In this document: positions 1 through 64,000 of the stretch, piece by piece | How the letters are laid out: each line of letters starts with the position of its first letter | Numbering within the stretch: position 1 is the stretch's first letter | Source: Haloarcula laminariae | GTDB taxonomy: Archaea; Halobacteriota; Halobacteria; Halobacteriales; Haloarculaceae | Length of the DNA stretch: 64,000 nt | Direction of reading: 5' to 3' | NCBI RefSeq assembly: GCF_025457605.1 | Contig: NZ_JAMZFY010000001.1 | Location: 248,001 to 312,000, forward strand | Translations under genes and position numbers: made by a program | The notes under the pieces: generated by a model | The model's input: the letters and a program-made list of their open reading frames with translations, nothing else | What the model was told of the DNA's origin: nothing | The model's database searches: none

Positions 1-738
1 TCGGTTGGGCAGGGAAACGGTCTCGGAGTCGGGGTCCAGCACTATCTCGTCGCGGACGCCCACGCGACGGCCGTCGAAGGGCGCCGCGTAGAGGCTCGCC
101 GCGCCGTCCATCGCGGCCGCGGGAATCCGGGCCGTCGACCCCTCGACCGCGATGTCGGCCGCGTCCAGGCCGCTCGCGTCGTGGGGGAGGAACTCCACGT
201 CCAGGTCGGCGTCGACGGCGTGGCTGTCGGACGCGAGTTCGGGGTTCGACGCCACGACGAACTCGTCGGTCGCGTCGTCGTAGTACCCGTCGAGTTCGAT
301 ACGGGGCGGGCCGCCGCCGGCTGGCCCGCTTGCACCGACGCCGTCGGTCGTCCCGCCGTCCCGCCGGTCGCCGTCGAACACGCGAACTGTCAGCTCGTGA
401 GTCCCGTCGGGGGCGTCGAGTTCGAGGACGTAGGTCCCGGGCTCGTCGGGCTCGAACTCGGCGGTGTTGTGGAGCCCGTGGTCGTACCGGTCGCGGTCGT
501 CGTGGGGCGTCGGCGCGTACTGCACTGTCGCCTCGCTTCCGGCCGGCCGGGCGGCAATCGACCACGCGAACGCGTCGGCGCCGTAGTTCTCCGGGTCCCG
601 CTCGGGCGCGCCCGCTATCGTGGGCGCGAGGTTGTCCCGGTCGAACCCGTGGTCGCCGTCGACGAAGGCCGGGTCGACGATGCGCTGACCGACCTGCATG
701 AACCGCGGCGGTCCGGGCTGGTGGCTGTCGAATCCCAT
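1..738 (-). CDS. MalA-like alpha-amylase, N-terminal part (cut by window edge)
   Basis: A reading frame opens at ATG 738 and runs without a stop off the left edge, giving the first 246 residues. It begins MGFDSHQPGPPRF and contains a beta-rich domain with the phrase GTYVLELDAPDGTHELTVRVFDG. That wording is typical, from memory, of the N-terminal domain of haloarchaeal MalA-type alpha-amylases, which would hydrolyse starch or maltodextrin. The GH13 catalytic barrel is not in the window, so the enzyme call rests only on this leader domain. No signal peptide is visible, which would suit a cytoplasmic enzyme. It is divergent from the methyltransferase that starts at 922. It could instead be another protein with an Ig/PKD-like surface domain. 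Confidence 0.6.
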   Translation of the reverse strand, partial: MGFDSHQPGPPRFMQVGQRIVDPAFVDGDHGFDRDNLAPTIAGAPERDPENYGADAFAWSIAARPAGSEATVQYAPTPHDDRDRYDHGLHNTAEFEPDEPGTYVLELDAPDGTHELTVRVFDGDRRDGGTTDGVGASGPAGGGPPRIELDGYYDDATDEFVVASNPELASDSHAVDADLDVEFLPHDASGLDAADIAVEGSTARIPAAAMDGAASLYAAPFDGRRVGVRDEIVLDPDSETVSLPNR

Positions 739-921
739 CGGCTGGTGGTATCTGGCCCGGCCCGGAGATGAGCGTTTGGGCTCGCCCCGCCACCCGGTGG
801 GCTCCCGGTCCGGGAGCACCGTCCGCGGACGGTCGGCGATGCTTCCGCCGGTCCCCGGGACGGCCGGCTCCCCGAGATAAGCGTCGCATAACAATACCGT
901 CGATATCACTACGGTGGTACG

Positions 922-1602
922 ATGTCACACGCGGACTGGGCGATACAGGACGGCGCCGTCGTCGAGCAGCCCCGCGACATCCAACGCCACCCCCTACTGG
1001 CGGCGATTTACGACAGCCACGACGAACTCATCGCGGAGTACCTGCCCGACGGCGAGACGCTCGAACTCGCTTTCGGTCAGCACCTCCACCCGCAGGCCGA
1101 CGTCGGGACGGAGGCGTGGCGGTCGAACGCGGTCGGCGTCGGGCGGCCGGCCGTCCTCGGGGACGCCCGTTCGCTCCCCTTCGACGACGGCGTGTTCGAC
1201 GCCGTCGTCGGCCGCCGGTTCCTCCATCACGTCCCCGAAGCGGACCGGCCCGATATCCTGCGGGAGACCCGACGGGTCCTGAAACCGGGCGGGCGGGTCG
1301 TCCTCGTGGAGGGGACGCCGGGGCTGTACCGGCGGCTGACGAAAACCGTCGCCTTTCGACTCGGACTGCTGGAGGCGGACAACGACCGTTACGGCCACCT
1401 GTCGGAGGCGGCGGTCGCCGGCCTCGTCCGGGACGCCTTCGAGGTGGTCACCAAGCGGACGCTGGGCTCGCCGCTCATGCTCGCAAGCATCGCACAGACC
1501 CCGCTCGCGGCGTCGCTGTTTCCGCTGTACCAGCGGACACAGTGTGTCAAGTGGTGGACGTTCGTCGTCGGCCGGAAGCCGGCGGACGACACGACCGACT
1601 AG
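922..1602 (+). CDS. Class I SAM-dependent methyltransferase
   Basis: This 226-aa protein has the second half of a Rossmann methyltransferase fold: a GDARSLPFDDGVFDAVV segment (motifs II/III), a HHVPEADR helix and an LRETRRVLKPGGRVVLVEG segment, as in UbiE/COQ5-like Methyltransf_11 enzymes. The glycine-rich SAM loop (motif I) is weak: the expected place reads LELAFGQHL. The substrate cannot be told. A short C-terminal tail with a hydrophobic LAASLFPLY stretch may touch the membrane. It starts at the ATG after an AT-richer stretch (gcataacaatacc). It converges on the lipoprotein gene with a 4-bp overlap. Confidence 0.75.
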   Translation: MSHADWAIQDGAVVEQPRDIQRHPLLAAIYDSHDELIAEYLPDGETLELAFGQHLHPQADVGTEAWRSNAVGVGRPAVLGDARSLPFDDGVFDAVVGRRFLHHVPEADRPDILRETRRVLKPGGRVVLVEGTPGLYRRLTKTVAFRLGLLEADNDRYGHLSEAAVAGLVRDAFEVVTKRTLGSPLMLASIAQTPLAASLFPLYQRTQCVKWWTFVVGRKPADDTTD

Positions 1603-2009
1603 TCGTCGGCCAGGCCGACGTCCTCGACGAGGAACTGGATGTCGTTGTCGCTGCCCTCCTCGGGCGCGAACGGGATTCCGGTCGCCTGGGCGCAGTCGCC
1701 TTCGCCGACGTTCTGGGCGGTGAACCCGCCAAACAGCGTCGTCAGCTTCGCCGTCCCGGTCCCGTCGTCGACGATGACCGCGTTGTCCCCGATGGACTGT
1801 ATCTCGCCCGTGATGCTCGCGCTCTCCCTGTCTTCCGTCGAGGCCTCCGCCGCGGTCGAGGTCGCCCCGCCCTCGTTGACCTCCTCGGCCAGCGTCCCGA
1901 TTTCGTCTTCGCCCGGCCCACAGCCGCCGCCGAGTATGCCACTGCAACCCGCCACGGACGCGCTGACGCCTGCGGCACCCACGATTTTCAATGTCTTGCG
2001 TCGCTTCAT
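1599..2009 (-). CDS. Small secreted lipoprotein, OB-like domain
   Basis: The 136-aa product starts MKRRKTLKIVGAAG and has a lipobox-like AGCSG around residue 22. It should therefore be exported and lipid-anchored at that cysteine. The RR followed by hydrophobic residues makes a Tat signal plausible, as is common in haloarchaea. The mature part has an acidic, threonine-rich linker and then a small beta-rich domain (ITGEIQSIGDNAVIVDDGTGTAKL) resembling an OB-fold nucleic-acid or metal-binding strand pattern. Two further cysteines (the GGGCGPG motif and GDCAQ) could form a disulfide. The function is unknown. A TATA-like element lies about 30 bp upstream. Confidence 0.7.
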   Translation of the reverse strand: MKRRKTLKIVGAAGVSASVAGCSGILGGGCGPGEDEIGTLAEEVNEGGATSTAAEASTEDRESASITGEIQSIGDNAVIVDDGTGTAKLTTLFGGFTAQNVGEGDCAQATGIPFAPEEGSDNDIQFLVEDVGLADD

Positions 2010-2035
2010 TACGATAGGGAAATCTGTACTGTACC

Positions 2036-2047
2036 GAATAAATTTTT
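2036..2047 (-). promoter_or_regulatory. TATA box for the lipoprotein gene
   Basis: Read on the minus strand, the AT-rich string AAAAATTTATTC is centred about 32 bp before the start codon at 2009. That is the spacing expected for a leaderless or short-leader haloarchaeal transcript, and it stands out in otherwise GC-rich sequence. Confidence 0.55.
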
Positions 2048-2173
2048 CCCATCACTCGGTTACAGAAACCGAGCCGGACGTACCGGCCACACCCCGTCAC
2101 TGTCCCGTCCGGCGCTCCGCTCGACTCGTTCAGTGACTACACTTAACCCCGGTGGTGGACACAACAGGGCTGT

Positions 2174-3169
2174 ATGAGCGACGAGTCGCCCAACCACAAG
2201 CAAAGCCGTCTGTTCACGACCGAGGACGGCGACTTCGACGAGGACCGGGCGAAAGCGGACGCCCTCCCCGTCGAGGACGGCGAGGTCGTCGACACCGACG
2301 AGCTCGCGGACCACCAGCGCTACGTCGAGGACCGGGGCGTCTACGACGAGCGCAACCGGGTCAACGACCTCACCGGCCGGGAGTGGAAGTTCGCGACCAA
2401 GTCCGTCATCCCCGAGGGGTACCCGCCCGCCCTCCAGCACGACCTGCGGAGCGAACACGGCGGCCAGAAACCCCCGCGGCTCTGTCTGGCGCTCGTCCAG
2501 CGGTTCAGCAAGGCCGGCGACCTCGTCCTCGACCCCTTCGCCGGCGTCGGCGGCACGCTGCTCGGAGCCTCACTCGCCGAGTACGAGGGGACCGGCCGCC
2601 GGGACGCCGTCGGCTTCGAAATCAACGACCGCTGGATAGAGCTCTACGAGACGGTCCTCGAACGGGAGAACGCCGAACGCGAGGCCCGTGGTGAAGGACC
2701 TCTCGCCGGGCAGGACATGCGCCACGGGGACTGCACCGACCTCGTCGAAGCCGTCGAGACCGACGCCGTCGATCTCCTGCTGACCGACGTGCCCTACTGG
2801 GACATGGACAAGGTCGAACAGACCCGCAACGAGGCGGCGACACGGGACAGCAAGCTCGGCGACTTCGACGGCGACGAGCGACAGGCGAAAGCCGACTGGC
2901 TCGACGAGATGGAGGCCAACTTCGCGCAGTTCCGACGGGTCGTCCGCGAGGGCGGCTACGTCGCGGTCTTCATCGGCGATATGTACCGCGAGCAGTCCTA
3001 CAACATGCTCTCGGCCGACCTCGCCGCCCGCATCGAGGCCGCCGGCTACACGCTGAAGGCCAACCTCGTCTGGTACGACCCCTCGAAGGACCTCCACGTC
3101 TACGGCTACCCCTTCTCCTTTGTCCCCTCGATGGTCCACCAGAACATTCTCGTCTTCCGGAACGAGTGA
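2174..3169 (+). CDS. Orphan DNA methyltransferase (N4-cytosine/N6-adenine type)
   Basis: The protein has 331 aa. It carries a SAM-binding motif DPFAGVGGTLL at residues 120-130, preceded by QKPPRLCLALVQRF as in amino-methyltransferases, and a catalytic-type motif DVPYWD at 205-210 in place of the usual DPPY/SPPY. The motif order is SAM site, then catalytic site. The first 70 residues are acidic and have no recognised domain. No restriction endonuclease gene is next to it, so it is likely a solitary methylase, either regulatory or part of a host modification. The neighbour downstream is tRNA-Phe. A TATA-like cacttaacc lies about 30 bp before the ATG. RNA as the target cannot be excluded. Confidence 0.75.
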   Translation: MSDESPNHKQSRLFTTEDGDFDEDRAKADALPVEDGEVVDTDELADHQRYVEDRGVYDERNRVNDLTGREWKFATKSVIPEGYPPALQHDLRSEHGGQKPPRLCLALVQRFSKAGDLVLDPFAGVGGTLLGASLAEYEGTGRRDAVGFEINDRWIELYETVLERENAEREARGEGPLAGQDMRHGDCTDLVEAVETDAVDLLLTDVPYWDMDKVEQTRNEAATRDSKLGDFDGDERQAKADWLDEMEANFAQFRRVVREGGYVAVFIGDMYREQSYNMLSADLAARIEAAGYTLKANLVWYDPSKDLHVYGYPFSFVPSMVHQNILVFRNE

Positions 3170-3268
3170 CTGCTATGTCCTGCAGACAGCCCCCACCGAG
3201 ACGGAGTACTGTTACCTGTAACTAACTGGTTGAATATCCGCTTCGTTTAGTAGTTGGGTTCAGGAAAA

Positions 3269-3342
3269 TGCCGCCTCCCGGATTTGAACCGGGGACAGCT
3301 CGATCTTCAGTCGAGTGCTCTCCCAGTCTGAGCTAAGGCGGC
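3269..3342 (-). tRNA. tRNA-Phe (GAA)
   Basis: The minus strand reads GCCGCCT at the 5' end, pairs with AGGCGGC at the 3' end (7 bp), and carries GAA in a 7-nt loop CTGAAGA. The T arm has GGTTCAAATCC, the discriminator is A, and no CCA is encoded. There is no intron. Confidence 0.95.
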
Positions 3343-3394
3343 GCATGTCGAGCGAGGACGACGGTGGAAAAAAGGATTTCGATACCCCGCCGCC

Positions 3395-3514
3395 CTAGGG
3401 GAGAAAGAGGTCCGAACTGTCGAAGGCCGCGCCGCAGTCGTCACAGGTGTACTCTGTCCCGTTTTCCGTCGAGACCCGCCCGCTACAGCGGGGACACGTC
3501 GACCCGTCTATCAT
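3395..3514 (-). CDS. 39-aa zinc-ribbon mini-protein
   Basis: This short gene starts at ATG 3514 and encodes MIDGSTCPRCSGRVS followed by YTCDDCGAAFDSSDLFLP. The two CxxC pairs (CPRC and CDDC) 14 residues apart make a complete zinc ribbon, so the ORF is probably real despite its size. Many haloarchaea carry such micro zinc-ribbon proteins of unknown role. It sits between tRNA-Phe and tRNA-Val on the same strand. A longer in-frame start exists at 3646, but that region is palindromic non-coding sequence, so the short start is preferred. Confidence 0.7.
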   Translation of the reverse strand: MIDGSTCPRCSGRVSTENGTEYTCDDCGAAFDSSDLFLP

Positions 3515-3571
3515 GTGTGTTGGTACCGCGACCCTGGCTAAGTGACTTTCGGCAGGTGACAGCGGGCTGGC

Positions 3572-3624
3572 GGATTCGAACCGGAGAGAGACTCGCTTCG
3601 CTCGTCTCTCAGGGTCTCGAATCC
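3572..3624. repeat. T-arm-like palindrome I beside tRNA-Val
   Basis: Outer arms GGATTCGAACC (3572-3582) and GGTCTCGAATCC (3613-3624) are near-complementary and look like a tRNA T arm. Inner arms GAGAGAC (3586-3592) and GTCTCTC (3604-3610) pair perfectly around the core CTCGCTTCGCTC, which is the reverse complement of GAGCGAAGCGAG. It forms a long stem-loop with no coding potential of its own. Confidence 0.8.
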
Positions 3625-3662
3625 TCGCTGACCATCCGCTCCTCACGTCCGTTCGTCGCAGG

Positions 3663-3730
3663 ATGGGTCCGGGCGGATTCGGACCACGGTCACTCCGCTT
3701 TGCTTCGTTCCCTGATTCGAATCCGCCCGG
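3663..3730. repeat. tRNA-Val 3'-end copy fused to palindrome II
   Basis: Positions 3663-3687 repeat the 3' end of tRNA-Val (3772-3796) with one mismatch. The same segment forms the left arm of an inverted repeat, CCGGGCGGATTCG (3669-3681) with CGAATCCGCCCGG (3718-3730), 13 of 13 bp. The 36-nt spacer contains ctttgcttcgttcc. It resembles a truncated tRNA or attachment-site remnant rather than a functional tRNA, because the 5' half is missing. Confidence 0.8.
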
Positions 3731-3772
3731 AGAATAGTTTCATCGCTCACGTTCCGTTCGCGGGAGAATATA

Positions 3773-3846
3773 TGGGTCCGGGCGGATTCGAACCACCGAC
3801 CTCGGCCTTGTAAAGGCCACGTCATAACCGACTAGACCACGGACCC
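3773..3846 (-). tRNA. tRNA-Val (TAC)
   Basis: The minus strand has acceptor GGGTCCG/CGGACCC, anticodon stem TGGCC/GGCCG and loop TTTACAA, giving anticodon TAC. The T arm GGTTCGAATCC is intact and the discriminator is A. Its 3' end is partly duplicated at 3663-3687. Confidence 0.93.
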
Positions 3847-3930
3847 GCGTTCCCAAATTTTCCACCGGTAGGAATAACCCTTTCTCTCTGGGGCGGAACG
3901 CTTACCCATCGGCTGGTCCACCCTATAGAC

Positions 3931-4488
3931 ATGGCACGCCGAGCGTTCGTCGCCCTCGCCGGGGTCGTCGTCGCACTCGCGGTCGGTGCCCTCGTTATGC
4001 AGAGCGGGCTGTGGGTCGATATCGTCGGTGTCGGTGGCTACGAGACGGGGACGGTGACGGTCACCGACAGCGACAATGCGACGCCGTGTACGGCGCCACC
4101 GAACCGGACCGCCGTCTCGGCCTGTGACGGGTCGCGGACGCTGGCCACTGTCGACGTGCGTATCGCCGCCAACTACAGCCAGCGCTACACCGGCCTCAGC
4201 GACACGGAGTCGCTGGGCCCCGACGAGGGGATGCTGTTCGTCCACGGCGAGGAGGACGTACAGACTTACGTGATGCGGGACATGGACTTCGCGCTGGATA
4301 TCATCTACATCGACGCTAACAGGACGATTACGACGATTCACCACGCGCCCCCGCCGCCCGAGGGCGAGCGCTACAGCGAGCGCTACTCCGGGCGCGCCAA
4401 GTACGTCCTCGAAGTGAATCGCGGATGGGCAAACCGGACCGGCGTGGGCGTGGGCGACACCGTGGAACTGCCCGACGGGGTCGAATGA
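3931..4488 (+). CDS. DUF192 family exported protein
   Basis: The 185-aa protein begins with an uncleaved-looking signal or anchor (residues 5-25, FVALAGVVVALAVGALVM). The DUF192 core follows: QRYTGLSDTESLGPDEGMLFVH, MRDMDFALDIIYID, and a C-terminal VLEVNRGWANRTGVGVGDTVEL. The family is widespread and small; its molecular function is unknown, although structures show a compact beta-barrel. Here an extra acidic segment with CTAPPNRTAVSAC (a possible disulfide pair) precedes the core. The product probably sits outside the membrane, anchored at its N terminus. It is a single-gene transcript. Confidence 0.8.
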   Translation: MARRAFVALAGVVVALAVGALVMQSGLWVDIVGVGGYETGTVTVTDSDNATPCTAPPNRTAVSACDGSRTLATVDVRIAANYSQRYTGLSDTESLGPDEGMLFVHGEEDVQTYVMRDMDFALDIIYIDANRTITTIHHAPPPPEGERYSERYSGRAKYVLEVNRGWANRTGVGVGDTVELPDGVE

Positions 4489-4637
4489 ACGCCCGTTGCG
4501 GGTGGCAGTCAACACAGCACTGCAAACAGCCAGAAAGCCCCTTTCAGTTCGGCGCTGTCGCGGTAGCTGTGTGATATCTGTCCGCCCCAGTCTCAGGGCC
4601 CGACGCGTATTTGAGGCTCGAACCGCTACCGTCGCTA

Positions 4638-6557
<1,920 letters not shown>

Positions 6558-6624
6558 CTGACCGACGGGCGAAGCGTTTCCGAGGCGTACGTCATCCGCA
6601 GTTGCCGGCGAGCGACGCCGCCAG

Positions 6625-7263
6625 TCAGCTCCGCAGCGCCTCGTACTGCTTGCCGGCCGCCCGAAGCACGACCTCGCGCAACTGTTCGTCGTCGTCCAGC
6701 GACCGTCGCAGATAGAACCAGATGCCGGACTGTACGGCGAGGCCCACGAGGGTGAGGACCCCTCGGAAGAGCGTGGCGGCCGCCAGCAGCCCGGTTTCGA
6801 GGCTCGCGGCGGAGTCGAGGAGCGGCGCGCCGAGAGCGACCGTTATCAGCGTCGCGCCCCACGAGGCTGAGACGAGCATGATTATCGCCGTTTCGAGGAA
6901 CCAGGCGGCGACGATGCCCAGGATGGCGCCGGTGATGACAACCGGGGCGAGGCTGTCGACCGGCGACGACAGCGAGACGCCCGAGAGCGCCATCGCGGCC
7001 CAGCCGCCAAACACCGCGCCCGGGACGACGACGATGAAATACCGGTAGAGGGCGGCTATCGCGACGCCGACGAGCGGTGCCGCCACCAGCACGACGAGCG
7101 CCCACCGCCCGGGGACGTCGCCGTTGCCGAGCGCGACGATGCCGACGCTCAACCCCAGGAGGAAACCGAGCGCGTACACGCCCTCCCTGAAAAAGAGGAA
7201 CCCGCCGACGGTCAGCAGCACGCCCACGACGAGCAGTACCACTGCAACAAGTGGTGTGAGCAT
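6625..7263 (-). CDS. Multi-spanning membrane protein (TMEM198/DUF4203-like)
   Basis: The 212-aa protein is almost wholly hydrophobic, with about seven transmembrane helices and glycine-rich turns (GGFLFFREGVYALGFLLGLSVG, VPGAVFGGWAAMALSG), like DUF4203/TMEM198 proteins. It ends in a short charged tail (RRSLDDDEQLREVVLRAAGKQYEALRS). I chose the start at 7263 because a TATA-like GGTTTTATGC lies about 28 bp before it. The in-frame ATG at 7290 would fall inside that element. The function is not known. Confidence 0.7.
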   Translation of the reverse strand: MLTPLVAVVLLVVGVLLTVGGFLFFREGVYALGFLLGLSVGIVALGNGDVPGRWALVVLVAAPLVGVAIAALYRYFIVVVPGAVFGGWAAMALSGVSLSSPVDSLAPVVITGAILGIVAAWFLETAIIMLVSASWGATLITVALGAPLLDSAASLETGLLAAATLFRGVLTLVGLAVQSGIWFYLRRSLDDDEQLREVVLRAAGKQYEALRS

Positions 7264-7389
7264 ACCTAGCAAAGTGTAACTATCCAGCATAAAACCTCAG
7301 GTTGGGTGCATGAACTGTGAGGGTAAACCGTTCACCGTCGCTACCCGTCCGTGGCTTGCTTTCAAGCCACTGGAGTCCGACTTGGGGGT

Positions 7390-8298
7390 ATGCGAGTCCT
7401 CGTCACCGGCGCCTCGGGCTTCGTCGGGAGCCACCTCGTTCCCGAACTGGTCGACCGGGGTCACGACGTCGTCGCGCTGACGCGGGACCCGGCGAGCTAC
7501 GCCGCGCCCGGGGGCGTCGAGGTGGTCGAGGGCGACGTGCTCGACCCCGAGCTGTCGCTTCCCGCGGCCGACGCGGCCTACTATCTCGTCCACTCGATGG
7601 AGGCCGGCGCGGACTTCGAGGCCCGGGACCGACGCGCCGCCCGGAACTTCCGCGAGGCGGTCGACGAGGCGGGCATCGAGCGCATCATCTACCTCGGCGG
7701 GCTGGGAAACGAGGACGAGGGCCTCTCCGAACACCTGCAGTCGCGCCGTGAGGTGGAGCGGCTGCTCGGGGACGGCGAGGCCGAACTGACCGCGCTGCGG
7801 GCCGCCATCGTCATCGGTGAGGGATCGGCGAGCTTTCAGATAATCCGACAGCTCGCCGCCAGACTCCCGGTGATGGTGACCCCGTCGTGGGTCCGTACCG
7901 AGTGCCAGCCAATCTACGTCGACGACGTGGTGGCGTATCTCGCGGGCGTCCTCGAAACGCCCGAAACCGCCGGCGGGACCTACGATGTCGGCGGCCCGGA
8001 CGTCCTGACATACCAGGAGATACTGACGACGACAGCCCGGATTCTTGTCGGCCGGCGCCCGCTCATCGTCCCCGTCCCCGTCCTCTCGCCGGGGCTGTCG
8101 GCCCGCTGGCTCGGGCTGGTGACCGACGTTCCGGTCAGCGTCGCCAAGCCGCTGGTCGACGGGCTCAGCAACCGCGTGGTCGTCACCGACGACAGCATCG
8201 ACCAGTACGTCCAGCCCGACCTGACCCCCTTCGAGGAGAGCGTTCGGCTCGCGCTGGGAACGGCGCCGACCGCCGAATCGACGCCTATCGAGGCCTGA
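7390..8298 (+). CDS. NAD(P)-binding epimerase / NDUFA9-like protein
   Basis: The 302-aa Rossmann protein opens [16 protein letters not shown] with the GxxGxxG dinucleotide loop at residues 7-13. The segment [25 protein letters not shown], then IIYLGGLG, and a cofactor-binding-like [20 protein letters not shown] match the atypical extended SDR group that includes NDUFA9 and haloarchaeal NADH-dehydrogenase-like or nucleoside-diphosphate-sugar epimerase annotations. The classical YxxxK catalytic pair is not evident, so binding without epimerisation is possible. The C-terminal third is hydrophobic. The start was set at ATG 7390, where the family N terminus begins. Confidence 0.8.
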
Positions 8299-8442
8299 GA
8301 CGCTGGCAGCTCTCCCGGCGGTGCCGACGCCGGGTGCCGGAACGGCCCGGCGGGCCCTGTGCTCGACAGCGATGCCGGGGAAGACCGCCGACTCCCTCCC
8401 GGAGAGCCAAACCCCTATGCCCGGCAGTTCCCTACCGACGGT

Positions 8443-9078
8443 ATGTTCACCGGTATCGTGGAGGCGACCGGCGAGGTACTGGCAGTGACCGACGACGACG
8501 GCGGCCGGCGAATCCGCGTCGGAACGCCGTTTACGGACCTCTCGCACGGCCAGTCTATCAGCATCAGCGGCGCGTGTCTCACCGTCGAGGAGTTCGCCGA
8601 CGGCGAGTGGGCCGAGTTCTTCCTCGCCCGGGAGACGCTGGCGAAGACGTTCTTCGACGGCCTCGAAGTCAGCGACCGCGTCAATCTGGAACGGGCGATG
8701 CCCGCCGACGGCCGCTTCGACGGCCACATCGTCCAGGGCCACGTCGACGCCACGGCCGAGGTAGTGGGTATCGAACGGGAGGGGGATGTTCCCGCGAGCG
8801 AAGCGAGCGGGAGCTCGTCGTCCGAGCGAAGCGAGTACGACGGTGACTGGACGTTTTCGTTCTCGCTGCCCGAGGGACAGCGCGAGTACCTCGTCGAGAA
8901 GGGCTCTATCACCGTCGACGGTATCAGCCTCACCGTCGCGGCCCGGGGCGACGACCGGTTCGACGTGGCCATCATCCCGACGACCTACCGGGAGACGGCC
9001 CTCTCGGAGAAGTCCGTCGGCGACCCCGTCCACCTGGAGGTCGACGTGGTGGCCAAGTACGTCGAACAGCTCTGTTAG
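8443..9078 (+). CDS. ribE: Riboflavin synthase, alpha-type, with in-frame repeat insert
   Basis: Two lumazine-binding repeats are clear. The first has MFTGIVEATGEV and ISGACLTVEEF. The second starts GHIVQGHVDATAEV and contains KGSITVDGISLTVAA. The C terminus is HLEVDVVAKYVEQL. The enzyme dismutates two 6,7-dimethyl-8-ribityllumazine molecules into riboflavin, normally as a homotrimer. Residues about 115-133 (Ser/Glu-rich, ASEASGSSSSERSE) are an insertion encoded by two copies of GAGCGAAGCGAG and have no counterpart in the family; see the repeat entry. Length is 211 aa. It overlaps the convergent PrsW gene by 4 bp. Confidence 0.92.
   Translation: MFTGIVEATGEVLAVTDDDGGRRIRVGTPFTDLSHGQSISISGACLTVEEFADGEWAEFFLARETLAKTFFDGLEVSDRVNLERAMPADGRFDGHIVQGHVDATAEVVGIEREGDVPASEASGSSSSERSEYDGDWTFSFSLPEGQREYLVEKGSITVDGISLTVAARGDDRFDVAIIPTTYRETALSEKSVGDPVHLEVDVVAKYVEQLC
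8791..8841. repeat. Palindromic repeat inserted in frame in ribE
   Basis: GAGCGAAGCGAG occurs exactly at 8796-8807 and again at 8824-8835. The first copy is enclosed by CCCGC/GCGGG arms, and the second by partly complementary GTCGT/ACGAC arms. The unit stays in frame and encodes the Ser/Glu-rich insert of riboflavin synthase. The same core, in reverse complement, forms the loop of the palindrome at 3572-3624. Confidence 0.8.
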
Positions 9079-10106
9079 CGCTCGAACTCGGGGACGCCCG
9101 GCTCGCTCTCGGGGCCCTCGGCGACCTGCGCCCGGTTGTACGCCTGGCGGTAGGCGTCGAGCTTCCGTAACAACAACAGGATGAAGACGCCGTCGTAGAC
9201 CACGACGAACCCGATGAACGCGATGAACTGGTTGACGCCGTACACCGTCGACAGGACCCCCGTGACTGGCCCCGCGAGCGTGTTGTAGCCGGCGTGGATG
9301 ACCGCCGCGATGAGCAGCCCCTTCAGCACGATGGGGCCGGCGTCCTCGGGGTTGAACTTCGCCAGCCCGAGGTAGTAGCCCGCAAAGGCCGAGTAGATGA
9401 CGTGGCCCGGGCCGGCCAGCGCGCGCACCGCCGCGATGCCGCTCCCCGCGTTGATGGCCTGGAAGGTCCCGGTGACCATCTCGGTGTTCTGGACGATATA
9501 CAGCGCGTTCTCGATGGTGGCAAAGCCGAGCCCGGCCATCGCCCCGTAGACGGCGCCGTCGATGACGGCGTCGAAGCGGTCGTCGCGGAACGCGTACAGC
9601 CGCACTGCGAGCAGTTTCACGCTCTCCTCGACGGGCCCGACGATGAGGAAGAAGAAGGCGACCTGGCCGAGGAACGGGACCAGCCCGAAGCCGGAGCCGA
9701 TGAACTGGACGGGCCCCTGCAACACCGTGTTCAGGATGGCCGCGAACCCGGCAAACAGCACGCCCAGCAGGAAGGTACTGACCAGCAGCGTCAGCGGCTC
9801 CTGGGTCGTCACGTCCGCGTAGTAGATGTAGCCCGCGAGCACCAGCGCCGGAATCGCCGACAGCGCCGCGAGCGCGGCAAACAGCGGCTGGACGCCGAGC
9901 GCACCGAGGCCCCCGAAAGCTATCTGGACGCCCAGGATGGCGAGAGCGAGCAGGATAACCAGCCCGCGCAACGCCCACTGGCCGGCGTAGTAGAGGAAGT
10001 ACACCACTCGGTCGAACGTCGACCGGACCTCCCAGTCGGATATCTCGTAAAGGTCCGCTGACCGGTCGGCGTCTCGCTCGACCGGGTCCCGCTGTCGTTC
10101 GGCCAT
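9075..10106 (-). CDS. PrsW-family intramembrane metalloprotease
   Basis: The 343-aa protein has about eight membrane helices. Conserved family motifs are present: VGPVEESVKLLAVRL (the EE pair near residue 160), a following GAVYGAMAGLGFATIENALY with a second glutamate, and GHVIYSAFAGYYLGLA with histidine. In bacteria PrsW cleaves an anti-sigma factor inside the membrane. The archaeal substrates are unknown. The start at 10106 (MAERQRD) is preferred over an upstream in-frame ATG at 10196. The N-terminal 25 residues are charged and cytosolic. Confidence 0.85.
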   Translation of the reverse strand: MAERQRDPVERDADRSADLYEISDWEVRSTFDRVVYFLYYAGQWALRGLVILLALAILGVQIAFGGLGALGVQPLFAALAALSAIPALVLAGYIYYADVTTQEPLTLLVSTFLLGVLFAGFAAILNTVLQGPVQFIGSGFGLVPFLGQVAFFFLIVGPVEESVKLLAVRLYAFRDDRFDAVIDGAVYGAMAGLGFATIENALYIVQNTEMVTGTFQAINAGSGIAAVRALAGPGHVIYSAFAGYYLGLAKFNPEDAGPIVLKGLLIAAVIHAGYNTLAGPVTGVLSTVYGVNQFIAFIGFVVVYDGVFILLLLRKLDAYRQAYNRAQVAEGPESEPGVPEFER

Positions 10107-10201
10107 ACTGTGACGCTCGGGGCCCCGGTACCTAACGGTTTGGCCGCGACAATACTTCCCCGAGGCGAGAGGGTTTTGGGGGGCACAGCCGTACAACCGG
10201 T

Positions 10202-10795
10202 ATGAGTCTACGGGCAGGTGTCCTCGCCGTCCAGGGCGACGTCTCCGAACACGCGAGGGCCATCGAGCGGGCCGCGGCGGCCCATAATGAGTCCGCGGAG
10301 GTCGTCGAGATACGCGAGGCCGGCCTCGTCCCCGACTGTGACGTACTGTTACTGCCCGGCGGCGAGTCGACGACCATCTCCCGGCTCATCCACCGAGAGG
10401 GTATCGCGAGCGAGATAGAGGCACACGTCGCCGACGGTAACCCCGTCCTGGCGACGTGTGCCGGGCTCATCGTCGCCGCCAGCGACGCGCAGGACGACCG
10501 CGTCGACACGCTGAACATCGTCGACGCCACCGTCGAGCGCAACGCCTTCGGCCGCCAGAAGGACAGCTTCGAGGCGCCACTGGCCGTGGACGGCTTCGAG
10601 GGGTCGTTCCCGGCTGTGTTCATCCGCGCGCCGGTCATCGACTACGTCGGGTCCGACGTGGAGGTGCTGGCCTCGTGGGACGACCGCCCCGTCGCTATCC
10701 GGGACGGCCCCGTCGTCGGCACGTCGTTCCACCCGGAACTGACCGAGGACCCCAGGATTCACGACCTGGCGTTCTTCGACGACGTGCAGTCGTAG
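10202..10795 (+). CDS. pdxT: PdxT, glutaminase subunit of pyridoxal 5'-phosphate synthase
   Basis: The 197-aa class I glutamine amidotransferase begins MSLRAGVLAVQGDVSEH. It has the PGGESTT oxyanion strand, the nucleophile in ATCAGLIV, and the His/Glu pair in GTSFHPELT. PdxT releases ammonia from glutamine and passes it to PdxS, which builds PLP from ribose 5-phosphate and glyceraldehyde 3-phosphate. pdxS is not in this window, so the two subunits are unlinked here. It is followed at 49 bp by hisE. Confidence 0.95.
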   Translation: MSLRAGVLAVQGDVSEHARAIERAAAAHNESAEVVEIREAGLVPDCDVLLLPGGESTTISRLIHREGIASEIEAHVADGNPVLATCAGLIVAASDAQDDRVDTLNIVDATVERNAFGRQKDSFEAPLAVDGFEGSFPAVFIRAPVIDYVGSDVEVLASWDDRPVAIRDGPVVGTSFHPELTEDPRIHDLAFFDDVQS

Positions 10796-10844
10796 CCCGC
10801 CAGCGTAGCGACGCGCTGAAGGGCGACGGCGCCGACCTCGGGGT

Positions 10845-11138
10845 ATGGACGACACCGACGACGTCATCGACGACGTGTTCGCGGTCATCGAGGACCGCAA
10901 GGCGAACCTCCCCGAGGATTCGTATACGACCTCGCTGTTCACGCACGAGAAAGGGGAGAACGCCGTCCTGGAGAAACTCGGCGAGGAGACGACGGAGCTG
11001 ATTCTGGCCGCCAAGGACGACGACCACGAGGAGCTGGCCCACGAGTCCGCCGACATCGTCTACCACCTGCTCGTCCTGCTCTCGATGAAGGGGATGGACC
11101 TCGGGGACCTGCGCGACGAACTGGCCGAGCGGCGGTAG
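10845..11138 (+). CDS. hisE: Phosphoribosyl-ATP pyrophosphohydrolase (HisE)
   Basis: The 97-aa all-alpha protein has the MazG-like signature of HisE: SYTTSLFTHEKGENAVLEKLGEETTELILAAK with the acidic EExxE metal site, then ADIVYHLLVLL. It hydrolyses phosphoribosyl-ATP to phosphoribosyl-AMP, the second step of histidine synthesis. It is a stand-alone domain, as is usual in archaea where HisI is separate. It may be co-transcribed with pdxT. Confidence 0.93.
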   Translation: MDDTDDVIDDVFAVIEDRKANLPEDSYTTSLFTHEKGENAVLEKLGEETTELILAAKDDDHEELAHESADIVYHLLVLLSMKGMDLGDLRDELAERR

Positions 11139-11139
11139 C

Positions 11140-11277
11140 CTACTCCTCGTCGCGGTTCTCGCTCATGTGCTCCCAGATTTCGGTACAGCCACAGCCGTCC
11201 TCGACGTCCTGCAGATGCGCTCGGTCGGCGTCGTCCGCCTTCGATTCCGTCTCGGGCTGCTGGGTCGTCTGTTCCAT
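11140..11277 (-). CDS. 45-aa acidic protein with CGC motif
   Basis: The ORF starts at ATG 11277 and encodes MEQTTQQPETESKADDADR, then a GCGCTEIWEHMSENRDEE end. The Cys-Gly-Cys pair next to EIWEHM suggests a small metal-binding or partner-binding peptide. An AT-rich tract upstream (the plus strand reads ataacccttccc) could hold a promoter. The stop codon lies 1 bp from the hisE stop, so the two genes converge tightly. The function is unknown and the family was not recognised with certainty. Confidence 0.6.
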   Translation of the reverse strand: MEQTTQQPETESKADDADRAHLQDVEDGCGCTEIWEHMSENRDEE

Positions 11278-11425
11278 CGTAGTTACCAGACGTAACTCGG
11301 ACGTATAACCCTTCCCTGAGACGCCGAACCACGCGTGAACCGCTCTCGCACGCGCCGGCCACGCCGGCTTCGAGCGCGCAGTGCCGTCGTGTGATTTATT
11401 GGTTTAGGTACTCGTTACCACGCTC

Positions 11426-12178
11426 ATGAGCACGACAACGGTGCGTGGCACGATAGCGGGGCTGGGACAGCGCGCGAACCCGGCCTTCGCCGTCGGCGTC
11501 GTCGCCGTCTCGCTGGCGGCGCTGGCCTACGCGACGACGATGGCATCGATACGGCACCACACCTACGTTCACGTCATGTCGGGCGTCCTCTGGACCGGCA
11601 CCGACCTCTTTATCGGCGCCATCCTGGGGCCGGTCATCGGCGGGTTAGACGAGGAGGAAAGCGCGGCCGTCTTCGAGCGGCTGACGCCCAAGACTGCCTT
11701 CTTCCTGCCGTCGATGGCCTTTCTGACCATCGCTACGGGTATCCCGCTGGCCCTGCGGCTGGGCGTGTTCCCGAACGCGGGGCCGTGGCTCGCGCTCTTC
11801 ACCCTGGCGAACGTCGTCCCCATCCTGCTGCTGGTGGGGTGGCGGCTCGACGCCTTCGGCGACTGGCGCTGGCAGCTCCCCTTCGCCGTCGGCACCGTCG
11901 GTTCGCTTGCCTGGGTCGCCACCACTATCGGCGCCTTCCAGATGACCGAGCCCGCTCTGGTCGTCGCGCTCGCGCTGGTAACGCTGCTGTCGGTCCAGGG
12001 CTTTGGCTTCCTGATGCCCGGTGAGATACGCATCTACAAACAGATGGTCTCCCCGTCGCCCGACACCGCCGTCATCTCCGCTATCGGCCAGCAGAACGCC
12101 AAGCTCGGCGGCCTGCAGGGGCTCGTCCAGCTCGTTCTCATCGCCGACATGGTGTATCTGCGCTACGGCGGGCTCTGA
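11426..12178 (+). CDS. Integral membrane protein, about seven helices
   Basis: The 250-aa protein starts MSTTTVRGTIAGLG. Helices are seen at about 20-42, 48-72, 93-112, 120-140, 150-170, 176-200 and 226-245. Notable polar residues near the membrane are IRHHTYVHVMSGVLWTGTDLF (three histidines) and EIRIYKQM. The SGVLWTGTDLF region resembles CopD/DUF2269-like membrane proteins where histidines can bind haem or copper, but this is weak. A TATA-like gatttattggtttagg lies about 35 bp upstream. The last 41 bp overlap the convergent pilin-like ORF. Confidence 0.75.
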   Translation: MSTTTVRGTIAGLGQRANPAFAVGVVAVSLAALAYATTMASIRHHTYVHVMSGVLWTGTDLFIGAILGPVIGGLDEEESAAVFERLTPKTAFFLPSMAFLTIATGIPLALRLGVFPNAGPWLALFTLANVVPILLLVGWRLDAFGDWRWQLPFAVGTVGSLAWVATTIGAFQMTEPALVVALALVTLLSVQGFGFLMPGEIRIYKQMVSPSPDTAVISAIGQQNAKLGGLQGLVQLVLIADMVYLRYGGL

Positions 12179-14102
12179 CGCTTCGTTTTACGACGCCAAG
12201 AGTCCCCGCCGCTGCCCCCTGAGCCACCGGCTGGACGGTGGCCGGTCGGCACCGTAACCGGCCTCGCGAGCCCCCGCCGCCGGGGTTGTTGACGGTTATC
12301 TCCGCCGTGTCGGAGTCGTCGTCGCTGTTTACGGTCGCGGTGTACGGCGAGTTGCTGTGGGCGTTGTTGCGCGTCTGCCACGCCAGCGTTATCGTCGTCG
12401 ACTCCCCGCTCGCCAGCGTCAGGGTCCGCGTGTCGACGGGGTTGTCCTGCCCGTCGACGTCGAGCGTTACCGTCTGCGTCGCGCTCCCCTCGCCGTTGTT
12501 CGTGACCGTCGCCGTCACGCTCGCCGTGTCCCCGGACGTGACGGGCGAGTCGGCGCTCGTTATCCCGACGTCGAAGCTCCCCGCCGCCGGCGGGTCCGCG
12601 GGGTCGGTCACGCGGAGTTCGTAGGTCTCCGTCGGCCCCCAGTTCCCGTTACCGTCCCGCGCCCGGACCGAGATCGTGTGGGTGCCGACCGCCCACCCCG
12701 ACGTGTCCACGACGGCGCTGGCGGTCTCGTCGACCGCGTCGTACTCGCCGTCGTCGGGGCCGAGGGTGAAGCCGGACCCCGGCCCGCCGCCCGGCGGCGC
12801 CCGGTCGGACCACCACTCGACGGCGTAGATGTCGGTCCCGCCCCGCTGGAAGTCACTCGCCGACGCGGTGAGGTCGAGTTCCGCGCCCCGGACGACCGAC
12901 GCCCCGCGATTCGTGCTGACGTTCGTCACCGCGGGGCCGGTGCCGTCCGCGCCCGTCCCCGCGGCGGCGTCGACGGTTATCGTGGCCGTCTCCAGCGCGC
13001 CGGGCTCGTCCCCGAACGTCGCCTCGACGGTCGCCGCCCCGCCCTCGGCCGCGTCGTACCGGAACACCGCGTGGCCGTTCTCGTCGGTCGTCCCGTCCAC
13101 CGGCGTCACCGTTCCGGCGCCGCCGTCGACGGCGGCGTCGACCGTGACGCCGCTGACCGGGTTGTTGTACCGGTCGCGCACCTCGAACACCAGCCGTCGG
13201 GCGCCGCCCGGCGCGGGCTCGGCGGCCGACTCTGTCGTGATGTAGTGTGGGCTCGCGTCGGCCGAGCCCGAGCCCAAGCGGACCCGCGCCATCCGGAGGT
13301 CGTAGCTCCTGTCGCCCTCCAGCGTTATCGTCACCGTGTCATGGGGGTCGCCGTCGGTGACGGTGATGTTGTCGTAGACGTGGCCGCCGTTTGCCACCAG
13401 CTCGTCGGCAAGCAGCGCCCGCCACGCCGACTCGTCGAGCTGGGTCGGGAGCTGCAGTCGGACGGGCCCCTCGCTCTCGACGCTGGTGACCTGCTCGGGG
13501 GCGCTGACCGGTTCGACGGCGATGTCGGCGCTGCCGGTCGCGCTCCGGGACAGCGAGCCGTTGACCGTGACCAGCGTGATGCGGCGGCCGTTGATGAGCT
13601 GTTCCTCGGTCGCCGGCAGCGTGCGGTTCCCGAAGCGGTCGTAGAGGACGCTGTTTTCCAGCACCGTCGTCGGGCCGTTGTCGTACTCGTTGTAGTCCGG
13701 CCGGTAGACGACGTGTCGGGACGTGAACGTCCGGTCGTCGCCGGTCCAGTAGTCGCCGCTCTCCCCGCTCGCGGTCAGGTTCGTCACGCGGACGGTCCCC
13801 GGCTGTGTCGTCTCGATAGTCCCGCTCGGGTCCGTGGGGTTCAACAGGAACGGCCGGCGCGGGTACCGCAGTCCCAGCCGCACCGACTCGGAGGTGACGC
13901 GACCCGTCGCGGCCGCCGTCCGGACGTCGTCGCGCAGCAGTTCGAGGTCGTTCTGGACGCGCTGGCTGTGGTCGAACTCCTCGCCCTGGTTCCACGACGG
14001 GACGGCGCTGACCTGCAGGATGGTCATCAACAGTATCACGAGCGCGAACAGGAGGACGAAGCCGACGACGGCTGACTGCCCCCGGGCGCGACGGTCGCCC
14101 AT
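12138..14102 (-). CDS. Pilin-like secreted protein with Ig-type domains
   Basis: The 654-aa ORF begins MGDRRARGQSAVVGFVLLFALVILLMTILQ, a type III/prepilin-like N terminus (charged tip, then a 20-residue hydrophobic helix), as in haloarchaeal pilin-associated proteins. Beta domains follow: a big-1-like NPVSGVTVDAAVDGG segment, a RARDGNGNWG Ig-like segment, and a CARDB-like FDVGITSADSPVTSGDTASVTATVTNNG. It is the third gene of the pilus operon and starts 1 bp after the platform gene stop. The last 45 residues (after NNPGGGG) are arginine-rich and unlike the rest, and they run into the convergent gene. A one-base change in the G run near 12282 would give another end, so the true C terminus is uncertain. 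Confidence 0.75.
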   Translation of the reverse strand: MGDRRARGQSAVVGFVLLFALVILLMTILQVSAVPSWNQGEEFDHSQRVQNDLELLRDDVRTAAATGRVTSESVRLGLRYPRRPFLLNPTDPSGTIETTQPGTVRVTNLTASGESGDYWTGDDRTFTSRHVVYRPDYNEYDNGPTTVLENSVLYDRFGNRTLPATEEQLINGRRITLVTVNGSLSRSATGSADIAVEPVSAPEQVTSVESEGPVRLQLPTQLDESAWRALLADELVANGGHVYDNITVTDGDPHDTVTITLEGDRSYDLRMARVRLGSGSADASPHYITTESAAEPAPGGARRLVFEVRDRYNNPVSGVTVDAAVDGGAGTVTPVDGTTDENGHAVFRYDAAEGGAATVEATFGDEPGALETATITVDAAAGTGADGTGPAVTNVSTNRGASVVRGAELDLTASASDFQRGGTDIYAVEWWSDRAPPGGGPGSGFTLGPDDGEYDAVDETASAVVDTSGWAVGTHTISVRARDGNGNWGPTETYELRVTDPADPPAAGSFDVGITSADSPVTSGDTASVTATVTNNGEGSATQTVTLDVDGQDNPVDTRTLTLASGESTTITLAWQTRNNAHSNSPYTATVNSDDDSDTAEITVNNPGGGGSRGRLRCRPATVQPVAQGAAAGTLGVVKRSVRARRSADTPCRR

Positions 14103-14103
14103 C

Positions 14104-16068
14104 TCAGACCACCCCGAAGACGACGACGGTCACGGCCAGTAGCGCGAGGCTGTACTTCAGCCCGGCCAGCACCCGCCCGCGGGAGAGCTTGCCGGTCATC
14201 AGGCCGATGAAGACGGCCTGGACGAGCGAGGAGTGGATAAAGGCGAGCCTGAACCCGGCGGCGTCTATCGACTGCAGGCTCAGCGGCAGGCCCGCCGTGT
14301 CAGCGCCCGCCTGCTGGCCGATGGCGACCGCCTGCTCGAAGTAGAACTCGTTGATGAGCATGAGAATCGCCAGGTACACGAGAAACGAGATGAGCGCCGC
14401 GACGACGTACGAGGACAGCTCGCGCGACCGCGCCCGTTCGAGTTCGCGGTCCATCCGCGCGTCCTCGGCGGCGACCGACAGCGTCTCGTCGAGGTTTCCG
14501 CTGGCCTCGTCGGCCTCGACGACCAGCCGCAGCGTGCGGGTCCCGACCCGGGTGCGCGAGCGCCGCGCCAGCCGCAACAGTGCCCCCCGGAGGTCGTCGA
14601 ACCACTCCGTCTCGTTGTGGACCTGCCGGAGCTCCCGCGCGAGGACGTTGTCCGCCCGGTCGCTGGCTATCTGCAACGCGTCCGACGGCCGCAGCCCCAT
14701 CCGGTTGGCGCTGGCCCACGAGGAGAGGACGCTCGGGAACCGCCGCCTGATGGTGTCGAGGCGGCGCTGTCGGAGCTCCTGGAACACCGCGAGCGGGACC
14801 AGGGCGACGAAGGCCGGGACGACCAGCAGGAACACCGTCGCCGCGAGCGGCGCGGCGCGGAAGGCCGACAGGCTCGGGCTCACCAGGCCGGCCGCGACCA
14901 GCAATCCGACCGCCACCAGCGCGAGCGGCACCGAGACGACCAGCACCCGTAGGGGCTCATCGGTGAACAGCTGTCGCGGATTGGACAGCCGCCGCCACAG
15001 CTCCCCGCGGCGCTTGCGCTCGGCGTAGGCCGCCACCGCCTCGTCGTCGGGCCGCTCCGGGCGCCGACCGACGGCGTCCGACGGTTGGCGCGCCGTCTGG
15101 CGGAACGGCGCCCCGAGCTGGTCAAGGACGAGCAGCGCCAGCACCGACCCGCCCGGAATCCCGAGATAGACGATGGCGTTGACCTGCGACAGCGTCGACG
15201 TCCCCGTGATTCCCATCACCATCAGGAGAATGAGCGCGAACAGCGGGCCCGCGACGAGGAGGGTGACGTACACCTCCGCGAACAGCTCGACCCGCTCCAG
15301 ATACTCCGCCTGCACGGACCGGGCCTCCTGGACCGCGTCCTCGCGCTGGTCCTGCAGAAACGACTCGACGGAACCGCCCGACTCGACGATGGAGAGGAGG
15401 TCGCTGAAGAAGTCGCTCAGTATCGGCGAGGGGGTCACCTCGCTTGACTCGCGGAGCGCCTGCATGAAGTCCTTCCCGAGGTAGTCCATCTGGTTGACGA
15501 CGAGGCCGGCCTCCCGGGCCACCTCGCCGTAGGTCTCCTCGTCGGCCGCGAGCCGTTCGAGTATCTCGACGATGTCGAGGCCGCCCCGGGAGAGGGCGTA
15601 CATGAACGTGATGGCGGCGGGGTAGCCGACGCCTATCTTCCGGGCGCGCCCGGCCGCCCGCCGCCCGGGCAGGTAGTACCTGGCGTACCAGGCGCCGACG
15701 GCGAACGCCGCCGCCAGCGCCACGGGCAGGACCACGCCCACGACCAGCCCCCGGTTGGCCCCCACGAACCGCCCGAGGCCGCCGGTCCCCGGAACGCCCG
15801 ACAGCGACGCGAGCGTCCCGCTGGCGGCCAGCCACCAGGTCAGCGCCGCGCCCGCGATGGCGCCGCCGACGCCGGCGACCGCGGCCAGGACGGCCGAGCG
15901 GGCCAGATACGTCTCGACCGTCACCGGCATCCGGGCGGCGTTGAGCTGTTCGCGCAGCCCCTGGTGTCGGGCCGACCGCTCGGCGAAGAACTCCCGGAGC
16001 GGTTCGTACAGCCACGCAGTCTCCCGAATCGCCCGCCGCCAGTCCGGGAGTTCCCCCTGCATGGTCAC
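14104..16068 (-). CDS. Type IV pilus platform protein, two T2SSF domains (PilC-like)
   Basis: The 654-aa membrane protein has two T2SSF modules. The first is near residues 150-290 (ALSRGGLDIVEILERLAADEETYGEVAREAG), followed by paired helices. The second is near 430-590 (FPSVLSSWASANRMGLRPSDALQIAS), followed by helices. Such platform proteins (PilC, TadC, FlaJ) sit in the membrane and couple the ATPase to pilin extrusion. The duplicated, long architecture is the haloarchaeal PilC form. The gene overlaps the ATPase gene by 4 bp (ATGA), so the two are translationally coupled. Confidence 0.9.
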   Translation of the reverse strand: MTMQGELPDWRRAIRETAWLYEPLREFFAERSARHQGLREQLNAARMPVTVETYLARSAVLAAVAGVGGAIAGAALTWWLAASGTLASLSGVPGTGGLGRFVGANRGLVVGVVLPVALAAAFAVGAWYARYYLPGRRAAGRARKIGVGYPAAITFMYALSRGGLDIVEILERLAADEETYGEVAREAGLVVNQMDYLGKDFMQALRESSEVTPSPILSDFFSDLLSIVESGGSVESFLQDQREDAVQEARSVQAEYLERVELFAEVYVTLLVAGPLFALILLMVMGITGTSTLSQVNAIVYLGIPGGSVLALLVLDQLGAPFRQTARQPSDAVGRRPERPDDEAVAAYAERKRRGELWRRLSNPRQLFTDEPLRVLVVSVPLALVAVGLLVAAGLVSPSLSAFRAAPLAATVFLLVVPAFVALVPLAVFQELRQRRLDTIRRRFPSVLSSWASANRMGLRPSDALQIASDRADNVLARELRQVHNETEWFDDLRGALLRLARRSRTRVGTRTLRLVVEADEASGNLDETLSVAAEDARMDRELERARSRELSSYVVAALISFLVYLAILMLINEFYFEQAVAIGQQAGADTAGLPLSLQSIDAAGFRLAFIHSSLVQAVFIGLMTGKLSRGRVLAGLKYSLALLAVTVVVFGVV

Positions 16069-17819
16069 AGGAGGCTGTCGAGGTCGCCGCTGTCGAGCAG
16101 TTCAAGCACCTCTTCGGGGTGGCTGTTGTACCGCCAGACGACCGTCTGGAACGACTCGTAGTCGCTGATGTCCTCCCGGACCATCCGTCTGAGCAGGCGT
16201 TCGCGGTTCGACAGCTCCGTCTGGAGCCGCTCCTCGTCCCAGCCGTTCGTGTACATTATCTCCCGCAGCTTCCCCGACTGCTCGACGGGTCGGAACGTGT
16301 CCGTCGTCGGCTGCCACTCGTAGACGTCGCGGGTGGTGTGCTCGCCGTCCTCGCGGCCGAGCTCGGCGATGCCGACGTTGCGCCGGACCCGCCGGTCGCC
16401 GACGAAAATCTGGCGCTGGATGGAGATGATGTCGAGTTCGCGGACCATCTGTTCGGGCACCGACAGCGGCGGGTTCTGCAGCCGCGAGAGGACCGTCTCC
16501 GTCGAGTCCGCGTGGAACGTGGTGTAGGCGGCGTGGCCCGTCGCCATCGCCTGGAAGAACGCCAGCGCGACCTCCGGCTCCGTCCGTATCTCGCCGACCA
16601 GCAGGTACTCGGGTCGCTGGCGAAGCGCCGCCTGCAGGAGCTTGTACATCCCGATCTCGCCGCTGCCGGAGGCCTGGCTCTCGCGGGTGACGCTCTGTAT
16701 CCAGTTCTCGTGGGGGAGCGTTATCTCGCGGGTGTCCTCGATGGAGATGACCTTGTTGCGCTCCGGGATGAACATCGAGATGGCGTTCATCGCCGTCGTC
16801 TTCCCCGAGGCCGTCCCCCCGGCGAACATCAGCGAGAGGTTGTTCTGGATGGCCAGCCAGAAGTACGTCATCGTCTCGACGGAGAAGGACCCGAAGTTGA
16901 TGAGGTCTATCGGCGTCAGGGGCACGTCCGAGAACTGCCGGATGGTGAAGTTCGACCCGCGCGTGCTCACTTCCGTCCCGAGGGTCATCTGGATGCGCGA
17001 GCCGTTCGGGAGGCTGGCGTCGACCATCGGGTCCGCGACCGAGATGTGTCGGTCGCTGCGCTGGGCCAGCCTGACCACGAGCGAGTTCAGCCGCTCGGCG
17101 CCAAAGCGGATGTTCGTCACCATGTCGCGGTACTCGTGGTGGTAGACGTACACCGGCACGTCGGTCCCGTCACAGGAGATGTCCTCCAGGTTCCGGTCGG
17201 CGAGCAGCGGGCTGATGCGGTCGTAGCCCAGCAGGTCCCGCTCGATGTAGTAGCGAATCTTGTGGAGCGAGCCCGGCTCGGCGTCCTGCGTGTAGCGGGA
17301 CAGCATGGTACCGAGTTCGCTGCTCAGCCGTTCCGACCGGTCGCTCTCGCCGGCCTCGACGTGCATCAACACGTCCCGCAGGTCCGCCATGATGTCGTCG
17401 CGGACGTACTCCTCGAACGTCGACAGCGAGGGCTCGACGACGTGGTACCGGTGGTCCCCGTCGGCTTCGAGGATGGCGATGTAGGCGAAGGGCTCGTCCA
17501 CCCAGTACCGGTCGACCTCGGTGGCGTCCGCCCGGTAGGAGAGGTCGAAGAACTCGTCCTCGACGAACTCCGGGGACGGCGCGGGCGCGAAGTCGCTCTC
17601 GTGGCCGTCGAACCACGATTTCACCCGTTCGACGACGGTCTCGTCGGGCGGCGGTGGCGGCTCCGCGACCGGCTCGACCTGCTCGATGGCCCCGTCGGGC
17701 TGGTCGCGGCCGGCCGCTACCGCTCCGTCCTCGTGGTCCGGTTCGTCCGCCCCGTCGCCGATACGCGTGGCCCAGTCGGCGGGCGCCTCCTCGTCTCGGT
17801 CTGTTTCCGGGCCGGACAT
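16065..17819 (-). CDS. Type IV pilus assembly ATPase (PilB/TadA/VirB11 family)
   Basis: The 584-aa protein has a long acidic N terminus rich in Glu and Pro (residues 1-70). A secretion-ATPase core follows: DRNLEDISCDGTDVPVYVYH, LAQRSDRHISVADPMVDASLPNGSR, Walker A FAGGTASGKTT near residue 333, the Asp/Glu boxes around ISIEDTREITLPHENW, the His box TGHAAYTTFHADS and Walker B LLVGEIRTEPE. It powers assembly of a type IV pilus-like filament with the two downstream genes. A TATA-like CCAAAAATAC (17851-17860) precedes it. Which haloarchaeal pil set it belongs to cannot be fixed from sequence alone. Confidence 0.92.
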   Translation of the reverse strand: MSGPETDRDEEAPADWATRIGDGADEPDHEDGAVAAGRDQPDGAIEQVEPVAEPPPPPDETVVERVKSWFDGHESDFAPAPSPEFVEDEFFDLSYRADATEVDRYWVDEPFAYIAILEADGDHRYHVVEPSLSTFEEYVRDDIMADLRDVLMHVEAGESDRSERLSSELGTMLSRYTQDAEPGSLHKIRYYIERDLLGYDRISPLLADRNLEDISCDGTDVPVYVYHHEYRDMVTNIRFGAERLNSLVVRLAQRSDRHISVADPMVDASLPNGSRIQMTLGTEVSTRGSNFTIRQFSDVPLTPIDLINFGSFSVETMTYFWLAIQNNLSLMFAGGTASGKTTAMNAISMFIPERNKVISIEDTREITLPHENWIQSVTRESQASGSGEIGMYKLLQAALRQRPEYLLVGEIRTEPEVALAFFQAMATGHAAYTTFHADSTETVLSRLQNPPLSVPEQMVRELDIISIQRQIFVGDRRVRRNVGIAELGREDGEHTTRDVYEWQPTTDTFRPVEQSGKLREIMYTNGWDEERLQTELSNRERLLRRMVREDISDYESFQTVVWRYNSHPEEVLELLDSGDLDSLL

Positions 17820-18143
17820 CTGATGTTCGTGTTTCGAACCGTTTACGAAAGTATTTTTGGCGAAAATATGTCACTGAAAGTGCCGTTCCGCCTTCTCACT
17901 GGCCGTTCGGTGTACACGTTACCGCACCGTGTGGAAAATAGGAGTTCACTCCCCGACGGGCTGACTACTCCACTCCTGTTCATCGCCGACACGGTCTCCC
18001 CGCTGAGCCACGTCGGGATGAGAGACAGTGACCGCTCCCTGTTGGCAGTTCGTTCCACTGGCAGCGCCGCTTTATGGGAATCAGGCCGGCCGTCGGCCAA
18101 GCACCGAACGAACTACTAAATATCAAGTAGCCGAACAGCGGGC
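17820..18143. other. Divergent promoter region, no gene seen
   Basis: This 324-bp stretch between the pilus operon and the AIM24 gene is clearly AT-richer than its surroundings. It holds a minus-strand TATA-like element at 17851-17860 and a plus-strand TAAATATC at 18117-18124, about 24 bp before the AIM24 start. No RNA gene or convincing small ORF was found, although frames stay open through much of it. Confidence 0.5.
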
Positions 18144-18824
18144 ATGGACTACGAGATAACACACCGGCCCTCCTACGCACAGCTCACGCTGACCCTCGAA
18201 GCGGGCGAGACGGTCCGCGCCGAGGGCGGGGCGATGGTGAGTCAGTCGGGCGACCTCGACATCCAGACGCAGGCCGAAGGCGGACTGTTGAAGTCCCTCT
18301 CGCGGTCGGTGCTGGGCGGGGAATCGTTCTTCATGAACACTTTCAGCGCAAACGGGCCGAGTACGATCCAGCTCGCGCCAGCGCTCGCTGGCGACGTCCA
18401 GCACCACGAGCTGGACAGCGAGACGCTGTTTGTCCAGTCGACGTCGTTCCTCGCCTCACATCCCGACATCGAGGTCGACACGAAGTTCGGCGGCGGCCGG
18501 TCCTTCTTCGGCGGCGAAGGGCTCTTTCTGTTGCAACTGACCGGGAGCGGCCCGGCCTTCATCTCCAGCTACGGCGCCATCGACGAACACACCGTCGCCC
18601 CGGGCGAGACACTGACAGTCGACACTGGCCATATCGTCGCCTTCGAGGAGAGCGTCGACTTCGACGTGCGGAAGGTCGGCGGGCTCAAATCCACGCTGTT
18701 CAGTGGCGAGGGGCTGGTCTGTGAGTTCACCGGCGACGGGACGGTGTGGACCCAGACCCGCAGCCCGGACGCCTTCCTCGCCTGGCTGATTCCCAAGCTG
18801 CCCACTCAATCCTCGTCGCAGTGA
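18144..18824 (+). CDS. AIM24/TIGR00266 family protein
   Basis: The 226-aa all-beta protein starts MDYEITHRPSYAQLTLTLEAGETVRAEGGAMV and contains GGESFFMNTFSA, FGGGRSFFGGEGLFLLQLTGSG and a VDTGHIVAFEESVDFDVRKVGGLKS stretch, the signature of the TIGR00266/AIM24 family. The family has a double tryptophan-RNA-binding-attenuator-like beta fold. In yeast AIM24 acts in mitochondrial inner-membrane organisation; the prokaryotic role is unknown. Length is normal for the family. It converges with ppk1, leaving 15 bp between the stops. Confidence 0.88.
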   Translation: MDYEITHRPSYAQLTLTLEAGETVRAEGGAMVSQSGDLDIQTQAEGGLLKSLSRSVLGGESFFMNTFSANGPSTIQLAPALAGDVQHHELDSETLFVQSTSFLASHPDIEVDTKFGGGRSFFGGEGLFLLQLTGSGPAFISSYGAIDEHTVAPGETLTVDTGHIVAFEESVDFDVRKVGGLKSTLFSGEGLVCEFTGDGTVWTQTRSPDAFLAWLIPKLPTQSSSQ

Positions 18825-18839
18825 CGCGCCTGACTGTGG

Positions 18840-21098
18840 TCAGTCGGCCTCGTCGGGCCCCCTGGCCGCTGCGCGGTCCATGAGGGTCTGCTGGACGTCA
18901 CGGAGGACGTCGGCCGCGTCTGCCGGCCGGCACTGGACGTAGCTGCCGTCGGCGGTCATCTCCCAGGCCCGTCGGTTGTCCGCGAGATACAGGTCGAGTA
19001 TCTCGTCCAGTCGCGCCCGGAGGTCCGGGTCCTCGATGGGGGCGACGGCCTCGACCCGGCGGTCGAGGTTGCGCTCCATCCAGTCGGCCGAGCCGATGTA
19101 GTAGCGCGGGTCGCCGTCGTTCCCGAAGTAGAAGATGCGCGAGTGCTCCAGGAACCGGCCGACGACGCTCCGCACCGTCACCGTGTCGGTAACGCCCTCG
19201 ACGCCGGGTCGGAGCCGACAGACGTCACGGACGATGAGGTCGATGTCGACGCCGGCCGCCGCGGCACGGTACAGCTCCGCTGTGAGTGCGCGGTCTTCGA
19301 GCGCGTTCATCTTCGCGACGATACGCCCCTCGCCGCCCGCGCTGGCTATCTCGGCCTCCGCCCGAATGCGCTCGACGAGCGCGGGCCGGAGCGTGCTCGG
19401 GGCGACCAGCAGCGTCCCGTAGTCGCGCTGGTCAGAGTGGCCGGTAAAGGAGTTGAACAGCTGAACGAGGTCCTGGCCGATGGCCGGGTCGCAGGTCATC
19501 AGGCCGAGGTCGACGTACGCTCTGGCGGTCTCGGCGTGGTAGTTCCCGGTCCCGACGTGGGAGTACAGCCGGACGCCGTCGGCCTCCCGTCGGACGACCA
19601 GCGCGGTCTTGCTGTGGGCCTTCAGGTCGACGGTGCCGTAGGCGACGTGGATACCCTCCTCCTCCAGCCGGCGGACCCACCGGAGGTTGTTCTCCTCGTC
19701 GAAGCGGGCCTTCAGTTCGACCATCACCGCGACCTCGGTCCCGTTTCGCGCTGCCTCGATGAGGCTCTCGATGACTTTCGAGTCGTGTGTCGTCCGGTAG
19801 ATGGCGACCTTGATGGCCAGCGCGTCGTCGTCGGCGGCCGCCGCCGAGAGGAGCCGCTGGACGGTGCCGTCGAAGGAGTGGTACGGGTGGTGGACGAGCA
19901 CGTCGTCCTCGCGAATCACGTCGAAGACGCTCTCGTCGGCGTCCTCGTCGAGCGCGGCGAATCGGGGGTGGGGCTGGGGCGTCCACGACGGGAGCGAGAG
20001 GTCGGGCCGGTCGAGTTCGCGAACCCGGTCGAGCGCCCGGAGGTTCAGCGGCGCCGTCCGCTCGAACACCTCGCGCTCGTCCAGGTCGAGCTGGGTCGCG
20101 AGGAACTCCCGGACCGACTGTGACATCTCCGCGCTCACCTCCAGGCGGACGACCGTCGCGAACCGGCGGTCCCGCAGGAGTCCCTCTATCATCTCGATGA
20201 GCCCCTCCGCGACCTCCTCGTTCCGGCGTACTTCGGCGTTGCGCGTGACCCGGAACGTCGACCAGCTAACGACCTCGACGTTCGGGAACAGCAGGTCGAG
20301 GTTGTGCCCGATGACCTCCTCCAGCAGGACGAACCGCGTCCGCTCGCTGGCTTGGCCGGCCCCGCCGACGACGTCGGCCACGTCGAGGAGGCGCGGCTGG
20401 TTCTCGGGGACCTTCACGCGGGAGAACTTCGGCGCCTCGCCGTCGGCCCGCGTCTGGACGGCGAGCGAGAGCGAGAGGTTCGAGATGAACGGGAACGTCC
20501 GGGTCGGGTCGACCGTCAACGGCGTCAGCGTCGGGAGTATCTGCGCCCGGAAGTGGTCCCTGAGCGCCCGCTGTCTCTCGGTCGACAGCGACTCGTACTC
20601 GACGATTTCGGCGCCCGCCTCGGGGAGCAACTCCCCGACGACGCGGCGGTAACAGGCGTCCTGTCGGTCGAACATCCCGGCGAGCGTCTCCAGCGCTAGC
20701 TCCCACTGCTCCGCCGGGGTCCGGCCGTCGGGCGAGAGTTCCGTCACATCCCCTGCCATCTGCTGTTTCAGCCCGCCGACGCGCTTCATGCAGAACTCGT
20801 CCGTGTTCCGCGTGAACAGCGACAGGAACCGCAGTCGCTCGAACAGCGGGGTCCGCGGGTCGGTCGCCTCGGCCAGCACCCGCTTCTGGAACGACAGCGC
20901 CGACAGTTCGCGGTTGAGATACCACCCCGGCTCCTCGAAGTCCGGGTCCGTGGTGTCGGGCACCGCCGGGCCGGAGTCGACGCCGTAGTCGATGTGGGTC
21001 CGCTCCGCAGTCCCGGACTGGTCCGTCACCTCGCCCTCGCCTGACGGCGACGACGCGTCGGCGCTCTCCTCGCCCGCGTCGCCGGCTCCGTCAGTCAT
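18840..21098 (-). CDS. ppk1: Polyphosphate kinase 1
   Basis: The 752-aa product has all PPK1 parts: an N-terminal helical domain beginning WYLNRELSALSFQKRVLAEA, a middle domain, and two PLD-like catalytic domains. The phospho-histidine region reads RLYSHVGTGNYH, and the C-terminal domain reads SRIFYFGNDGDPRYYIGSADWMERNLDRR. It makes long-chain polyphosphate from ATP and can work in reverse. An extra 60-residue acidic leader is haloarchaeal in style. The start at 21098 overlaps the upstream phosphatase stop within ATGACTGA, so the two are probably coupled. Confidence 0.95.
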   Translation of the reverse strand: MTDGAGDAGEESADASSPSGEGEVTDQSGTAERTHIDYGVDSGPAVPDTTDPDFEEPGWYLNRELSALSFQKRVLAEATDPRTPLFERLRFLSLFTRNTDEFCMKRVGGLKQQMAGDVTELSPDGRTPAEQWELALETLAGMFDRQDACYRRVVGELLPEAGAEIVEYESLSTERQRALRDHFRAQILPTLTPLTVDPTRTFPFISNLSLSLAVQTRADGEAPKFSRVKVPENQPRLLDVADVVGGAGQASERTRFVLLEEVIGHNLDLLFPNVEVVSWSTFRVTRNAEVRRNEEVAEGLIEMIEGLLRDRRFATVVRLEVSAEMSQSVREFLATQLDLDEREVFERTAPLNLRALDRVRELDRPDLSLPSWTPQPHPRFAALDEDADESVFDVIREDDVLVHHPYHSFDGTVQRLLSAAAADDDALAIKVAIYRTTHDSKVIESLIEAARNGTEVAVMVELKARFDEENNLRWVRRLEEEGIHVAYGTVDLKAHSKTALVVRREADGVRLYSHVGTGNYHAETARAYVDLGLMTCDPAIGQDLVQLFNSFTGHSDQRDYGTLLVAPSTLRPALVERIRAEAEIASAGGEGRIVAKMNALEDRALTAELYRAAAAGVDIDLIVRDVCRLRPGVEGVTDTVTVRSVVGRFLEHSRIFYFGNDGDPRYYIGSADWMERNLDRRVEAVAPIEDPDLRARLDEILDLYLADNRRAWEMTADGSYVQCRPADAADVLRDVQQTLMDRAAARGPDEAD

Positions 21099-21801
21099 CG
21101 TCCTCCGTCGCGACGGCCGGGTCAATCCACTTCCGGTCGGCCCTCGTCTCGTACTCCGTAACCGCCGGGACGCTCGTGAAGGCGCCCGTATCAGTGTCGT
21201 AGGCAGTCAGCGCCCCGCCGTAGACACAGCCAGTGTCGAGGCCGACCGCCCACTCCGTCTCGACCGGCGCGTCGACGACGGTGTGACCGAAGTACACCCG
21301 CGGCGGGCCGGTGTACGTCTCGAACCAGAAGGGACCGGCGTAGCCGTTCTCCGGCGGTATCGACCGGAACGTCAGCAGCGACTCGGCGTCTTGCTCGGCC
21401 AGGGGATGTCTGGGGTCGACGCCGCCGTGGACCGCCATCGACTCATCCCAGCTAATCACCAGCGGCAGCGACTCCAGATACGCGAAGTCGTCGGCCGACA
21501 GGCTCGGTTCAGCCGTGGTCCCGTCGAGCAGTTTCTGCTCGTTGTTACCCCGGACCGACAGCATGTTCGGGTGGTCCCGGAAGCGCGAGACGACGCCGGC
21601 GCTGTTGGGCCCTTTCGTCACCAGGTCGCCGACGAACACCAGCAGGTCGCTCTCGCTCACGTCCAGTCGCTCCAGCAGGCGTTCGAGTTCCGCGAGACAG
21701 CCGTGGACGTCGCCGACGACGTAGATGTTGTCCCACGTGTCGGCGTCGACGCGGTGGTGGTGCGGTGCGACGGTGTCATGGAAGTCGTCGTCCGCTAGCA
21801 T
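21091..21801 (-). CDS. PPP-type metallophosphoesterase
   Basis: The 236-aa enzyme carries the calcineurin-like dimetal motifs GDVHGC, GDLVTKGPNSAG and GNNEQ, then a catalytic-site histidine in AVHGG and a later FGHTVVDAP. This is the Ser/Thr phosphatase or diadenosine tetraphosphatase-like group (PrpE/ApaH). The start MLADDDFHDTVAPHHH at 21801 is taken as native; an upstream ATG at 21906 would add 35 unusual Arg-rich residues. The overlap with ppk1 by 8 bp suggests joint expression and perhaps a role in phosphate, polyphosphate or Ap4A balance. The substrate is inferred, not shown. Confidence 0.85.
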   Translation of the reverse strand: MLADDDFHDTVAPHHHRVDADTWDNIYVVGDVHGCLAELERLLERLDVSESDLLVFVGDLVTKGPNSAGVVSRFRDHPNMLSVRGNNEQKLLDGTTAEPSLSADDFAYLESLPLVISWDESMAVHGGVDPRHPLAEQDAESLLTFRSIPPENGYAGPFWFETYTGPPRVYFGHTVVDAPVETEWAVGLDTGCVYGGALTAYDTDTGAFTSVPAVTEYETRADRKWIDPAVATEDDD

Positions 21802-22002
21802 CGGTCGGTGCCACCGGCGGTGGGGCCGACCGCCGCGTGGCGCGTAGTAGTCGTGTACATCCCGCTCGTTCGACGTTATCAGCGATGCGACAATAAAAAC
21901 GCGCATGGCGGCAGTCGGCCCGACGGCGCCGGCTCACTCGCCGTTCATTCGCCCGCCGGCTCAAACCGCCGAAAGACTTCGTCTCTCGTGTTTCGTGCCC
22001 AC

Positions 22003-22323
22003 TCACTCCCCGTTCGAAGGCTCGAACCGGTGCCGGACGACCTCGCTGTCGTCGTCCCACTCGAACGTCTCGTGGACCCGGTTCAGCCGCTCGCGGTAGG
22101 CGTCGAGGTCCGCCGACCCCTCCCGCTGGGCGTCCTCGTCGGTCAGGTCGCCGAGCGTGCGGTGGGTCACGTCGGTCACCTCGAAGGTCTTGCCGTCTAT
22201 CTCGAACGTGTCGCCCTCGTCGGCGTACGCCTGGCCCCGGTGCATCTGTGTTATCTCGCCCTCGGCGGCCATCTGCTGGATTGGACCGTTCGGGAGAACC
22301 TCGCCGGCATCGATGTGTGCCAT
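22003..22323 (-). CDS. ASCH/PUA-like domain protein
   Basis: The 106-aa protein reads MAHIDAGEVLPNGPIQQMAAEGEITQMHRGQAYADEGDTF with IDGKTFEVTDVTHRTLGDLTDEDAQREG, matching the ASCH fold (a PUA-like beta barrel with GxKxxExR-like turns) that is predicted to bind RNA or modified nucleotides. The C terminus ETFEWDDDSEVVRHRFE is a conserved haloarchaeal ending. It is divergent from the GTPase gene at 22417, and both promoters lie in the 93 bp between them. The ligand is unknown; an RNA or translation link is an inference from the fold and the neighbour. Confidence 0.75.
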   Translation of the reverse strand: MAHIDAGEVLPNGPIQQMAAEGEITQMHRGQAYADEGDTFEIDGKTFEVTDVTHRTLGDLTDEDAQREGSADLDAYRERLNRVHETFEWDDDSEVVRHRFEPSNGE

Positions 22324-22385
22324 ATCGGTAGTCGGGACGCGACGGACAAAAGCGTGGCTCGCTTCCCGAATTCCGATTGAACGAC

Positions 22386-22395
22386 CTTTTATCCG
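22386..22395 (+). promoter_or_regulatory. TATA box for the NOG1-type GTPase
   Basis: ccttttatcc lies about 26 bp before the ATG at 22417. It supports that start and implies an almost leaderless mRNA. Confidence 0.55.
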
Positions 22396-22416
22396 GTGAC
22401 TGTCAAAGATGCGGCA

Positions 22417-23421
22417 ATGAGCCATCCCTTCGAGAATCTCCCGACCACGCCCCGGGCCGAGGAGATACTGGATAAAGCGTTCTCGCGGGCGACGCGCGCA
22501 TCGGGGTCCAAGACGGGTATTGAGGCCCAGCAGTCGATGCTGATGACCGCCTCGAACATCATCTCGGACAACCTCGAAAACGTCGCCACGCAGTGGCCGA
22601 CCATCGACGAACTGGACCCCTTCTACGTGGAACTGGCCGGTGCGGTCATCAGCGAGACCGCCCCGGCCGACGACGACCCCGGCATCGACGCGCTGAAACA
22701 GCACCTCTCGAACATCTCCTGGGCCGGCCGCAAAGCCAAGGAAATCCGCCAGGAGTACGAGGGCCGGGTCGTCCGAAGCGACATCGACACGTCCCGCAAG
22801 CTCCGCAAGCAGGCCTTCGCCCGCATGGCCGACATCACCGAACAGGTCGAAGACGACCTCGAAGCGGTCTCGAAGGCCCGCGACGCGCTGAAGGGGCTCC
22901 CGGACATCCGCCCGGACGAACCCGTCATCGTCGTCGCCGGCTACCCCAACGTCGGGAAGTCCTCCTTCGTGAACAAGGTGACCCGCGCCGACAACGAGAT
23001 CGCGTCCTACCCCTTCACGACGACCCAGATTCGCGTGGGCCACGTCGAGTCGGGGCGCATCCGCTACCAGCTCGTCGACACGCCGGGGCTGCTCGACCGC
23101 CCGCCGGAGGAGCGCAACGAAATCGAGTCCCAGGCCATCAGCGCGCTGGAACACCTCGCCGACGCCGTGCTGGTCCTCGTCGACCCCAGCGGCGAGTGTG
23201 GCTACCCGCTGGCACAGCAACTCGAACTCCGCGACGACATCGAGTCGCTGTTCGACGCGCCGGTACTGACCATCGGCAACAAGAGCGACCGCTCGACCGA
23301 TGTCGAGGCTGACCACTTCATGAGCGTCACCGAGGACGACAACGTCGACGGCGTCCTCGACGCGGCCATCGAGGCCGTCGACTGGGATATCGAGTTGCCG
23401 TTTGAGGAAGGCGAGAATTGA
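22417..23421 (+). CDS. NOG1-family GTP-binding protein
   Basis: The 334-aa protein has a helical N-terminal domain (residues 1-165, NOG1_N-like: MSHPFENLPTTPRAEEILDKAF, LSNISWAGRKAKEIRQEY). A TRAFAC GTPase domain follows with G1 GYPNVGKSS near 174, G3 DTPGL near 220 and G4 NKSD near 288. NOG1 acts in assembly of the large ribosomal subunit in eukaryotes; archaeal versions are shorter, as here, and presumably do the same. The stop codon lies inside a hairpin (23412-23446). Confidence 0.9.
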   Translation: MSHPFENLPTTPRAEEILDKAFSRATRASGSKTGIEAQQSMLMTASNIISDNLENVATQWPTIDELDPFYVELAGAVISETAPADDDPGIDALKQHLSNISWAGRKAKEIRQEYEGRVVRSDIDTSRKLRKQAFARMADITEQVEDDLEAVSKARDALKGLPDIRPDEPVIVVAGYPNVGKSSFVNKVTRADNEIASYPFTTTQIRVGHVESGRIRYQLVDTPGLLDRPPEERNEIESQAISALEHLADAVLVLVDPSGECGYPLAQQLELRDDIESLFDAPVLTIGNKSDRSTDVEADHFMSVTEDDNVDGVLDAAIEAVDWDIELPFEEGEN

Positions 23422-23446
23422 GGGAGCGTAGCGACCGAAATTCTCG
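23412..23446. terminator. Hairpin over the NOG1 stop codon
   Basis: Perfect 8-bp arms CGAGAATT (23412-23419) and AATTCTCG (23439-23446) enclose gagggagcgtagcgaccga, a variant of the dispersed GAGCGAAGCGAG core. It overlaps the TGA stop. A transcription end or a REP-like repeat is likely. The following 110 bp, up to the SIMPL gene, hold more degenerate gagcg-type units and no gene. Confidence 0.5.
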
Positions 23447-23558
23447 GATAGCGAACGGCCCAGCCGTGAGCAGCGAGGGCTGAGCGACCAGCGGGAGCGA
23501 AGGCCTCGAATCGCGAGCGGACCTCTCGAAAAAACGGGTGAGCGGACCGACCCGTGCG

Positions 23559-24287
23559 TCAGTTCTCCAGTTCGTAGGTGACCTGGACGCTCACGTCGAC
23601 GGTGACCGGCCCCGGCGAGACGTTCGTCTCCCCGCCGGCGTCGGCGCTGGCGTACTCGGGGCGGACCACCGGCTGACCGCTGTCGCTCGTCTGTATCGTC
23701 ACCGCGTCGCCGACGCTACGGTTCTCGGCAGTCGCCAGCGTGGTCGCGTCGCCGCGGGCCCGCTCCATCGCCGTCGTCAGGGCCTCCTCGCGGGCCGCGG
23801 CCCGCGTGTCGTCGCTCAGGCGATACGTGATTCCCTCGACGCGGTCGGCGCCGCTGTCGACGGCGGCGTCGACGAGTGTCCCCACGTCGTCGACGGCGCT
23901 CGTCTCGGCTTCGACGGTGTGGACGGCGACGTAGCCGACCAGTTCACGGCCGTCGTCGCGGTAGTTGTACTCCGGACTGACGGTAAAGCGCGAGGACGTG
24001 ACGGTCGCGCCCTCGCTTTCGAGCGCGTTCCTGATGGCGTCGGCATCACCGCTCACGTTGTTCCTGGCTGCGGCCGTCGTCTCGCCCCGACCGACGGCGG
24101 CGACGGTCACCGTCGCCTCGTCGGGCGCGCGCTCGACCGTCGCGTCGGCGCCGACGCTGACGGTGGCGTTCTCGGCTGTCGGTGTCGCGCTCCCGTCCGC
24201 TCCGCCGGTATCTGCGAGAACGAAGCCGACGCCGCCGGCCAGCACGAGCGCCGCGACGCCGATGGCCGCGAGTGGTTTCGTGTCCAT
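23559..24287 (-). CDS. SIMPL (DUF541) domain exported protein
   Basis: The 242-aa protein has an N-terminal signal or anchor (MDTKPLAAIGVAALVLAGGVGFVLA). The SIMPL domain follows: VSVGADATVERAPDEATVTVAAVG, ALESEGATVTSSRFTVSPEYNY, a VGYVAVHTVEAE stretch, VDAAVDSGADRVEGITY and a beta-strand C terminus VTVDVSVQVTYELEN. Bacterial relatives (YggE, BP26) are periplasmic and linked to oxidative stress. Here it is expected outside the membrane. The start was set at 24287 because upstream codons encode no signal. It shares a strand with the DUF389 gene but is probably separate. Confidence 0.85.
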   Translation of the reverse strand: MDTKPLAAIGVAALVLAGGVGFVLADTGGADGSATPTAENATVSVGADATVERAPDEATVTVAAVGRGETTAAARNNVSGDADAIRNALESEGATVTSSRFTVSPEYNYRDDGRELVGYVAVHTVEAETSAVDDVGTLVDAAVDSGADRVEGITYRLSDDTRAAAREEALTTAMERARGDATTLATAENRSVGDAVTIQTSDSGQPVVRPEYASADAGGETNVSPGPVTVDVSVQVTYELEN

Positions 24288-24349
24288 ACGGGCCGGACGC
24301 ACCCCGGCGTATTTATCCCACCGGACGCTCAAACCCGGCTTTGAGCGTG

Positions 24350-25627
24350 TTACCCGCGCTCGACGGTGATGTACCGGACAGAGGTCTCGACGTCCCGGCC
24401 CGCCTCGTCGTCGGTCACGCGGTCGAGTCGGGCCGCCAACCCCGGCGGCTCGGCCCCCGGCGGGATGCCGACGGTGACGATGACGTGGTTTGGCTGCTGG
24501 AAGAGGACGCCGTTGCTGTGTTCGACCTCGACGTTGAGGACCTGTCGCGGCGGCTCGACGGCGGTCTCGACGCGTTCCTGTATCGCCTCGTCCGTGGTCG
24601 CTCGCTGGTAGCTGTCGAAGGTCACGCCCCCGAGAAACGCCGAGAGGACGAGGATGGAGACCACCAGGACGCCGATGCGTTTCACCGTCGCCGCGCGGGC
24701 GTCGCTCTCGCGGAACCAGTACTCCGGCCGGTAGCCCTGGTACCACAGCCCGACCAGCACGGCCAGATTGATAGAGAGGATGTTCACGAGCACGAGCACG
24801 CCCGACCCCAGCGAGACCAGCGGCTGGCCCCACGCGATGCCGATGCCGACCGTCGCCGCCGGCGGGATGAGCGCGACGGCTATCATCACGCCGACCAGCG
24901 CCGTCGACACCCCGGAGGTGAGGCTCAACACGCCGGCCGCGCCGGCGCCCAGCGCGACCACGAGCGAGAGGAAGTCAGGCGCGACCCGCTCGCGGACCTG
25001 CTGGACGCTCGTCACGTCGGCGATGGGTGGGACCACGTTCGCCGTCCGCACCAGGAAGGCGAAGGCGGCCGCGCTGACGACCGCCAGCACGAGGCCGAAG
25101 GCCTGGAGCTTGACGCCGCGGGCGAACAGCTCGTGGTCGTCGACGACGGTGCCGACGTTGGCCGTCATCGCCGGTCCGATGAGCGGCGCGATGACCATCG
25201 ACCCGACCACGACCGCCGGCGAGTTCAACAGGAGTCCCGCCGTCGCGATGACCGCGCTGATGACGGTCATGATGGCGTAGGTCCGCAGCGACGGGGCGAG
25301 GTCTTCGGCCTTGGCGGTCAGCTCCTCGCGGGCGATGCGGTCCTCGTCTTTCTCCTCGGCGTAGCGCTCCTCCAGCGCCTCGAAGTCCCTTGAGAGGACG
25401 GTGTTGGCCTCGGTGATGACCGTATACGTGTCGTCTGACAGCCCCACGTCCCGGAGCGACTCGAGCACCGGCTCGACGGCGTTCGTGGGTAGCGGGAACG
25501 TGACGACGGCTCCGATGTCCCGCCCGCTCGACTCCTCGTTGACCACGTAGTCGATGCCCTCGTCGTCGAGGACGCCCAGTATCGGCTCGCGTTTGCCCTG
25601 GGGGACCGAAATCTGTACCAGCCGCAC
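24350..25627 (-). CDS. DUF389 (TIGR00341) membrane protein
   Basis: The 425-aa protein starts at GTG 25627 with MRLVQISVPQGKREPILGVLDDEGIDYVV, a cytosolic ferredoxin-like N-terminal domain (1-85). A membrane core of about six helices includes the family motif SMVIAPLIGPAM (near 165). The TIGR00341 family is widespread in haloarchaea and its transport or signalling role is unknown. A soluble C-terminal domain ends SVRYITVERG. It is divergent from engB, with 91 bp between. Confidence 0.85.
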   Translation of the reverse strand: MRLVQISVPQGKREPILGVLDDEGIDYVVNEESSGRDIGAVVTFPLPTNAVEPVLESLRDVGLSDDTYTVITEANTVLSRDFEALEERYAEEKDEDRIAREELTAKAEDLAPSLRTYAIMTVISAVIATAGLLLNSPAVVVGSMVIAPLIGPAMTANVGTVVDDHELFARGVKLQAFGLVLAVVSAAAFAFLVRTANVVPPIADVTSVQQVRERVAPDFLSLVVALGAGAAGVLSLTSGVSTALVGVMIAVALIPPAATVGIGIAWGQPLVSLGSGVLVLVNILSINLAVLVGLWYQGYRPEYWFRESDARAATVKRIGVLVVSILVLSAFLGGVTFDSYQRATTDEAIQERVETAVEPPRQVLNVEVEHSNGVLFQQPNHVIVTVGIPPGAEPPGLAARLDRVTDDEAGRDVETSVRYITVERG

Positions 25628-25718
25628 GGCTATCGGTGTGGGGGCTGTCGATAAAAACCCGGGTGGTCGGGCAGGCGGAAACTGACGTGTTTTTCCCCCT
25701 CGGCGCAGTATCCGGCGT

Positions 25719-26336
25719 ATGTTCGACTCACGCCCCGACCGGAGCGCCGAAGTCGTCCTGATGGGTCGCTCCAACGTCGGCAAGTCGACGCTGATGCGGG
25801 AGCTGACCGGCCACACCTTCGACACCGGCCAACGGCCCGGCGTCACCCGCAGCCCCAACCACTACGACTGGACCGGCCCGGACTTCGTTCTGACCGACCT
25901 GCCCGGCTTCGGGTTCATGAAGGGCGTCCCCGACGAGGTGCGCGAGCAGATAAAGACCGACGTGGTCCGCTACGTCGAGGACAACGCCGAGAAGATTCTC
26001 GTCGGTATCCTCGTCGTCGACGGGAAGAGCGTCATCGACATCATCGACCGGCACTCGGGCCCCGACGAGATACCTCACGACGTGGAGATGTTCCACTTCC
26101 TCCGGGACGTGGGCGTCGAACCCGTCGTCGCCGTCAACAAGATGGACAAGGTCGACGACGAGGACGAGCGCCTGAACGAGCTGTGTGACCGTCTCGGGCT
26201 GTATCCGCCGTGGAAACAGTGGCAGGAGACCATCGCCCCAATCAGCGCCAAACGGGGCAACATCTCGAACCTGACCGAAGCGGTCCGTCACCACCTCCAC
26301 GAGGCCGAACGGGACGACCTCTACCAGTTCTTCTAA
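25719..26336 (+). CDS. engB: EngB/YihA GTP-binding protein
   Basis: The 205-aa TRAFAC GTPase has G1 GRSNVGKST (16-24), a TxxPG region [10 protein letters not shown]3 DLPGFGF near 59, G4 NKMDK near 140 and G5 SAKRGN. EngB helps assemble the large ribosomal subunit. Length and motif spacing are normal. The downstream 290 bp hold stacked hairpins that could end its transcript. Confidence 0.93.
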
Positions 26337-26627
26337 ACCACCTTTTTCTGCGTCGGGTGTCCTCGTGCGCTCTTCGAGCGCGCTGCGGACACCCTCCTTG
26401 AAAAACGTGGGTGAAAAAGGCCGGAATCTCGGCCTCTGGCCTCGATTCCGGTGAAACGGCGCGCGAGGCGCGCCGTATGCTCTTCCGGAGTGCCTGCCCT
26501 TCCCCGTCCGCGCTCGGGCGCGATAGCTATCGCGCCACTCGCGCCCGGCCGCGGCGACTGCCGGGGGTGTGGGTTCGGTCACGCCGGGCGAAACACAGTT
26601 GTACGCGGCCGCTGTCGCTCCGACAAC
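26337..26627. other. Non-coding region with three hairpins and a perfect palindrome
   Basis: The region after engB holds hairpin A (GGGTGTCC 26355-26362 / GGACACCC 26387-26394, with inner GCGCTC/GAGCGC), hairpin B (CCGGAATC 26421-26428 / GATTCCGG 26444-26451, with inner GGCC/GGCC), hairpin C (9-bp arms 26456-26464 / 26468-26476) and a perfect 20-bp palindrome at 26517-26536 centred on AGCT. No convincing ORF uses it. It may hold terminators, a protein-binding site or a structured RNA. Confidence 0.6.
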
Positions 26628-27548
26628 ATGGCTGGGCTGGCAGGGCCGATACGCCGCCTCCGCGACCGCGTCGAGGCCGTCGAGGACCGGGTCAACGCCC
26701 GGCTTCCGCCGTCGCTGAAAATCGGGCTGGGCGTGCTGTACTGGTTCTCGACGCGCACCTCGAAGCGGTTCGACGCCGCCGCCGACCGGCCGGCCGTCCG
26801 CCGGTGGTGTGACCTCGCCGTCGCGACCCTGTTCGTCCTGCAGGTCGGGACGCTGGCGCTGGTCGCCGTGGCCGCGGGCAACGCTCTGGGCCGGGAGCCG
26901 ACGGCGCTGAACGACCCGGTCAACACCGTCGCGATTCCGGGGGTCAACGACTTCATGCCGCTGGCCTCGACGCCGTACATCGTCCTCGGGCTCGTCGTCG
27001 CCACCGTCGTCCACGAGGGCGGCCACGCGCTGGCCTGCCGCGCCGAGGGGGTCCCCGTCGAGGAGTGGGGCGTGGCGCTGCTGGGCGGGGTCGTGCCGCT
27101 TGCGGGCTACGTGCTGCCCGACGACGCGCTCGACGAGGCCGGCGCCCGGACGCGGATGCGCGTGTTCGCGGTGGGGGTCCAGCACAACCTCGTGGTCACC
27201 GTTCTCGCCGGCGCCGTCCTCCTGAGTTCGCTGACTGCCTCGCCCGCCGAGGCCTTCCTCACCTACTTCGGCTGGGCGGCGACGGGCGGGGCGGCGCCGA
27301 CGGCCGCGGCCGTGGCGGCGCTCGGCCCGCTGACCAACGCCTGCTTCTGGCTCGTCCTGTTGAACGCGAACGTCGGGCTCCTCAACGCCCTGCCCATCGG
27401 CCCGCTGGACGGCGGCCGCGTCCTCGCCGAGAGCATCGACGCGGCCGGCGACCGCGTCCCGCCGTGGCTCAAGCGGACCGCGATGTACGCGACGAGCGGC
27501 ATCGCCGTCGGGCTGCTGGTCGTGGCTATCCTCGGCCCGTATCTCTGA
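26628..27548 (+). CDS. Site-2 protease family (M50) membrane metallopeptidase
   Basis: The 306-aa protein has about six membrane helices. The zinc motif HEGGH (near residues 128-132, in VVHEGGHALACRAEG) and a downstream NALPIGPLDGGRVLAE box, which supplies the third ligand, mark an M50/S2P intramembrane protease. Such enzymes cut membrane-bound regulators; the substrate is unknown. The first 60 residues are cytosolic and basic. The start is ATG 26628, since the longer frame from 26451 passes through the palindromic region. Confidence 0.88.
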   Translation: MAGLAGPIRRLRDRVEAVEDRVNARLPPSLKIGLGVLYWFSTRTSKRFDAAADRPAVRRWCDLAVATLFVLQVGTLALVAVAAGNALGREPTALNDPVNTVAIPGVNDFMPLASTPYIVLGLVVATVVHEGGHALACRAEGVPVEEWGVALLGGVVPLAGYVLPDDALDEAGARTRMRVFAVGVQHNLVVTVLAGAVLLSSLTASPAEAFLTYFGWAATGGAAPTAAAVAALGPLTNACFWLVLLNANVGLLNALPIGPLDGGRVLAESIDAAGDRVPPWLKRTAMYATSGIAVGLLVVAILGPYL

Positions 27549-27611
27549 GCGGGCGACAATCAGCGTCGTCGCCACTCACGGAGCGTGAAACGGCCGGAAA
27601 ACGACGGTCGG

Positions 27612-27908
<297 letters not shown>

Positions 27909-28054
27909 TCACCCGGACCGTTGCCGCAGTTGGTTCGCCGCTGTCGTTTCGGGTACCCGGATTCACTGGCGCGTGTGAGGCGCAGGCTTCATTCGACATT
28001 ACCTAGTCGCCTGTATCAGCTACAGGGGTAAATAATCTTTCTCCCGCGGAATCG

Positions 28055-30250
28055 CTACCGGTCGGCGACGATAGCGTCGGCGATGTCGATGGCCTCCTCG
28101 GCCGCGTCGGCCGACACCGACCCGCCGTACCGGAGTCGCTCGCGCAACCGGGCGAGCCGGCGGACCTCCTCGTCGGCGTCGACGGCGTCGAGATACGCCC
28201 GGACGGTCTCGCCCGGCCGGCGCTCGCGGTGGCGCTCGCCCAGCACGTACATCGCCCGCTGGAACGCCGTCTCGATGTCTTCCTCGGGGCTCTGTGGCGA
28301 CTGGTAGCGCAGCCACAGCGCGCGCGAGACGCGCTCGGGGACGCCGGCGTGGCGGAGCCCGGCCGCGGTACCCAACAGGGCAATGACGCCCAGCGCGGCC
28401 TCCTCGCGGGAGGGGAGGGCCGGCAACTGCCGCTCGTCGTCCTCGCTCGCTGTCCGCGCCGCCGTGCGCCCGGCGGTCCGTGTCTCCACGGGTGGGCGCG
28501 TCCGTGTCGGCGTCGGCGGCGCCGTCGCGGTTCGGCCCGGGTCCGGCGCCTCGGTCGGCGTCGGGGTCGGCGTCGCCGTGGTCTCGGTGGGTGTCTCCTC
28601 GTCCCCGCCGGGGTCGTCGTCGTCGACGAGTTGCTGCTGTTCGGCCGCTCGGCGGGGGCCGGCCGGCGTCGGGTCGAACTGGACCCACCCCCAGCCCTCG
28701 ACGTACATCTCGACCCACGCGTGGGAGTGGAGCCCGCGGACCTCCCACCGGTTCGAGCCGACCGCCTCGCCCGGCGTGTAGCCGACGGTCATCCTGGCGG
28801 GGATGCCCTGCGTGCGAAGCATGACGGCCATCGTCGTCGCGAAGTACGTGCAGTACCCCTCGCTCATCGCGTGGAGGAACCGGTCGGCGACGTTGCGCCG
28901 GGGGCGGGCGACCTCCAGCGAGTAGTCGCGGTTCTCCTTGAGCCACCGCTCGATGACCAGCGCGGTCTGGTAGGGCGTCTCGGCGTTTTCGGTCAGCGTC
29001 GCGGTCGTCTCGGCGACCCGGTCGGGCGTACTCTCGGGCAGCTGGACGTACATCGCTTCGATGTCCTCGGGATAGTCGTCGCCGGCGGCCCGCAGCGCGC
29101 TCTCGTCGGCCGCGATGACCTCGCTTTCGACCCGGTAGCTGTCGCCGCTCTCCAGCCCCGACTCGGGCTGGAGCCCGTCGTGTCTGGTCACCAGTACGTC
29201 CACGTCGCCATCGTACTGCATCGGCTTCCAGGCGGCGGGGACCGTTCCGATGGCCGATTCGACCTCGTACGTCTGGACGACTTCGCGCGTTCGGTCCGCC
29301 GGCTGGCGGTCGAGACGGTCCCCGTCGTCGTACGCCACGGGGCTCCCCGTCCGGACCCAGCCGTCGCCGGTGTAGCGGTCGTAGGTCCCGACGCGCCAGT
29401 ATCTGGCCTCGTCGGCGTCGACGGTGAAGCGGTGGGTGGGACTCAGCGACAGCGACCCCTGAATCGTCATCGAGTTGCCGGCGTCGACCAGGCTCCCCTC
29501 GACGGTCCCGCCCGACCCGCGCAGCAGCGACACCGCCGTCCCCCGGACGCCGGGGATGCGAGAGACGGCCGTCGGCAGGGCGATGACGGCCGCGAGCTGG
29601 ACCAGCACCGACCGCCGGCCGGCGTCGATTCCGCCGTCCGCGTCGGTGACCGACGCCGAGGCCGCTCCGCCGGCTCCCGCCCCCGCTCGCCCCTCGCTCG
29701 TGACCGAATCGAGCGTCCCGAACCCGATTGCGGCGATGCCGCCGACCACGCCCAACAGCGTGGTCACGACGCCGGCGTCGGTCGTCAGCACGAAAAACGA
29801 GAGCGTCAGGCTGGCGACGAAGACGGCCGTCACGTACCACCGCCGGAGCGCGAAGTACGCCGTCAGGAACACCGGCGCGGCGGCGAAGGAGGCGACCCAC
29901 AGCCGGACGTTCGCTATCTGCAGCAGGCGGCGCCCGGACAGCAGTTCGAGGGTGTCGGCGAGCAACACGTCGAACGGCGGGTTCGTCGTCAGGTTCGTCA
30001 CGTACCAGAACAGCCCGAACGCGAACAGCCCGACGCCGAGGCCGATGGCGAGCACCGGGTGCAACACTCTCGCCAGCAGCGCGCCTCCCACCAGCGCGGC
30101 GGCCGCGACGAGCAGGAACTGCGTCGGCGAGCCGACCACGTCGATGAGGTGGTACATCGTCCGCAGTGGCGCACCCAGCGCCAGCGCGACCGCAAGCAGG
30201 GCGAGGGCGCGCGGCTGGGACCACGGGAGCCGGCCGGCCAGACGGCTCAC
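28055..30250 (-). CDS. Transglutaminase-like membrane protein (TgpA/DUF3488 type)
   Basis: The 731-aa protein has a cluster of membrane helices in residues 10-175, an extracellular or peripheral part, and a transglutaminase core with Cys in SEGYCTYFATTMAVMLR (near 464), His in LHSHAWVEMYV (near 508) and Asp in VQFDPTP (near 523). A Thr/Pro-rich linker (TETTATPTPTPTEAP) precedes a last helix near 610 and a DUF4129-like cytosolic tail (EEDIETAFQRAMYVLGER). It is the third gene of the MoxR-DUF58-TGase operon, overlapping DUF58 by 4 bp. Such operons are widespread; the role may be extracellular protein or envelope processing. Confidence 0.9.
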   Translation of the reverse strand: MSRLAGRLPWSQPRALALLAVALALGAPLRTMYHLIDVVGSPTQFLLVAAAALVGGALLARVLHPVLAIGLGVGLFAFGLFWYVTNLTTNPPFDVLLADTLELLSGRRLLQIANVRLWVASFAAAPVFLTAYFALRRWYVTAVFVASLTLSFFVLTTDAGVVTTLLGVVGGIAAIGFGTLDSVTSEGRAGAGAGGAASASVTDADGGIDAGRRSVLVQLAAVIALPTAVSRIPGVRGTAVSLLRGSGGTVEGSLVDAGNSMTIQGSLSLSPTHRFTVDADEARYWRVGTYDRYTGDGWVRTGSPVAYDDGDRLDRQPADRTREVVQTYEVESAIGTVPAAWKPMQYDGDVDVLVTRHDGLQPESGLESGDSYRVESEVIAADESALRAAGDDYPEDIEAMYVQLPESTPDRVAETTATLTENAETPYQTALVIERWLKENRDYSLEVARPRRNVADRFLHAMSEGYCTYFATTMAVMLRTQGIPARMTVGYTPGEAVGSNRWEVRGLHSHAWVEMYVEGWGWVQFDPTPAGPRRAAEQQQLVDDDDPGGDEETPTETTATPTPTPTEAPDPGRTATAPPTPTRTRPPVETRTAGRTAARTASEDDERQLPALPSREEAALGVIALLGTAAGLRHAGVPERVSRALWLRYQSPQSPEEDIETAFQRAMYVLGERHRERRPGETVRAYLDAVDADEEVRRLARLRERLRYGGSVSADAAEEAIDIADAIVADR

Positions 30251-31221
30251 GCGCCCACCTCCGAGACCAGCGGGTTCTCACGGCCCGCAGTCAGGTCGTC
30301 GAACGACTCGGTCCGGCCGTCGACGTGGACGACGACGCCGCCGTCGGTGGCGCTGACGAGGATGTCGGCCTCGCCCTCGCGGTCGCTCCGGCCGCCGCCG
30401 GTGCGTGCCAGCGCCTCCAGCAGTCGGGTCTGCTGGCGGTCGCCGTAGCCCGCCGGCACGGTCCCGCCGGGGACCGCCAGCTCGACGGCGAAGCCGCTCC
30501 GGAGCGCCCCGACCGCGACGGTGGCCGCGGCGGCCGCCATCGCGTCGGCGTGGCCGGGTTTCGCCCGCCCGGCGACGAGCAGCTCCCGGTCCTCGCTGTC
30601 GTCGTCGAACTCCGTGACGAACAGGTCGTCGCGCTTGGCGCTCGACTTCCAGTGGATGTCCCGCAGCGAGTCGCCGGGCGTGTACTCCCGCAGGCGGTCG
30701 AAGGTCTCGCGCGCCTCGCTGTCGGGGGTGAACGCCCGGAGGAACGCCTCGGGCCCGCCCAGCCGGGACACCGGCGGGAACACGAGCACGGTGTCGGTCG
30801 CGTCGACGGTCCCGCTGGTGACCACCAGCCCCAGCGAGTCGGTGACCGTCACCTCGACGGGACCCAGTTCGTGCTCGCCCCGCCGCTCGTAGGGCACCTC
30901 GAAGGAGAGCGTCGCCGGGAGCGAACACCGCGCCGTCGCCGGCCCGCCGACTGCCTCGGCCCGCTGGTCGGTGAGCCGCGCGATACCGCTCCCCGTCGCG
31001 GTGAGTTCCAGCGTCCGCGACTCGCCGGCAAAGCCCCGTCGGAGCGACGACCGCTCGACGGTCGGGAGCCCGCTCAGCGACACCTGCACGGCCGCGCCCA
31101 GGAACGCGACGAACAGCGGCGCGGCGATGGCGGCCAGCCCCGGCTGGCCGAACCGCGTGCTGACGACGGTCGCCCCGACCGCGATACCCAGTACGCCAGC
31201 GCCCCGGCGCGTCGGGCGCAT
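30247..31221 (-). CDS. DUF58 domain protein
   Basis: The 324-aa protein has two N-terminal helices (residues 8-45), a beta-rich middle and the DUF58 signature EYTPGDSLRDIHWKSSAKRDDLFVTEF near residue 185-210, followed by a degenerate von Willebrand A-like end. DUF58 proteins are found beside MoxR ATPases and transglutaminases, as here. The gene starts at 31221, one base after the MoxR stop, and its stop overlaps the TGase start (ATGA). It probably acts as an adaptor for the ATPase at the membrane. Confidence 0.9.
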   Translation of the reverse strand: MRPTRRGAGVLGIAVGATVVSTRFGQPGLAAIAAPLFVAFLGAAVQVSLSGLPTVERSSLRRGFAGESRTLELTATGSGIARLTDQRAEAVGGPATARCSLPATLSFEVPYERRGEHELGPVEVTVTDSLGLVVTSGTVDATDTVLVFPPVSRLGGPEAFLRAFTPDSEARETFDRLREYTPGDSLRDIHWKSSAKRDDLFVTEFDDDSEDRELLVAGRAKPGHADAMAAAAATVAVGALRSGFAVELAVPGGTVPAGYGDRQQTRLLEALARTGGGRSDREGEADILVSATDGGVVVHVDGRTESFDDLTAGRENPLVSEVGA

Positions 31222-31222
31222 C

Positions 31223-32176
31223 TCACTCGACGGCGACCCGGTCGAGGGCCGCCGCGACGAGCGCCTCGGCGCTCTGGTCGCTGCTGTCGGTCCGGACGCG
31301 GTGGGGGAGCACGACCGGCGCTTCGGTCTGGAGGTCGTCCGGGACCACGTAGTCCCGCCCCTCCAGCACCGCCCGCGCCTGGCTGGCCCGCAGGAGGTTG
31401 ATACTCCCGCGCGGGCTCACGCCCAGCCGGGCGTGTTCGCGGGTGTAGGCCGCCAGCCGGGTCGCGTAGGCCCGGACCGGCTCCTCGACGGTGACCCCCG
31501 CGACGGCCTCGCGGGCCGCCCGCAGTTCGTCGAGCGTCGCGACCGGCTCCAGCGCCTCGATGGGGTGGTTCCCGACGACCGCGCCGAGCATCGCCGTCTC
31601 CTCGTCGGCCTCGGGATAGCCCAGCCGCAGCTTCGTCATGAACCGGTCGAGTTCGGCCATCGGCAGGTCGTAGGCCTTGTGCTGTTCGACCGTGTTCTGG
31701 GTGGCGATGACGGTAAACGGCTGTGGGAGTTCGCGGGTCGTGCCGTCCGCCGACACCTGTCCTTCCTCCATCGCTTCGAGCAGCGCCGACTGGGTCTTCG
31801 GCGGCGCGCGGTTTATCTCGTCGCCCAGGACGACGTTGGCGAAGATGGGGCCGGGGCGGAACTCGAACTCCCCCGTCTTCTGGTTGTAGACGTTGACGCC
31901 GGTCACGTCCGTCGGCAGGAGGTCCGGCGTGAACTGCACCCGCTTGAACTCCCCGTCGACGCTCGCGGCGACCGACCGGGCGAGCATCGTCTTGCCGACC
32001 CCGGGAACGTCCTCGAGCAGGACGTGACCGCGGCCCAACAGTGCGGTGACGATGTGTTCGATGGCCTCGTGGTGGCCGACGATGACCTCCTCGACGTTCT
32101 CGATGACCCCGGTCGCGAGGCGGCTCGCGTCCCGGAGGGCGCTGTTCGACTGCTCACCGGCTGTCGTGTCTGTCAT
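31223..32176 (-). CDS. MoxR-family AAA+ ATPase
   Basis: The 317-aa ATPase has Walker A EDVPGVGKTML (near 58), Walker B LGDEINRAPPKTQSALLEAMEEGQVS, sensor 1 VIATQN and a C-terminal lid domain. The start MTDTTAGEQSNSALRD at 32176 is chosen, since codons upstream look non-coding. MoxR proteins act as chaperones that load metals or fold complexes, typically on von Willebrand A-domain partners such as the DUF58 product downstream. It is the first gene of the three-gene operon. Confidence 0.93.
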   Translation of the reverse strand: MTDTTAGEQSNSALRDASRLATGVIENVEEVIVGHHEAIEHIVTALLGRGHVLLEDVPGVGKTMLARSVAASVDGEFKRVQFTPDLLPTDVTGVNVYNQKTGEFEFRPGPIFANVVLGDEINRAPPKTQSALLEAMEEGQVSADGTTRELPQPFTVIATQNTVEQHKAYDLPMAELDRFMTKLRLGYPEADEETAMLGAVVGNHPIEALEPVATLDELRAAREAVAGVTVEEPVRAYATRLAAYTREHARLGVSPRGSINLLRASQARAVLEGRDYVVPDDLQTEAPVVLPHRVRTDSSDQSAEALVAAALDRVAVE

Positions 32177-32309
32177 AGGTCGTGAGAGGCAGCCCGGAAC
32201 TGTCGACCGTTCGGGGCGTCCGCTTCCAGTTAGTTTCCCTTCGGAGCGGCAATATGTAACTCTGCTGGAGGGGTCGACCATACCCCTCCCATGCCAAACG
32301 TAGACAGAT

Positions 32310-32570
32310 TTAGGCCCGGTCCCAGTCCTTGCAGCCGGGACAGACCAGCCCGCCCGCTTGCTGCCAGCGGCGCTCGGCGGTCTCGCCGCACTCGTCACAG
32401 GCCGCCCCCTCGCCGGACCAGGCGTACGTGGTCGTCGCCGGTTCGATGTCGGCCGCCGGCTCCGTCGCGGTTGTCGCTTCGCCGTCATCCGACGGCGCGC
32501 TTGCGCCCGTTTCGGCGTGGTCGCCCGACTCGTCCCCGAGGAACTCGTCCAGCGAGGCGTCGTCGCTCAT
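32310..32570 (-). CDS. 86-aa acidic protein with C-terminal zinc ribbon
   Basis: The protein starts MSDDASLDEFLGDESGDH, has a disordered acidic Thr/Ala linker, and ends in a zinc ribbon with CDECGETAERRW and GLVCPGCKDW (two CxxC pairs). The pattern is a haloarchaeal family of unknown role; the zinc ribbon may bind nucleic acid or a ribosomal partner. It lies between the MoxR operon and a divergent small membrane protein. Confidence 0.75.
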   Translation of the reverse strand: MSDDASLDEFLGDESGDHAETGASAPSDDGEATTATEPAADIEPATTTYAWSGEGAACDECGETAERRWQQAGGLVCPGCKDWDRA

Positions 32571-32710
32571 GTCCGTCCCTGTGTCCGCACGCGTGAAATA
32601 GCTGCCTGCCTCCTGTGTGGCCCGTCACGCCCCGTCGGCTGCGACCGCGTCCGGTGTGCAACGGCTACTATAACGGAAACACAAAGTAGGACCGCACAAA
32701 AGCGGCGGGT

Positions 32711-32932
32711 ATGCAAAGTCTCCCCATGCAGTTCGTCCAGAGCGTCCTCGACATGCCCGGGAAGTTCGTCGACATCGCGTTGGCCGACCCCCTCTCGGCC
32801 GTGCTCATCCTCATCGGCGCTGTCCTGGTCGGCGGGGCCTCGGCCGTCTTCGGCTATCTCACCCTCGGCGCCGCGGCCTCGCTTTTCATTCGGCCCGGGA
32901 GCGGTCGGTCGCCGCCCCGAGAAGCGCAATAG
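32711..32932 (+). CDS. 73-aa single-pass or hairpin membrane protein
   Basis: The ORF encodes MQSLPMQFVQSVLDMPGKFVDIALADPLS, then a hydrophobic AVLILIGAVLVGGASAVFGYLTLGAAASLF stretch (residues 30-58) and a basic tail. An AT-rich stretch (ctataacggaaac at 32669-32681) precedes it. The end overlaps the mer gene (convergent) by 47 bp, which is unusual, but the membrane segment and clean start argue for a real gene. The function is unknown. Confidence 0.6.
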   Translation: MQSLPMQFVQSVLDMPGKFVDIALADPLSAVLILIGAVLVGGASAVFGYLTLGAAASLFIRPGSGRSPPREAQ

Positions 32933-33863
32933 CGTCCTCGATATCCGGCCCCAGCGGCGAGGCGAAGACGACGCTGTCGGCGTGTTCTCGCAGCGCCTCG
33001 GTCCGCTCGGCAACGTCCTCGGGCGTCCCGGCGATACAGAACGCATCGAGCATCGGCTCCGTGACCAGCCCGAAGGCCTCCTCGAACTCGCCGGCCGAGA
33101 TGGCGTCGCTGATATCGCTCGCGACGTCCTGGTCGATGCCGTGGCGGCCGAGCACCGGGGGCGGCGAGCCGGCGGCGACGAACGCGACCGGGGGCCGGGC
33201 GGCCTCGCGGGCCGCGTCGGCGTCCTCGGCGACTGAGACGCTGGCGTAGGCCGCCAGGTCGAACTCGCCGTCGGCGACGCGGTCGTCGAGCATCGAGTCG
33301 ACCTGGTCGCGGGCCCAGGCGAGGTCCTTCGGGTGGGAGCCGTTGTACAGCGCGCCGTCGGCGTGCTTGGCGGCCATCTTCGTCATGTGTGGCCCCTGGG
33401 CGCCGACGTACACCGGTATCTCGCCGGCCTCGTAGTTCAGCCCGGCGTCGTCCGCCCGGAAGGTGCCGTCGTGGTCGACGCGCTCGCCGTTCCATAACTG
33501 CTGGCCGACCTTGAACGTCTCCAGCACCCGCCGCAGGGCGTCGTCGTGGTCGAAGCCGAGGTTTCGAATCGTCGACTTGTCCCCCGGCCCGACGCCGAAG
33601 ACGGCGCGCCCGTCGCTCATCTCCGAGAGCGTCGCGACCCGGGAGGCGAGCGTGACGGGGTGGGTCTCGTAGGGGTTGGCGATGCCCGGCCCCAGCAGGA
33701 CCTCGTCGGTCGCTTGTGCCATCGAGGCAAGCGCCATGAACTGGTCGCGGTTGTTGTAGTGATGACTCGCGAAGACCGCGTCGAACCCCTCGCTCTCTGC
33801 GGTTCGTGCGAAGTCGGTGAGCTGTGCTACTGGGTGCTCCGGTGTGAGTTCAATCGCGTACAT
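32886..33863 (-). CDS. mer: Mer-like F420-dependent methylene-tetrahydropterin reductase
   Basis: The 325-aa luciferase-like TIM barrel begins MYAIELTPEHPVAQLTDFARTAESEGFDAVFASHHYNNRDQFMAL and has GPGIANPYETHPVTLA, FGVGPGDKSTIRNLGFD and PVYVGAQGPHM. These match Mer, which reduces methylene-tetrahydromethanopterin (tetrahydrofolate in haloarchaea) with reduced F420. It overlaps the cofE gene by 14 bp and is downstream of it, which fits an F420-dependent enzyme. It could be another F420-dependent luciferase-like oxidoreductase, but the resemblance to Mer is strong. Confidence 0.88.
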   Translation of the reverse strand: MYAIELTPEHPVAQLTDFARTAESEGFDAVFASHHYNNRDQFMALASMAQATDEVLLGPGIANPYETHPVTLASRVATLSEMSDGRAVFGVGPGDKSTIRNLGFDHDDALRRVLETFKVGQQLWNGERVDHDGTFRADDAGLNYEAGEIPVYVGAQGPHMTKMAAKHADGALYNGSHPKDLAWARDQVDSMLDDRVADGEFDLAAYASVSVAEDADAAREAARPPVAFVAAGSPPPVLGRHGIDQDVASDISDAISAGEFEEAFGLVTEPMLDAFCIAGTPEDVAERTEALREHADSVVFASPLGPDIEDAIALLGAATDRSRAE

Positions 33864-34623
33864 GAGACCACTCCCTGAGTGCGTCCCGAACCACGTCCTT
33901 CTCGTTCGGGCGATAGAGTTCGTCGCTGCCGGCGTGGTCGCCGAAGTCGAACTCCCTAACGACGGCGACCGGCGTCCCGCCGTCGCCCTCGCCGGTGACG
34001 AGGTTGGCGGCGGCGGCGAGTTCGTCGACGACGGCCTGGACCGTCGCGCCGAGTTCCCGGCCCTCGCGGTCTACCTCCCCGCGCCAGTCACGTGCCGCCG
34101 GCATCCCTGCCCAGCCCAGCGCGACGCCGCGCTGGCCCAGGCGGAACGGCCGCCCGGAGGTGTCGGTGACGACGACCGCCACGTCCACCCCGGCGTGCTC
34201 GCGCAGGCCGGCCCGGATTCGCTCGGCGCAGTCGGTCGGGTCCTCGGGGAGGAGCAACAGGTCGGCGCCGGGCACGTTCGAACGGTCGATGCCCGCGTTG
34301 ACCGTGATGTGGCCAAAGCGGGTAACCGCGAGGATAAAGGGGGCCTCGGTCAGTATCTCCTCGCTCTCCTCGATGACGGCCTGGGCGAAGCGGGGGTCCT
34401 TCTCCTCCCCCGCGATGTCGGCGATACCGTCGGCGATGCGCTCGGCGCGCTCGCTCGCCGGAAAGTCGTCGAGGTCCGCCCCCCGGCCCGCGGCCTTCGA
34501 GACGATGGTACTGGCCACACAGACCACGTCGCCGTCCCGCAGGTCGGCCTGCTCGGCGACGAGTTCGGCGACCGCGTCGCCGCGGCGAACCTCGGGCAGT
34601 CCCTCGACCGCGAAGACCTCCAT
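33850..34623 (-). CDS. cofE: Coenzyme F420-0:L-glutamate ligase (CofE)
   Basis: The 257-aa protein reads MEVFAVEGLPEVRRGDAVAELVAEQADLRDGDVVCVASTIVSKAAGR, with FGHITVNAGIDRSNV, DTSGRPFRLGQRGVALGWAGM and LVTGEGDGGTPVAVVRE. It adds glutamates to F420-0 using GTP, a step of coenzyme F420 synthesis. The length is normal and the metal and GTP-binding residues DTSGRPFR are intact. It is the first gene of the cofE-mer pair. Confidence 0.93.
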   Translation of the reverse strand: MEVFAVEGLPEVRRGDAVAELVAEQADLRDGDVVCVASTIVSKAAGRGADLDDFPASERAERIADGIADIAGEEKDPRFAQAVIEESEEILTEAPFILAVTRFGHITVNAGIDRSNVPGADLLLLPEDPTDCAERIRAGLREHAGVDVAVVVTDTSGRPFRLGQRGVALGWAGMPAARDWRGEVDREGRELGATVQAVVDELAAAANLVTGEGDGGTPVAVVREFDFGDHAGSDELYRPNEKDVVRDALREWSHVRD

Positions 34624-34718
34624 ACCCTCCCTGCGGGTTCCGCGGGAAAAAGGACGCCGTTAGTCGCAAGGCCCGCAGACAGTGGCAACGGCTGCCGGTG
34701 TCCGTGACGCGCGGGCGT

Positions 34719-35207
34719 CTAGGCCTCGTGGACCGTCACGTCGAACTCGCCGTCCCGCGCTGTCACCGTCATCATCGTCGCCCGCTCGGCCGGCGCCGCC
34801 CCCGTCGCGCTCCCCGGGTTCAGCAACCGGACGCCGCCGTGTGTCGTGTCCAGGACTTCGTGCGTGTGGCCCGACACGCCGACGGCCGCCGCGCCCGCTT
34901 CCTCGCGGACGGCGTTCGCGACGCGGTCCTCGTACCCTCGCTTCGAGCCGGTGCCGTGCGTGACGACGAACGCGACGCCGCCGAGTTCGACCGTCGCCCG
35001 CGCAGGCAGCCCGATTCGGGGGTCCATGTTCCCGCCGACGGCGGTGAGCCGGGCGGCCGTCGCCCGGACGTTCGACAGCGCGCCCTCGCTGTCGAAGTCG
35101 CCCGCGTGGATGACGTGGTCAGCCGCCTCGATGCGCTCGCGGAACGGGTCGGGAATCCGGCTCGCCCGCGATGGGATGTGCGTGTCGCTGATGAGCGCGA
35201 CGTCCAT
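34719..35207 (-). CDS. YfcE/MJ0936-type phosphodiesterase
   Basis: The 162-aa calcineurin-like enzyme has the full motif set: SDTHIPSR, AGDF, GGNMD, THGTGSK and GHTHEV. Members hydrolyse phosphodiesters with Mn or Ni and are small like this one. The natural substrate is unknown. The TTG/GTG alternatives add nothing; ATG 35207 fits the family N terminus MDVALISDTHIPS. It is followed by an HTH gene on the same strand. Confidence 0.88.
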   Translation of the reverse strand: MDVALISDTHIPSRASRIPDPFRERIEAADHVIHAGDFDSEGALSNVRATAARLTAVGGNMDPRIGLPARATVELGGVAFVVTHGTGSKRGYEDRVANAVREEAGAAAVGVSGHTHEVLDTTHGGVRLLNPGSATGAAPAERATMMTVTARDGEFDVTVHEA

Positions 35208-35246
35208 GCGACCGCTTGACTCGCCAACCGCAAAACAGTTCGTCGC

Positions 35247-35558
35247 TCACTCGGCCGCTTCGGCGGCCGGGACGGCCGCCGAAAGCTCTTCGAGCCGCTC
35301 GACGAGCTGGTCCAGCCCGCTGTTGATTTCGGCCACGCGCTCGGCGATGTCGTCGGCGGGTATCGCGCCCTGGGGCGTCGGCTCGACAAGTCCGTCGTCC
35401 TCCAGCATCCGCAGCGAGTACCGCGCCTTGTGTTCCGGAATCCCGGTCTCCTCGGCCAGTCGTACGATACCGATGGGGCCGTCCTCGATGACGGCCTCCA
35501 GTATCGACAGGTCCCGGCTCTCCTTTTCGACCTGGTCGCGTAATCGCTCCATACCCAT
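35247..35558 (-). CDS. Small winged-helix transcription regulator
   Basis: The 103-aa protein has a winged HTH: SILEAVIEDGPIGIVRLAEETGIPEHKARYSLRMLEDDGLVEPTPQGAI, then a helix with heptad-like leucines (VAEINSGLDQLVERLEELS) that could dimerise. The start at 35558 (or 35552) agrees with the TATA box at 35583-35593. It may control its own gene or nearby genes. No operator was identified. Confidence 0.8.
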   Translation of the reverse strand: MGMERLRDQVEKESRDLSILEAVIEDGPIGIVRLAEETGIPEHKARYSLRMLEDDGLVEPTPQGAIPADDIAERVAEINSGLDQLVERLEELSAAVPAAEAAE

Positions 35559-35582
35559 TCGTATCCAAGGCTATCGGGTGTG

Positions 35583-35593
35583 GCTATATAAGC
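35583..35593 (-). promoter_or_regulatory. TATA box for the winged-helix gene
   Basis: On the minus strand CTTATATAGCC sits about 30 bp before the ATG at 35558, an excellent archaeal TATA match inside GC-rich sequence. Confidence 0.7.
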
Positions 35594-35666
35594 GCGGTCC
35601 TCCGCGGGGGCGAGGAGTGCCCCGGCGAACCGGTTCTGTCGCTCGCCGCTCGTACTGAGGACCCCC

Positions 35667-36317
35667 CTACTCTTCGACCGGCTTCCGGCGCAACTCGTCG
35701 AGCTGGTCGCGGAGCCTCGACAGCTCGGTCTCCAGCTCCTCGCGCCGGTCGATGAGCGTCGACAGCTCCTCGGTGTTGACCGAGAAGTCGTTCTCCAGGG
35801 CGACGTCCAGGGCGTCGGTGGTCGCGGCCGCCAGGTCCGTCGAGACGCGCAACACCTCGCTCGGGGTGCCCCGTGACTCGTAGAGCTCCTGGTCGCCCGA
35901 CAGCGGGCTGTAGGTTATCATCGGCGACTCGGCGCTGTGGTGGTAGGTGACGGTGTAGCTCGTGTCCGTCACGGGGTTGAGCCGGTCCTCGGCGCGTTCC
36001 GTGCGGACGATGTTGAACGGCCCCGCGAGCGACGGGTAGGTCTCGGCGAGGTCCCGCAGGCGGTCGGCGGCACTCACGTCCAGCTGGGCCTCCACGTCGC
36101 CGAAGAACTGCCGCGAGTTGGTGAGCGAAAAGGCCACCGTGTAGAAGACCGACTCGTCGTTGTCGGCGAGGTTGCGGAGCCGCTCACGGACCGCCTCGTG
36201 GCGCCCCTCGATGGTGAGCTTCTCCAACTCCTCCAGCAGCGCCCGGACCCCCTCTTCCCGTTCGAGGTACGCCTCGACGATGGCGCCCGGCATCTCCTCG
36301 CCCTCGATATCGTCCAT
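35667..36317 (-). CDS. Conserved-looking protein of unknown function
   Basis: The 216-aa product starts MDDIEGEEMPGAIVEAYLEREEGVRALLEELEKLTIEGRHEAVRERLRNLADNDESVFYTVAF. It is mostly helical and acidic, with a middle beta part (YTVTYHHSAESPMITYSPLSG), and ends in a 40-residue coiled coil (STLIDRREELETELSRLRDQLDELRRKP). I do not recognise the family. The start at ATG 36317 is chosen over 36404 because the earlier codons are Arg-rich and untypical. A role in a protein complex through the coiled coil is only an inference. Confidence 0.65.
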   Translation of the reverse strand: MDDIEGEEMPGAIVEAYLEREEGVRALLEELEKLTIEGRHEAVRERLRNLADNDESVFYTVAFSLTNSRQFFGDVEAQLDVSAADRLRDLAETYPSLAGPFNIVRTERAEDRLNPVTDTSYTVTYHHSAESPMITYSPLSGDQELYESRGTPSEVLRVSTDLAAATTDALDVALENDFSVNTEELSTLIDRREELETELSRLRDQLDELRRKPVEE

Positions 36318-36525
36318 GCGTATCCAAGCACGCCGCGAGTAAACAGTCTGTCGGCGGGGACAAAACCTATGCCGAGATAGTGTCTCCGTTCGCCCGTCCG
36401 CCACCCGAGGTGGACTATGACAGGGTAGGGGACCACCCCTTTCGGTGCTGTGACAATCTTTTCGCCGTCGCTCACGCGGGCCGCGCCGGGGAGCACACTC
36501 GCGGCGCGATTGCGGACGAGAGAAC

Positions 36526-36546
36526 GCAGCGCGATGAAAGCGCTGC
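36526..36546. repeat. Hairpin with GATGAAA loop, left of nuclease gene
   Basis: Arms GCAGCGC (36526-36532) and GCGCTGC (36540-36546) enclose GATGAAA. It lies 29 bp past the stop of the nuclease gene. Its loop is shared with the hairpin at 37204-37225. The 257 bp between 36318 and 36574 hold no other feature. Confidence 0.6.
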
Positions 36547-36574
36547 TGGGGAGTTGGGTAAGACAGCGTGGTAT

Positions 36575-36994
36575 CTACGCGCTCGGTATCGAGCCGTCAA
36601 ACTCGTAGTCTTCGGCCCAATTGATCGATGGATGGTCGATTTCCGCTGTAAACCGCAGCTCCATCTTCTGTTCTGTAGCCTCCGCTACGGGTATCCAGTA
36701 TATCGCTTCCGTTTGGGGATATCGTACAGCAAAAACGTCGATTTCCCCCTCGTATGTCTTCTCGTGATACTCCCCATCTTTCGTGGTTTGTGAGTGTGTG
36801 TTGAACCGAATTGTCTCGGACTTGTTCTGCCACGCAGTCTTACACTGCACTCTGTGGAGTCGTTCGCCGCTATCGACTACTATGTCGTACTTATCGTTGT
36901 CGCCGAAGGGCACCGAGACGCTGTACCCCTCTGCAATAAGCCGATGAATTATTGCGGCTTCTGTCTCATCTCCCCTGTCTTTGCTGTTTGCCAT
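36575..36994 (-). CDS. PD-(D/E)XK nuclease-like protein (AT-rich gene)
   Basis: The 139-aa protein starts MANSKDRGDETEAAIIHRLIAEGYSVSVPFGDNDKYDIVV and continues HRVQCKTAW, giving the E...D-x(n)-QxK nuclease pattern found in PDDEXK_5-type endonucleases. No partner methylase or resistance gene is adjacent, so its target is unknown. Its codons are visibly AT-richer than those of all neighbours, which suggests recent transfer. A TATA-like GTTTTTATTTC (37017-37027) lies about 28 bp upstream. Hairpins with the same GATGAAA loop lie on both sides (36526-36546, 37204-37225). Confidence 0.7.
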   Translation of the reverse strand: MANSKDRGDETEAAIIHRLIAEGYSVSVPFGDNDKYDIVVDSGERLHRVQCKTAWQNKSETIRFNTHSQTTKDGEYHEKTYEGEIDVFAVRYPQTEAIYWIPVAEATEQKMELRFTAEIDHPSINWAEDYEFDGSIPSA

Positions 36995-37016
36995 ATAGGT
37001 TCAATATATTGGTGAT

Positions 37017-37027
37017 GAAATAAAAAC
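37017..37027 (-). promoter_or_regulatory. TATA box for the PD-(D/E)XK gene
   Basis: The minus strand reads GTTTTTATTTC about 28 bp before the start at 36994. It suggests an independently expressed gene. Confidence 0.6.
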
Positions 37028-37109
37028 ATCAATCTTGACGTTCAACTTCCCTCCTCGGCGGTGCCGAGCACACGCTACGCGGTGCTCGCCGATTTGTTCG
37101 CAGTAGAAG

Positions 37110-37175
37110 ACGCCCGGAGCGGGATTTGAACCGGACGAAGACTCGCTTGCGCTCGTCTTCTAGGGTTCAAATCCC
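37110..37175. repeat. tRNA-Asp 3'-end copy fused to T-arm palindrome
   Basis: Positions 37110-37132 repeat the 3' end of tRNA-Asp (37248-37270) exactly. The GGGATTTGAACC part (37121-37132) pairs perfectly with GGTTCAAATCCC (37164-37175). Inner arms GAAGAC/GTCTTC enclose the core CTCGCTTGCGCTC. The architecture is the same as at tRNA-Val (3663-3730), so the two loci probably carry members of one element family. Confidence 0.8.
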
Positions 37176-37203
37176 TCGTAGTCGTCCACAGATTCGAGCG
37201 GTC

Positions 37204-37225
37204 GCGACGCGATGAAACGCGTCGC
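37204..37225. repeat. Hairpin with GATGAAA loop, downstream of tRNA-Asp
   Basis: Arms GCGACGCG (37204-37211) and CGCGTCGC (37218-37225) surround ATGAAA (GATGAAA including the closing G). It lies 24 bp past the tRNA-Asp 3' end on the minus strand, so it could terminate that transcript, and it forms the right partner of the hairpin at 36526-36546. Confidence 0.6.
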
Positions 37226-37248
37226 TTGTCGAATTGGAATCAGAGAAA

Positions 37249-37321
37249 CGCCCGGAGCGGGATTTGAACCCGCGTCACAACCGTGACAGGGTTGTATGAT
37301 GGGCCACTACACCATCCGGGC
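37249..37321 (-). tRNA. tRNA-Asp (GTC)
   Basis: Minus-strand acceptor GCCCGGA/TCCGGGC, anticodon loop CTGTCAC (GTC), T arm GGGTTCAAATCCC and discriminator G. The 3' end is duplicated 138 bp downstream at 37110-37132. Confidence 0.95.
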
Positions 37322-37600
37322 ACGCTGCCTTGCTGCACTCAATCGTATCCCGGTCGTGGTATTAAGGCTTTCCAAAGGACGGCGCCCTGTCATGGGACCA
37401 CTTGACGGGACCCAAACGACTATATCTCACCTGACCGAACGCCGTGGTAACGCAAGCCCGCGCCCCTCGCAGTGGGGCGAGGGTCCAGTAGCTACTGCAG
37501 GCCGAGTTGGTAAGTGTTATTAGGGTGCCGACTATAGCGACCTGTAGTATCTCGTGACAGCCACCTTCTCCAGCCACAGGCCCCACGCACGCACACACAC

Positions 37601-37828
37601 ATGGTAGATGTAAGTCAACACGACCTCGTTCCCGACCACAGCGTCGTCGACGAGGCCGACCTCGAAGCAGTGCTCGAAGAGTACGACATCAAGAAGACCG
37701 ACCTCCCGAAGATCAAACGCGCCGACCCCGGACTCCCGGACGAGGCGGAGGTCGGCGATGTCATCCGTATCGAACGCGACTCGCGAACAACCGACACGGC
37801 AGTCGTCTATCGGCTGGTGGTCGAATAA
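37601..37828 (+). CDS. rpoH: RNA polymerase subunit H (Rpb5-like)
   Basis: The 75-aa protein [30 protein letters not shown] with [14 protein letters not shown] and [21 protein letters not shown] is the archaeal RpoH, equivalent to the C-terminal assembly domain of eukaryotic Rpb5. It opens the polymerase operon and its stop overlaps rpoB2 (TAATG). Two AT-rich candidates, actatatctc near 37420 and gttattagg near 37516, may hold the operon promoter. Confidence 0.95.
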
Positions 37829-39393
37829 TGGACACACAGGACCGACGCGCTATATCGCGTGAGTACTTCGCCAAGGAACGGCTCGCCGAACACCACTTCC
37901 GCTCGTTCAACGCCTTCCTCGACCGAGGGATGCAGCAGGTGGTCGACGAGAAAGAGACCATCGACACCGACATCGGCGACAAGGAAGGCCAGGAGCCGGT
38001 GTGGGTCGAACTGGGCGACGTCCGCGTCGTCACGCCCCGCGTCCGAGAGGCCGACGGGAGCGAGGAACTGCTGTACCCACAGGAGGCCCGCCTCCGGAAC
38101 ATCACCTACTCCGCACCGGTGTTCATGGAGATGGCCATCGTCCGCGGCGGCGAAGAGGAACCCGAGGAAGTCGTCGACCGCACCGAGACCAAGATCGGCC
38201 GGATGCCTATCATGGTCGGTTCGAACAAGTGCAACATCGCCGGCTTCTCCCGCGAGGAACTCATCGACATCGGCGAGGACCCCGCCGACCCCGGCGGCTA
38301 CTTCTGTGTCAACGGCTCCGAGCGGGTGCTGATGACCAGCGAGGACCTCGCACCGAACAAGATTCTCGCCGAGTACGATACGAAATACGGCGACGAGGTC
38401 CAGGTCGCAAAGACCTTCTCCCAGCGCCGTGGGTATCGGGCCCTCGTCCTCTGTGAGCGGACCCGCGACGGGCTGCTGGAGGTCTCCTTCCCCTCCGTCT
38501 CGGGCTCTATCGACTTCGTGACGCTCGTTCGCGCGCTGGGTCTGGAATCCGACGAGGAGATCGTCCACCGCGTGAGCGAGGACCCGGAAATCGTGAAGTT
38601 CATGCTCGAAAACCTGGAGGAAGCGGAAGTCCAGACGACCGAGGAGGCCATCGAGACGCTGGGCCAGCGCGTCGCCTCCGGTCAGGGCAAGAACTACCAG
38701 CTCAAGCGGGCGAACTACGTCATCGACCGCTACCTCCTGCCCCATCTCCACGAGGAGGGCGTCGACGAGGAGGAGGTCCGCATCAACAAGGCGTACTACC
38801 TCTGCCGGATGGCCGAGGCGTGTTTCGAACTCGCCCTGGAACGCCGCGAGGCCGACGACAAGGACCACTACGCCAACAAGCGCCTGAAGGTCAGCGGCGA
38901 CCTGATGACCGACCTGTTCCGGACCGCGCTGAACAAGCTCGCCCGGGACGTGAAATACCAGCTCGAACGTGCGAACATGCGAAACCGGCAGCTGTCGGTT
39001 TCGACCGTCGTCCGCTCGGACGTGCTGACCGAGCGGCTCGAACACCCCATCGCGACGGGGAACTGGGTCGGCGGCCGCTCCGGCGTCTCCCAGCTCGTCG
39101 ACCGGACGGACTTCATGGGGGTTCTCTCCCACCTGCGACGCCTGCGCTCGCCGCTCTCGCGCTCGCAGCCGCACTTCGAGGCGCGGGACCTGCACGCGAC
39201 CCAGTGGGGTCGCATCTGTCCCTCCGAGACGCCGGAGGGCCCGAACTGCGGGCTCGTGAAGAACTTCGCACAGGCGATGGAGCTGTCACAGGACGTCGCC
39301 GACGCACAGGGCCTCAAACAGGAACTTTCGGACATGGGGGTCCAGGGCATCCCCGGTATCGAATCGATAGAACAGCAGCCCGCGGACGACTAA
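37828..39393 (+). CDS. rpoB2: RNA polymerase subunit B''
   Basis: The 521-aa protein is the N-terminal half of the second-largest subunit (lobe and protrusion): [57 protein letters not shown], and the fork region [22 protein letters not shown] (here [19 protein letters not shown]). Split B''/B' genes are typical for haloarchaea and many methanogens. It is followed after one base by rpoB1. Confidence 0.97.
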
Positions 39394-39394
39394 C

Positions 39395-41221
39395 ATGAGT
39401 CAGAGCCGAGAAGCCAAGGTATACGTAAACGGCAGTCTGGTCGGGACCCATCCCGACCCCGAACAGCTCGCAGAACAGGTGCGCCAGGCCCGACGGCGGG
39501 GGGACGTCTCCCAGATGGTCAACGTCTCGGTCAAGGGACGCACCGACGAGGTCATCATCAACGCCGACGCCGGCCGGGCGCGCCGGCCGCTGCTCGTCGT
39601 CGAGAACGGCGAACCGCTGATGACCGACGAACAGGTCGAGGCCGTCAAGAACGGTGACCTGGAGTTCGAGGAGCTCGTCGAGCGCGGGCTCGTCGAGTTC
39701 ATCGACGCCGAGGAGGAGGAGGACATCCTCGTGGGCGTCGACGAGGGTGAACTCACCGAGAACCACACCCACCTCGAAGTCGACCCGCAGCTGATGTTCG
39801 GTATCGGCGCGGGGATGATTCCGTACCCCGAACACAACGCTTCCCCGCGGATTACGATGGGGTCGGGGATGATCAAGCAGTCGCTGGGCCTGCCGAGCGC
39901 GAACTACCGCATCCGACCGGACACGCGCCAGCACCTGCTGCACTACCCGCAGCTCTCGATGGTCAAGACCCAGACGACCGAACAGATCGGCTACGACGAC
40001 CGACCGGCCGCACAGAACTTCGTCGTCGCCGTGATGAGCTACGAGGGGTTCAACATCGAGGACGCGCTCGTCATGAACAAGGGGTCGGTCGACCGCGCGC
40101 TCGCGCGCTCGCACTTCTTCCGGACCTACGAGGGCGAGGAGCGACGCTACCCCGGCGGGCAGGAGGACCGCTTCGAGATGCCAGACGAGGACGTGCGCGG
40201 CGCACGCGGTGAGGAGGCCTACACGCATCTGGACGACGACGGACTGGTCAACCCCGAGACGAAGGTCGGCGAGAACGCCGTCCTGCTGGGCAAGACCAGC
40301 CCGCCCCGGTTCCTCGAAGAGCCCGACGACATGGGCGGACTCAGCCCGCAGAAGCGCCGCGAGACCTCCGTCACCATGCGCTCGGGCGAATCCGGCGTCG
40401 TGGACACGGTGACGCTGATGGAGGGCGAGGACGGCTCGAAGCTCTCGAAGGTCTCAGTCCGGGACGAGCGAATCCCCGAACTCGGGGACAAGTTCGCGTC
40501 GCGGCACGGCCAGAAGGGCGTCGTCGGCCACATCGCGCCCCAGGAGGACATGCCCTTCACCGAGGAGGGCGTCGTCCCGGACCTGGTCATCAACCCCCAC
40601 GCACTGCCGTCGCGGATGACCGTCGGCCACATCCTCGAGATGATAGGCGGGAAGGTCGGTGCCCTCGAAGGGCGCCGCGTGGACGGCACCGCCTTCACCG
40701 GCGAGGACGAGGAGCAGCTCCGTGGCTCCCTGGAGGAGCACGGCTTCGACTCCTCGGGCAAGGAGACGATGTACTCCGGCATCACCGGCGAGAAGATCGA
40801 CGCGGAGATCTTCGTCGGCGACATCTTCTACCAGAAGCTCTACCACATGGTCTCGAACAAGCTGCACGCCCGCTCGCGCGGGCCGGTGCAGGTACTGACC
40901 CGCCAGCCCACCGAGGGCCGAGCCCGCGAGGGCGGCCTGCGCGTGGGCGAGATGGAGCGGGACGTGCTCATCGGGCACGGCGCGGCGATGGCGCTCAAGG
41001 AGCGACTGCTCGACGAGTCCGACCGCGAGTGGATCAACGTCTGCGGGCAGTGCGGGATGACCGCCGTCGAGAACGTCGAACAGCGGCGTATCTACTGCCC
41101 CAACTGCGAGGAGGAGACAGACATCCACGAGGTCGAGATGTCGTACGCGTTCAAGCTCCTGCTCGACGAGATGAAGGCGCTGGGTATCGCCCCGCGGATC
41201 GAACTGGAGGACGCAGTCTAG
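39395..41221 (+). CDS. rpoB1: RNA polymerase subunit B'
   Basis: The 608-aa protein is the C-terminal half of the second-largest subunit: [63 protein letters not shown] and the active-centre hybrid-binding domain, then the C-terminal clamp zinc site CGQCGMTA...YCPNCEEE. It is translated right after B''. Confidence 0.97.
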
Positions 41222-41222
41222 T

Positions 41223-44132
41223 ATGAGCTCACAGCAAACACCACAGGAGATCGGGCAACTCAGCTTCGGGCTGATGGACCCCGAGGAGTACCGCGACATG
41301 TCGGCCACGAAGGTAATCACGGCCGACACCTACGACGACGACGGCTTCCCCATCGACATGGGGCTGATGGACCCGCGCCTGGGCGTCATCGACCCCGGAC
41401 TCGAATGCAAGACGTGTGGGAAACACAGCGGCTCGTGTAACGGCCACTTCGGCCACATCGAGCTCGCCGCCCCCGTGATTCACGTCGGCTTCGCGAAGCT
41501 CATCCGCCGCCTGCTTCGCGGGACCTGCCGGGAGTGCTCCCGGCTCTGTCTCGACGAGAACGAGCGCGACGAGTTCCGCGACCGGCTCACCCGGACACAG
41601 GACCTGGGTCGTGACCTCAACGACGTGACCAAGGCCGCCATCCGGCAGGCCCGAAAGAAGGACACGTGTCCGTTCTGCGGCGAGAAGCAGTACGACATCA
41701 AACACGAGAAGCCGACGACCTACTACGAGGTCCAGCAGGTGCTCTCGGCGGAGTACCCCGCCCTCATCGCCGAGGCGATGGAGGAGGCCGACGAGCGTAT
41801 CGCACCGACCGACCTCGCCGAGGAGACCGGTATCGACGGGGGCCGCGTCCAGGAGATAATCAGCGGCGACTTCCGTCCGCGACAGGATGACCGCCGGGCC
41901 ATCGAGAAGGCGCTGAACGTCGACCTCACCGAGGAGGACATGAACAAGCTGATGCCCTCCGACATCCGGGACTGGTTCGAGGACATCCCGGACGAGGACA
42001 TCGAGGTCCTGGGGATGAACCCCGCCCGTTCCCGGCCCGAGTGGATGATTCTGACCGTGCTGCCCGTGCCGCCGGTCACCGCTCGCCCCTCCATCACGCT
42101 GGACAACGGCCAGCGCAGCGAGGACGACCTGACCCACAAGCTCGTGGACATCATCCGCATCAACCAGCGGTTCATGGAGAACCGCGAGGCCGGTGCGCCA
42201 CAGCTGATTATCGAGGACCTCTGGGAGCTGCTGCAGTACCACGTCACCACGTTCATGGACAACGAGATATCGGGGACGCCGCCGGCGCGACACCGCTCCG
42301 GCCGGCCCCTGAAGACCCTCTCCCAGCGGCTCAAGGGGAAGGAGGGCCGATTCCGTGGCTCCCTGTCCGGGAAGCGCGTCAACTTCTCGGCTCGTACCGT
42401 CATCTCGCCGGACCCGACGCTCAGCCTGAACGAGGTCGGGGTTCCGACCCGGGTCGCCCGTGAGATGACCCAGACGATGAACGTCAACGAGCGAAACCTC
42501 GACAACGCCCGCCGCTACGTCGCCAACGGCCCCGAGGGCCACCCCGGTGCGAACTACGTCCGGCGACCGGACGGCCGCCGGCTGAAGGTCACGGAGAAGA
42601 ACTGCGAGGAGCTCGCCGAGAAGGTCGAGCCCGGCTGGGAAGTCAGCCGCCACCTCGTCGACGGCGACATCATCATCTTCAACCGCCAGCCGTCGCTGCA
42701 CCGGATGTCCATCATGGCCCACGAAGTGGTCGTGATGCCGTACAAGACGTTCCGCCTGAACACCGTCGTCTGTCCGCCCTACAACGCTGACTTCGACGGC
42801 GACGAGATGAACATGCACGCCCTGCAGAACGAGGAGGCCCGCGCCGAGGCCCGGGTCCTCATGCGCGTGCAGGAACAGATGCTCTCGCCGCGCTTCGGCG
42901 AGAACATCATCGGCGCTATTCAGGACCACATCAGCGGGACCTACCTGCTGACACACACCAACCCGCAGTTCAACGAGACCCAGGCCCTGGACATGCTCCG
43001 GGCGACGCGTATCGACGAACTGCCCGAGCCCGACGGCGAGGACGAGACCGGCGAGCCCTACTGGACCGGTCGCTCGCTGTTCTCGGAGCTGCTGCCCGAC
43101 GACCTCAACCTGGACTTCACCTCCTCGGCCGGCGACAACGTCGTCATCGAGGACGGCCAGATGGTCTCGGGCACCATCGACGAGGACGCCGTCGGCGCGT
43201 TCGGCGGCGAGGTCGTCGACACCATCGCGAAGGACTACTCGAAGACCCGCGCCCGTATCCTGGTCAACGAGATTTCCGCGCTGGCGATGCGTTCGATCAT
43301 GCACTTCGGGTTCTCCATCGGTATCGACGACGAGTCGATCCCCCGCGAGGCCGAGGAGCAGATCAACGACGCCATCGACAACGCCTACGACCGCGTCGAG
43401 GAGCTCATCGACACCTACGACCGGGGCGACCTCGAATCCCTGCCCGGCCGCACTGTCGACGAGACCCTCGAGATGAAGATCATGCAGACGCTGGGCAAGG
43501 CCCGTGACTCCGCCGGTGACATCGCCGAGGACCACTTCGACGACGACAACCCGGCCGTCGTGATGGCCGAGTCCGGCGCCCGTGGCTCGATGCTGAACCT
43601 GACCCAGATGGCCGGCTGTGTCGGCCAGCAGGCTGTCCGTGGCGAACGCATCAACCGCGGCTACGAGAACCGAACCCTCTCGCACTTCGAGGAGAACGAC
43701 CTCTCCTCGGACGCCCACGGCTTCGTGGAGTCCTCCTACCGCTCGGGCCTCGGTCCGAAGGAGTTCTTCTTCCACGCGATGGGCGGCCGCGAGGGGCTGG
43801 TCGACACCGCAGTCCGAACGTCCAAGTCCGGCTACCTCCAGCGCCGGCTCATCAACGCCCTCTCGGAACTCGAAACGCAGTACGACGGGACCGTCCGGGA
43901 CACGAGCGACACCATCGTTCAGTTCGAGTTCGGCGAGGACGGCACCTCCCCGGTCGACGTCTCCTCCGGCGAGGAGGGGCCGGCCGTCGACGTCGAGGAG
44001 ATAGCCGACAGCGTCCTCAGCGAGGAGTTCGAGACCGAGAGCGACAAGGAGAGCTTCCTCGGGCAGACGACCGAGCGGACCAACCTCTCCGAGCACGCGG
44101 ACGACTGGTGGATGGCGGAGGGTGACGACTAA
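41223..44132 (+). CDS. rpoA1: RNA polymerase subunit A'
   Basis: The 969-aa protein is the N-terminal two thirds of the largest subunit. It has the clamp zinc ligands [20 protein letters not shown] and CPFCGEKQ, the lid/rudder region [17 protein letters not shown] and the catalytic Mg loop [12 protein letters not shown]. No intein is present. It ends [10 protein letters not shown] and overlaps rpoA2 by one base. Confidence 0.97.
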
Positions 44133-45307
44133 TGGTATCAGACGACATCGAGGCCGTCGTCGAGGACACGGAGCTCCCCCGGCGGCTGAAAGACGAGGTG
44201 TACAGCACCATCGAGGCCCGCGGCGTCGGCGTCGAGGACGCCGACCGCATCGCCCAGGCCGTCGAATCGCGCTACATGCAGACCCGCGTGGACCCGCTGG
44301 ACCCCGTCGGGACCGTCTCGGCCCAGTCCATCGGCGAACCCGGAACGCAGATGACGATGAACACGTTCCACTACGCCGGCGTGGCCGAAATCGACGTGAC
44401 CCAGGGGCTCCCGCGGCTCATCGAGCTGGTCGACGCCCGGAAGACGCCCGACACGCCGATGATGACTGTCCACCTGGACGAGGAGTACGCCGACGACCGC
44501 GAGCGGGCCCACGAGGTCGTCTGGAAGATAGAGGCCACGCGCATCCTCGCACTGGGTGACATCTCCACGAACGTCGCGGACATGCTCGTCCAGATAGACC
44601 TGAACGAGGAGACACTTCAGGAGCGCTGGCCCACGGTCGACAACACCGAGGCCATCGCCGAGGAGATCGCCGAGACCATCGAGTCCAACCTCGGCGTGCA
44701 GACGCGACAGGCCGACACCGTCATCGAGTTCGGTCCCGAGGAGCCCAGCTACCGGGACCTCCTCCAGCTGGTCGAGGAGCTGCGCGAAATCGTCTTCAAG
44801 GGCATCGACGAGATATCCCGCGTCGTCATCCGGAAGGAAGAACTCGAAGACGGCGAGGAGTTCGTCCTCTACACGGAGGGGTCGGACTTCGGCGAAGTGC
44901 TCGGCATCGAGGGCGTCGACGCCTCCCGGACCACGTGTAACAACATCCACGAGATATACCGGAGCCTCGGCGTCGAGGCCGCCCGCGAGACGCTCATCAA
45001 CGAGACGATGAACACCCTCGAAGAGCAGGGGCTGGACGACGTGAACGTCCGCCACCTGATGCTGGTCGCGGACATCATGACCAACGAGGGGACCATCGAG
45101 TCCATCGGCCGCCACGGCATCTCCGGCTCGAAGGACTCCGTGCTGGCCCGGGCCGCATTCGAGGTGACGGTGAACCACCTGCTCGACGCCGCCATCCACG
45201 GCGAGGTCGACGAACTGGACGGCGTCACGGAGAACGTCATCGTCGGCAAGCCCATCAAGCTGGGCACCGGCGACGTCGACCTCCGCATGGGCACCACACA
45301 GGACTGA
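44132..45307 (+). CDS. rpoA2: RNA polymerase subunit A''
   Basis: The 391-aa protein is the C-terminal third of the largest subunit. It contains the trigger-loop region [42 protein letters not shown] and a C-terminal jaw/cleft part ending [19 protein letters not shown]. It overlaps the NusA-like gene start by one base (TGATG). Confidence 0.97.
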
Positions 45308-45732
45308 TGGGCGTCGAAATCTCGGACGAAGCGCGGCGACTGGTCGCCCTCTTCGAGGACGAAGCCGGCGTCACCGTCCGGGATTGCGTCGTCGACGAGG
45401 ACCACGACCAGGTCGTCTATCTCGTCAAGCGCGGCCAGATAGCCGACGCCATCGGCCCCGGCGGCACCAACGTCGCCGGCGTGGAGGAGCGGCTGGGTCG
45501 GGACGTGAAACTCATCGAGGACGCCGAGCGGCCCGAGGACTTCGTCGCCAACGCCCTGGCGCCCGCCGCCGTCTACAACGTCACCGTCTCGGAGAACGGC
45601 GACACCGTCGCCTACGCCGAGGTCCCACAGGAGGACCACGGCGCCGCCATCGGGCGGGACGGCCGCAACATCGACGCGGCCCGTCGGCTCGCACAGCGTC
45701 ACTTCGACATCGACGGCATCGAGCTGACGTAG
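45307..45732 (+). CDS. nusA: NusA-like KH-domain transcription factor
   Basis: The 141-aa archaeal NusA homologue has two KH domains (residues 30-70 KRGQIADAIGPGGTNVAGVEERLGRDV and 105-140 EDHGAAIGRDGRNIDAARRL) and lacks the bacterial S1 part. It sits directly behind rpoA2 as usual in archaea and probably binds RNA near the polymerase or pre-rRNA. Confidence 0.93.
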   Translation: MGVEISDEARRLVALFEDEAGVTVRDCVVDEDHDQVVYLVKRGQIADAIGPGGTNVAGVEERLGRDVKLIEDAERPEDFVANALAPAAVYNVTVSENGDTVAYAEVPQEDHGAAIGRDGRNIDAARRLAQRHFDIDGIELT

Positions 45733-45812
45733 CTCGACCGGTTTTCCGACTGCGAGCCGTTCGCGTACGAGAACGCTACACACGCGCCCGCTGACGACGA
45801 CGAAAGAGGAGT

Positions 45813-45820
45813 CTTAAGTA
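45813..45820 (+). promoter_or_regulatory. TATA box for rps12
   Basis: cttaagta lies about 29 bp before the S12 start at 45846, which gives rps12-rps7 a promoter separate from the polymerase operon. Confidence 0.55.
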
Positions 45821-45845
45821 GCTCGGAAGGATACCGACGTGTACT

Positions 45846-46274
45846 ATGGCAAACGGCAAATACGCCGCGCGCAAGCTGAAGAAGGACCGCCAGAAACACC
45901 GGTGGTCCGACTCGGATTACGCGCGACGCGAGCGCGGGCTCGGCAAGAAGTCCGACCCGCTTGAGGGTGCACCTCAGGGTCGCGGTATCGTCCTGGAGAA
46001 AGTGGGCATCGAGGCAAAACAGCCCAACTCGGCGATTCGGAAATGCGTCCGGGTCCAGCTCATCAAGAACGGCAAGCAGGTCACCGCGTTCTGTCCCGGT
46101 GACGGCGCTATCTCCTTTATCGACGAGCACGACGAGGTCACCATCGCCGGTATCGGCGGCGCGAAAGGTCGCGCGATGGGCGACCTCTCCGGTGTCAACT
46201 ACAAGGTCGAGAAGGTAAACGGCGTGTCCATGCTCGAACTGGTCCGCGGTAACGCCGAGAAACCGGTCCGATAA
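45846..46274 (+). CDS. rps12: Ribosomal protein S12 (uS12)
   Basis: The 142-aa protein has the family core [65 protein letters not shown], with the conserved KQPNSAIRK decoding loop. The length is normal for archaea and eukaryotes. It is followed after two bases by rps7. Confidence 0.98.
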
Positions 46275-46276
46275 CC

Positions 46277-46903
46277 ATGAGTGCAGACGAAGACACCCCC
46301 GAGACCGAGGACGCACCGGAAGACGAGGCCGCCGAGGAAGAGGTCGCCCGCGCCGAGCTGTTCGGCGAGTGGTCGGTCACCAACATCGAGTACTCGGACC
46401 CCTCGACGGAACGCTACATCACGGTGACGCCCATCGCCCACACGATGGGGCGCCACTCGAACAAGCAGTTCCAGAAGTCCGAAATCAGCGTCGTCGAGCG
46501 TCTCATCAACCGGCTGATGCAGACCGACGAGAACACGGGCAAGAAGCAACTCGCGACGAGCATCGTCAGCGACGCCTTCGAAATCGTCCACGAGCGCACC
46601 GAGGAGAACCCGGTGCAGGTGCTGGTCGAGGCCGTCGAGAACAGCGCCCCGCGAGAGGAGACCGTCCGCCTGAAGTACGGTGGCATCTCGGTCCCGAAGG
46701 CCGTCGACGTCGCGCCACAGCGACGGGTCGACCAGGCCCTGAAGTTCATCGCGGAGGGCACCTACGGCGGCTCGTTCAAGACGACCACCAGCGCGGAGGA
46801 GGCTCTGGCCTCCCTGCTCATCGGCGCCGCCAACAACGACGTCAGTACCTACTCCGTCAACCAGAAGGAAGAGAAAGAGCGCGTCGCGGCCGCAGCGCGG
46901 TAA
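46277..46903 (+). CDS. rps7: Ribosomal protein S7 (uS7)
   Basis: The 208-aa protein has an acidic N-terminal extension (EDTPETEDAPEDEAAEEE), typical for a halophile, and the S7 core with RHSNKQFQKSEISVVERLINRLM, VEAVENSAPREETVRLKYGGISVPKAVDVAPQRRVDQALKFIA. It nucleates the 30S head. In the str-type order rps12-rps7, EF-2 would follow, but here EF-2 is 3.2 kb away. Confidence 0.98.
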   Translation: MSADEDTPETEDAPEDEAAEEEVARAELFGEWSVTNIEYSDPSTERYITVTPIAHTMGRHSNKQFQKSEISVVERLINRLMQTDENTGKKQLATSIVSDAFEIVHERTEENPVQVLVEAVENSAPREETVRLKYGGISVPKAVDVAPQRRVDQALKFIAEGTYGGSFKTTTSAEEALASLLIGAANNDVSTYSVNQKEEKERVAAAAR

Positions 46904-47023
46904 TATACGCCGTCTTCTCAGTTTTTCACTCGCCCGGTAGCGACAGCGCCGGCCGCGCTCGGGGGCGCCGTGCCCGCTCCGTAAACCACTAGCTATTTTG
47001 CAGTTGACGACACAGGGCCACGT

Positions 47024-47620
47024 ATGTCAGAGACGGAGTCGGTCGACCTCGTCGGCGACGAGGCAGTGTCGAACATCGCGCTCGCGGCCGTGTTGGCCGC
47101 GCTGACGGCCGCGTTCGCGTACGTCTCGATACCGATACCCGGGCTCCCGGCGCCGGTCTCCTTCCAGGTCTTCGGCGTCTACTTCGCCGGCCTGTTACTG
47201 GGGCCGCGCTGGGGCGGGTTCTCCGTGGGTATCTACCTGCTCGCCGGCATCGCCGGGGCGCCCGTGTTCTCGAACGGCGCGGCCGGGCTCGGATACGTGC
47301 TGGGCCCGACGGGCGGCTACCTCGTCGGCTTCCTGCTGGCGGCGATACTCATCGGGGCCCTCGTCCATCGCGGGCTCGACCCGAAACCGCTCAGCGACGT
47401 GTCCCTGTCGACCCAGGCCGGGGCGCTCGTCGCCGGCCTCGTCGTCATCTACGCCGTCGGCGTCCCGTGGCTGGCCCTGTCGACGGGGCTGCCGCCGGTG
47501 GAGGCCGCGACCGTCGGGGCCGCCGTCTTCCTCCCCGGTGACGCCATCAAGATTGCGGCGACGCTGGGGCTGGTGAAAGGCGGGGCGCTCGTCCGCCAGC
47601 AGTCGGCCGCCGCCGCATGA
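47024..47620 (+). CDS. bioY: BioY biotin-binding component of ECF transporter
   Basis: The 198-aa membrane protein has about six helices and the BioY signatures VSFQVFGVYFAGLLLGPRWGGFSVGIYLLAGIAGAPVF and GPTGGYLVGFLLAAI, with a later VGVPWLALSTGL. It captures biotin (energy-coupling factor S component). It overlaps the ATPase gene by 4 bp and forms the operon bioY-bioM-bioN. Confidence 0.93.
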   Translation: MSETESVDLVGDEAVSNIALAAVLAALTAAFAYVSIPIPGLPAPVSFQVFGVYFAGLLLGPRWGGFSVGIYLLAGIAGAPVFSNGAAGLGYVLGPTGGYLVGFLLAAILIGALVHRGLDPKPLSDVSLSTQAGALVAGLVVIYAVGVPWLALSTGLPPVEAATVGAAVFLPGDAIKIAATLGLVKGGALVRQQSAAAA

Positions 47621-48315
47621 TATCGGTCGACGCCCTCACGCACCGCTTCGGCGAGGCCGTGGCGCTCGACGATGTCACGCTCTCGATTCCCGACGGGGAG
47701 TTCTGCCTGCTGGTCGGGCCCAACGGGAGCGGGAAGACGACGCTGGTGCGACATTTCAACGCCCTGCTGGAGCCCGATTCCGGCACCGTCGCGGTCGACG
47801 GCGTGGACGTGACGGCGGACCCGCTGGCCGCGCGCACGAGCGTCGGGATGGTGTTCCAGCAGCCGCGGGACCAGCTGGTCGCCGCCACCGTCGGCGCCGA
47901 CGTGGCCTTCGGGCCCGAGAACCTGGGCCTCCCTCGGGACGAAATCGACCGCCGCGTCGCGTCGGCGCTGTCGGCGGTCGAACTGGACGGGCGTCAGGAC
48001 GACCACATCGACGCGCTGTCGGGCGGGGAGCAGGCCCGCGTCGCCATCGCCGGCGCGCTGGCGATGGAACCCACCCACCTCGTGCTCGACGAACCCTTCG
48101 CCGGGCTGGACCTGCGGGCTCGCCGCTCGCTGCTCGCCCGGCTGGACGAACTTCAGGAATCCGGCACGAGCGTCGTCGTCGTCACCCACGACCTGCGGGA
48201 CCTGCGCGAGCGAGCCGACCGCATCGTCGTCCTCGACGGGGGCGAAATCGTCACCGACGGGCCGCCGGCCGAGGTCGGGCCGCTCGAACCCCACGGCGTC
48301 GACGGCGGATGCTGA
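47617..48315 (+). CDS. bioM: ECF transporter ATPase (BioM/CbiO type)
   Basis: The 232-aa ABC ATPase has Walker A GPNGSGKTT, signature LSGGEQARVAIAGALAM, Walker B LVLDEPFAGLD and His switch VTHDLRDL. The position between bioY and bioN identifies it as BioM. The gene overlaps its partner bioN by 7 bp. Confidence 0.92.
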   Translation: MISVDALTHRFGEAVALDDVTLSIPDGEFCLLVGPNGSGKTTLVRHFNALLEPDSGTVAVDGVDVTADPLAARTSVGMVFQQPRDQLVAATVGADVAFGPENLGLPRDEIDRRVASALSAVELDGRQDDHIDALSGGEQARVAIAGALAMEPTHLVLDEPFAGLDLRARRSLLARLDELQESGTSVVVVTHDLRDLRERADRIVVLDGGEIVTDGPPAEVGPLEPHGVDGGC

Positions 48316-49013
48316 CCTACCGCCCCGGGGAGACGGTCGCCCACCGGCTCGACGCCCGGTCGAAGCTGGTCTGTCAGTTCGGCTTCGCCGTCGCCGCCTT
48401 CGCCGGCCCGACGCCGCGGCGGCTGGCGGCCCTGGGCGTACTGGCGGGGCTGGCACTCGCCGCCGGGCAGCTCTCGCCGCTCCGGGTCGTCCGGAGCTAC
48501 CGTTTCGTCCTCTTCATACTCCTGTTGAGCCCCCTCTCTGCCGTGGTGTCGGTCACCCAGCCCTACGTCGTGCTTTCGCGGGCCGTCGAGCCGCTGCTTT
48601 CGATTGCCCGCGTCGTCCTCGTGCTGGCCGTCGCCGCCGTCTACGTCCGGACGACGCCGGTCCGGGAGACGCGAGCGGTCATCCAGCGGTACGTCCCCGG
48701 GCGGACGGGACAGGCCCTGGGCGTCGGTGTCGGGCTGACGTTCCGCTTTCTCCCCGTGCTCCGGCGGGACCTCCTGACCGTACGGGACGCTATCGCCGCC
48801 CGAGGCGGCGGGAACCGGTCGGTCATCGACCGCGCGAAACGCATCGCCGTCGTCGGGCTGGCGCGGGCCCTGGACCGCTCGGACCGGCTCGCCGTCGCGC
48901 TCAGAGCGCGCTGTTTCGCCTGGAACCCGACACTGCCCGAGATGGCCCTCTCCGGACGGGACTACCCGGTGCTGGCGCTGGGCCTCGCGCTGGCGCTGTG
49001 GCCGCTGGTCTAG
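48309..49013 (+). CDS. bioN: ECF transporter T component (BioN)
   Basis: The 234-aa membrane protein starts MLTYRPGETVAHRLDARSKLVCQFGFAVAAFAG and contains the coupling-helix motifs ARG-type AIAARGGGNRSVIDRAKRI and ALRARCFAWNPT. It couples ATP hydrolysis by BioM to BioY. The end overlaps the convergent DUF5781 gene by 4 bp. Confidence 0.9.
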   Translation: MLTYRPGETVAHRLDARSKLVCQFGFAVAAFAGPTPRRLAALGVLAGLALAAGQLSPLRVVRSYRFVLFILLLSPLSAVVSVTQPYVVLSRAVEPLLSIARVVLVLAVAAVYVRTTPVRETRAVIQRYVPGRTGQALGVGVGLTFRFLPVLRRDLLTVRDAIAARGGGNRSVIDRAKRIAVVGLARALDRSDRLAVALRARCFAWNPTLPEMALSGRDYPVLALGLALALWPLV

Positions 49014-49759
49014 TCGGCGGCCTGGCCGCTATCGGCCGTGGCGTAGGCCCTCGTAACGTCCACGAGGGCCTTCCGGAACTCCGACTCGTCGGGGTCGGGC
49101 GAAAGCTCCGCGAAGTACGACTTGAACTCCGCCATATCGATGCCCTCGGCGTCCTGGGCGGCCGCGTGGGCGAGGTCGTACAGCTGGTGGCCCCCGCTCA
49201 CGAGGTCGTGGCGCTCGACGAGCGCCAGCGCGAACGCGGCGTTGACGGCCGTGATATCGGGGTCGGCGGCGGGAGTCAGCTGCGTCCAGCCGGGCTGGCC
49301 CCCCGGCAGGTCCGAGACGGCCGCCGCGAGGCTCGCCTCCAGGAAGCCGACCAGCTTCTCGCCGGAGACCAGCGACATCCAGACGTCGTCGGCGTAGATG
49401 TCTTTCATGTGGTTCGCTATCTGGTAGCAGTGGGTGAGCTTGCGACGCTCGACGCTGTGGCCCGCCAGCCCGAGGTAGATGGCCTCCTCGGTCGACTGCG
49501 TGTGTGACGGGTGGCCCCGCTCGTTGTGATGCATGTGGGCGAACTCGTGGAGGGCGAGTTCGCGGGCCATCGCGCTCGTGGCCGCCTGCCGGGAGATAGT
49601 CAACCGATGGCCGGCGGCGTCGTGGCTCACGCGCGTGCGCTCGTCGGGGTCCTTGCGGACCCGGACCGTCACCGGTCGGTCGAGGTCGTACTCCGTCGAG
49701 AAGAGGTTCCGCGCGCCCAGAAACGGCTCGGCCGGCCCGCCCTGTACGTGTACGTCCAT
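49010..49759 (-). CDS. DUF5781-type protein with HExxH zinc motif
   Basis: The 249-aa protein has [34 protein letters not shown] and the zinc-protease motif HEFAHMHHN (His71, Glu72, His75). No signal peptide is seen, so it would act in the cytoplasm. I recall a haloarchaeal DUF5781 family matching this, but its substrate is unknown. A third ligand candidate is the Glu in [14 protein letters not shown]. It converges on bioN. Confidence 0.75.
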
Positions 49760-50108
49760 GTGTGTTGTTCACAGGGGATGGCGGCGTATGATTCTTGCGG
49801 GCCTGCTAGCTATTGCCTCTCACTGCCCGGCCACGAGCGAACGGCCCACTCGCGCCGCGTCTCCCGCCCGGCCGGGCGCTCCCGTGTGCGTCGCCCCCAC
49901 GTCCGCATCGAAACGCCGGCAGTCACCTCACTGGGGTCGTTCTCCGCCGAGTTCCCCTCGTTCGGGTGGCACTGCCACCCTCGCGTGGAAACGCCGGCAG
50001 TCCGCTCGACAGGCTCGCTCCCTGCCGAGCTTCCACGTTCTCGTCTCTCCGAGACGCTCACGTGGAAACACTATCCTTTTGACCCTGCTGTTGATACGAT
50101 TCTGTATA
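49760..50108. other. EF-2 upstream region with repeats
   Basis: This 349-bp stretch has a 15-bp direct repeat GAAACGCCGGCAGTC at 49910-49924 and 49988-50002, and a near-perfect inverted repeat GGGTGGCA-c-TGCCACCC at 49964-49980. A related CGTGGAAAC occurs at 49983-49991 and again at 50061-50069, just before the TATA-like atccttttga (50073-50082) of EF-2. No gene was seen. It may hold control sites for EF-2, or worn repeats. Confidence 0.55.
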
Positions 50109-52295
50109 ATGGGCCGACGCAAAAAGATCGTAGAAGAATGTGAGACACTGATGAGCGACCCGGAGCACATCCGGAACATCGCCATCGCCGCTCACGTCGA
50201 CCACGGCAAGACGACGCTTACGGACAACCTGCTCGCTGGGGCAGGTATGATCTCCGACGACACCGCGGGCGAACAGCTCGCGATGGACACGGAGGAAGAC
50301 GAGCAGGAACGTGGGATCACCATCGACGCGGCCAACGTCTCGATGACCCACGAGTACGAGGACAAGAACCACCTCATCAACCTCATCGACACGCCGGGCC
50401 ACGTCGACTTCGGTGGGGACGTGACCCGCGCGATGCGCGCCGTTGACGGCGCGCTCGTGGTGGTCGACGCCGTCGAGGGCGCGATGCCCCAGACCGAGAC
50501 GGTGCTCCGGCAGGCCCTGCGCGAGGGCGTCAAGCCGACGCTGTTCATCAACAAGGTCGACCGCCTCATCTCCGAGCTCCAGGAGGGGCCCGAGGAGATG
50601 CAGAACCGGCTCCTCAACGTCATCGACGACGTCAACGAGCTCATCCGCGGGATGACCGAGGAGATGGACGACATCGAGGACTGGACGGTCTCCGTCGAGG
50701 AGGGCACCGTCGGCTTCGGCTCCGCGCTGTACAAGTGGGGCGTCTCGATGCCGTCGATGCAGCGCACCGGTATCGACTTCGGGGAGATCATGGAACTGGA
50801 ACGCGCCGACAAGCGCCAGGAGCTCCACGAGCGCTCCCCGCTGTCGGACGTCGTTCTCGACATGGTCTGTGAGCACTTCCCGAACCCCGTCGACGCCCAG
50901 CCGATGCGTATCCCGCGCATCTGGCGTGGCGACGAGGAGTCCGAACTCGCCGACGACATGCGTCTGGTCAACGAGGACGGCGAAGTCGTCCTGATGGTCA
51001 CCGACATCGGCGTCGACCCCCACGCCGGCGAGATCGCCGCCGGTCGTGTCTTCTCCGGTACCCTGGAGAAAGGCCAGGAGCTGTACGTCTCCGGGACCGC
51101 GGGCAAGAACCGCATCCAGAGCGTCGGCATCTACATGGGTGGCGAGCGCGAGGAGGTCGAGGAAGTCCCGGCCGGGAACATCGCCGCCGTCACCGGCCTC
51201 AAGGACGCCATCGCCGGCTCGACGGTCTCCTCGGTCGAGATGACTCCCTTCGAGTCCATCGAACACATCTCCGAGCCCGTCATCACGAAGTCCGTCGAGG
51301 CCCAGAACATGGACGACCTGCCGAAGCTCATCCAGACGCTCCAGCAGGTCGCCAAGGAGGACCCGACCATCCAGATCGAGATCAACGAGGACACCGGCGA
51401 ACACCTCATCTCCGGGCAGGGTGAGCTCCACCTGGAGGTCATCGGCCAGCGCATCGAGCGCAACCAGGGCATCCCCATCAACACCGGGGAACCCATCGTC
51501 GTCTACCGCGAGGCTCCCCAGTCCAGCTCCCGCGAGGTCGAGGGGCGCTCGCCGAACAACCACAACCGGTTCTACATCACCGTCGAGCCGCTCAGCGACG
51601 ACATCGTCGAGACCATCAAGATGGGCGAAGCGTCGATGGACATGCCCGAACTGGAGCGCCGTGAAGCCCTCCAAGAGGCCGGCATGGACAAGGACGACTC
51701 CCAGAACATCGAGCACATCCACGGGACGAACATCCTGCTCGACGAGACGAAGGGTATCCAGCACCTCAACGAGACGATGGAGCTCGTCATCGAGGGGCTC
51801 GAAGAGGCCCTCGACGACGGCCCGCTGGCCGCCGAGCCCGTCCAGGGGTCGCTGCTGCGTCTCCACGACGCCCGGCTCCACGAGGACGCCATCCACCGCG
51901 GTCCGGCACAGGTCATCCCCGCAGTGCGCGAGGCCGTTCACAACGCCCTCATCGACGCCGACATCAAGCTCCTGGAGCCGATTCAGGAGGTCCGCATCGA
52001 CGTGCCCAACGACCACATGGGCGCCGCGAGCGGCGAGATTCAGGGCCGCCGTGGCCGCGTCGACGACATGTACCAGGAAGGCGACCTGATGGTCGTCGAA
52101 GGCGTCGCGCCGGTCGACGAGATGATCGGCTTCTCCAGCGACATCCGCTCGGCGACCGAGGGGCGTGCCTCCTGGAACACCGAGAACGCCGGTTTCCAGG
52201 TCATGGCCGACAACCTCCAGCCGGACAAGATCACCGAGATCCGAACGCGAAAGGGCATGAAGACGGAGCTGCCCGCGGCTATCGACTACTTCTAA
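50109..52295 (+). CDS. fusA: Elongation factor 2
   Basis: The 728-aa GTPase starts at ATG 50109 ([42 protein letters not shown]). It has the G1 AHVDHGKT, G3 DTPGHVDF and G4 NKVD motifs. The diphthamide histidine lies in [12 protein letters not shown] near residue 596. It moves tRNA and mRNA through the ribosome. The length is normal; a long open frame upstream is an artefact of GC-rich leader sequence. Confidence 0.97.
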
Positions 52296-52308
52296 GTCCG
52301 CTTTCGGG

Positions 52309-52353
52309 CGCGAATCCCCGGTGACGATTCGCGTTCCGCTTTCGGCGCGGAAC
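52309..52353. terminator. Two tandem hairpins after EF-2
   Basis: CGCGAATC (52309-52316) / GATTCGCG (52326-52333) forms the first stem. GTTCCGC (52333-52339) / GCGGAAC (52347-52353) forms the second, with the loop tttcggc. They start 13 bp past the EF-2 stop. A T-rich run (ggttctctcttcg) follows. Confidence 0.55.
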
Positions 52354-52481
52354 GGTTCTCTCTTCGTGACTTCTCTCCGGCACTGATTGCCGTTCGCGAA
52401 ACGTCGACTCACCCGCGTCCAGCCGGGACGCTGTTCTGGCGACGCCCACAGTCTGTCAGCCCTGTCGTCGCGGCGCTGATG

Positions 52482-53150
52482 TCAGTCCAGACCGAGCGCG
52501 TCTAGATACCGGTCGCGGGCGCGTTCGTCGGGGCCGACGCCACCGTCGTACCGTATCTCCCCGCCGTCGAAGACGGTCAGGCGGTCGACGGCGCCCTCGA
52601 ACTGCCTGACGTGGTGGGTGACGACGAGGGCGGTCCGGTCCTCGGTGCAAAACTCCGACAGAAAGTCCAGCAGCCGGCGTTTGGAGGCGTCGTCGAGTTC
52701 GCTGAACGGCTCGTCCAGCAGGAGATAGGTGGGCCGTTTCAGAAAGCCCAGTGCGAGGTCGAGCTTCTTCTGCCACCCGCCCGACAGCGTCCCGGCGACC
52801 TGTCCGCCGACCCGGTCGAGCCCGAACACGTCACGCAGCCGCTCGCGCCACGCCTCGTCGGGGCAGCCCGACAGGCGAGCGAACACGTCGAGGTTCTCGG
52901 TCACCGTCAGCCCCGGATAGAACGTCGGGGACTGGAAGCTACAGCCCAGCGACACGTCGGGCACGGTGACGGTGCCGCTGGTCGGGCGGGTCAGCCCCAG
53001 CAGGAGGTCGAGAAGGGTCGTCTTCCCGCTGCCGTTTGGGCCGACCAGGCAGTGTATCTCGCCGGGCCGGAGTTCGAGGTCGACCGAGTCGAGGGCGACC
53101 ACGTCCCCGTAGGACTTGCTGACCCCCTCGAAGCGAATCGGCTCAGCCAC
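52482..53150 (-). CDS. ABC-2 exporter ATPase
   Basis: The 222-aa ATPase has Walker A GPNGSGKTTL, signature LSGGWQKKLDLALGFL, Walker B LLLDEPFSELD and His switch VTHHVRQF. With the permease (8-bp overlap) it makes an ABC-2 type exporter. The last residues ARDRYLDALGLD are haloarchaeal in style. It is the third gene of a three-gene unit starting at 55200. Confidence 0.9.
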   Translation of the reverse strand: MAEPIRFEGVSKSYGDVVALDSVDLELRPGEIHCLVGPNGSGKTTLLDLLLGLTRPTSGTVTVPDVSLGCSFQSPTFYPGLTVTENLDVFARLSGCPDEAWRERLRDVFGLDRVGGQVAGTLSGGWQKKLDLALGFLKRPTYLLLDEPFSELDDASKRRLLDFLSEFCTEDRTALVVTHHVRQFEGAVDRLTVFDGGEIRYDGGVGPDERARDRYLDALGLD

Positions 53151-54225
53151 GGTAGCCTCCCCGGTCGTAGTAGACGACCGTCGCGGTCAGGAACAGCAGG
53201 GACAGCGCGGTAACGCCGCCCAGTCCCAGGAGGTAATCGGCGTAGGTCCCGACCCCCTGTCCCTTCAGCGCGGCGCCCCGCTGGACGACCATCGAGTAGT
53301 GGAGCGGGCTGGCCTTTGCTATCTCCCGGCGCAGCGGCGAGAAAAAGCCCGCCGGATAGACGAGGTTCGAGAACGCCAGCCCCACGAACATGAGGGTGAC
53401 GTTCACCATCCGGCCGACGGTCCGGAACCGCGTCAGGAACATCACGCCGAGGCTGATGGCGGTGAGATAGACGAACGTGAGCAGCGTGACGCCGACGGCG
53501 CCGGGGGCTACGAGGTCGACGGAGAACTCCAGATACCACGCGATGGCCTGGAAGGTGGCCACCGGCACGAGCAGTAGCGGCGTGAGCACGACGAACTTGC
53601 TGGCGAGCAGCTGCCACAGCGACGACTCGACGCGGATGCGCCGGAACACCCGCTGCTCGTCGGCGACCACGTAGGGGACGTACGCGAAGGCAAAGAGCAT
53701 GGTCACGAGCATCGCGCCGACGCTGACGAGGAACTCCGAGAGCGTTCGGTCCTCGCCGACAGCGGTGCGCTCGACGGCGACGTCGGCCGGCAACACCTGC
53801 CCGGCCTGGACGCGGAGGATACCCGCGATAGCCAGCGAGGGCTGCTCGTATGGGACCATCTCCTCCTCGACGTACATCTCGACGGTGACGTCGGCGTCCG
53901 CTTCGAGGAGGTCGGGCGGGACGACGAACACCGCATAGACCTCCTCGCGGGTGAGCGCGCGCATGGCCTGCTCGCGCTCGTCGACCCCGTAGCTGTGTGG
54001 CTCCGCGAAGAAGGTCGTCACGCCCCGCATCGCCGTCATGTCGTCCTCGGTGACGCTCTCGTCTGCGGGGACCAGCGCGACCGGGGTATCGCGGGGAATG
54101 ACCTGCTGGAACGCGACCGTCCCGGCGGCCACGATAGCCGGGAGGACCACCAGCACGAGGACGACCGTGCCGGCGTTGTGTCGCAGCCAGCGAAGCTCCT
54201 TGTACAAGAGCGAGCGCAGCGACAT
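53143..54225 (-). CDS. ABC-2 type permease
   Basis: The 360-aa protein has an N-terminal helix (15-40), a large extracellular domain (40-165: YGVDEREQAMRALTREEVYAVFVVPPDLL) and five or so helices in the C-terminal half, as in ABC-2 membrane proteins of the YhgE/NatB/CcmB-like type. The substrate is unknown. It starts one base before the surface-protein gene stop and overlaps the ATPase gene. Confidence 0.88.
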   Translation of the reverse strand: MSLRSLLYKELRWLRHNAGTVVLVLVVLPAIVAAGTVAFQQVIPRDTPVALVPADESVTEDDMTAMRGVTTFFAEPHSYGVDEREQAMRALTREEVYAVFVVPPDLLEADADVTVEMYVEEEMVPYEQPSLAIAGILRVQAGQVLPADVAVERTAVGEDRTLSEFLVSVGAMLVTMLFAFAYVPYVVADEQRVFRRIRVESSLWQLLASKFVVLTPLLLVPVATFQAIAWYLEFSVDLVAPGAVGVTLLTFVYLTAISLGVMFLTRFRTVGRMVNVTLMFVGLAFSNLVYPAGFFSPLRREIAKASPLHYSMVVQRGAALKGQGVGTYADYLLGLGGVTALSLLFLTATVVYYDRGGYRG

Positions 54226-55200
54226 CTACAGCTCCCCGTACAGATAGCGCACGGCCCGCTGGAACGCGCCGAGCGGTTGTTCGTAGCGGACCGTCACCGT
54301 CTCGCCCTCGCGGCTCACGTTCACCGACTCCAGGGCCGCCGCGGCGCTCTCGTTCTCGATGGTCCGCTGGCCGATGACCGTCGCGCCTTCGGTCGCTTGT
54401 GCGACCGTCTGCGCGTCCGCGGTGCTTGACGCCCCGAGCCGGGCCGTCAGGACGGCCGACCCGCCGTCGATGTAGTAGGTCCCCGAGGCGGTGTCGAGCT
54501 GCCGGTAGGCCTCGGTGTCGAGGAAGCTGCTGCCGCCGGGCACCCACTGGCCGGGCGCCGTCGTGGCGAAGCGGACCGTCCCGTTGCCCGTGGTCCCGTA
54601 GGCCTGCCGGAGCGGGCCGTCGACGCGGTCGGCGTCGCCCTGACTTACGTCGATGGTGTCCCGCACTGCCGCCTGGGTGCCGACGACCAGTTCGCCCTCG
54701 CCCAGCACCCCGACGTAGCGGTCGGAGGCGTTCGCGGGGACGTAGATAGTTCGACCGTTGTACGTCGTCGACCGGTAGGAACCGTTCGTGGCGTCTCGTA
54801 TCCCCGCGACGGCAGTGTCGGTCCCGGCGTTCGTTCGGAGGACGAGCCCGCGATAGGCCGATTCCTCGGCCGACCGGTTGTCGCTGAAGACGACCACCTC
54901 GCGGGCCGGGCCGGGGTCGATGCCCGTCTCGTTTTCGAAGGCCGCGGTGGTGTTGGCCGACCCGGCAAGCGGGGCGCCCTGTACCACCGCCGAGAGCTGT
55001 TTGAGGCGGTCGCCAGTGACGGTCAGGTCGAGTCGGACGACGGTGTCCGCGCCCGCCGGCACCCGGTCGATGGCGCCCGTCGGCGCCGACCCGCCGGACA
55101 GCAGGACTACCCCGGCGACGACGGCAGCGCCGACACCAGCCGCGAGGAGTAGCGCTCGCTTCGATATCCCGTCCCCTGCGACCATCTGTTTCTGCTCCAC
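54226..55200 (-). CDS. N-anchored surface protein of the ABC unit
   Basis: The 324-aa protein has a short cytosolic start, a membrane anchor (KRALLLAAGVGAAVVAGVVLL) and an extracellular Thr/Ser-rich part with GAIDRVPAGADTVVRLDLTV and GRTIYVPANASDRYVGVLGEGELVVGTQAAVRDTIDVSQGDAD. The repeated VRLDL/VVGT strands suggest two similar alpha-beta halves, as in DUF3352-like proteins. It is the first gene of the unit and directly touches the permease gene, so it is a likely partner of the exporter. The function is unknown. Confidence 0.75.
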   Translation of the reverse strand: MEQKQMVAGDGISKRALLLAAGVGAAVVAGVVLLSGGSAPTGAIDRVPAGADTVVRLDLTVTGDRLKQLSAVVQGAPLAGSANTTAAFENETGIDPGPAREVVVFSDNRSAEESAYRGLVLRTNAGTDTAVAGIRDATNGSYRSTTYNGRTIYVPANASDRYVGVLGEGELVVGTQAAVRDTIDVSQGDADRVDGPLRQAYGTTGNGTVRFATTAPGQWVPGGSSFLDTEAYRQLDTASGTYYIDGGSAVLTARLGASSTADAQTVAQATEGATVIGQRTIENESAAAALESVNVSREGETVTVRYEQPLGAFQRAVRYLYGEL

Positions 55201-55395
55201 AATGTCGAGCCGACGGTAAATGTGTACTGCTTAAACGGGAAGCTGTACCAGCACAGACGATTCGCCCCTCGGCGGCGTCTCTCCACGTACTGACAACCGA
55301 CAGTAGCGGTGAGCGGTCCTCCCGGCGGGTTGTCCGCGGGCGCTGCCATCCGAAACGGCGGGATTCTTATAGCTACCCGCTTTGAGTCACCGATA

Positions 55396-55434
55396 ATGAG
55401 AGCCAAGATGCGACAGGAGGTGAGCGGGCGATGA
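55396..55434 (+). CDS. Possible 12-codon leader ORF before the ACT gene
   Basis: The frame ATG 55396 to TGA 55434 encodes MRAKMRQEVSGR and overlaps the ACT-gene start as ATGA. A TATA-like ttcttatagc (55365-55374) lies about 27 bp before it, so a leaderless transcript would begin close to this ATG. It may be a leader peptide coupled to the ACT gene, or a chance ORF. Confidence 0.35.
   Translation: MRAKMRQEVSGR
55415..55423 (+). promoter_or_regulatory. Strong Shine-Dalgarno site for the ACT gene
   Basis: AGGAGGTGA is complementary to the 3' end of 16S rRNA and ends 7 bp before ATG 55431. Strong sites like this are uncommon in haloarchaea, where most first genes are leaderless, and it supports start 55431. 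Confidence 0.6.
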
Positions 55435-55964
55435 GCGACTCGACCGACGAGGTTCGGGCCTACACAGTACGGCTCGAACTCGTCGACGAACCGGGCGCGC
55501 TGTTGGACGCGCTCGAACCCATCGCCAGCAACGGCGGCAACCTCCTCTCTATCTTCCACGAACGGGGGAATCTCACCCCGCGGGGCCACATCCCGGTCGA
55601 GGTCGACCTGGAGGCGACCCCCGAGCGCTTCGAGGGCATCGTCGAGGCGCTTCGCGAGGCCGGCGTCAACGTCATCCAGGCCGGCGCGGAGCGGTACAGC
55701 GAGGCCATGACGGTCGTCCTTTCGGGCCACCTCATCAACACCGACCTCTCCGACACCGTCTCGCGCATCCAGGACGCGACCAACGCGACGGTGACCGACC
55801 TCTCGCTGTCGGCCCCGGAGGGCACCGAGGACGCCTCCAGCGCCCGCATCCGGCTGGCGACCGAACAGGACGCCGCCCAGGGCGTCATCGACACCGTCCG
55901 CGAGGTCGCCCGGGACAAGGACCTGCGCGTCATCGAACCGCTCGGCCCCGGAGGTGACCTATGA
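55431..55964 (+). CDS. ACT-domain amino-acid sensor upstream of hom
   Basis: The 177-aa protein has two ACT-like modules: VRAYTVRLELVDEPGALLDALEPIASNGGNLLSIFHERG (10-48) and MTVVLSGHLINTDLSDTVSRIQDATNATVTDLSLS (92-126). ACT domains bind amino acids such as threonine to inhibit metabolic enzymes. It overlaps homoserine dehydrogenase by 4 bp (ATGA). The neighbour enzyme lacks an ACT domain, so this product probably supplies regulation in trans. Confidence 0.88.
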   Translation: MSDSTDEVRAYTVRLELVDEPGALLDALEPIASNGGNLLSIFHERGNLTPRGHIPVEVDLEATPERFEGIVEALREAGVNVIQAGAERYSEAMTVVLSGHLINTDLSDTVSRIQDATNATVTDLSLSAPEGTEDASSARIRLATEQDAAQGVIDTVREVARDKDLRVIEPLGPGGDL

Positions 55965-56917
55965 GACTCGCAGTCGTCGGCGCCGGCGCCGTCGGCTCCT
56001 CCGTCGCGGAGCTCGCCGCGGACTACGGGCACACCGTTACCGCCTACGCCGACTCACAGAGTGCGGCCGTCGACCCCGACGGCATCGACGTCGAGGCCGC
56101 CTTCGAGCGCAAGCAGACCGACGGTATCGTCGGCGACGACGACCCCGCGGCCGCGCTAGAGAGCGCCTATGACGTCCTCGTCGAGGCGACGCCGACGACG
56201 CTCGGCGACGCCCAGCCCGGCTTCGGCCACGTCGAGGCCGCGCTGGAACGGGACCGCCACGTCGTCCTCGCCAACAAGGGCCCCGTGGCCGAGCGCTACG
56301 CCGACGTGCGCGCGCTGGAACGGGACAGCGCCGGCTCGGTGCTGTTCGAGGCCACCGTCGGCGGCGCCATGCCGGTGCTGTCGACCATCGACGACTTCGA
56401 CCCGGAACACATCACCGCAGTGCGGGGCGTGCTCAACGGCACCGCGAACTTCATCCTCTCGCGGATGGGCGCGGAAGGGCTCGGCTACGAGCACGTCCTC
56501 GCGGAGGCCCAGGACCTCGGCGTCGCCGAGGCCGACCCGACGTTCGACGTCGACGGCACCGACGCCGCGCTCAAGGGCGTCATCGTCGCGAACGTCCTCT
56601 CCGACGACGGGACCGAGTACACGCTCGCCGACGCGGACGTCGAGGGCATCGAGGACATCGACGGCTCGGCGCTGGAGCTGGCCGCCGAGGACGGGCGCAC
56701 GGTGCGGCTCATCGCCGAAGTCGTCGACGGCGAGGTCCGGGTCGGCCCGCGGCTCGTCCCGGAACACGCGCCGCTTGCGCCCACGGGCACCCGGAATATC
56801 GTCCAGCTGGAGACCGAACACGCCGGCCGGCTCAACATCTCCGGCCGGGGCGCGGGCGGTCCCGAGACGGCCAGCGCGGTGCTCGCCGACGTCGAGCGGC
56901 TCCCCGACCTGGGGTAG
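55961..56917 (+). CDS. hom: Homoserine dehydrogenase
   Basis: The 318-aa enzyme has the NAD(P) loop GAGAVGSSV (7-15), a catalytic-domain helix NKGPVAERYADVRAL, GGAMPVLSTIDDFDPEHITAVRGVLNGTANFILSRM and EADPTFDVDGTDAALKGVIVANVL. It reduces aspartate semialdehyde to homoserine for threonine and methionine. It lacks the C-terminal ACT domain of longer versions, which fits its ACT-only upstream partner. Confidence 0.92.
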   Translation: MRLAVVGAGAVGSSVAELAADYGHTVTAYADSQSAAVDPDGIDVEAAFERKQTDGIVGDDDPAAALESAYDVLVEATPTTLGDAQPGFGHVEAALERDRHVVLANKGPVAERYADVRALERDSAGSVLFEATVGGAMPVLSTIDDFDPEHITAVRGVLNGTANFILSRMGAEGLGYEHVLAEAQDLGVAEADPTFDVDGTDAALKGVIVANVLSDDGTEYTLADADVEGIEDIDGSALELAAEDGRTVRLIAEVVDGEVRVGPRLVPEHAPLAPTGTRNIVQLETEHAGRLNISGRGAGGPETASAVLADVERLPDLG

Positions 56918-57014
56918 GCCCGCTGTAACCGCGCGGTCCGTGTGGCCGCCACGCACGACACGCTCTCTCAAATCGACAGACAGCGCCGCTCTCCCCGGCG
57001 AGCACTTTCGAAAT

Positions 57015-57024
57015 CGTTTTATGA
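57015..57024 (+). promoter_or_regulatory. TATA box for EF-1A
   Basis: cgttttatga lies about 55 bp before the EF-1A start at 57074. It implies a leader of roughly 30 nt. Confidence 0.5.
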
Positions 57025-57073
57025 ACCACCGGCTAAAGACTCCGATACAGCGCCCCTGCGCGTGAGAAACAAC

Positions 57074-58339
57074 ATGAGCGACGAACAACACCAGAACCTG
57101 GCCATCATCGGCCACGTCGACCACGGGAAGAGCACGCTCGTCGGCCGACTCCTGTACGAGACAGGATCGGTACCGGAGCACGTCATCGAACAGCACAAAG
57201 AAGAGGCCGAGGAGAAGGGCAAGGGCGGCTTCGAGTTCGCCTACGTCATGGACAACCTCGCCGAAGAGCGAGAGCGTGGTGTCACCATCGACATCGCCCA
57301 CCAGGAGTTCAGCACGGACGAGTACGACTTCACCATCGTCGACTGTCCCGGCCACCGCGACTTCGTGAAGAACATGATCACGGGCGCGAGCCAGGCCGAC
57401 AACGCTGTCCTCGTCGTCGCCGCCGACGACGGTGTCCAGCCGCAGACCCAGGAACACGTCTTCCTGGCCCGAACGCTCGGCATCGGCGAGCTCATCGTCG
57501 GCGTCAACAAGATGGACCTCGTCGACTACAACGAGTCCGACTACAAGCAGGTCGTCGAAGAGGTCAAGGACCTGCTCAACCAGGTCCGCTTCGACACCGA
57601 GGACGCCTCGTTCATCCCCATCTCGGCCTTCGAGGGCGACAACATCGCCTCCGAGTCCGAGAACACGGACTGGTACGACGGCGACATCCTGCTCGAAGCA
57701 CTGAACAACCTGCCGGCCCCGGAGCCGCCGACGGACGCGCCGCTCCGACTGCCGATCCAGGACGTCTACACCATCTCCGGCATCGGGACCGTCCCCGTCG
57801 GCCGCGTCGAGACGGGTATCCTCAACACCGGCGACAACGTCAGCTTCCAGCCTTCGGACGTCGCCGGCGAGGTCAAGACTGTCGAGATGCACCACGAGGA
57901 AGTCCCCAAGGCCGAGCCCGGTGACAACGTCGGGTTCAACGTCCGTGGCGTCGGCAAGGACGACATCCGCCGCGGCGACGTCTGTGGCCCCGCCGACGAC
58001 CCGCCGTCGGTCGCCGAGACGTTCCAGGCCCAGATCGTCGTGATGCAGCACCCGTCCGTCATCACCGAGGGTTACACGCCGGTCTTCCACGCTCACACCG
58101 CACAGGTCGCCTGTACGGTCGAGTCCATCGACAAGAAGATCGACCCCTCCTCCGGCGAGGTCGCCGAGGAGAACCCGGACTTCATCCAGAACGGCGACGC
58201 CGCCGTCGTGACGGTCCGACCCCAGAAACCCCTCAGCATCGAGCCGTCCTCCGAGATCCCGGAGCTTGGCTCGTTCGCAATCCGGGACATGGGTCAGACC
58301 ATCGCAGCTGGGAAAGTCCTCAGCGTCAACGAGCGATAA
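57074..58339 (+). CDS. tuf: Elongation factor 1-alpha
   Basis: The 421-aa GTPase starts [36 protein letters not shown] and has G1 GHVDHGKS, G3 DCPGHRDF and G4 NKMD, followed by two beta-barrel domains ending [13 protein letters not shown]. It delivers aminoacyl-tRNA. It is followed after three bases by rps10, a linkage usual in archaea. Confidence 0.98.
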
Positions 58340-58342
58340 CAC

Positions 58343-58654
58343 ATGTCCCAGCAGGCACGCGTTCGGCTCGCGGGCACCAGCCCCGAGGACCTCGACAACA
58401 TCTGCGCCGACGTGCGGGAGATCGCCGAGAAGACGGGGGTCGAGCTGTCCGGTCCCGTCCCGCTCCCCACGAAGACGCTCGAAGTCCCTACCCGCAAGTC
58501 CCCCGACGGTGAGGGGACCGCGACGTGGGAACACTGGGAGATGCGCGTCCACAAGCGGCTCATCGATATCGATGCCGACGAACGGGCCCTGCGCCAGCTG
58601 ATGCGCATCCAGGTGCCCAACGACGTCTCCATCGAGATCGTCCTCGAGGACTGA
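58343..58654 (+). CDS. rps10: Ribosomal protein S10 (uS10)
   Basis: The 103-aa protein [58 protein letters not shown] with [15 protein letters not shown] is a typical archaeal S10. It ends IEIVLED. Co-transcribed with tuf. Confidence 0.98.
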
Positions 58655-58700
58655 GCGAAGCGCCAGCTTCGCGACTCGGGAGCGGAACTACCGGTTCCGC
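58655..58700. terminator. Two tandem hairpins after rps10
   Basis: GCGAAGC (58655-58661) / GCTTCGC (58666-58672) and GCGGAAC (58682-58688) / GTTCCGC (58694-58700), separated by gactcggga. The first overlaps the rps10 stop region. The second stem has the same arm sequence as the second hairpin after EF-2. Confidence 0.55.
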
Positions 58701-58812
58701 GAACCGCACCCGAATCGCTGGCCGGGACACACTCCACACTCCGTGTGCATCGCTATCGAAGAGCGCCCTCACGCGCAGGGTTTTTATCACCCCGCGTTCG
58801 AGAGGCACGTGC

Positions 58813-58884
58813 GGGCTCGTAGATCAGTGGCAGATCGCTTCCTTCGCAAGGAAGAGGCCCCGGGTTCAAATCCCGGCGAGTCCA
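58813..58884 (+). tRNA. tRNA-Ala (CGC)
   Basis: Acceptor GGGCTCG/CGAGTCC, anticodon stem CTTCC/GGAAG with loop TTCGCAA (CGC), T arm CGGGTTCAAATCCCG and discriminator A. No CCA is encoded. An integrated element appears to begin at its 3' end. Confidence 0.93.
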
Positions 58885-59060
58885 TGGCGTTTTCGGACGG
58901 TCTCGAAGGTCCAAAATTCACTACGCTCACACCCACCAGACACGTCTTTCTCCCTAACGTGTTCGAAAAGAACGGGTCATCCTGAGCGAATTATTTACTC
59001 CGCGGGATTCGCCCCGCTGCTGTCCCCGACTTCTGCGAAGGAAAACGGGGGTGTTCGGCC

Positions 59061-59618
59061 ATGAGCGGTGTCACTCGTGGTGCCTGGACACCGAGCGACG
59101 ATCTCCCCCAGCATATCGGTGGACCACCGACGCTGTCCATGCCCGACGACTGGACGCTTTCGACGGCGTGGAAGCGCGCACAGACCGAGGCCGACCGCGG
59201 TGGTCCCGTGAACGACGCCGAGCGTATCGTGAACCTCTCCGACGGCGAGGAGATGCACCGCTGTCTGTGGGCGCTCCAGGGCCGTACACTGGTCGCCTAC
59301 TGCGACTGTCATGGTCACAGCTATCACGACGGCTGGTGCGCTCACCTCGCCTCGCTCTGGTGGCAGTGGATTCGTGGCTGCATCGTCGTGAGTCACCTGA
59401 ACACCGGCCGCGAGTACTCCACCCCGCCGGCGTGGCTCCAGCTCGACGACGACCCGACCCGCTACGACGAACTCACCCCCGCCGTACTCGATGCGTTCCT
59501 GACTTGCCGGCTCGGGAGCCTCGGCGTTCGGGAGTACGCGCGCCAGAGTGGACGGTCGCCCGGTACCGTCGGGAACCTTCTGGCTGACGCTCCGGAAACG
59601 GCGGAGGCACACCGATGA
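59061..59618 (+). CDS. SWIM zinc-finger protein
   Basis: The 185-aa protein has a SWIM finger CDC-x9-C-x-H with ligands Cys81, Cys83, Cys93 and His95 (in YCDCHGHSYHDGWCAHL). It ends with an HTH-like LGVREYARQSGRSPGTVGNLLADA helix pair. SWIM fingers bind DNA or proteins; in element operons they may be regulators. It is the first gene of a 7-gene operon, with a TATA-like ttattta (58991-58997) about 65 bp upstream. Its stop overlaps the next start (ATGA). Confidence 0.75.
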   Translation: MSGVTRGAWTPSDDLPQHIGGPPTLSMPDDWTLSTAWKRAQTEADRGGPVNDAERIVNLSDGEEMHRCLWALQGRTLVAYCDCHGHSYHDGWCAHLASLWWQWIRGCIVVSHLNTGREYSTPPAWLQLDDDPTRYDELTPAVLDAFLTCRLGSLGVREYARQSGRSPGTVGNLLADAPETAEAHR

Positions 59619-59791
59619 CGGGGAACCCCCCACACCCCTCAGAGGAGAGTAGCGGGGGGGTGTCCGCCACCATACCATCCAGTCGAAATGACCCCATCTT
59701 TTCACACCCCCGGATGCGGGGCGACCCAACCCCCGTTTCAGGTGCGTCCGCACACCCCCGCCAATCTGCGGACACGGAGGTTAACAGATGA
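59615..59791 (+). CDS. 58-aa Pro/Ser-rich operon protein
   Basis: This ORF (MTGNPPHPSEESSGGVSATIPSSR to SADTEVNR) starts in the ATGA overlap with the SWIM gene stop and ends in an ATGA overlap with the next gene start. Both boundaries match the coupling seen across the whole operon, which makes a real gene likely even though the protein is low-complexity, rich in proline, serine and histidine, and lacks any recognised domain. It may be disordered. Confidence 0.6.
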   Translation: MTGNPPHPSEESSGGVSATIPSSRNDPIFSHPRMRGDPTPVSGASAHPRQSADTEVNR

Positions 59792-60225
59792 GTGGGACTC
59801 GACTCCCCGGCGACTCGGAGAGTAACGACCGCCACAAATCGAACTATCGAGTCGAAGCCCGGATAAAAAGCGCTGAACTCCAAGAGCGAACCGAGCAGTA
59901 CATCGAGAACCACGGCGAGAACAAGAGCGACCTCGTACGGAACGCGCTAGACGAGTACCTGCCCGACGCTGGACACACTCCCTACGTCGTCCCACAGGAC
60001 CCCAAGCTGTCGAGAGCCTATCTCTCCCTCGCCTGTGAGCAGAAGCGAATCATCTCTATCGAGGAAGCGAAAGACGAGCTCTCAGAAAGCACGTTCCCAA
60101 GCACCGGAAAGGAAGTTATTGAGGATGGGATACTCCGTCCCCTCGGAGACACACCATTTGTCGCTGTTCAGTGGGGTCGTATCGCTGTCCATCCGCTCAC
60201 TCGAAAGGAGGAGGTAGATGACTAA
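59788..60225 (+). CDS. RHH-like DNA-binding protein
   Basis: The 145-aa protein has an N-terminal ribbon-helix-helix-like segment: KSNYRVEARIKSAELQERTEQYIENHGENKSDLVRNALDEYL (residues 16-58), a strand followed by two helices with a DLVRNAL turn. The C-terminal half (LSRAYLSLACEQKRIISIEEAKDELS and FVAVQWGRIAVHPL) is not recognised. It is a probable repressor of the element. The next gene starts directly after its TAA. Confidence 0.65.
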   Translation: MSGTRLPGDSESNDRHKSNYRVEARIKSAELQERTEQYIENHGENKSDLVRNALDEYLPDAGHTPYVVPQDPKLSRAYLSLACEQKRIISIEEAKDELSESTFPSTGKEVIEDGILRPLGDTPFVAVQWGRIAVHPLTRKEEVDD

Positions 60226-61011
60226 ATGACCAGGACTGAGCGAAAGGTACTCGACCTCTACGCTGGTCTCGGCGGCTGGAGTCAGGCGTTTCGCGGCCAT
60301 CCCAACTGGCAGGTGACGGCAGTCGATTTCTCGGAGGTCTTCGAGCGAAAGCTCTGGCTCGATGACTGGGGATTCCGGACACTGACGGTCGAGTCTCACA
60401 TTCAGCAGGATATCCAAGCCGATATCCGGACGCTTTCGTGGGAGGACATCGGCACCGACTACGACGTTATTCTCGCTGGGCCAGACTGCCGCGGCTTCAC
60501 GATGATGAACGTCGGGGACAACTGGATTGACGGAGAGATTCCAGACAGCGAGGCTGCTCGTTCGTCGCTTGAACTCCTGTTCAAGACCTTCGAACTCATT
60601 GAGACTATCGCACCGGACTACTACGTCATCGAGAACCCGACTGGGATGGCCGGCGACTACTTGCGCGCCTTCGCTGAGCAGGTCGATATCGTCCACCAAT
60701 GCCAGTACGGCAAGAAGTGGCAGAAGCCGACGTATCTCGCCCATAACATCCCCAGGTTCGACACGCGACGCTGTTCACGCGGTGCAGACTGCCACGTTTC
60801 GGCGTCTCGGTCGGCAGACGCCGGGACGCAGGCCGCGAATATCGCCTCTGCAGACCGTGCCTGTATCCCGCGTGGCCTCTCCGAAGCTGTTCGCAACAGT
60901 ATCGAGGACGCTTACGCTGGACACACTGAACAACAGACCTTGGTAGCAGTCGCTGACGGGGGAAACAACCATTCTGGAGACACGGCGACTGACCACTCGG
61001 AGGGGCTGTAA
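60226..61011 (+). CDS. C5-cytosine methyltransferase-like protein
   Basis: The 261-aa protein has SAM motif I VLDLYAGLGGWSQAF (8-22), a catalytic-type loop AGPDCRGFT with Cys88 (usual form PPCQGFS) and ENPTG (136-140, usual form ENV). The order and spacing match C5-cytosine DNA methyltransferases of phage type, but the target-recognition part is short and the last 60 residues are unlike the family. It could protect the element DNA from host restriction or be a regulatory methylase. The catalytic loop change from PPC to PDC makes activity uncertain. Confidence 0.7.
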   Translation: MTRTERKVLDLYAGLGGWSQAFRGHPNWQVTAVDFSEVFERKLWLDDWGFRTLTVESHIQQDIQADIRTLSWEDIGTDYDVILAGPDCRGFTMMNVGDNWIDGEIPDSEAARSSLELLFKTFELIETIAPDYYVIENPTGMAGDYLRAFAEQVDIVHQCQYGKKWQKPTYLAHNIPRFDTRRCSRGADCHVSASRSADAGTQAANIASADRACIPRGLSEAVRNSIEDAYAGHTEQQTLVAVADGGNNHSGDTATDHSEGL

Positions 61012-61199
61012 TGAACGACCGAGTGAGCCCGGCCGACGCCCGTAAGCCGGACTCTGAGGAGCCCTATCGGTACGTCTGTCCGGAGTGTGGCCGACAGGTG
61101 CAGGGCCACGAGCGGAGTACAAACTACTACTGCGACGATTGCGGGGCCTTCGACCGCGACGAACTCATAGACCAGAAGCGACACGGAAGCGACCGATGA
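61011..61199 (+). CDS. 62-aa zinc-ribbon protein
   Basis: The protein has CPECGRQV and a second pair CDDCGAFDRDELIDQKRH, a classical zinc ribbon with a basic tail. It starts in TAATG overlap with the methyltransferase stop and ends in ATGA overlap with the next gene, so it is well supported as part of the operon. The function is unknown. Confidence 0.75.
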   Translation: MNDRVSPADARKPDSEEPYRYVCPECGRQVQGHERSTNYYCDDCGAFDRDELIDQKRHGSDR

Positions 61200-61348
61200 A
61201 ACTCCCAGACGCTTTAGTCTACTACGGTGGCGGTATCGCCGCGGGCGCGCTGCTCCGAACATCTCTCGGATGGACGCATACCGAAGTAGGTGCTGTGTCG
61301 GCGCTCGCTATTGCTTTGGGCGTCGTTACGGGAGCGATAGACCGATGA
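61196..61348 (+). CDS. 50-aa membrane mini-protein
   Basis: MKLPDALVYYGGGIAAGALLRTSL is followed by a second hydrophobic segment EVGAVSALAIALGVVTGAI, so the peptide likely forms a two-helix hairpin. Both ends overlap neighbours as ATGA. It may be a holin-like, antitoxin-type or envelope protein; no function is shown. Confidence 0.65.
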   Translation: MKLPDALVYYGGGIAAGALLRTSLGWTHTEVGAVSALAIALGVVTGAIDR

Positions 61349-61452
61349 CTGTCTCGCCGGAGTGGTTAGTATCGGTCGCGGCGCTTCTGTATGTGTGGTC
61401 TCAGGGAGCCCACAAGGAGCGTCTGTCCAACTCCGACGACGAAAGTCAGTAA
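61345..61452 (+). CDS. 35-aa single-pass peptide, last gene of operon
   Basis: MTVSPEWLVSVAALLYVWSQGAHKERLSNSDDESQ has one hydrophobic helix (residues 6-19) and a charged tail. Its ATG overlaps the stop of the previous gene (ATGA). No gene follows on this strand; 116 bp remain before the opposing nuclease gene. Confidence 0.55.
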   Translation: MTVSPEWLVSVAALLYVWSQGAHKERLSNSDDESQ

Positions 61453-61568
61453 CCCGCCCCGAACCTTTTTCTAGCGACTCACATATCCTCAGGTACGGAC
61501 ACCGGCCCCGCGTCTTGACTGCGTGGGGTTTCTCGGTGTCTGTCGTTTGAAACCGGCCAGCGGGAGCT

Positions 61569-61946
61569 CTAGAACACGTCGTCGATCTGCAGTCGGGCTT
61601 TCTCGCTCTGGCGCTGTTGGTGATTTGTCGGGCTCCACGTCGAGAGGGGCAGTTCGCTGGGTCGCTTCAGTAGCGTTTTGAGTAGCCGTATGCCCGTCCC
61701 GTGGGGCCGATAGACACCGAGAGCGTAGTATCCCCCCTTCTGGCGTAGAACCCGATGGTACTTTTTGTATATCTGGAAATAGCCGGTAGAAACCATACAG
61801 GACTTGATTTCTACCGGAACACCGTTCTGAAACTCGGCATCTTTCCAACTGGCGTGGGTCCCCTCGATTTCGAGCCCGTACTCCTCGGCTATCTTTTTCT
61901 CTGCCCGGCTTCCGTATCGTGCCGCTTTCTTACTGCGATTTTTCAT
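61569..61946 (-). CDS. PD-(D/E)XK nuclease-like protein
   Basis: The 125-aa protein has YGSRAEKKIAEEYGLE, then WKDAEFQNGVPVEIKSCM, matching the nuclease pattern E...D-x(8)-ExK found in Hjc-type resolvases and related enzymes. A basic C-terminal tail could bind DNA. It is on the strand opposite to the methyltransferase operon, and its start follows an inverted repeat with TATA core at 61996-62017. It may cut or resolve element DNA. The role is inferred. Confidence 0.7.
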   Translation of the reverse strand: MKNRSKKAARYGSRAEKKIAEEYGLEIEGTHASWKDAEFQNGVPVEIKSCMVSTGYFQIYKKYHRVLRQKGGYYALGVYRPHGTGIRLLKTLLKRPSELPLSTWSPTNHQQRQSEKARLQIDDVF

Positions 61947-61995
61947 TTTTTCGTCGTCTCACATTCTGTTGCTTTGCTCCCGACACTTCGCGCAC

Positions 61996-62017
61996 GCGAT
62001 TGATATATCTCAATCGC
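61996..62017 (-). promoter_or_regulatory. Palindromic operator over a TATA-like core
   Basis: Arms GCGATTGA (61996-62003) and TCAATCGC (62010-62017) are perfect complements, with TATATC between. It sits 50-71 bp before the nuclease start, in the only gap between minus-strand genes. A repressor such as the RHH-like protein could bind it. Confidence 0.55.
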
Positions 62018-62127
62018 CTCCGTTTATGCCAAGTCATGTCATACCAAACTATCGTCTGTCCCTGCGGTCCTTCCTCTATACACAAGTGGGGGTCCGTGGT
62101 GGTTGGGACTCGGCCATCGCCGCGCCG

Positions 62128-63333
62128 TCACCCAATTGCCTCCGTCACGTTCCCAACTACCTCGCCGTGTTGGCCGCCGTCGTACTCGTTCCATCTCTGG
62201 CGGCACCACTCGGCGCTAAAGAGCCCATCGAGGCGTCTGTCGGCTATCTTCTCGAACGACAGCGGTTGGCCGCTCCCAGTTCTCTCGTTGATTACCGTCC
62301 AGATCGCCATCTCCCGATAAGCCTCCTCTCTGGCTATGTGGCCGTCGCTATCGGCTGATTCCTCGTTTGCGTCGTCCGACCAACTCCACGGCGCGGGGTC
62401 CTTGTCGTTGGGGGACCACTTCGAATCAGGCCAGCCCGTGATTTCGGGCGTGATAGGGTCCTTACCCTTCCGATTCTTCACTGTGTTGTAGAACCGGGCT
62501 TGTTTCTTCGATTCTTTCTCAAGAACCGTACACAGTAGCCGAATCGAGGGGTGAACGTCCTTCCCGTCGTGGCCGATTATGATGAGTGCCCCGCCGTACT
62601 TCCGAATCTTGTAGACGAGAGTAGCGAGCTTGGTAGACGCCTCGTAGCCGTCTTTCCCGCCACTGGCTTGGCTCGAAGCCTCGTCGAAGAGGAACAGGAA
62701 CGGAGTAACGTTCTCATCGAGAACATCGCTCATCTTCTCCTCGAACCGCGCTTGCAGCGCCGGCCAGCTTCCGACGTAGATACAGGCGTCTACCTGCTCG
62801 GCCAGCGAGCGGATGTTAGTCAACACGCGGGCGTCCGTGTGCCCCTCCTCTCGCCGCTCCTGTAGCCAGTGGCGGGCGACGAGACACCCCGCAGAGGTCT
62901 TCCCCGTGCCGGGCTCTCCAAACTCGTACAGGCGTAGATGCTGCTCTGTCGCTATCTCCCGAACCGTCTCTATGTCGTGCCAACCAGAGACGTCTACCTC
63001 GTCGTTCTGGCTACCGACGTGGGACCGCAGTGCTTGGCCGTCTCCCTCCTCGACGGCGTCGGCGAAGGCTTCACTGCTGTAGTACTCTCTGATGTCGTGA
63101 TACAGGTTCAGGTCCTCGACACTCGCCGGGGCGTCGTCCGCTAACCGCCCCTGTCGGTACTGGCGACGGTACGCCGCTCGCAGTTTCATGAGAGTTCGGC
63201 GGGCTCGGGTGTCCGTTACCTCGCCTGCCTCGTCCGACACAAACCGATTCTCCCGCCGATGTCGGCCGTCTTTCCAGTCCTTCGACTCACTGAACGCCCA
63301 TCCGTCTGAATCTTGCTCTCTGGTCATAGTCAC
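62128..63333 (-). CDS. P-loop ATPase of the element (pleolipovirus VP8-like or packaging)
   Basis: The 401-aa protein has Walker A GEPGTGKTSAG (near 140-150), a Walker B-like PFLFLFDEASS and a sensor-like GALIIIGHDG. It starts MTMTREQDSDGWAFSESKDWKDGRHRRENRF; the first 100 residues are basic and helical. Pleolipoviruses carry a conserved NTPase of about this size next to a membrane protein, and SH1-type viruses a packaging ATPase. I cannot decide between the two without a search. It follows the partial membrane protein by 7 bp on the same strand. Confidence 0.7.
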   Translation of the reverse strand: MTMTREQDSDGWAFSESKDWKDGRHRRENRFVSDEAGEVTDTRARRTLMKLRAAYRRQYRQGRLADDAPASVEDLNLYHDIREYYSSEAFADAVEEGDGQALRSHVGSQNDEVDVSGWHDIETVREIATEQHLRLYEFGEPGTGKTSAGCLVARHWLQERREEGHTDARVLTNIRSLAEQVDACIYVGSWPALQARFEEKMSDVLDENVTPFLFLFDEASSQASGGKDGYEASTKLATLVYKIRKYGGALIIIGHDGKDVHPSIRLLCTVLEKESKKQARFYNTVKNRKGKDPITPEITGWPDSKWSPNDKDPAPWSWSDDANEESADSDGHIAREEAYREMAIWTVINERTGSGQPLSFEKIADRRLDGLFSAEWCRQRWNEYDGGQHGEVVGNVTEAIG

Positions 63334-63340
63334 AGAAAAT

Positions 63341-64000
63341 TTAGTCGTCGTTTGCCAGTGGTTCGGCTGGCTCCTCGACGGGCTCGGGAATCCTCTCGGC
63401 GTCTAAATCCCCGAACTGCTCGCCTAGGACAGGCTCGGGTTCCGGCTGGTCTCCGGCGGGTCCGTCTGGTAGGTCCCCGATTTCCTCCTCTATCTCCTCT
63501 ATCAAGTCGATAGGCGACGTTCCAGGGACTAGCTGAGCCTCCTCCTGCTCCTCGGCTATCCGCATGAGTGTATCATCGTGAACCTGCGTCGTGAACCGCT
63601 GTAGGGTCGCTTTCAGGGACGCATACGCTTCTCGTACCTCGTGGTGGTGTTCGTAGTACTCGTCAACCCGCGACGAGTACCGGACAGCCTCGGCGGGCGT
63701 CATATCCTCTTTCTCGACTCCGCGAACCTCCAGCTCGTCTATCTCCTCGTAGTAGTTGTACCGGACGACGACGAAATCACAGACACCGTCGTCGGGTTGC
63801 AGTGGGTTCGATCCGACCACCTGCTTTCGCTCCCACAGCTCTGGCGGGACCTTCTGGACATCGTAAATCTCCGAGTCGCCGGGGTCGGTGATACCGACAT
63901 ACACCCAGTCCGGGGAATAGAGGTATTCAGCTATCCGTTTCTGCGCGTAGAAGGTCGGCAGGGCCAGCACACCCCACAGTGTCGCAAACGTTAGCTGTCG
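63341..64000 (-). CDS. Membrane-anchored protein, cut by window edge
   Basis: The frame is open to the right edge (RQLTFATLWGVLALPTFYAQKRIAEYLYSPDWVYVGI at the visible start), so the real start lies beyond 64000; a GTG at 63970 is in frame but would break a membrane helix (FATLWGVLALPTFYA). The visible part is about 219 residues: a helix, a beta part (VGITDPGDSEIYDVQKVPPELWERK), a coiled region, and a long acidic tail. It directly precedes the ATPase gene, as a pleolipovirus ORF7-like protein would, but this is an inference. Confidence 0.6.
   Translation of the reverse strand, partial: RQLTFATLWGVLALPTFYAQKRIAEYLYSPDWVYVGITDPGDSEIYDVQKVPPELWERKQVVGSNPLQPDDGVCDFVVVRYNYYEEIDELEVRGVEKEDMTPAEAVRYSSRVDEYYEHHHEVREAYASLKATLQRFTTQVHDDTLMRIAEEQEEAQLVPGTSPIDLIEEIEEEIGDLPDGPAGDQPEPEPVLGEQFGDLDAERIPEPVEEPAEPLANDD

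Follow-up and report, generated by a model that had tools for sequence, protein, structure and literature searches.

The 3' ends of tRNA genes are a preferred entry point of archaeal viruses and plasmids. The SNJ2-type proviruses and plasmids use the tRNA 3' end, leave a copy of the host tail behind and are found in Halobacteria only (PMC8371274, PMC7911831). Their att sites are 12-14 nt long, and they carry kilobases of genes and an integrase. A different group of elements are the PATEs and SMRs of Haloquadratum walsbyi, which are short, transposase-free palindromic repeats. SMR-A is about 110 bp long and is inserted into palindromes, and neither PATEs nor SMRs duplicate their target or were described at tRNA genes (PMC3119063).

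The units described here were found in a window of 64,000 nucleotides (the whole stretch of DNA that was analysed) from Haloarcula laminariae. They share with the SNJ2-type elements the tRNA 3' end, the host-tail copy and the restriction to Halobacteria. In contrast to these elements, the units are non-coding cassettes of about 100 bp with 22-24 nt copies, built of inverted T arms (invT) and hairpin modules and placed in tandem arrays. They are distinguished from PATEs and IS605-type elements by a copy of the tRNA's own tail at the units counted, so that the absence of target duplication reported for the former (PMC3119063) does not apply to them. With respect to MITEs, the own-tail copy has a constant length of 22-24 nt and may have formed as a target duplication or by crossover. 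Integrons have the attC core GTTRRRY and a tyrosine integrase gene adjoining the anchor site. The arrays resemble them in that cassettes follow one another in tandem from a fixed anchor, insertion takes place on the anchor side and the hairpin sites have GAAC..GTTC cores in inverted orientation, but there is no integrase at the anchor, there are no cassette genes and the core is the T arm GTTCRA (GGTTCRAATCC). Leader-proximal growth with repeat duplication is shared with CRISPR and casposons, the latter also preferring tRNA 3' ends. Unlike CRISPR spacers, those of the arrays are recurrent structured modules and the "repeat" changes with each tRNA. The same core hairpin (C) modules stand at many tRNAs and genera, where CRISPR would have unique foreign spacers. 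The copies of 22-24 nt also differ from the 14-15 bp duplication of casposons, and the units are too short to encode a Cas1 endonuclease. Growing integron- or CRISPR-like arrays on many Halobacteria tRNAs, with the tail as the repeat, the T-arm hairpins as recombination sites, the machinery unnamed and tRNA-homing endonucleases exploiting the same genes, are a reading that we consider possible rather than probable. In the open-access literature searched, no account of tRNA-linked units was found, and an earlier description elsewhere is possible. The Rfam families gave no hit at gathering score over the locus except the tRNA.

The coordinates of both arrays of the window are collected in Table 1. 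On the - strand the tRNA-Asp array reads tRNA-Asp, R1, invT, C hairpin, tail copy, second R and then a 139-aa ORF. The design of the unit is R - invT - C - T, where R is a spacer with a T-rich start followed by a hairpin, invT is the inverted T-arm core GGATTYGAACC, C is the core hairpin and T is a copy, 22-24 nt long, of the 3' end of the same tRNA. The invT and T modules form inverted arms around C only and are not the termini of the whole unit. The R1 spacer occupies the proximal or distal position at tRNA-Asp in many species of the genus. The C module belongs to the class N5-ACG..CGTC-N5', which recurs at many other tRNAs.

Table 1. Features of the tRNA-Asp and tRNA-Val arrays and of the neighbouring gene in the window
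Feature	Position	Strand	Support
tRNA-Asp(gtc) gene, anchor of the array	37249..37321	-	Rfam 37249-37321; ARAGORN 37248-37322
R module, R1 type: T-rich start and hairpin AAGCGACGCG..CGCGTCGCG	37176..37248	-	
invT: inverted T arm GGGATTTGAACCC, 11-nt core 37164-37174	37163..37175	-	
C module: core hairpin AGAAGACGAGCGCAAGCGAGTCTTC	37133..37162	-	
T: perfect copy (22-23 nt) of the tRNA-Asp 3' end, covering the T arm and acceptor 3' strand	37110..37132	-	
Second R module, R3 type, CGAGCACCGCGTAGCGTGTGCTCG, beyond the tail copy	37050..37109	-	
139-aa PDDEXK_5 (PD-(D/E)XK, I-SspI-type) endonuclease gene, neighbour of the array, not proven part of it	36575..36994	-	E 6e-44
tRNA-Val(tac) gene, anchor of the second array	3773..3846	-	
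tRNA-Val array, first R module	3732..3772	-	
tRNA-Val array, first invT: 19-nt inverted copy extending into the acceptor	3713..3731	-	
tRNA-Val array, first C module, AGGGAAC..GTGACCGT class	3688..3712	-	
tRNA-Val array, first tail copy, 24/25 identical	3663..3687	-	
tRNA-Val array, second unit: R, decayed invT (about 3613-3624), C, decayed tail	3566..3662	-	

The first-pass annotation had noted an exact copy of the tRNA-Asp 3' end, 23 nt long, which is present as described, 138 bp downstream of the gene. This distance is right as a start-to-start spacing and not as a gap, the copy and the gene being 115 bp apart. The perfect inverted arms of 12 bp that it had read at this tRNA lie at 37121-37132 and 37164-37175, with 31 nt between them and the core CTCGCTTGCGCTC. 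The similar design and core that it had seen at tRNA-Val are also found there, with the arms and cores as claimed: this locus has the core CTCGCTTCGCTC and a second, long inverted copy. In the second tRNA-Val unit the C hairpin is GAGAGAC..GTCTCTC and the T arm of the decayed tail stands at 3569-3582. Folded as single-strand DNA, the tRNA-Asp palindrome lies 3.6 SD below shuffles, and the exact hairpin pattern is observed once in the 64-kb window where the expectation is 0. A chance palindrome is ruled out by this expectation, by 0 tail copies in shuffles and by 0 matches of a reversed control pattern.

The neighbourhoods of the 43 tRNAs of the genome were compared with their own tails, a copy being counted when at least 19 of 22 positions matched within 320 nt downstream. 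Own-tail copies were found downstream of 12 of the 43 tRNAs, upstream of none and in no shuffle. The carriers are Lys (two), Gly-ccc, Thr-ggt, Val (two), Asp, Tyr, Met, Leu (two) and Arg-gcg, and at all 12 the own tail fits better than the tail of every other tRNA. Degenerate units occur at further tRNAs of the genome, e.g. Gly-tcc and Arg-cct. The proposal of a repeat family flanking tRNAs, rather than chance, is borne out by these copies. The genome-wide search that the first-pass annotation had suggested, with the strict two-arm pattern, gave a single match and not the many expected, because T arms vary among tRNAs and units decay; it is the tail copies that recur. Beyond what had been noted, the copies match the host tRNA, the units build arrays and the modules are exchanged. 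At tRNA-Leu-caa of the same genome (L030, C1:1733957), a hairpin insert splits the variable arm of a downstream partial tRNA-Leu copy, and a copy of the acceptor, 11 nt long, recurs twice.

The loci collected comprise 220 units at 161 of 263 distinct tRNAs, the tRNAs with units being of about 28 types; the set is biased since loci were chosen for such copies and many were retrieved by pattern. The copies that match exactly stop at the tRNA terminus, and 139 of 190 are 22-24 nt long; a minor class starts 12-14 nt before the terminus (11-15 nt long) and is often preceded by GCTCA. The spacer between tail copies has a median of 102 nt. Counted by script, the copies are 185 of the own tail and 3 of another tail, plus one that the script missed. 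At 92 haloarchaeal loci, among the matches listed, the tail has no mismatch to its own tRNA in 38 and one in 25, with a mean of 1.2 mismatches to the own tRNA and 6.2 to other tRNAs. The invT is a repeat of the host T arm and agrees with it at base 57 in 123 of 139 units. It is not an own-specific inverted copy of the whole tail, as beyond the T arm the resemblance to the own acceptor is weak (mean 3.8 vs 3.4 of about 11.6 positions). The age of the tail copies gave no clear trend along the arrays (first above last in 12, below in 5, ties in 25).

The family is widespread in Halobacteria and restricted to them. A pattern scan of 84,980 genomes gave at least 120 loci, and 101 of the 120 among the matches listed belong to Halobacteria. 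In 92 of the 101 listed Halobacteria loci, the match is directly preceded by a tRNA on the same strand. Three of the remaining nine show the 3' half of a tRNA overlooked by ARAGORN, and most other listed loci without a tRNA are contig ends or arrays that an integrase-bearing insertion has separated from their tRNA. Across an even sample of the class, the exact pattern is present in 124 of 292 genomes and 48 of 77 genera, and the reversed control pattern gave no match in the same sample; elsewhere in the phylum the exact pattern was found in 0 of 204 genomes. Further copies, whose absence from the genome or its relatives had been named as the result that would speak against a family, are consequently present in both. 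In a Bifidobacterium genome and IMG/VR contigs (L160, L162-L165, L167), two inverted T arms surround an anticodon-stem-like hairpin and are followed by a tRNA-Met-like tail. This is an independent palindromic tRNA-derived repeat.

The C modules fall into recurring classes, namely CT-N4-GWCG..CGTC-N4'-NCC (class B), ACG-N4..N4'-CATCG and AGGGAGTGA..CGACTGA. In the class B stem, 136 of 148 pairs hold, against a shuffled mean of 91 and a maximum of 111 (kinship ignored), with compensatory changes and one G-T. Over the units, G-T makes up 1.7-3.8% of the folded pairs (kinship ignored), and the rarity of these pairs fits DNA pairing. The loops of the C modules conform to GARCGNAGYGAG, a pattern of GCGNAGC/ACGNAGT mini-hairpins with flanking tandem G-A. 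Motifs of this type form unusually stable DNA hairpins, and the loops hint at a single-stranded DNA stage. The covarying stems, together with the T-rich start and the place of the units directly behind highly transcribed genes, could also be taken as a host RNA function, in which the unit would act within the tRNA transcript as a terminator, a processing signal or a switch by invT/T-arm pairing. The match of invT to host base 57 would suit such a switch, and in the predicted RNA fold the 5' acceptor strand of the tRNA can pair with the distal tail. However, most tRNAs have no unit, close species vary freely at one tRNA, G-T pairs are rare and only the tRNA itself reaches the Rfam gathering score. 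A host RNA function is accordingly regarded as quite improbable.

The variation at tRNA-Asp shows where the units enter. In two species of one genus (L178, L181) the locus reads tRNA-Asp-R1-flank with no unit, over 81-90 bp. Eight relatives with the same flank have a unit at the tRNA-Asp end, mostly ahead of R1. The unit types are R4-C1 (L177), R2-C1 (L190, L194), R3-C (L193, L195), R2-C2 (L196, L197) and R1-C2 followed by R2 (L173); in L190 the module beyond the unit is R4 and not R1. Units are therefore gained and lost, and insertion usually takes place at the tRNA end. Tandem duplicates of tRNA-Asp with an R-like spacer between the genes were also observed in several species of the genus (L173, L177, L190, L192-L197).

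The modules also spread between tRNAs. In one genus the C module CTGGAAGACGAGCGNNGCGAGTCTTC is found downstream of Arg, Leu-tag, Leu-gag, Pro, Gln, Val and Thr; in most cases the tail of the local tRNA comes next, at times in decayed form. The R2-C2 unit of tRNA-Asp is found as well behind tRNA-Gly in Natronorubrum, a member of another family, where it is 76% identical over 119 nt and carries the Gly tail. The tail copy of a tRNA-Thr array in L247 is interrupted by an R3-C2 unit with an Asp tail, after which Thr-like tail sequence continues. Both junctions are at the T arm, and the same kind of unit stands at tRNA-Asp in a sister species. In L068 and L092 the C module is reverse-complemented between invT and T.

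That the units were inserted at the tRNA ends is highly probable. The reading of the units as minimal non-coding mobile cassettes of about 85-140 bp that target the 3' ends of tRNA genes and are probably mobilised by a tyrosine recombinase acting in trans is given an even chance, and a tRNA-targeting tyrosine recombinase as the class of enzyme an even chance at best; we infer both the enzyme and a circular intermediate. The hairpin invT-C-T, with two inverted T-arm cores as its arms, would be the recombination site. A circular or hairpin cassette would be joined to the tRNA via the T arm, its tail restoring the tRNA, by a recombinase that resident proviruses or plasmids may supply in trans. 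An insertion would leave the tRNA gene complete, and its last 22-24 bp would be found once more on the far side of the cassette. Since each insertion leaves a tail copy, repeated insertions would give the array tRNA-R-invT-C-T-R-invT-C-T-R.

On the other hand, a transposase or a Cas1-like integrase might nick the strands 22-24 bp apart, in the T-stem and at the tRNA terminus, with repair duplicating the interval as a long target-site duplication. Such a staggered cut directly explains the own tail in the tRNA and in the distal copy at about 28 tRNA types, for which it is the better fit, and accounts for the sharp boundary at 22-24 nt. Casposons, too, enter at the 3' ends of tRNA genes and give duplications of 14-15 bp. 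Recombination through the T arm is consistent with the inverted cores, with L247 and with the C modules in inverted orientation. It is ranked above the staggered cut because donor tails do travel, as in L247, where the donor tail was carried along and the junctions are at the T arm. Moreover, the units have no terminal inverted repeats common to all, R and C reassort and no enzyme of this kind was identified, so that a staggered cut is considered rather unlikely. The recombination via the T arm has its own difficulty: a single crossover would pass the donor acceptor strand to the recipient, and moves between tRNAs therefore need a target-duplicating step or later conversion. It also stands against a recombinase that SNJ2-like integrases use just 12-14 nt of the tail, not 22-24.

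SNJ2-like tRNA integrases, a label that rests on the domain pair and the Halobacteria range (PMC8371274) and not on a tree, are present in 139 of 145 Halobacteria genomes. The att site adjoining their gene is a 12-14 nt tail with no invT, comparable to the published 13 bp att of the pleolipovirus-like Humcor2 (PMC7911831). An integrase whose att is made of invT-C-T was sought and rejected: in four integrase-linked arrays (L138, L278, L308 and L112, the last read by eye) the integrase is separated from a complete R-invT-C-T unit by the 12-14 nt att. In these, a provirus-like element entered a tRNA that already bore an array, pushing the array away. None of the 13 integrase-domain matches in this genome is beside a tail-carrying tRNA, the units encode no recombinase gene, and a related-loci search with the integrase as query returned no loci. 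No free cassette was found in the viral and phage collections and no phage matched any unit; viral carriers were discarded, as the IMG/VR matches are repeats like those of Bifidobacterium and not haloviral. A smaller class of inserts with a 12-14 nt tail copy after GTTCGC-hairpin-GCTCACT was noted at tRNA-Gly-ccc (L010) and in L172, L174, L243, L275 and L069. Inserts of this class are found within T copies of the main class as well, splitting them, and their tail copy has the length of SNJ2-type att sites.

The units could alternatively be scars of integrated viruses or plasmids, each being an attL/attR pair after loss of the interior. Haloarchaeal integrations at tRNAs do leave tail copies, and the minor 12-14 nt copies, often after GCTCA, fit an SNJ2-type att. 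The uniform size and common internal modules of the units are, however, unlike random deletions. Most copies are longer than the 12-14 nt tail of an SNJ2 scar, and the gap between copies holds no integrase. Known att sites have no invT, nor has the longer tRNA-Thr piece of the HF2 attP, and the arrays that adjoin integrases are those displaced behind a 12-14 nt att. Scars are thus an improbable origin.

The neighbour of the tRNA-Asp array belongs to PDDEXK_5, which we take to be the family of the tRNA-intron homing enzyme I-SspI. Its relatives occur in 88 of 194 genomes. Among 50 members examined (L330-L379), 49 lie downstream of a same-strand tRNA, and L371 has tRNA-Lys beyond the gene. The neighbouring tRNA is Asp in 40 of the 50 (about 46-100% identity) and Pro, Asn or Lys in the others, nine have the same tRNA on the far side too, and the lineages track the tRNA type. 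The family is a candidate for free-standing tRNA-homing endonucleases. The ORF lies at a median of 155 bp from the tRNA when no tail copy stands between them, 267 with one and 382 with two, as expected if cassettes were inserted between the tRNA and the ORF. This tRNA linkage at Asp, Pro, Asn and Lys would also suit an origin by break repair, in which these or similar endonucleases cut the tRNA genes, and duplication with template switching yields the copies and inverted arms. Nevertheless, PDDEXK_5 genes are found at four tRNA types only, most members of the genus with Asp arrays lack them, and the C and R modules held in common require a donor, which makes this origin very improbable.

The arrays mislead annotation tools: at L074, ARAGORN called a tRNA plus its array an intron-containing tRNA. 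If the proposed reading is true, tiny cassettes that remodel these tRNA ends throughout the class would alter the reading of attachment sites, provirus boundaries and tRNA transcripts. Few known mobile units would then be as small as these cassettes, which could reveal how recombinases change their tRNA target.
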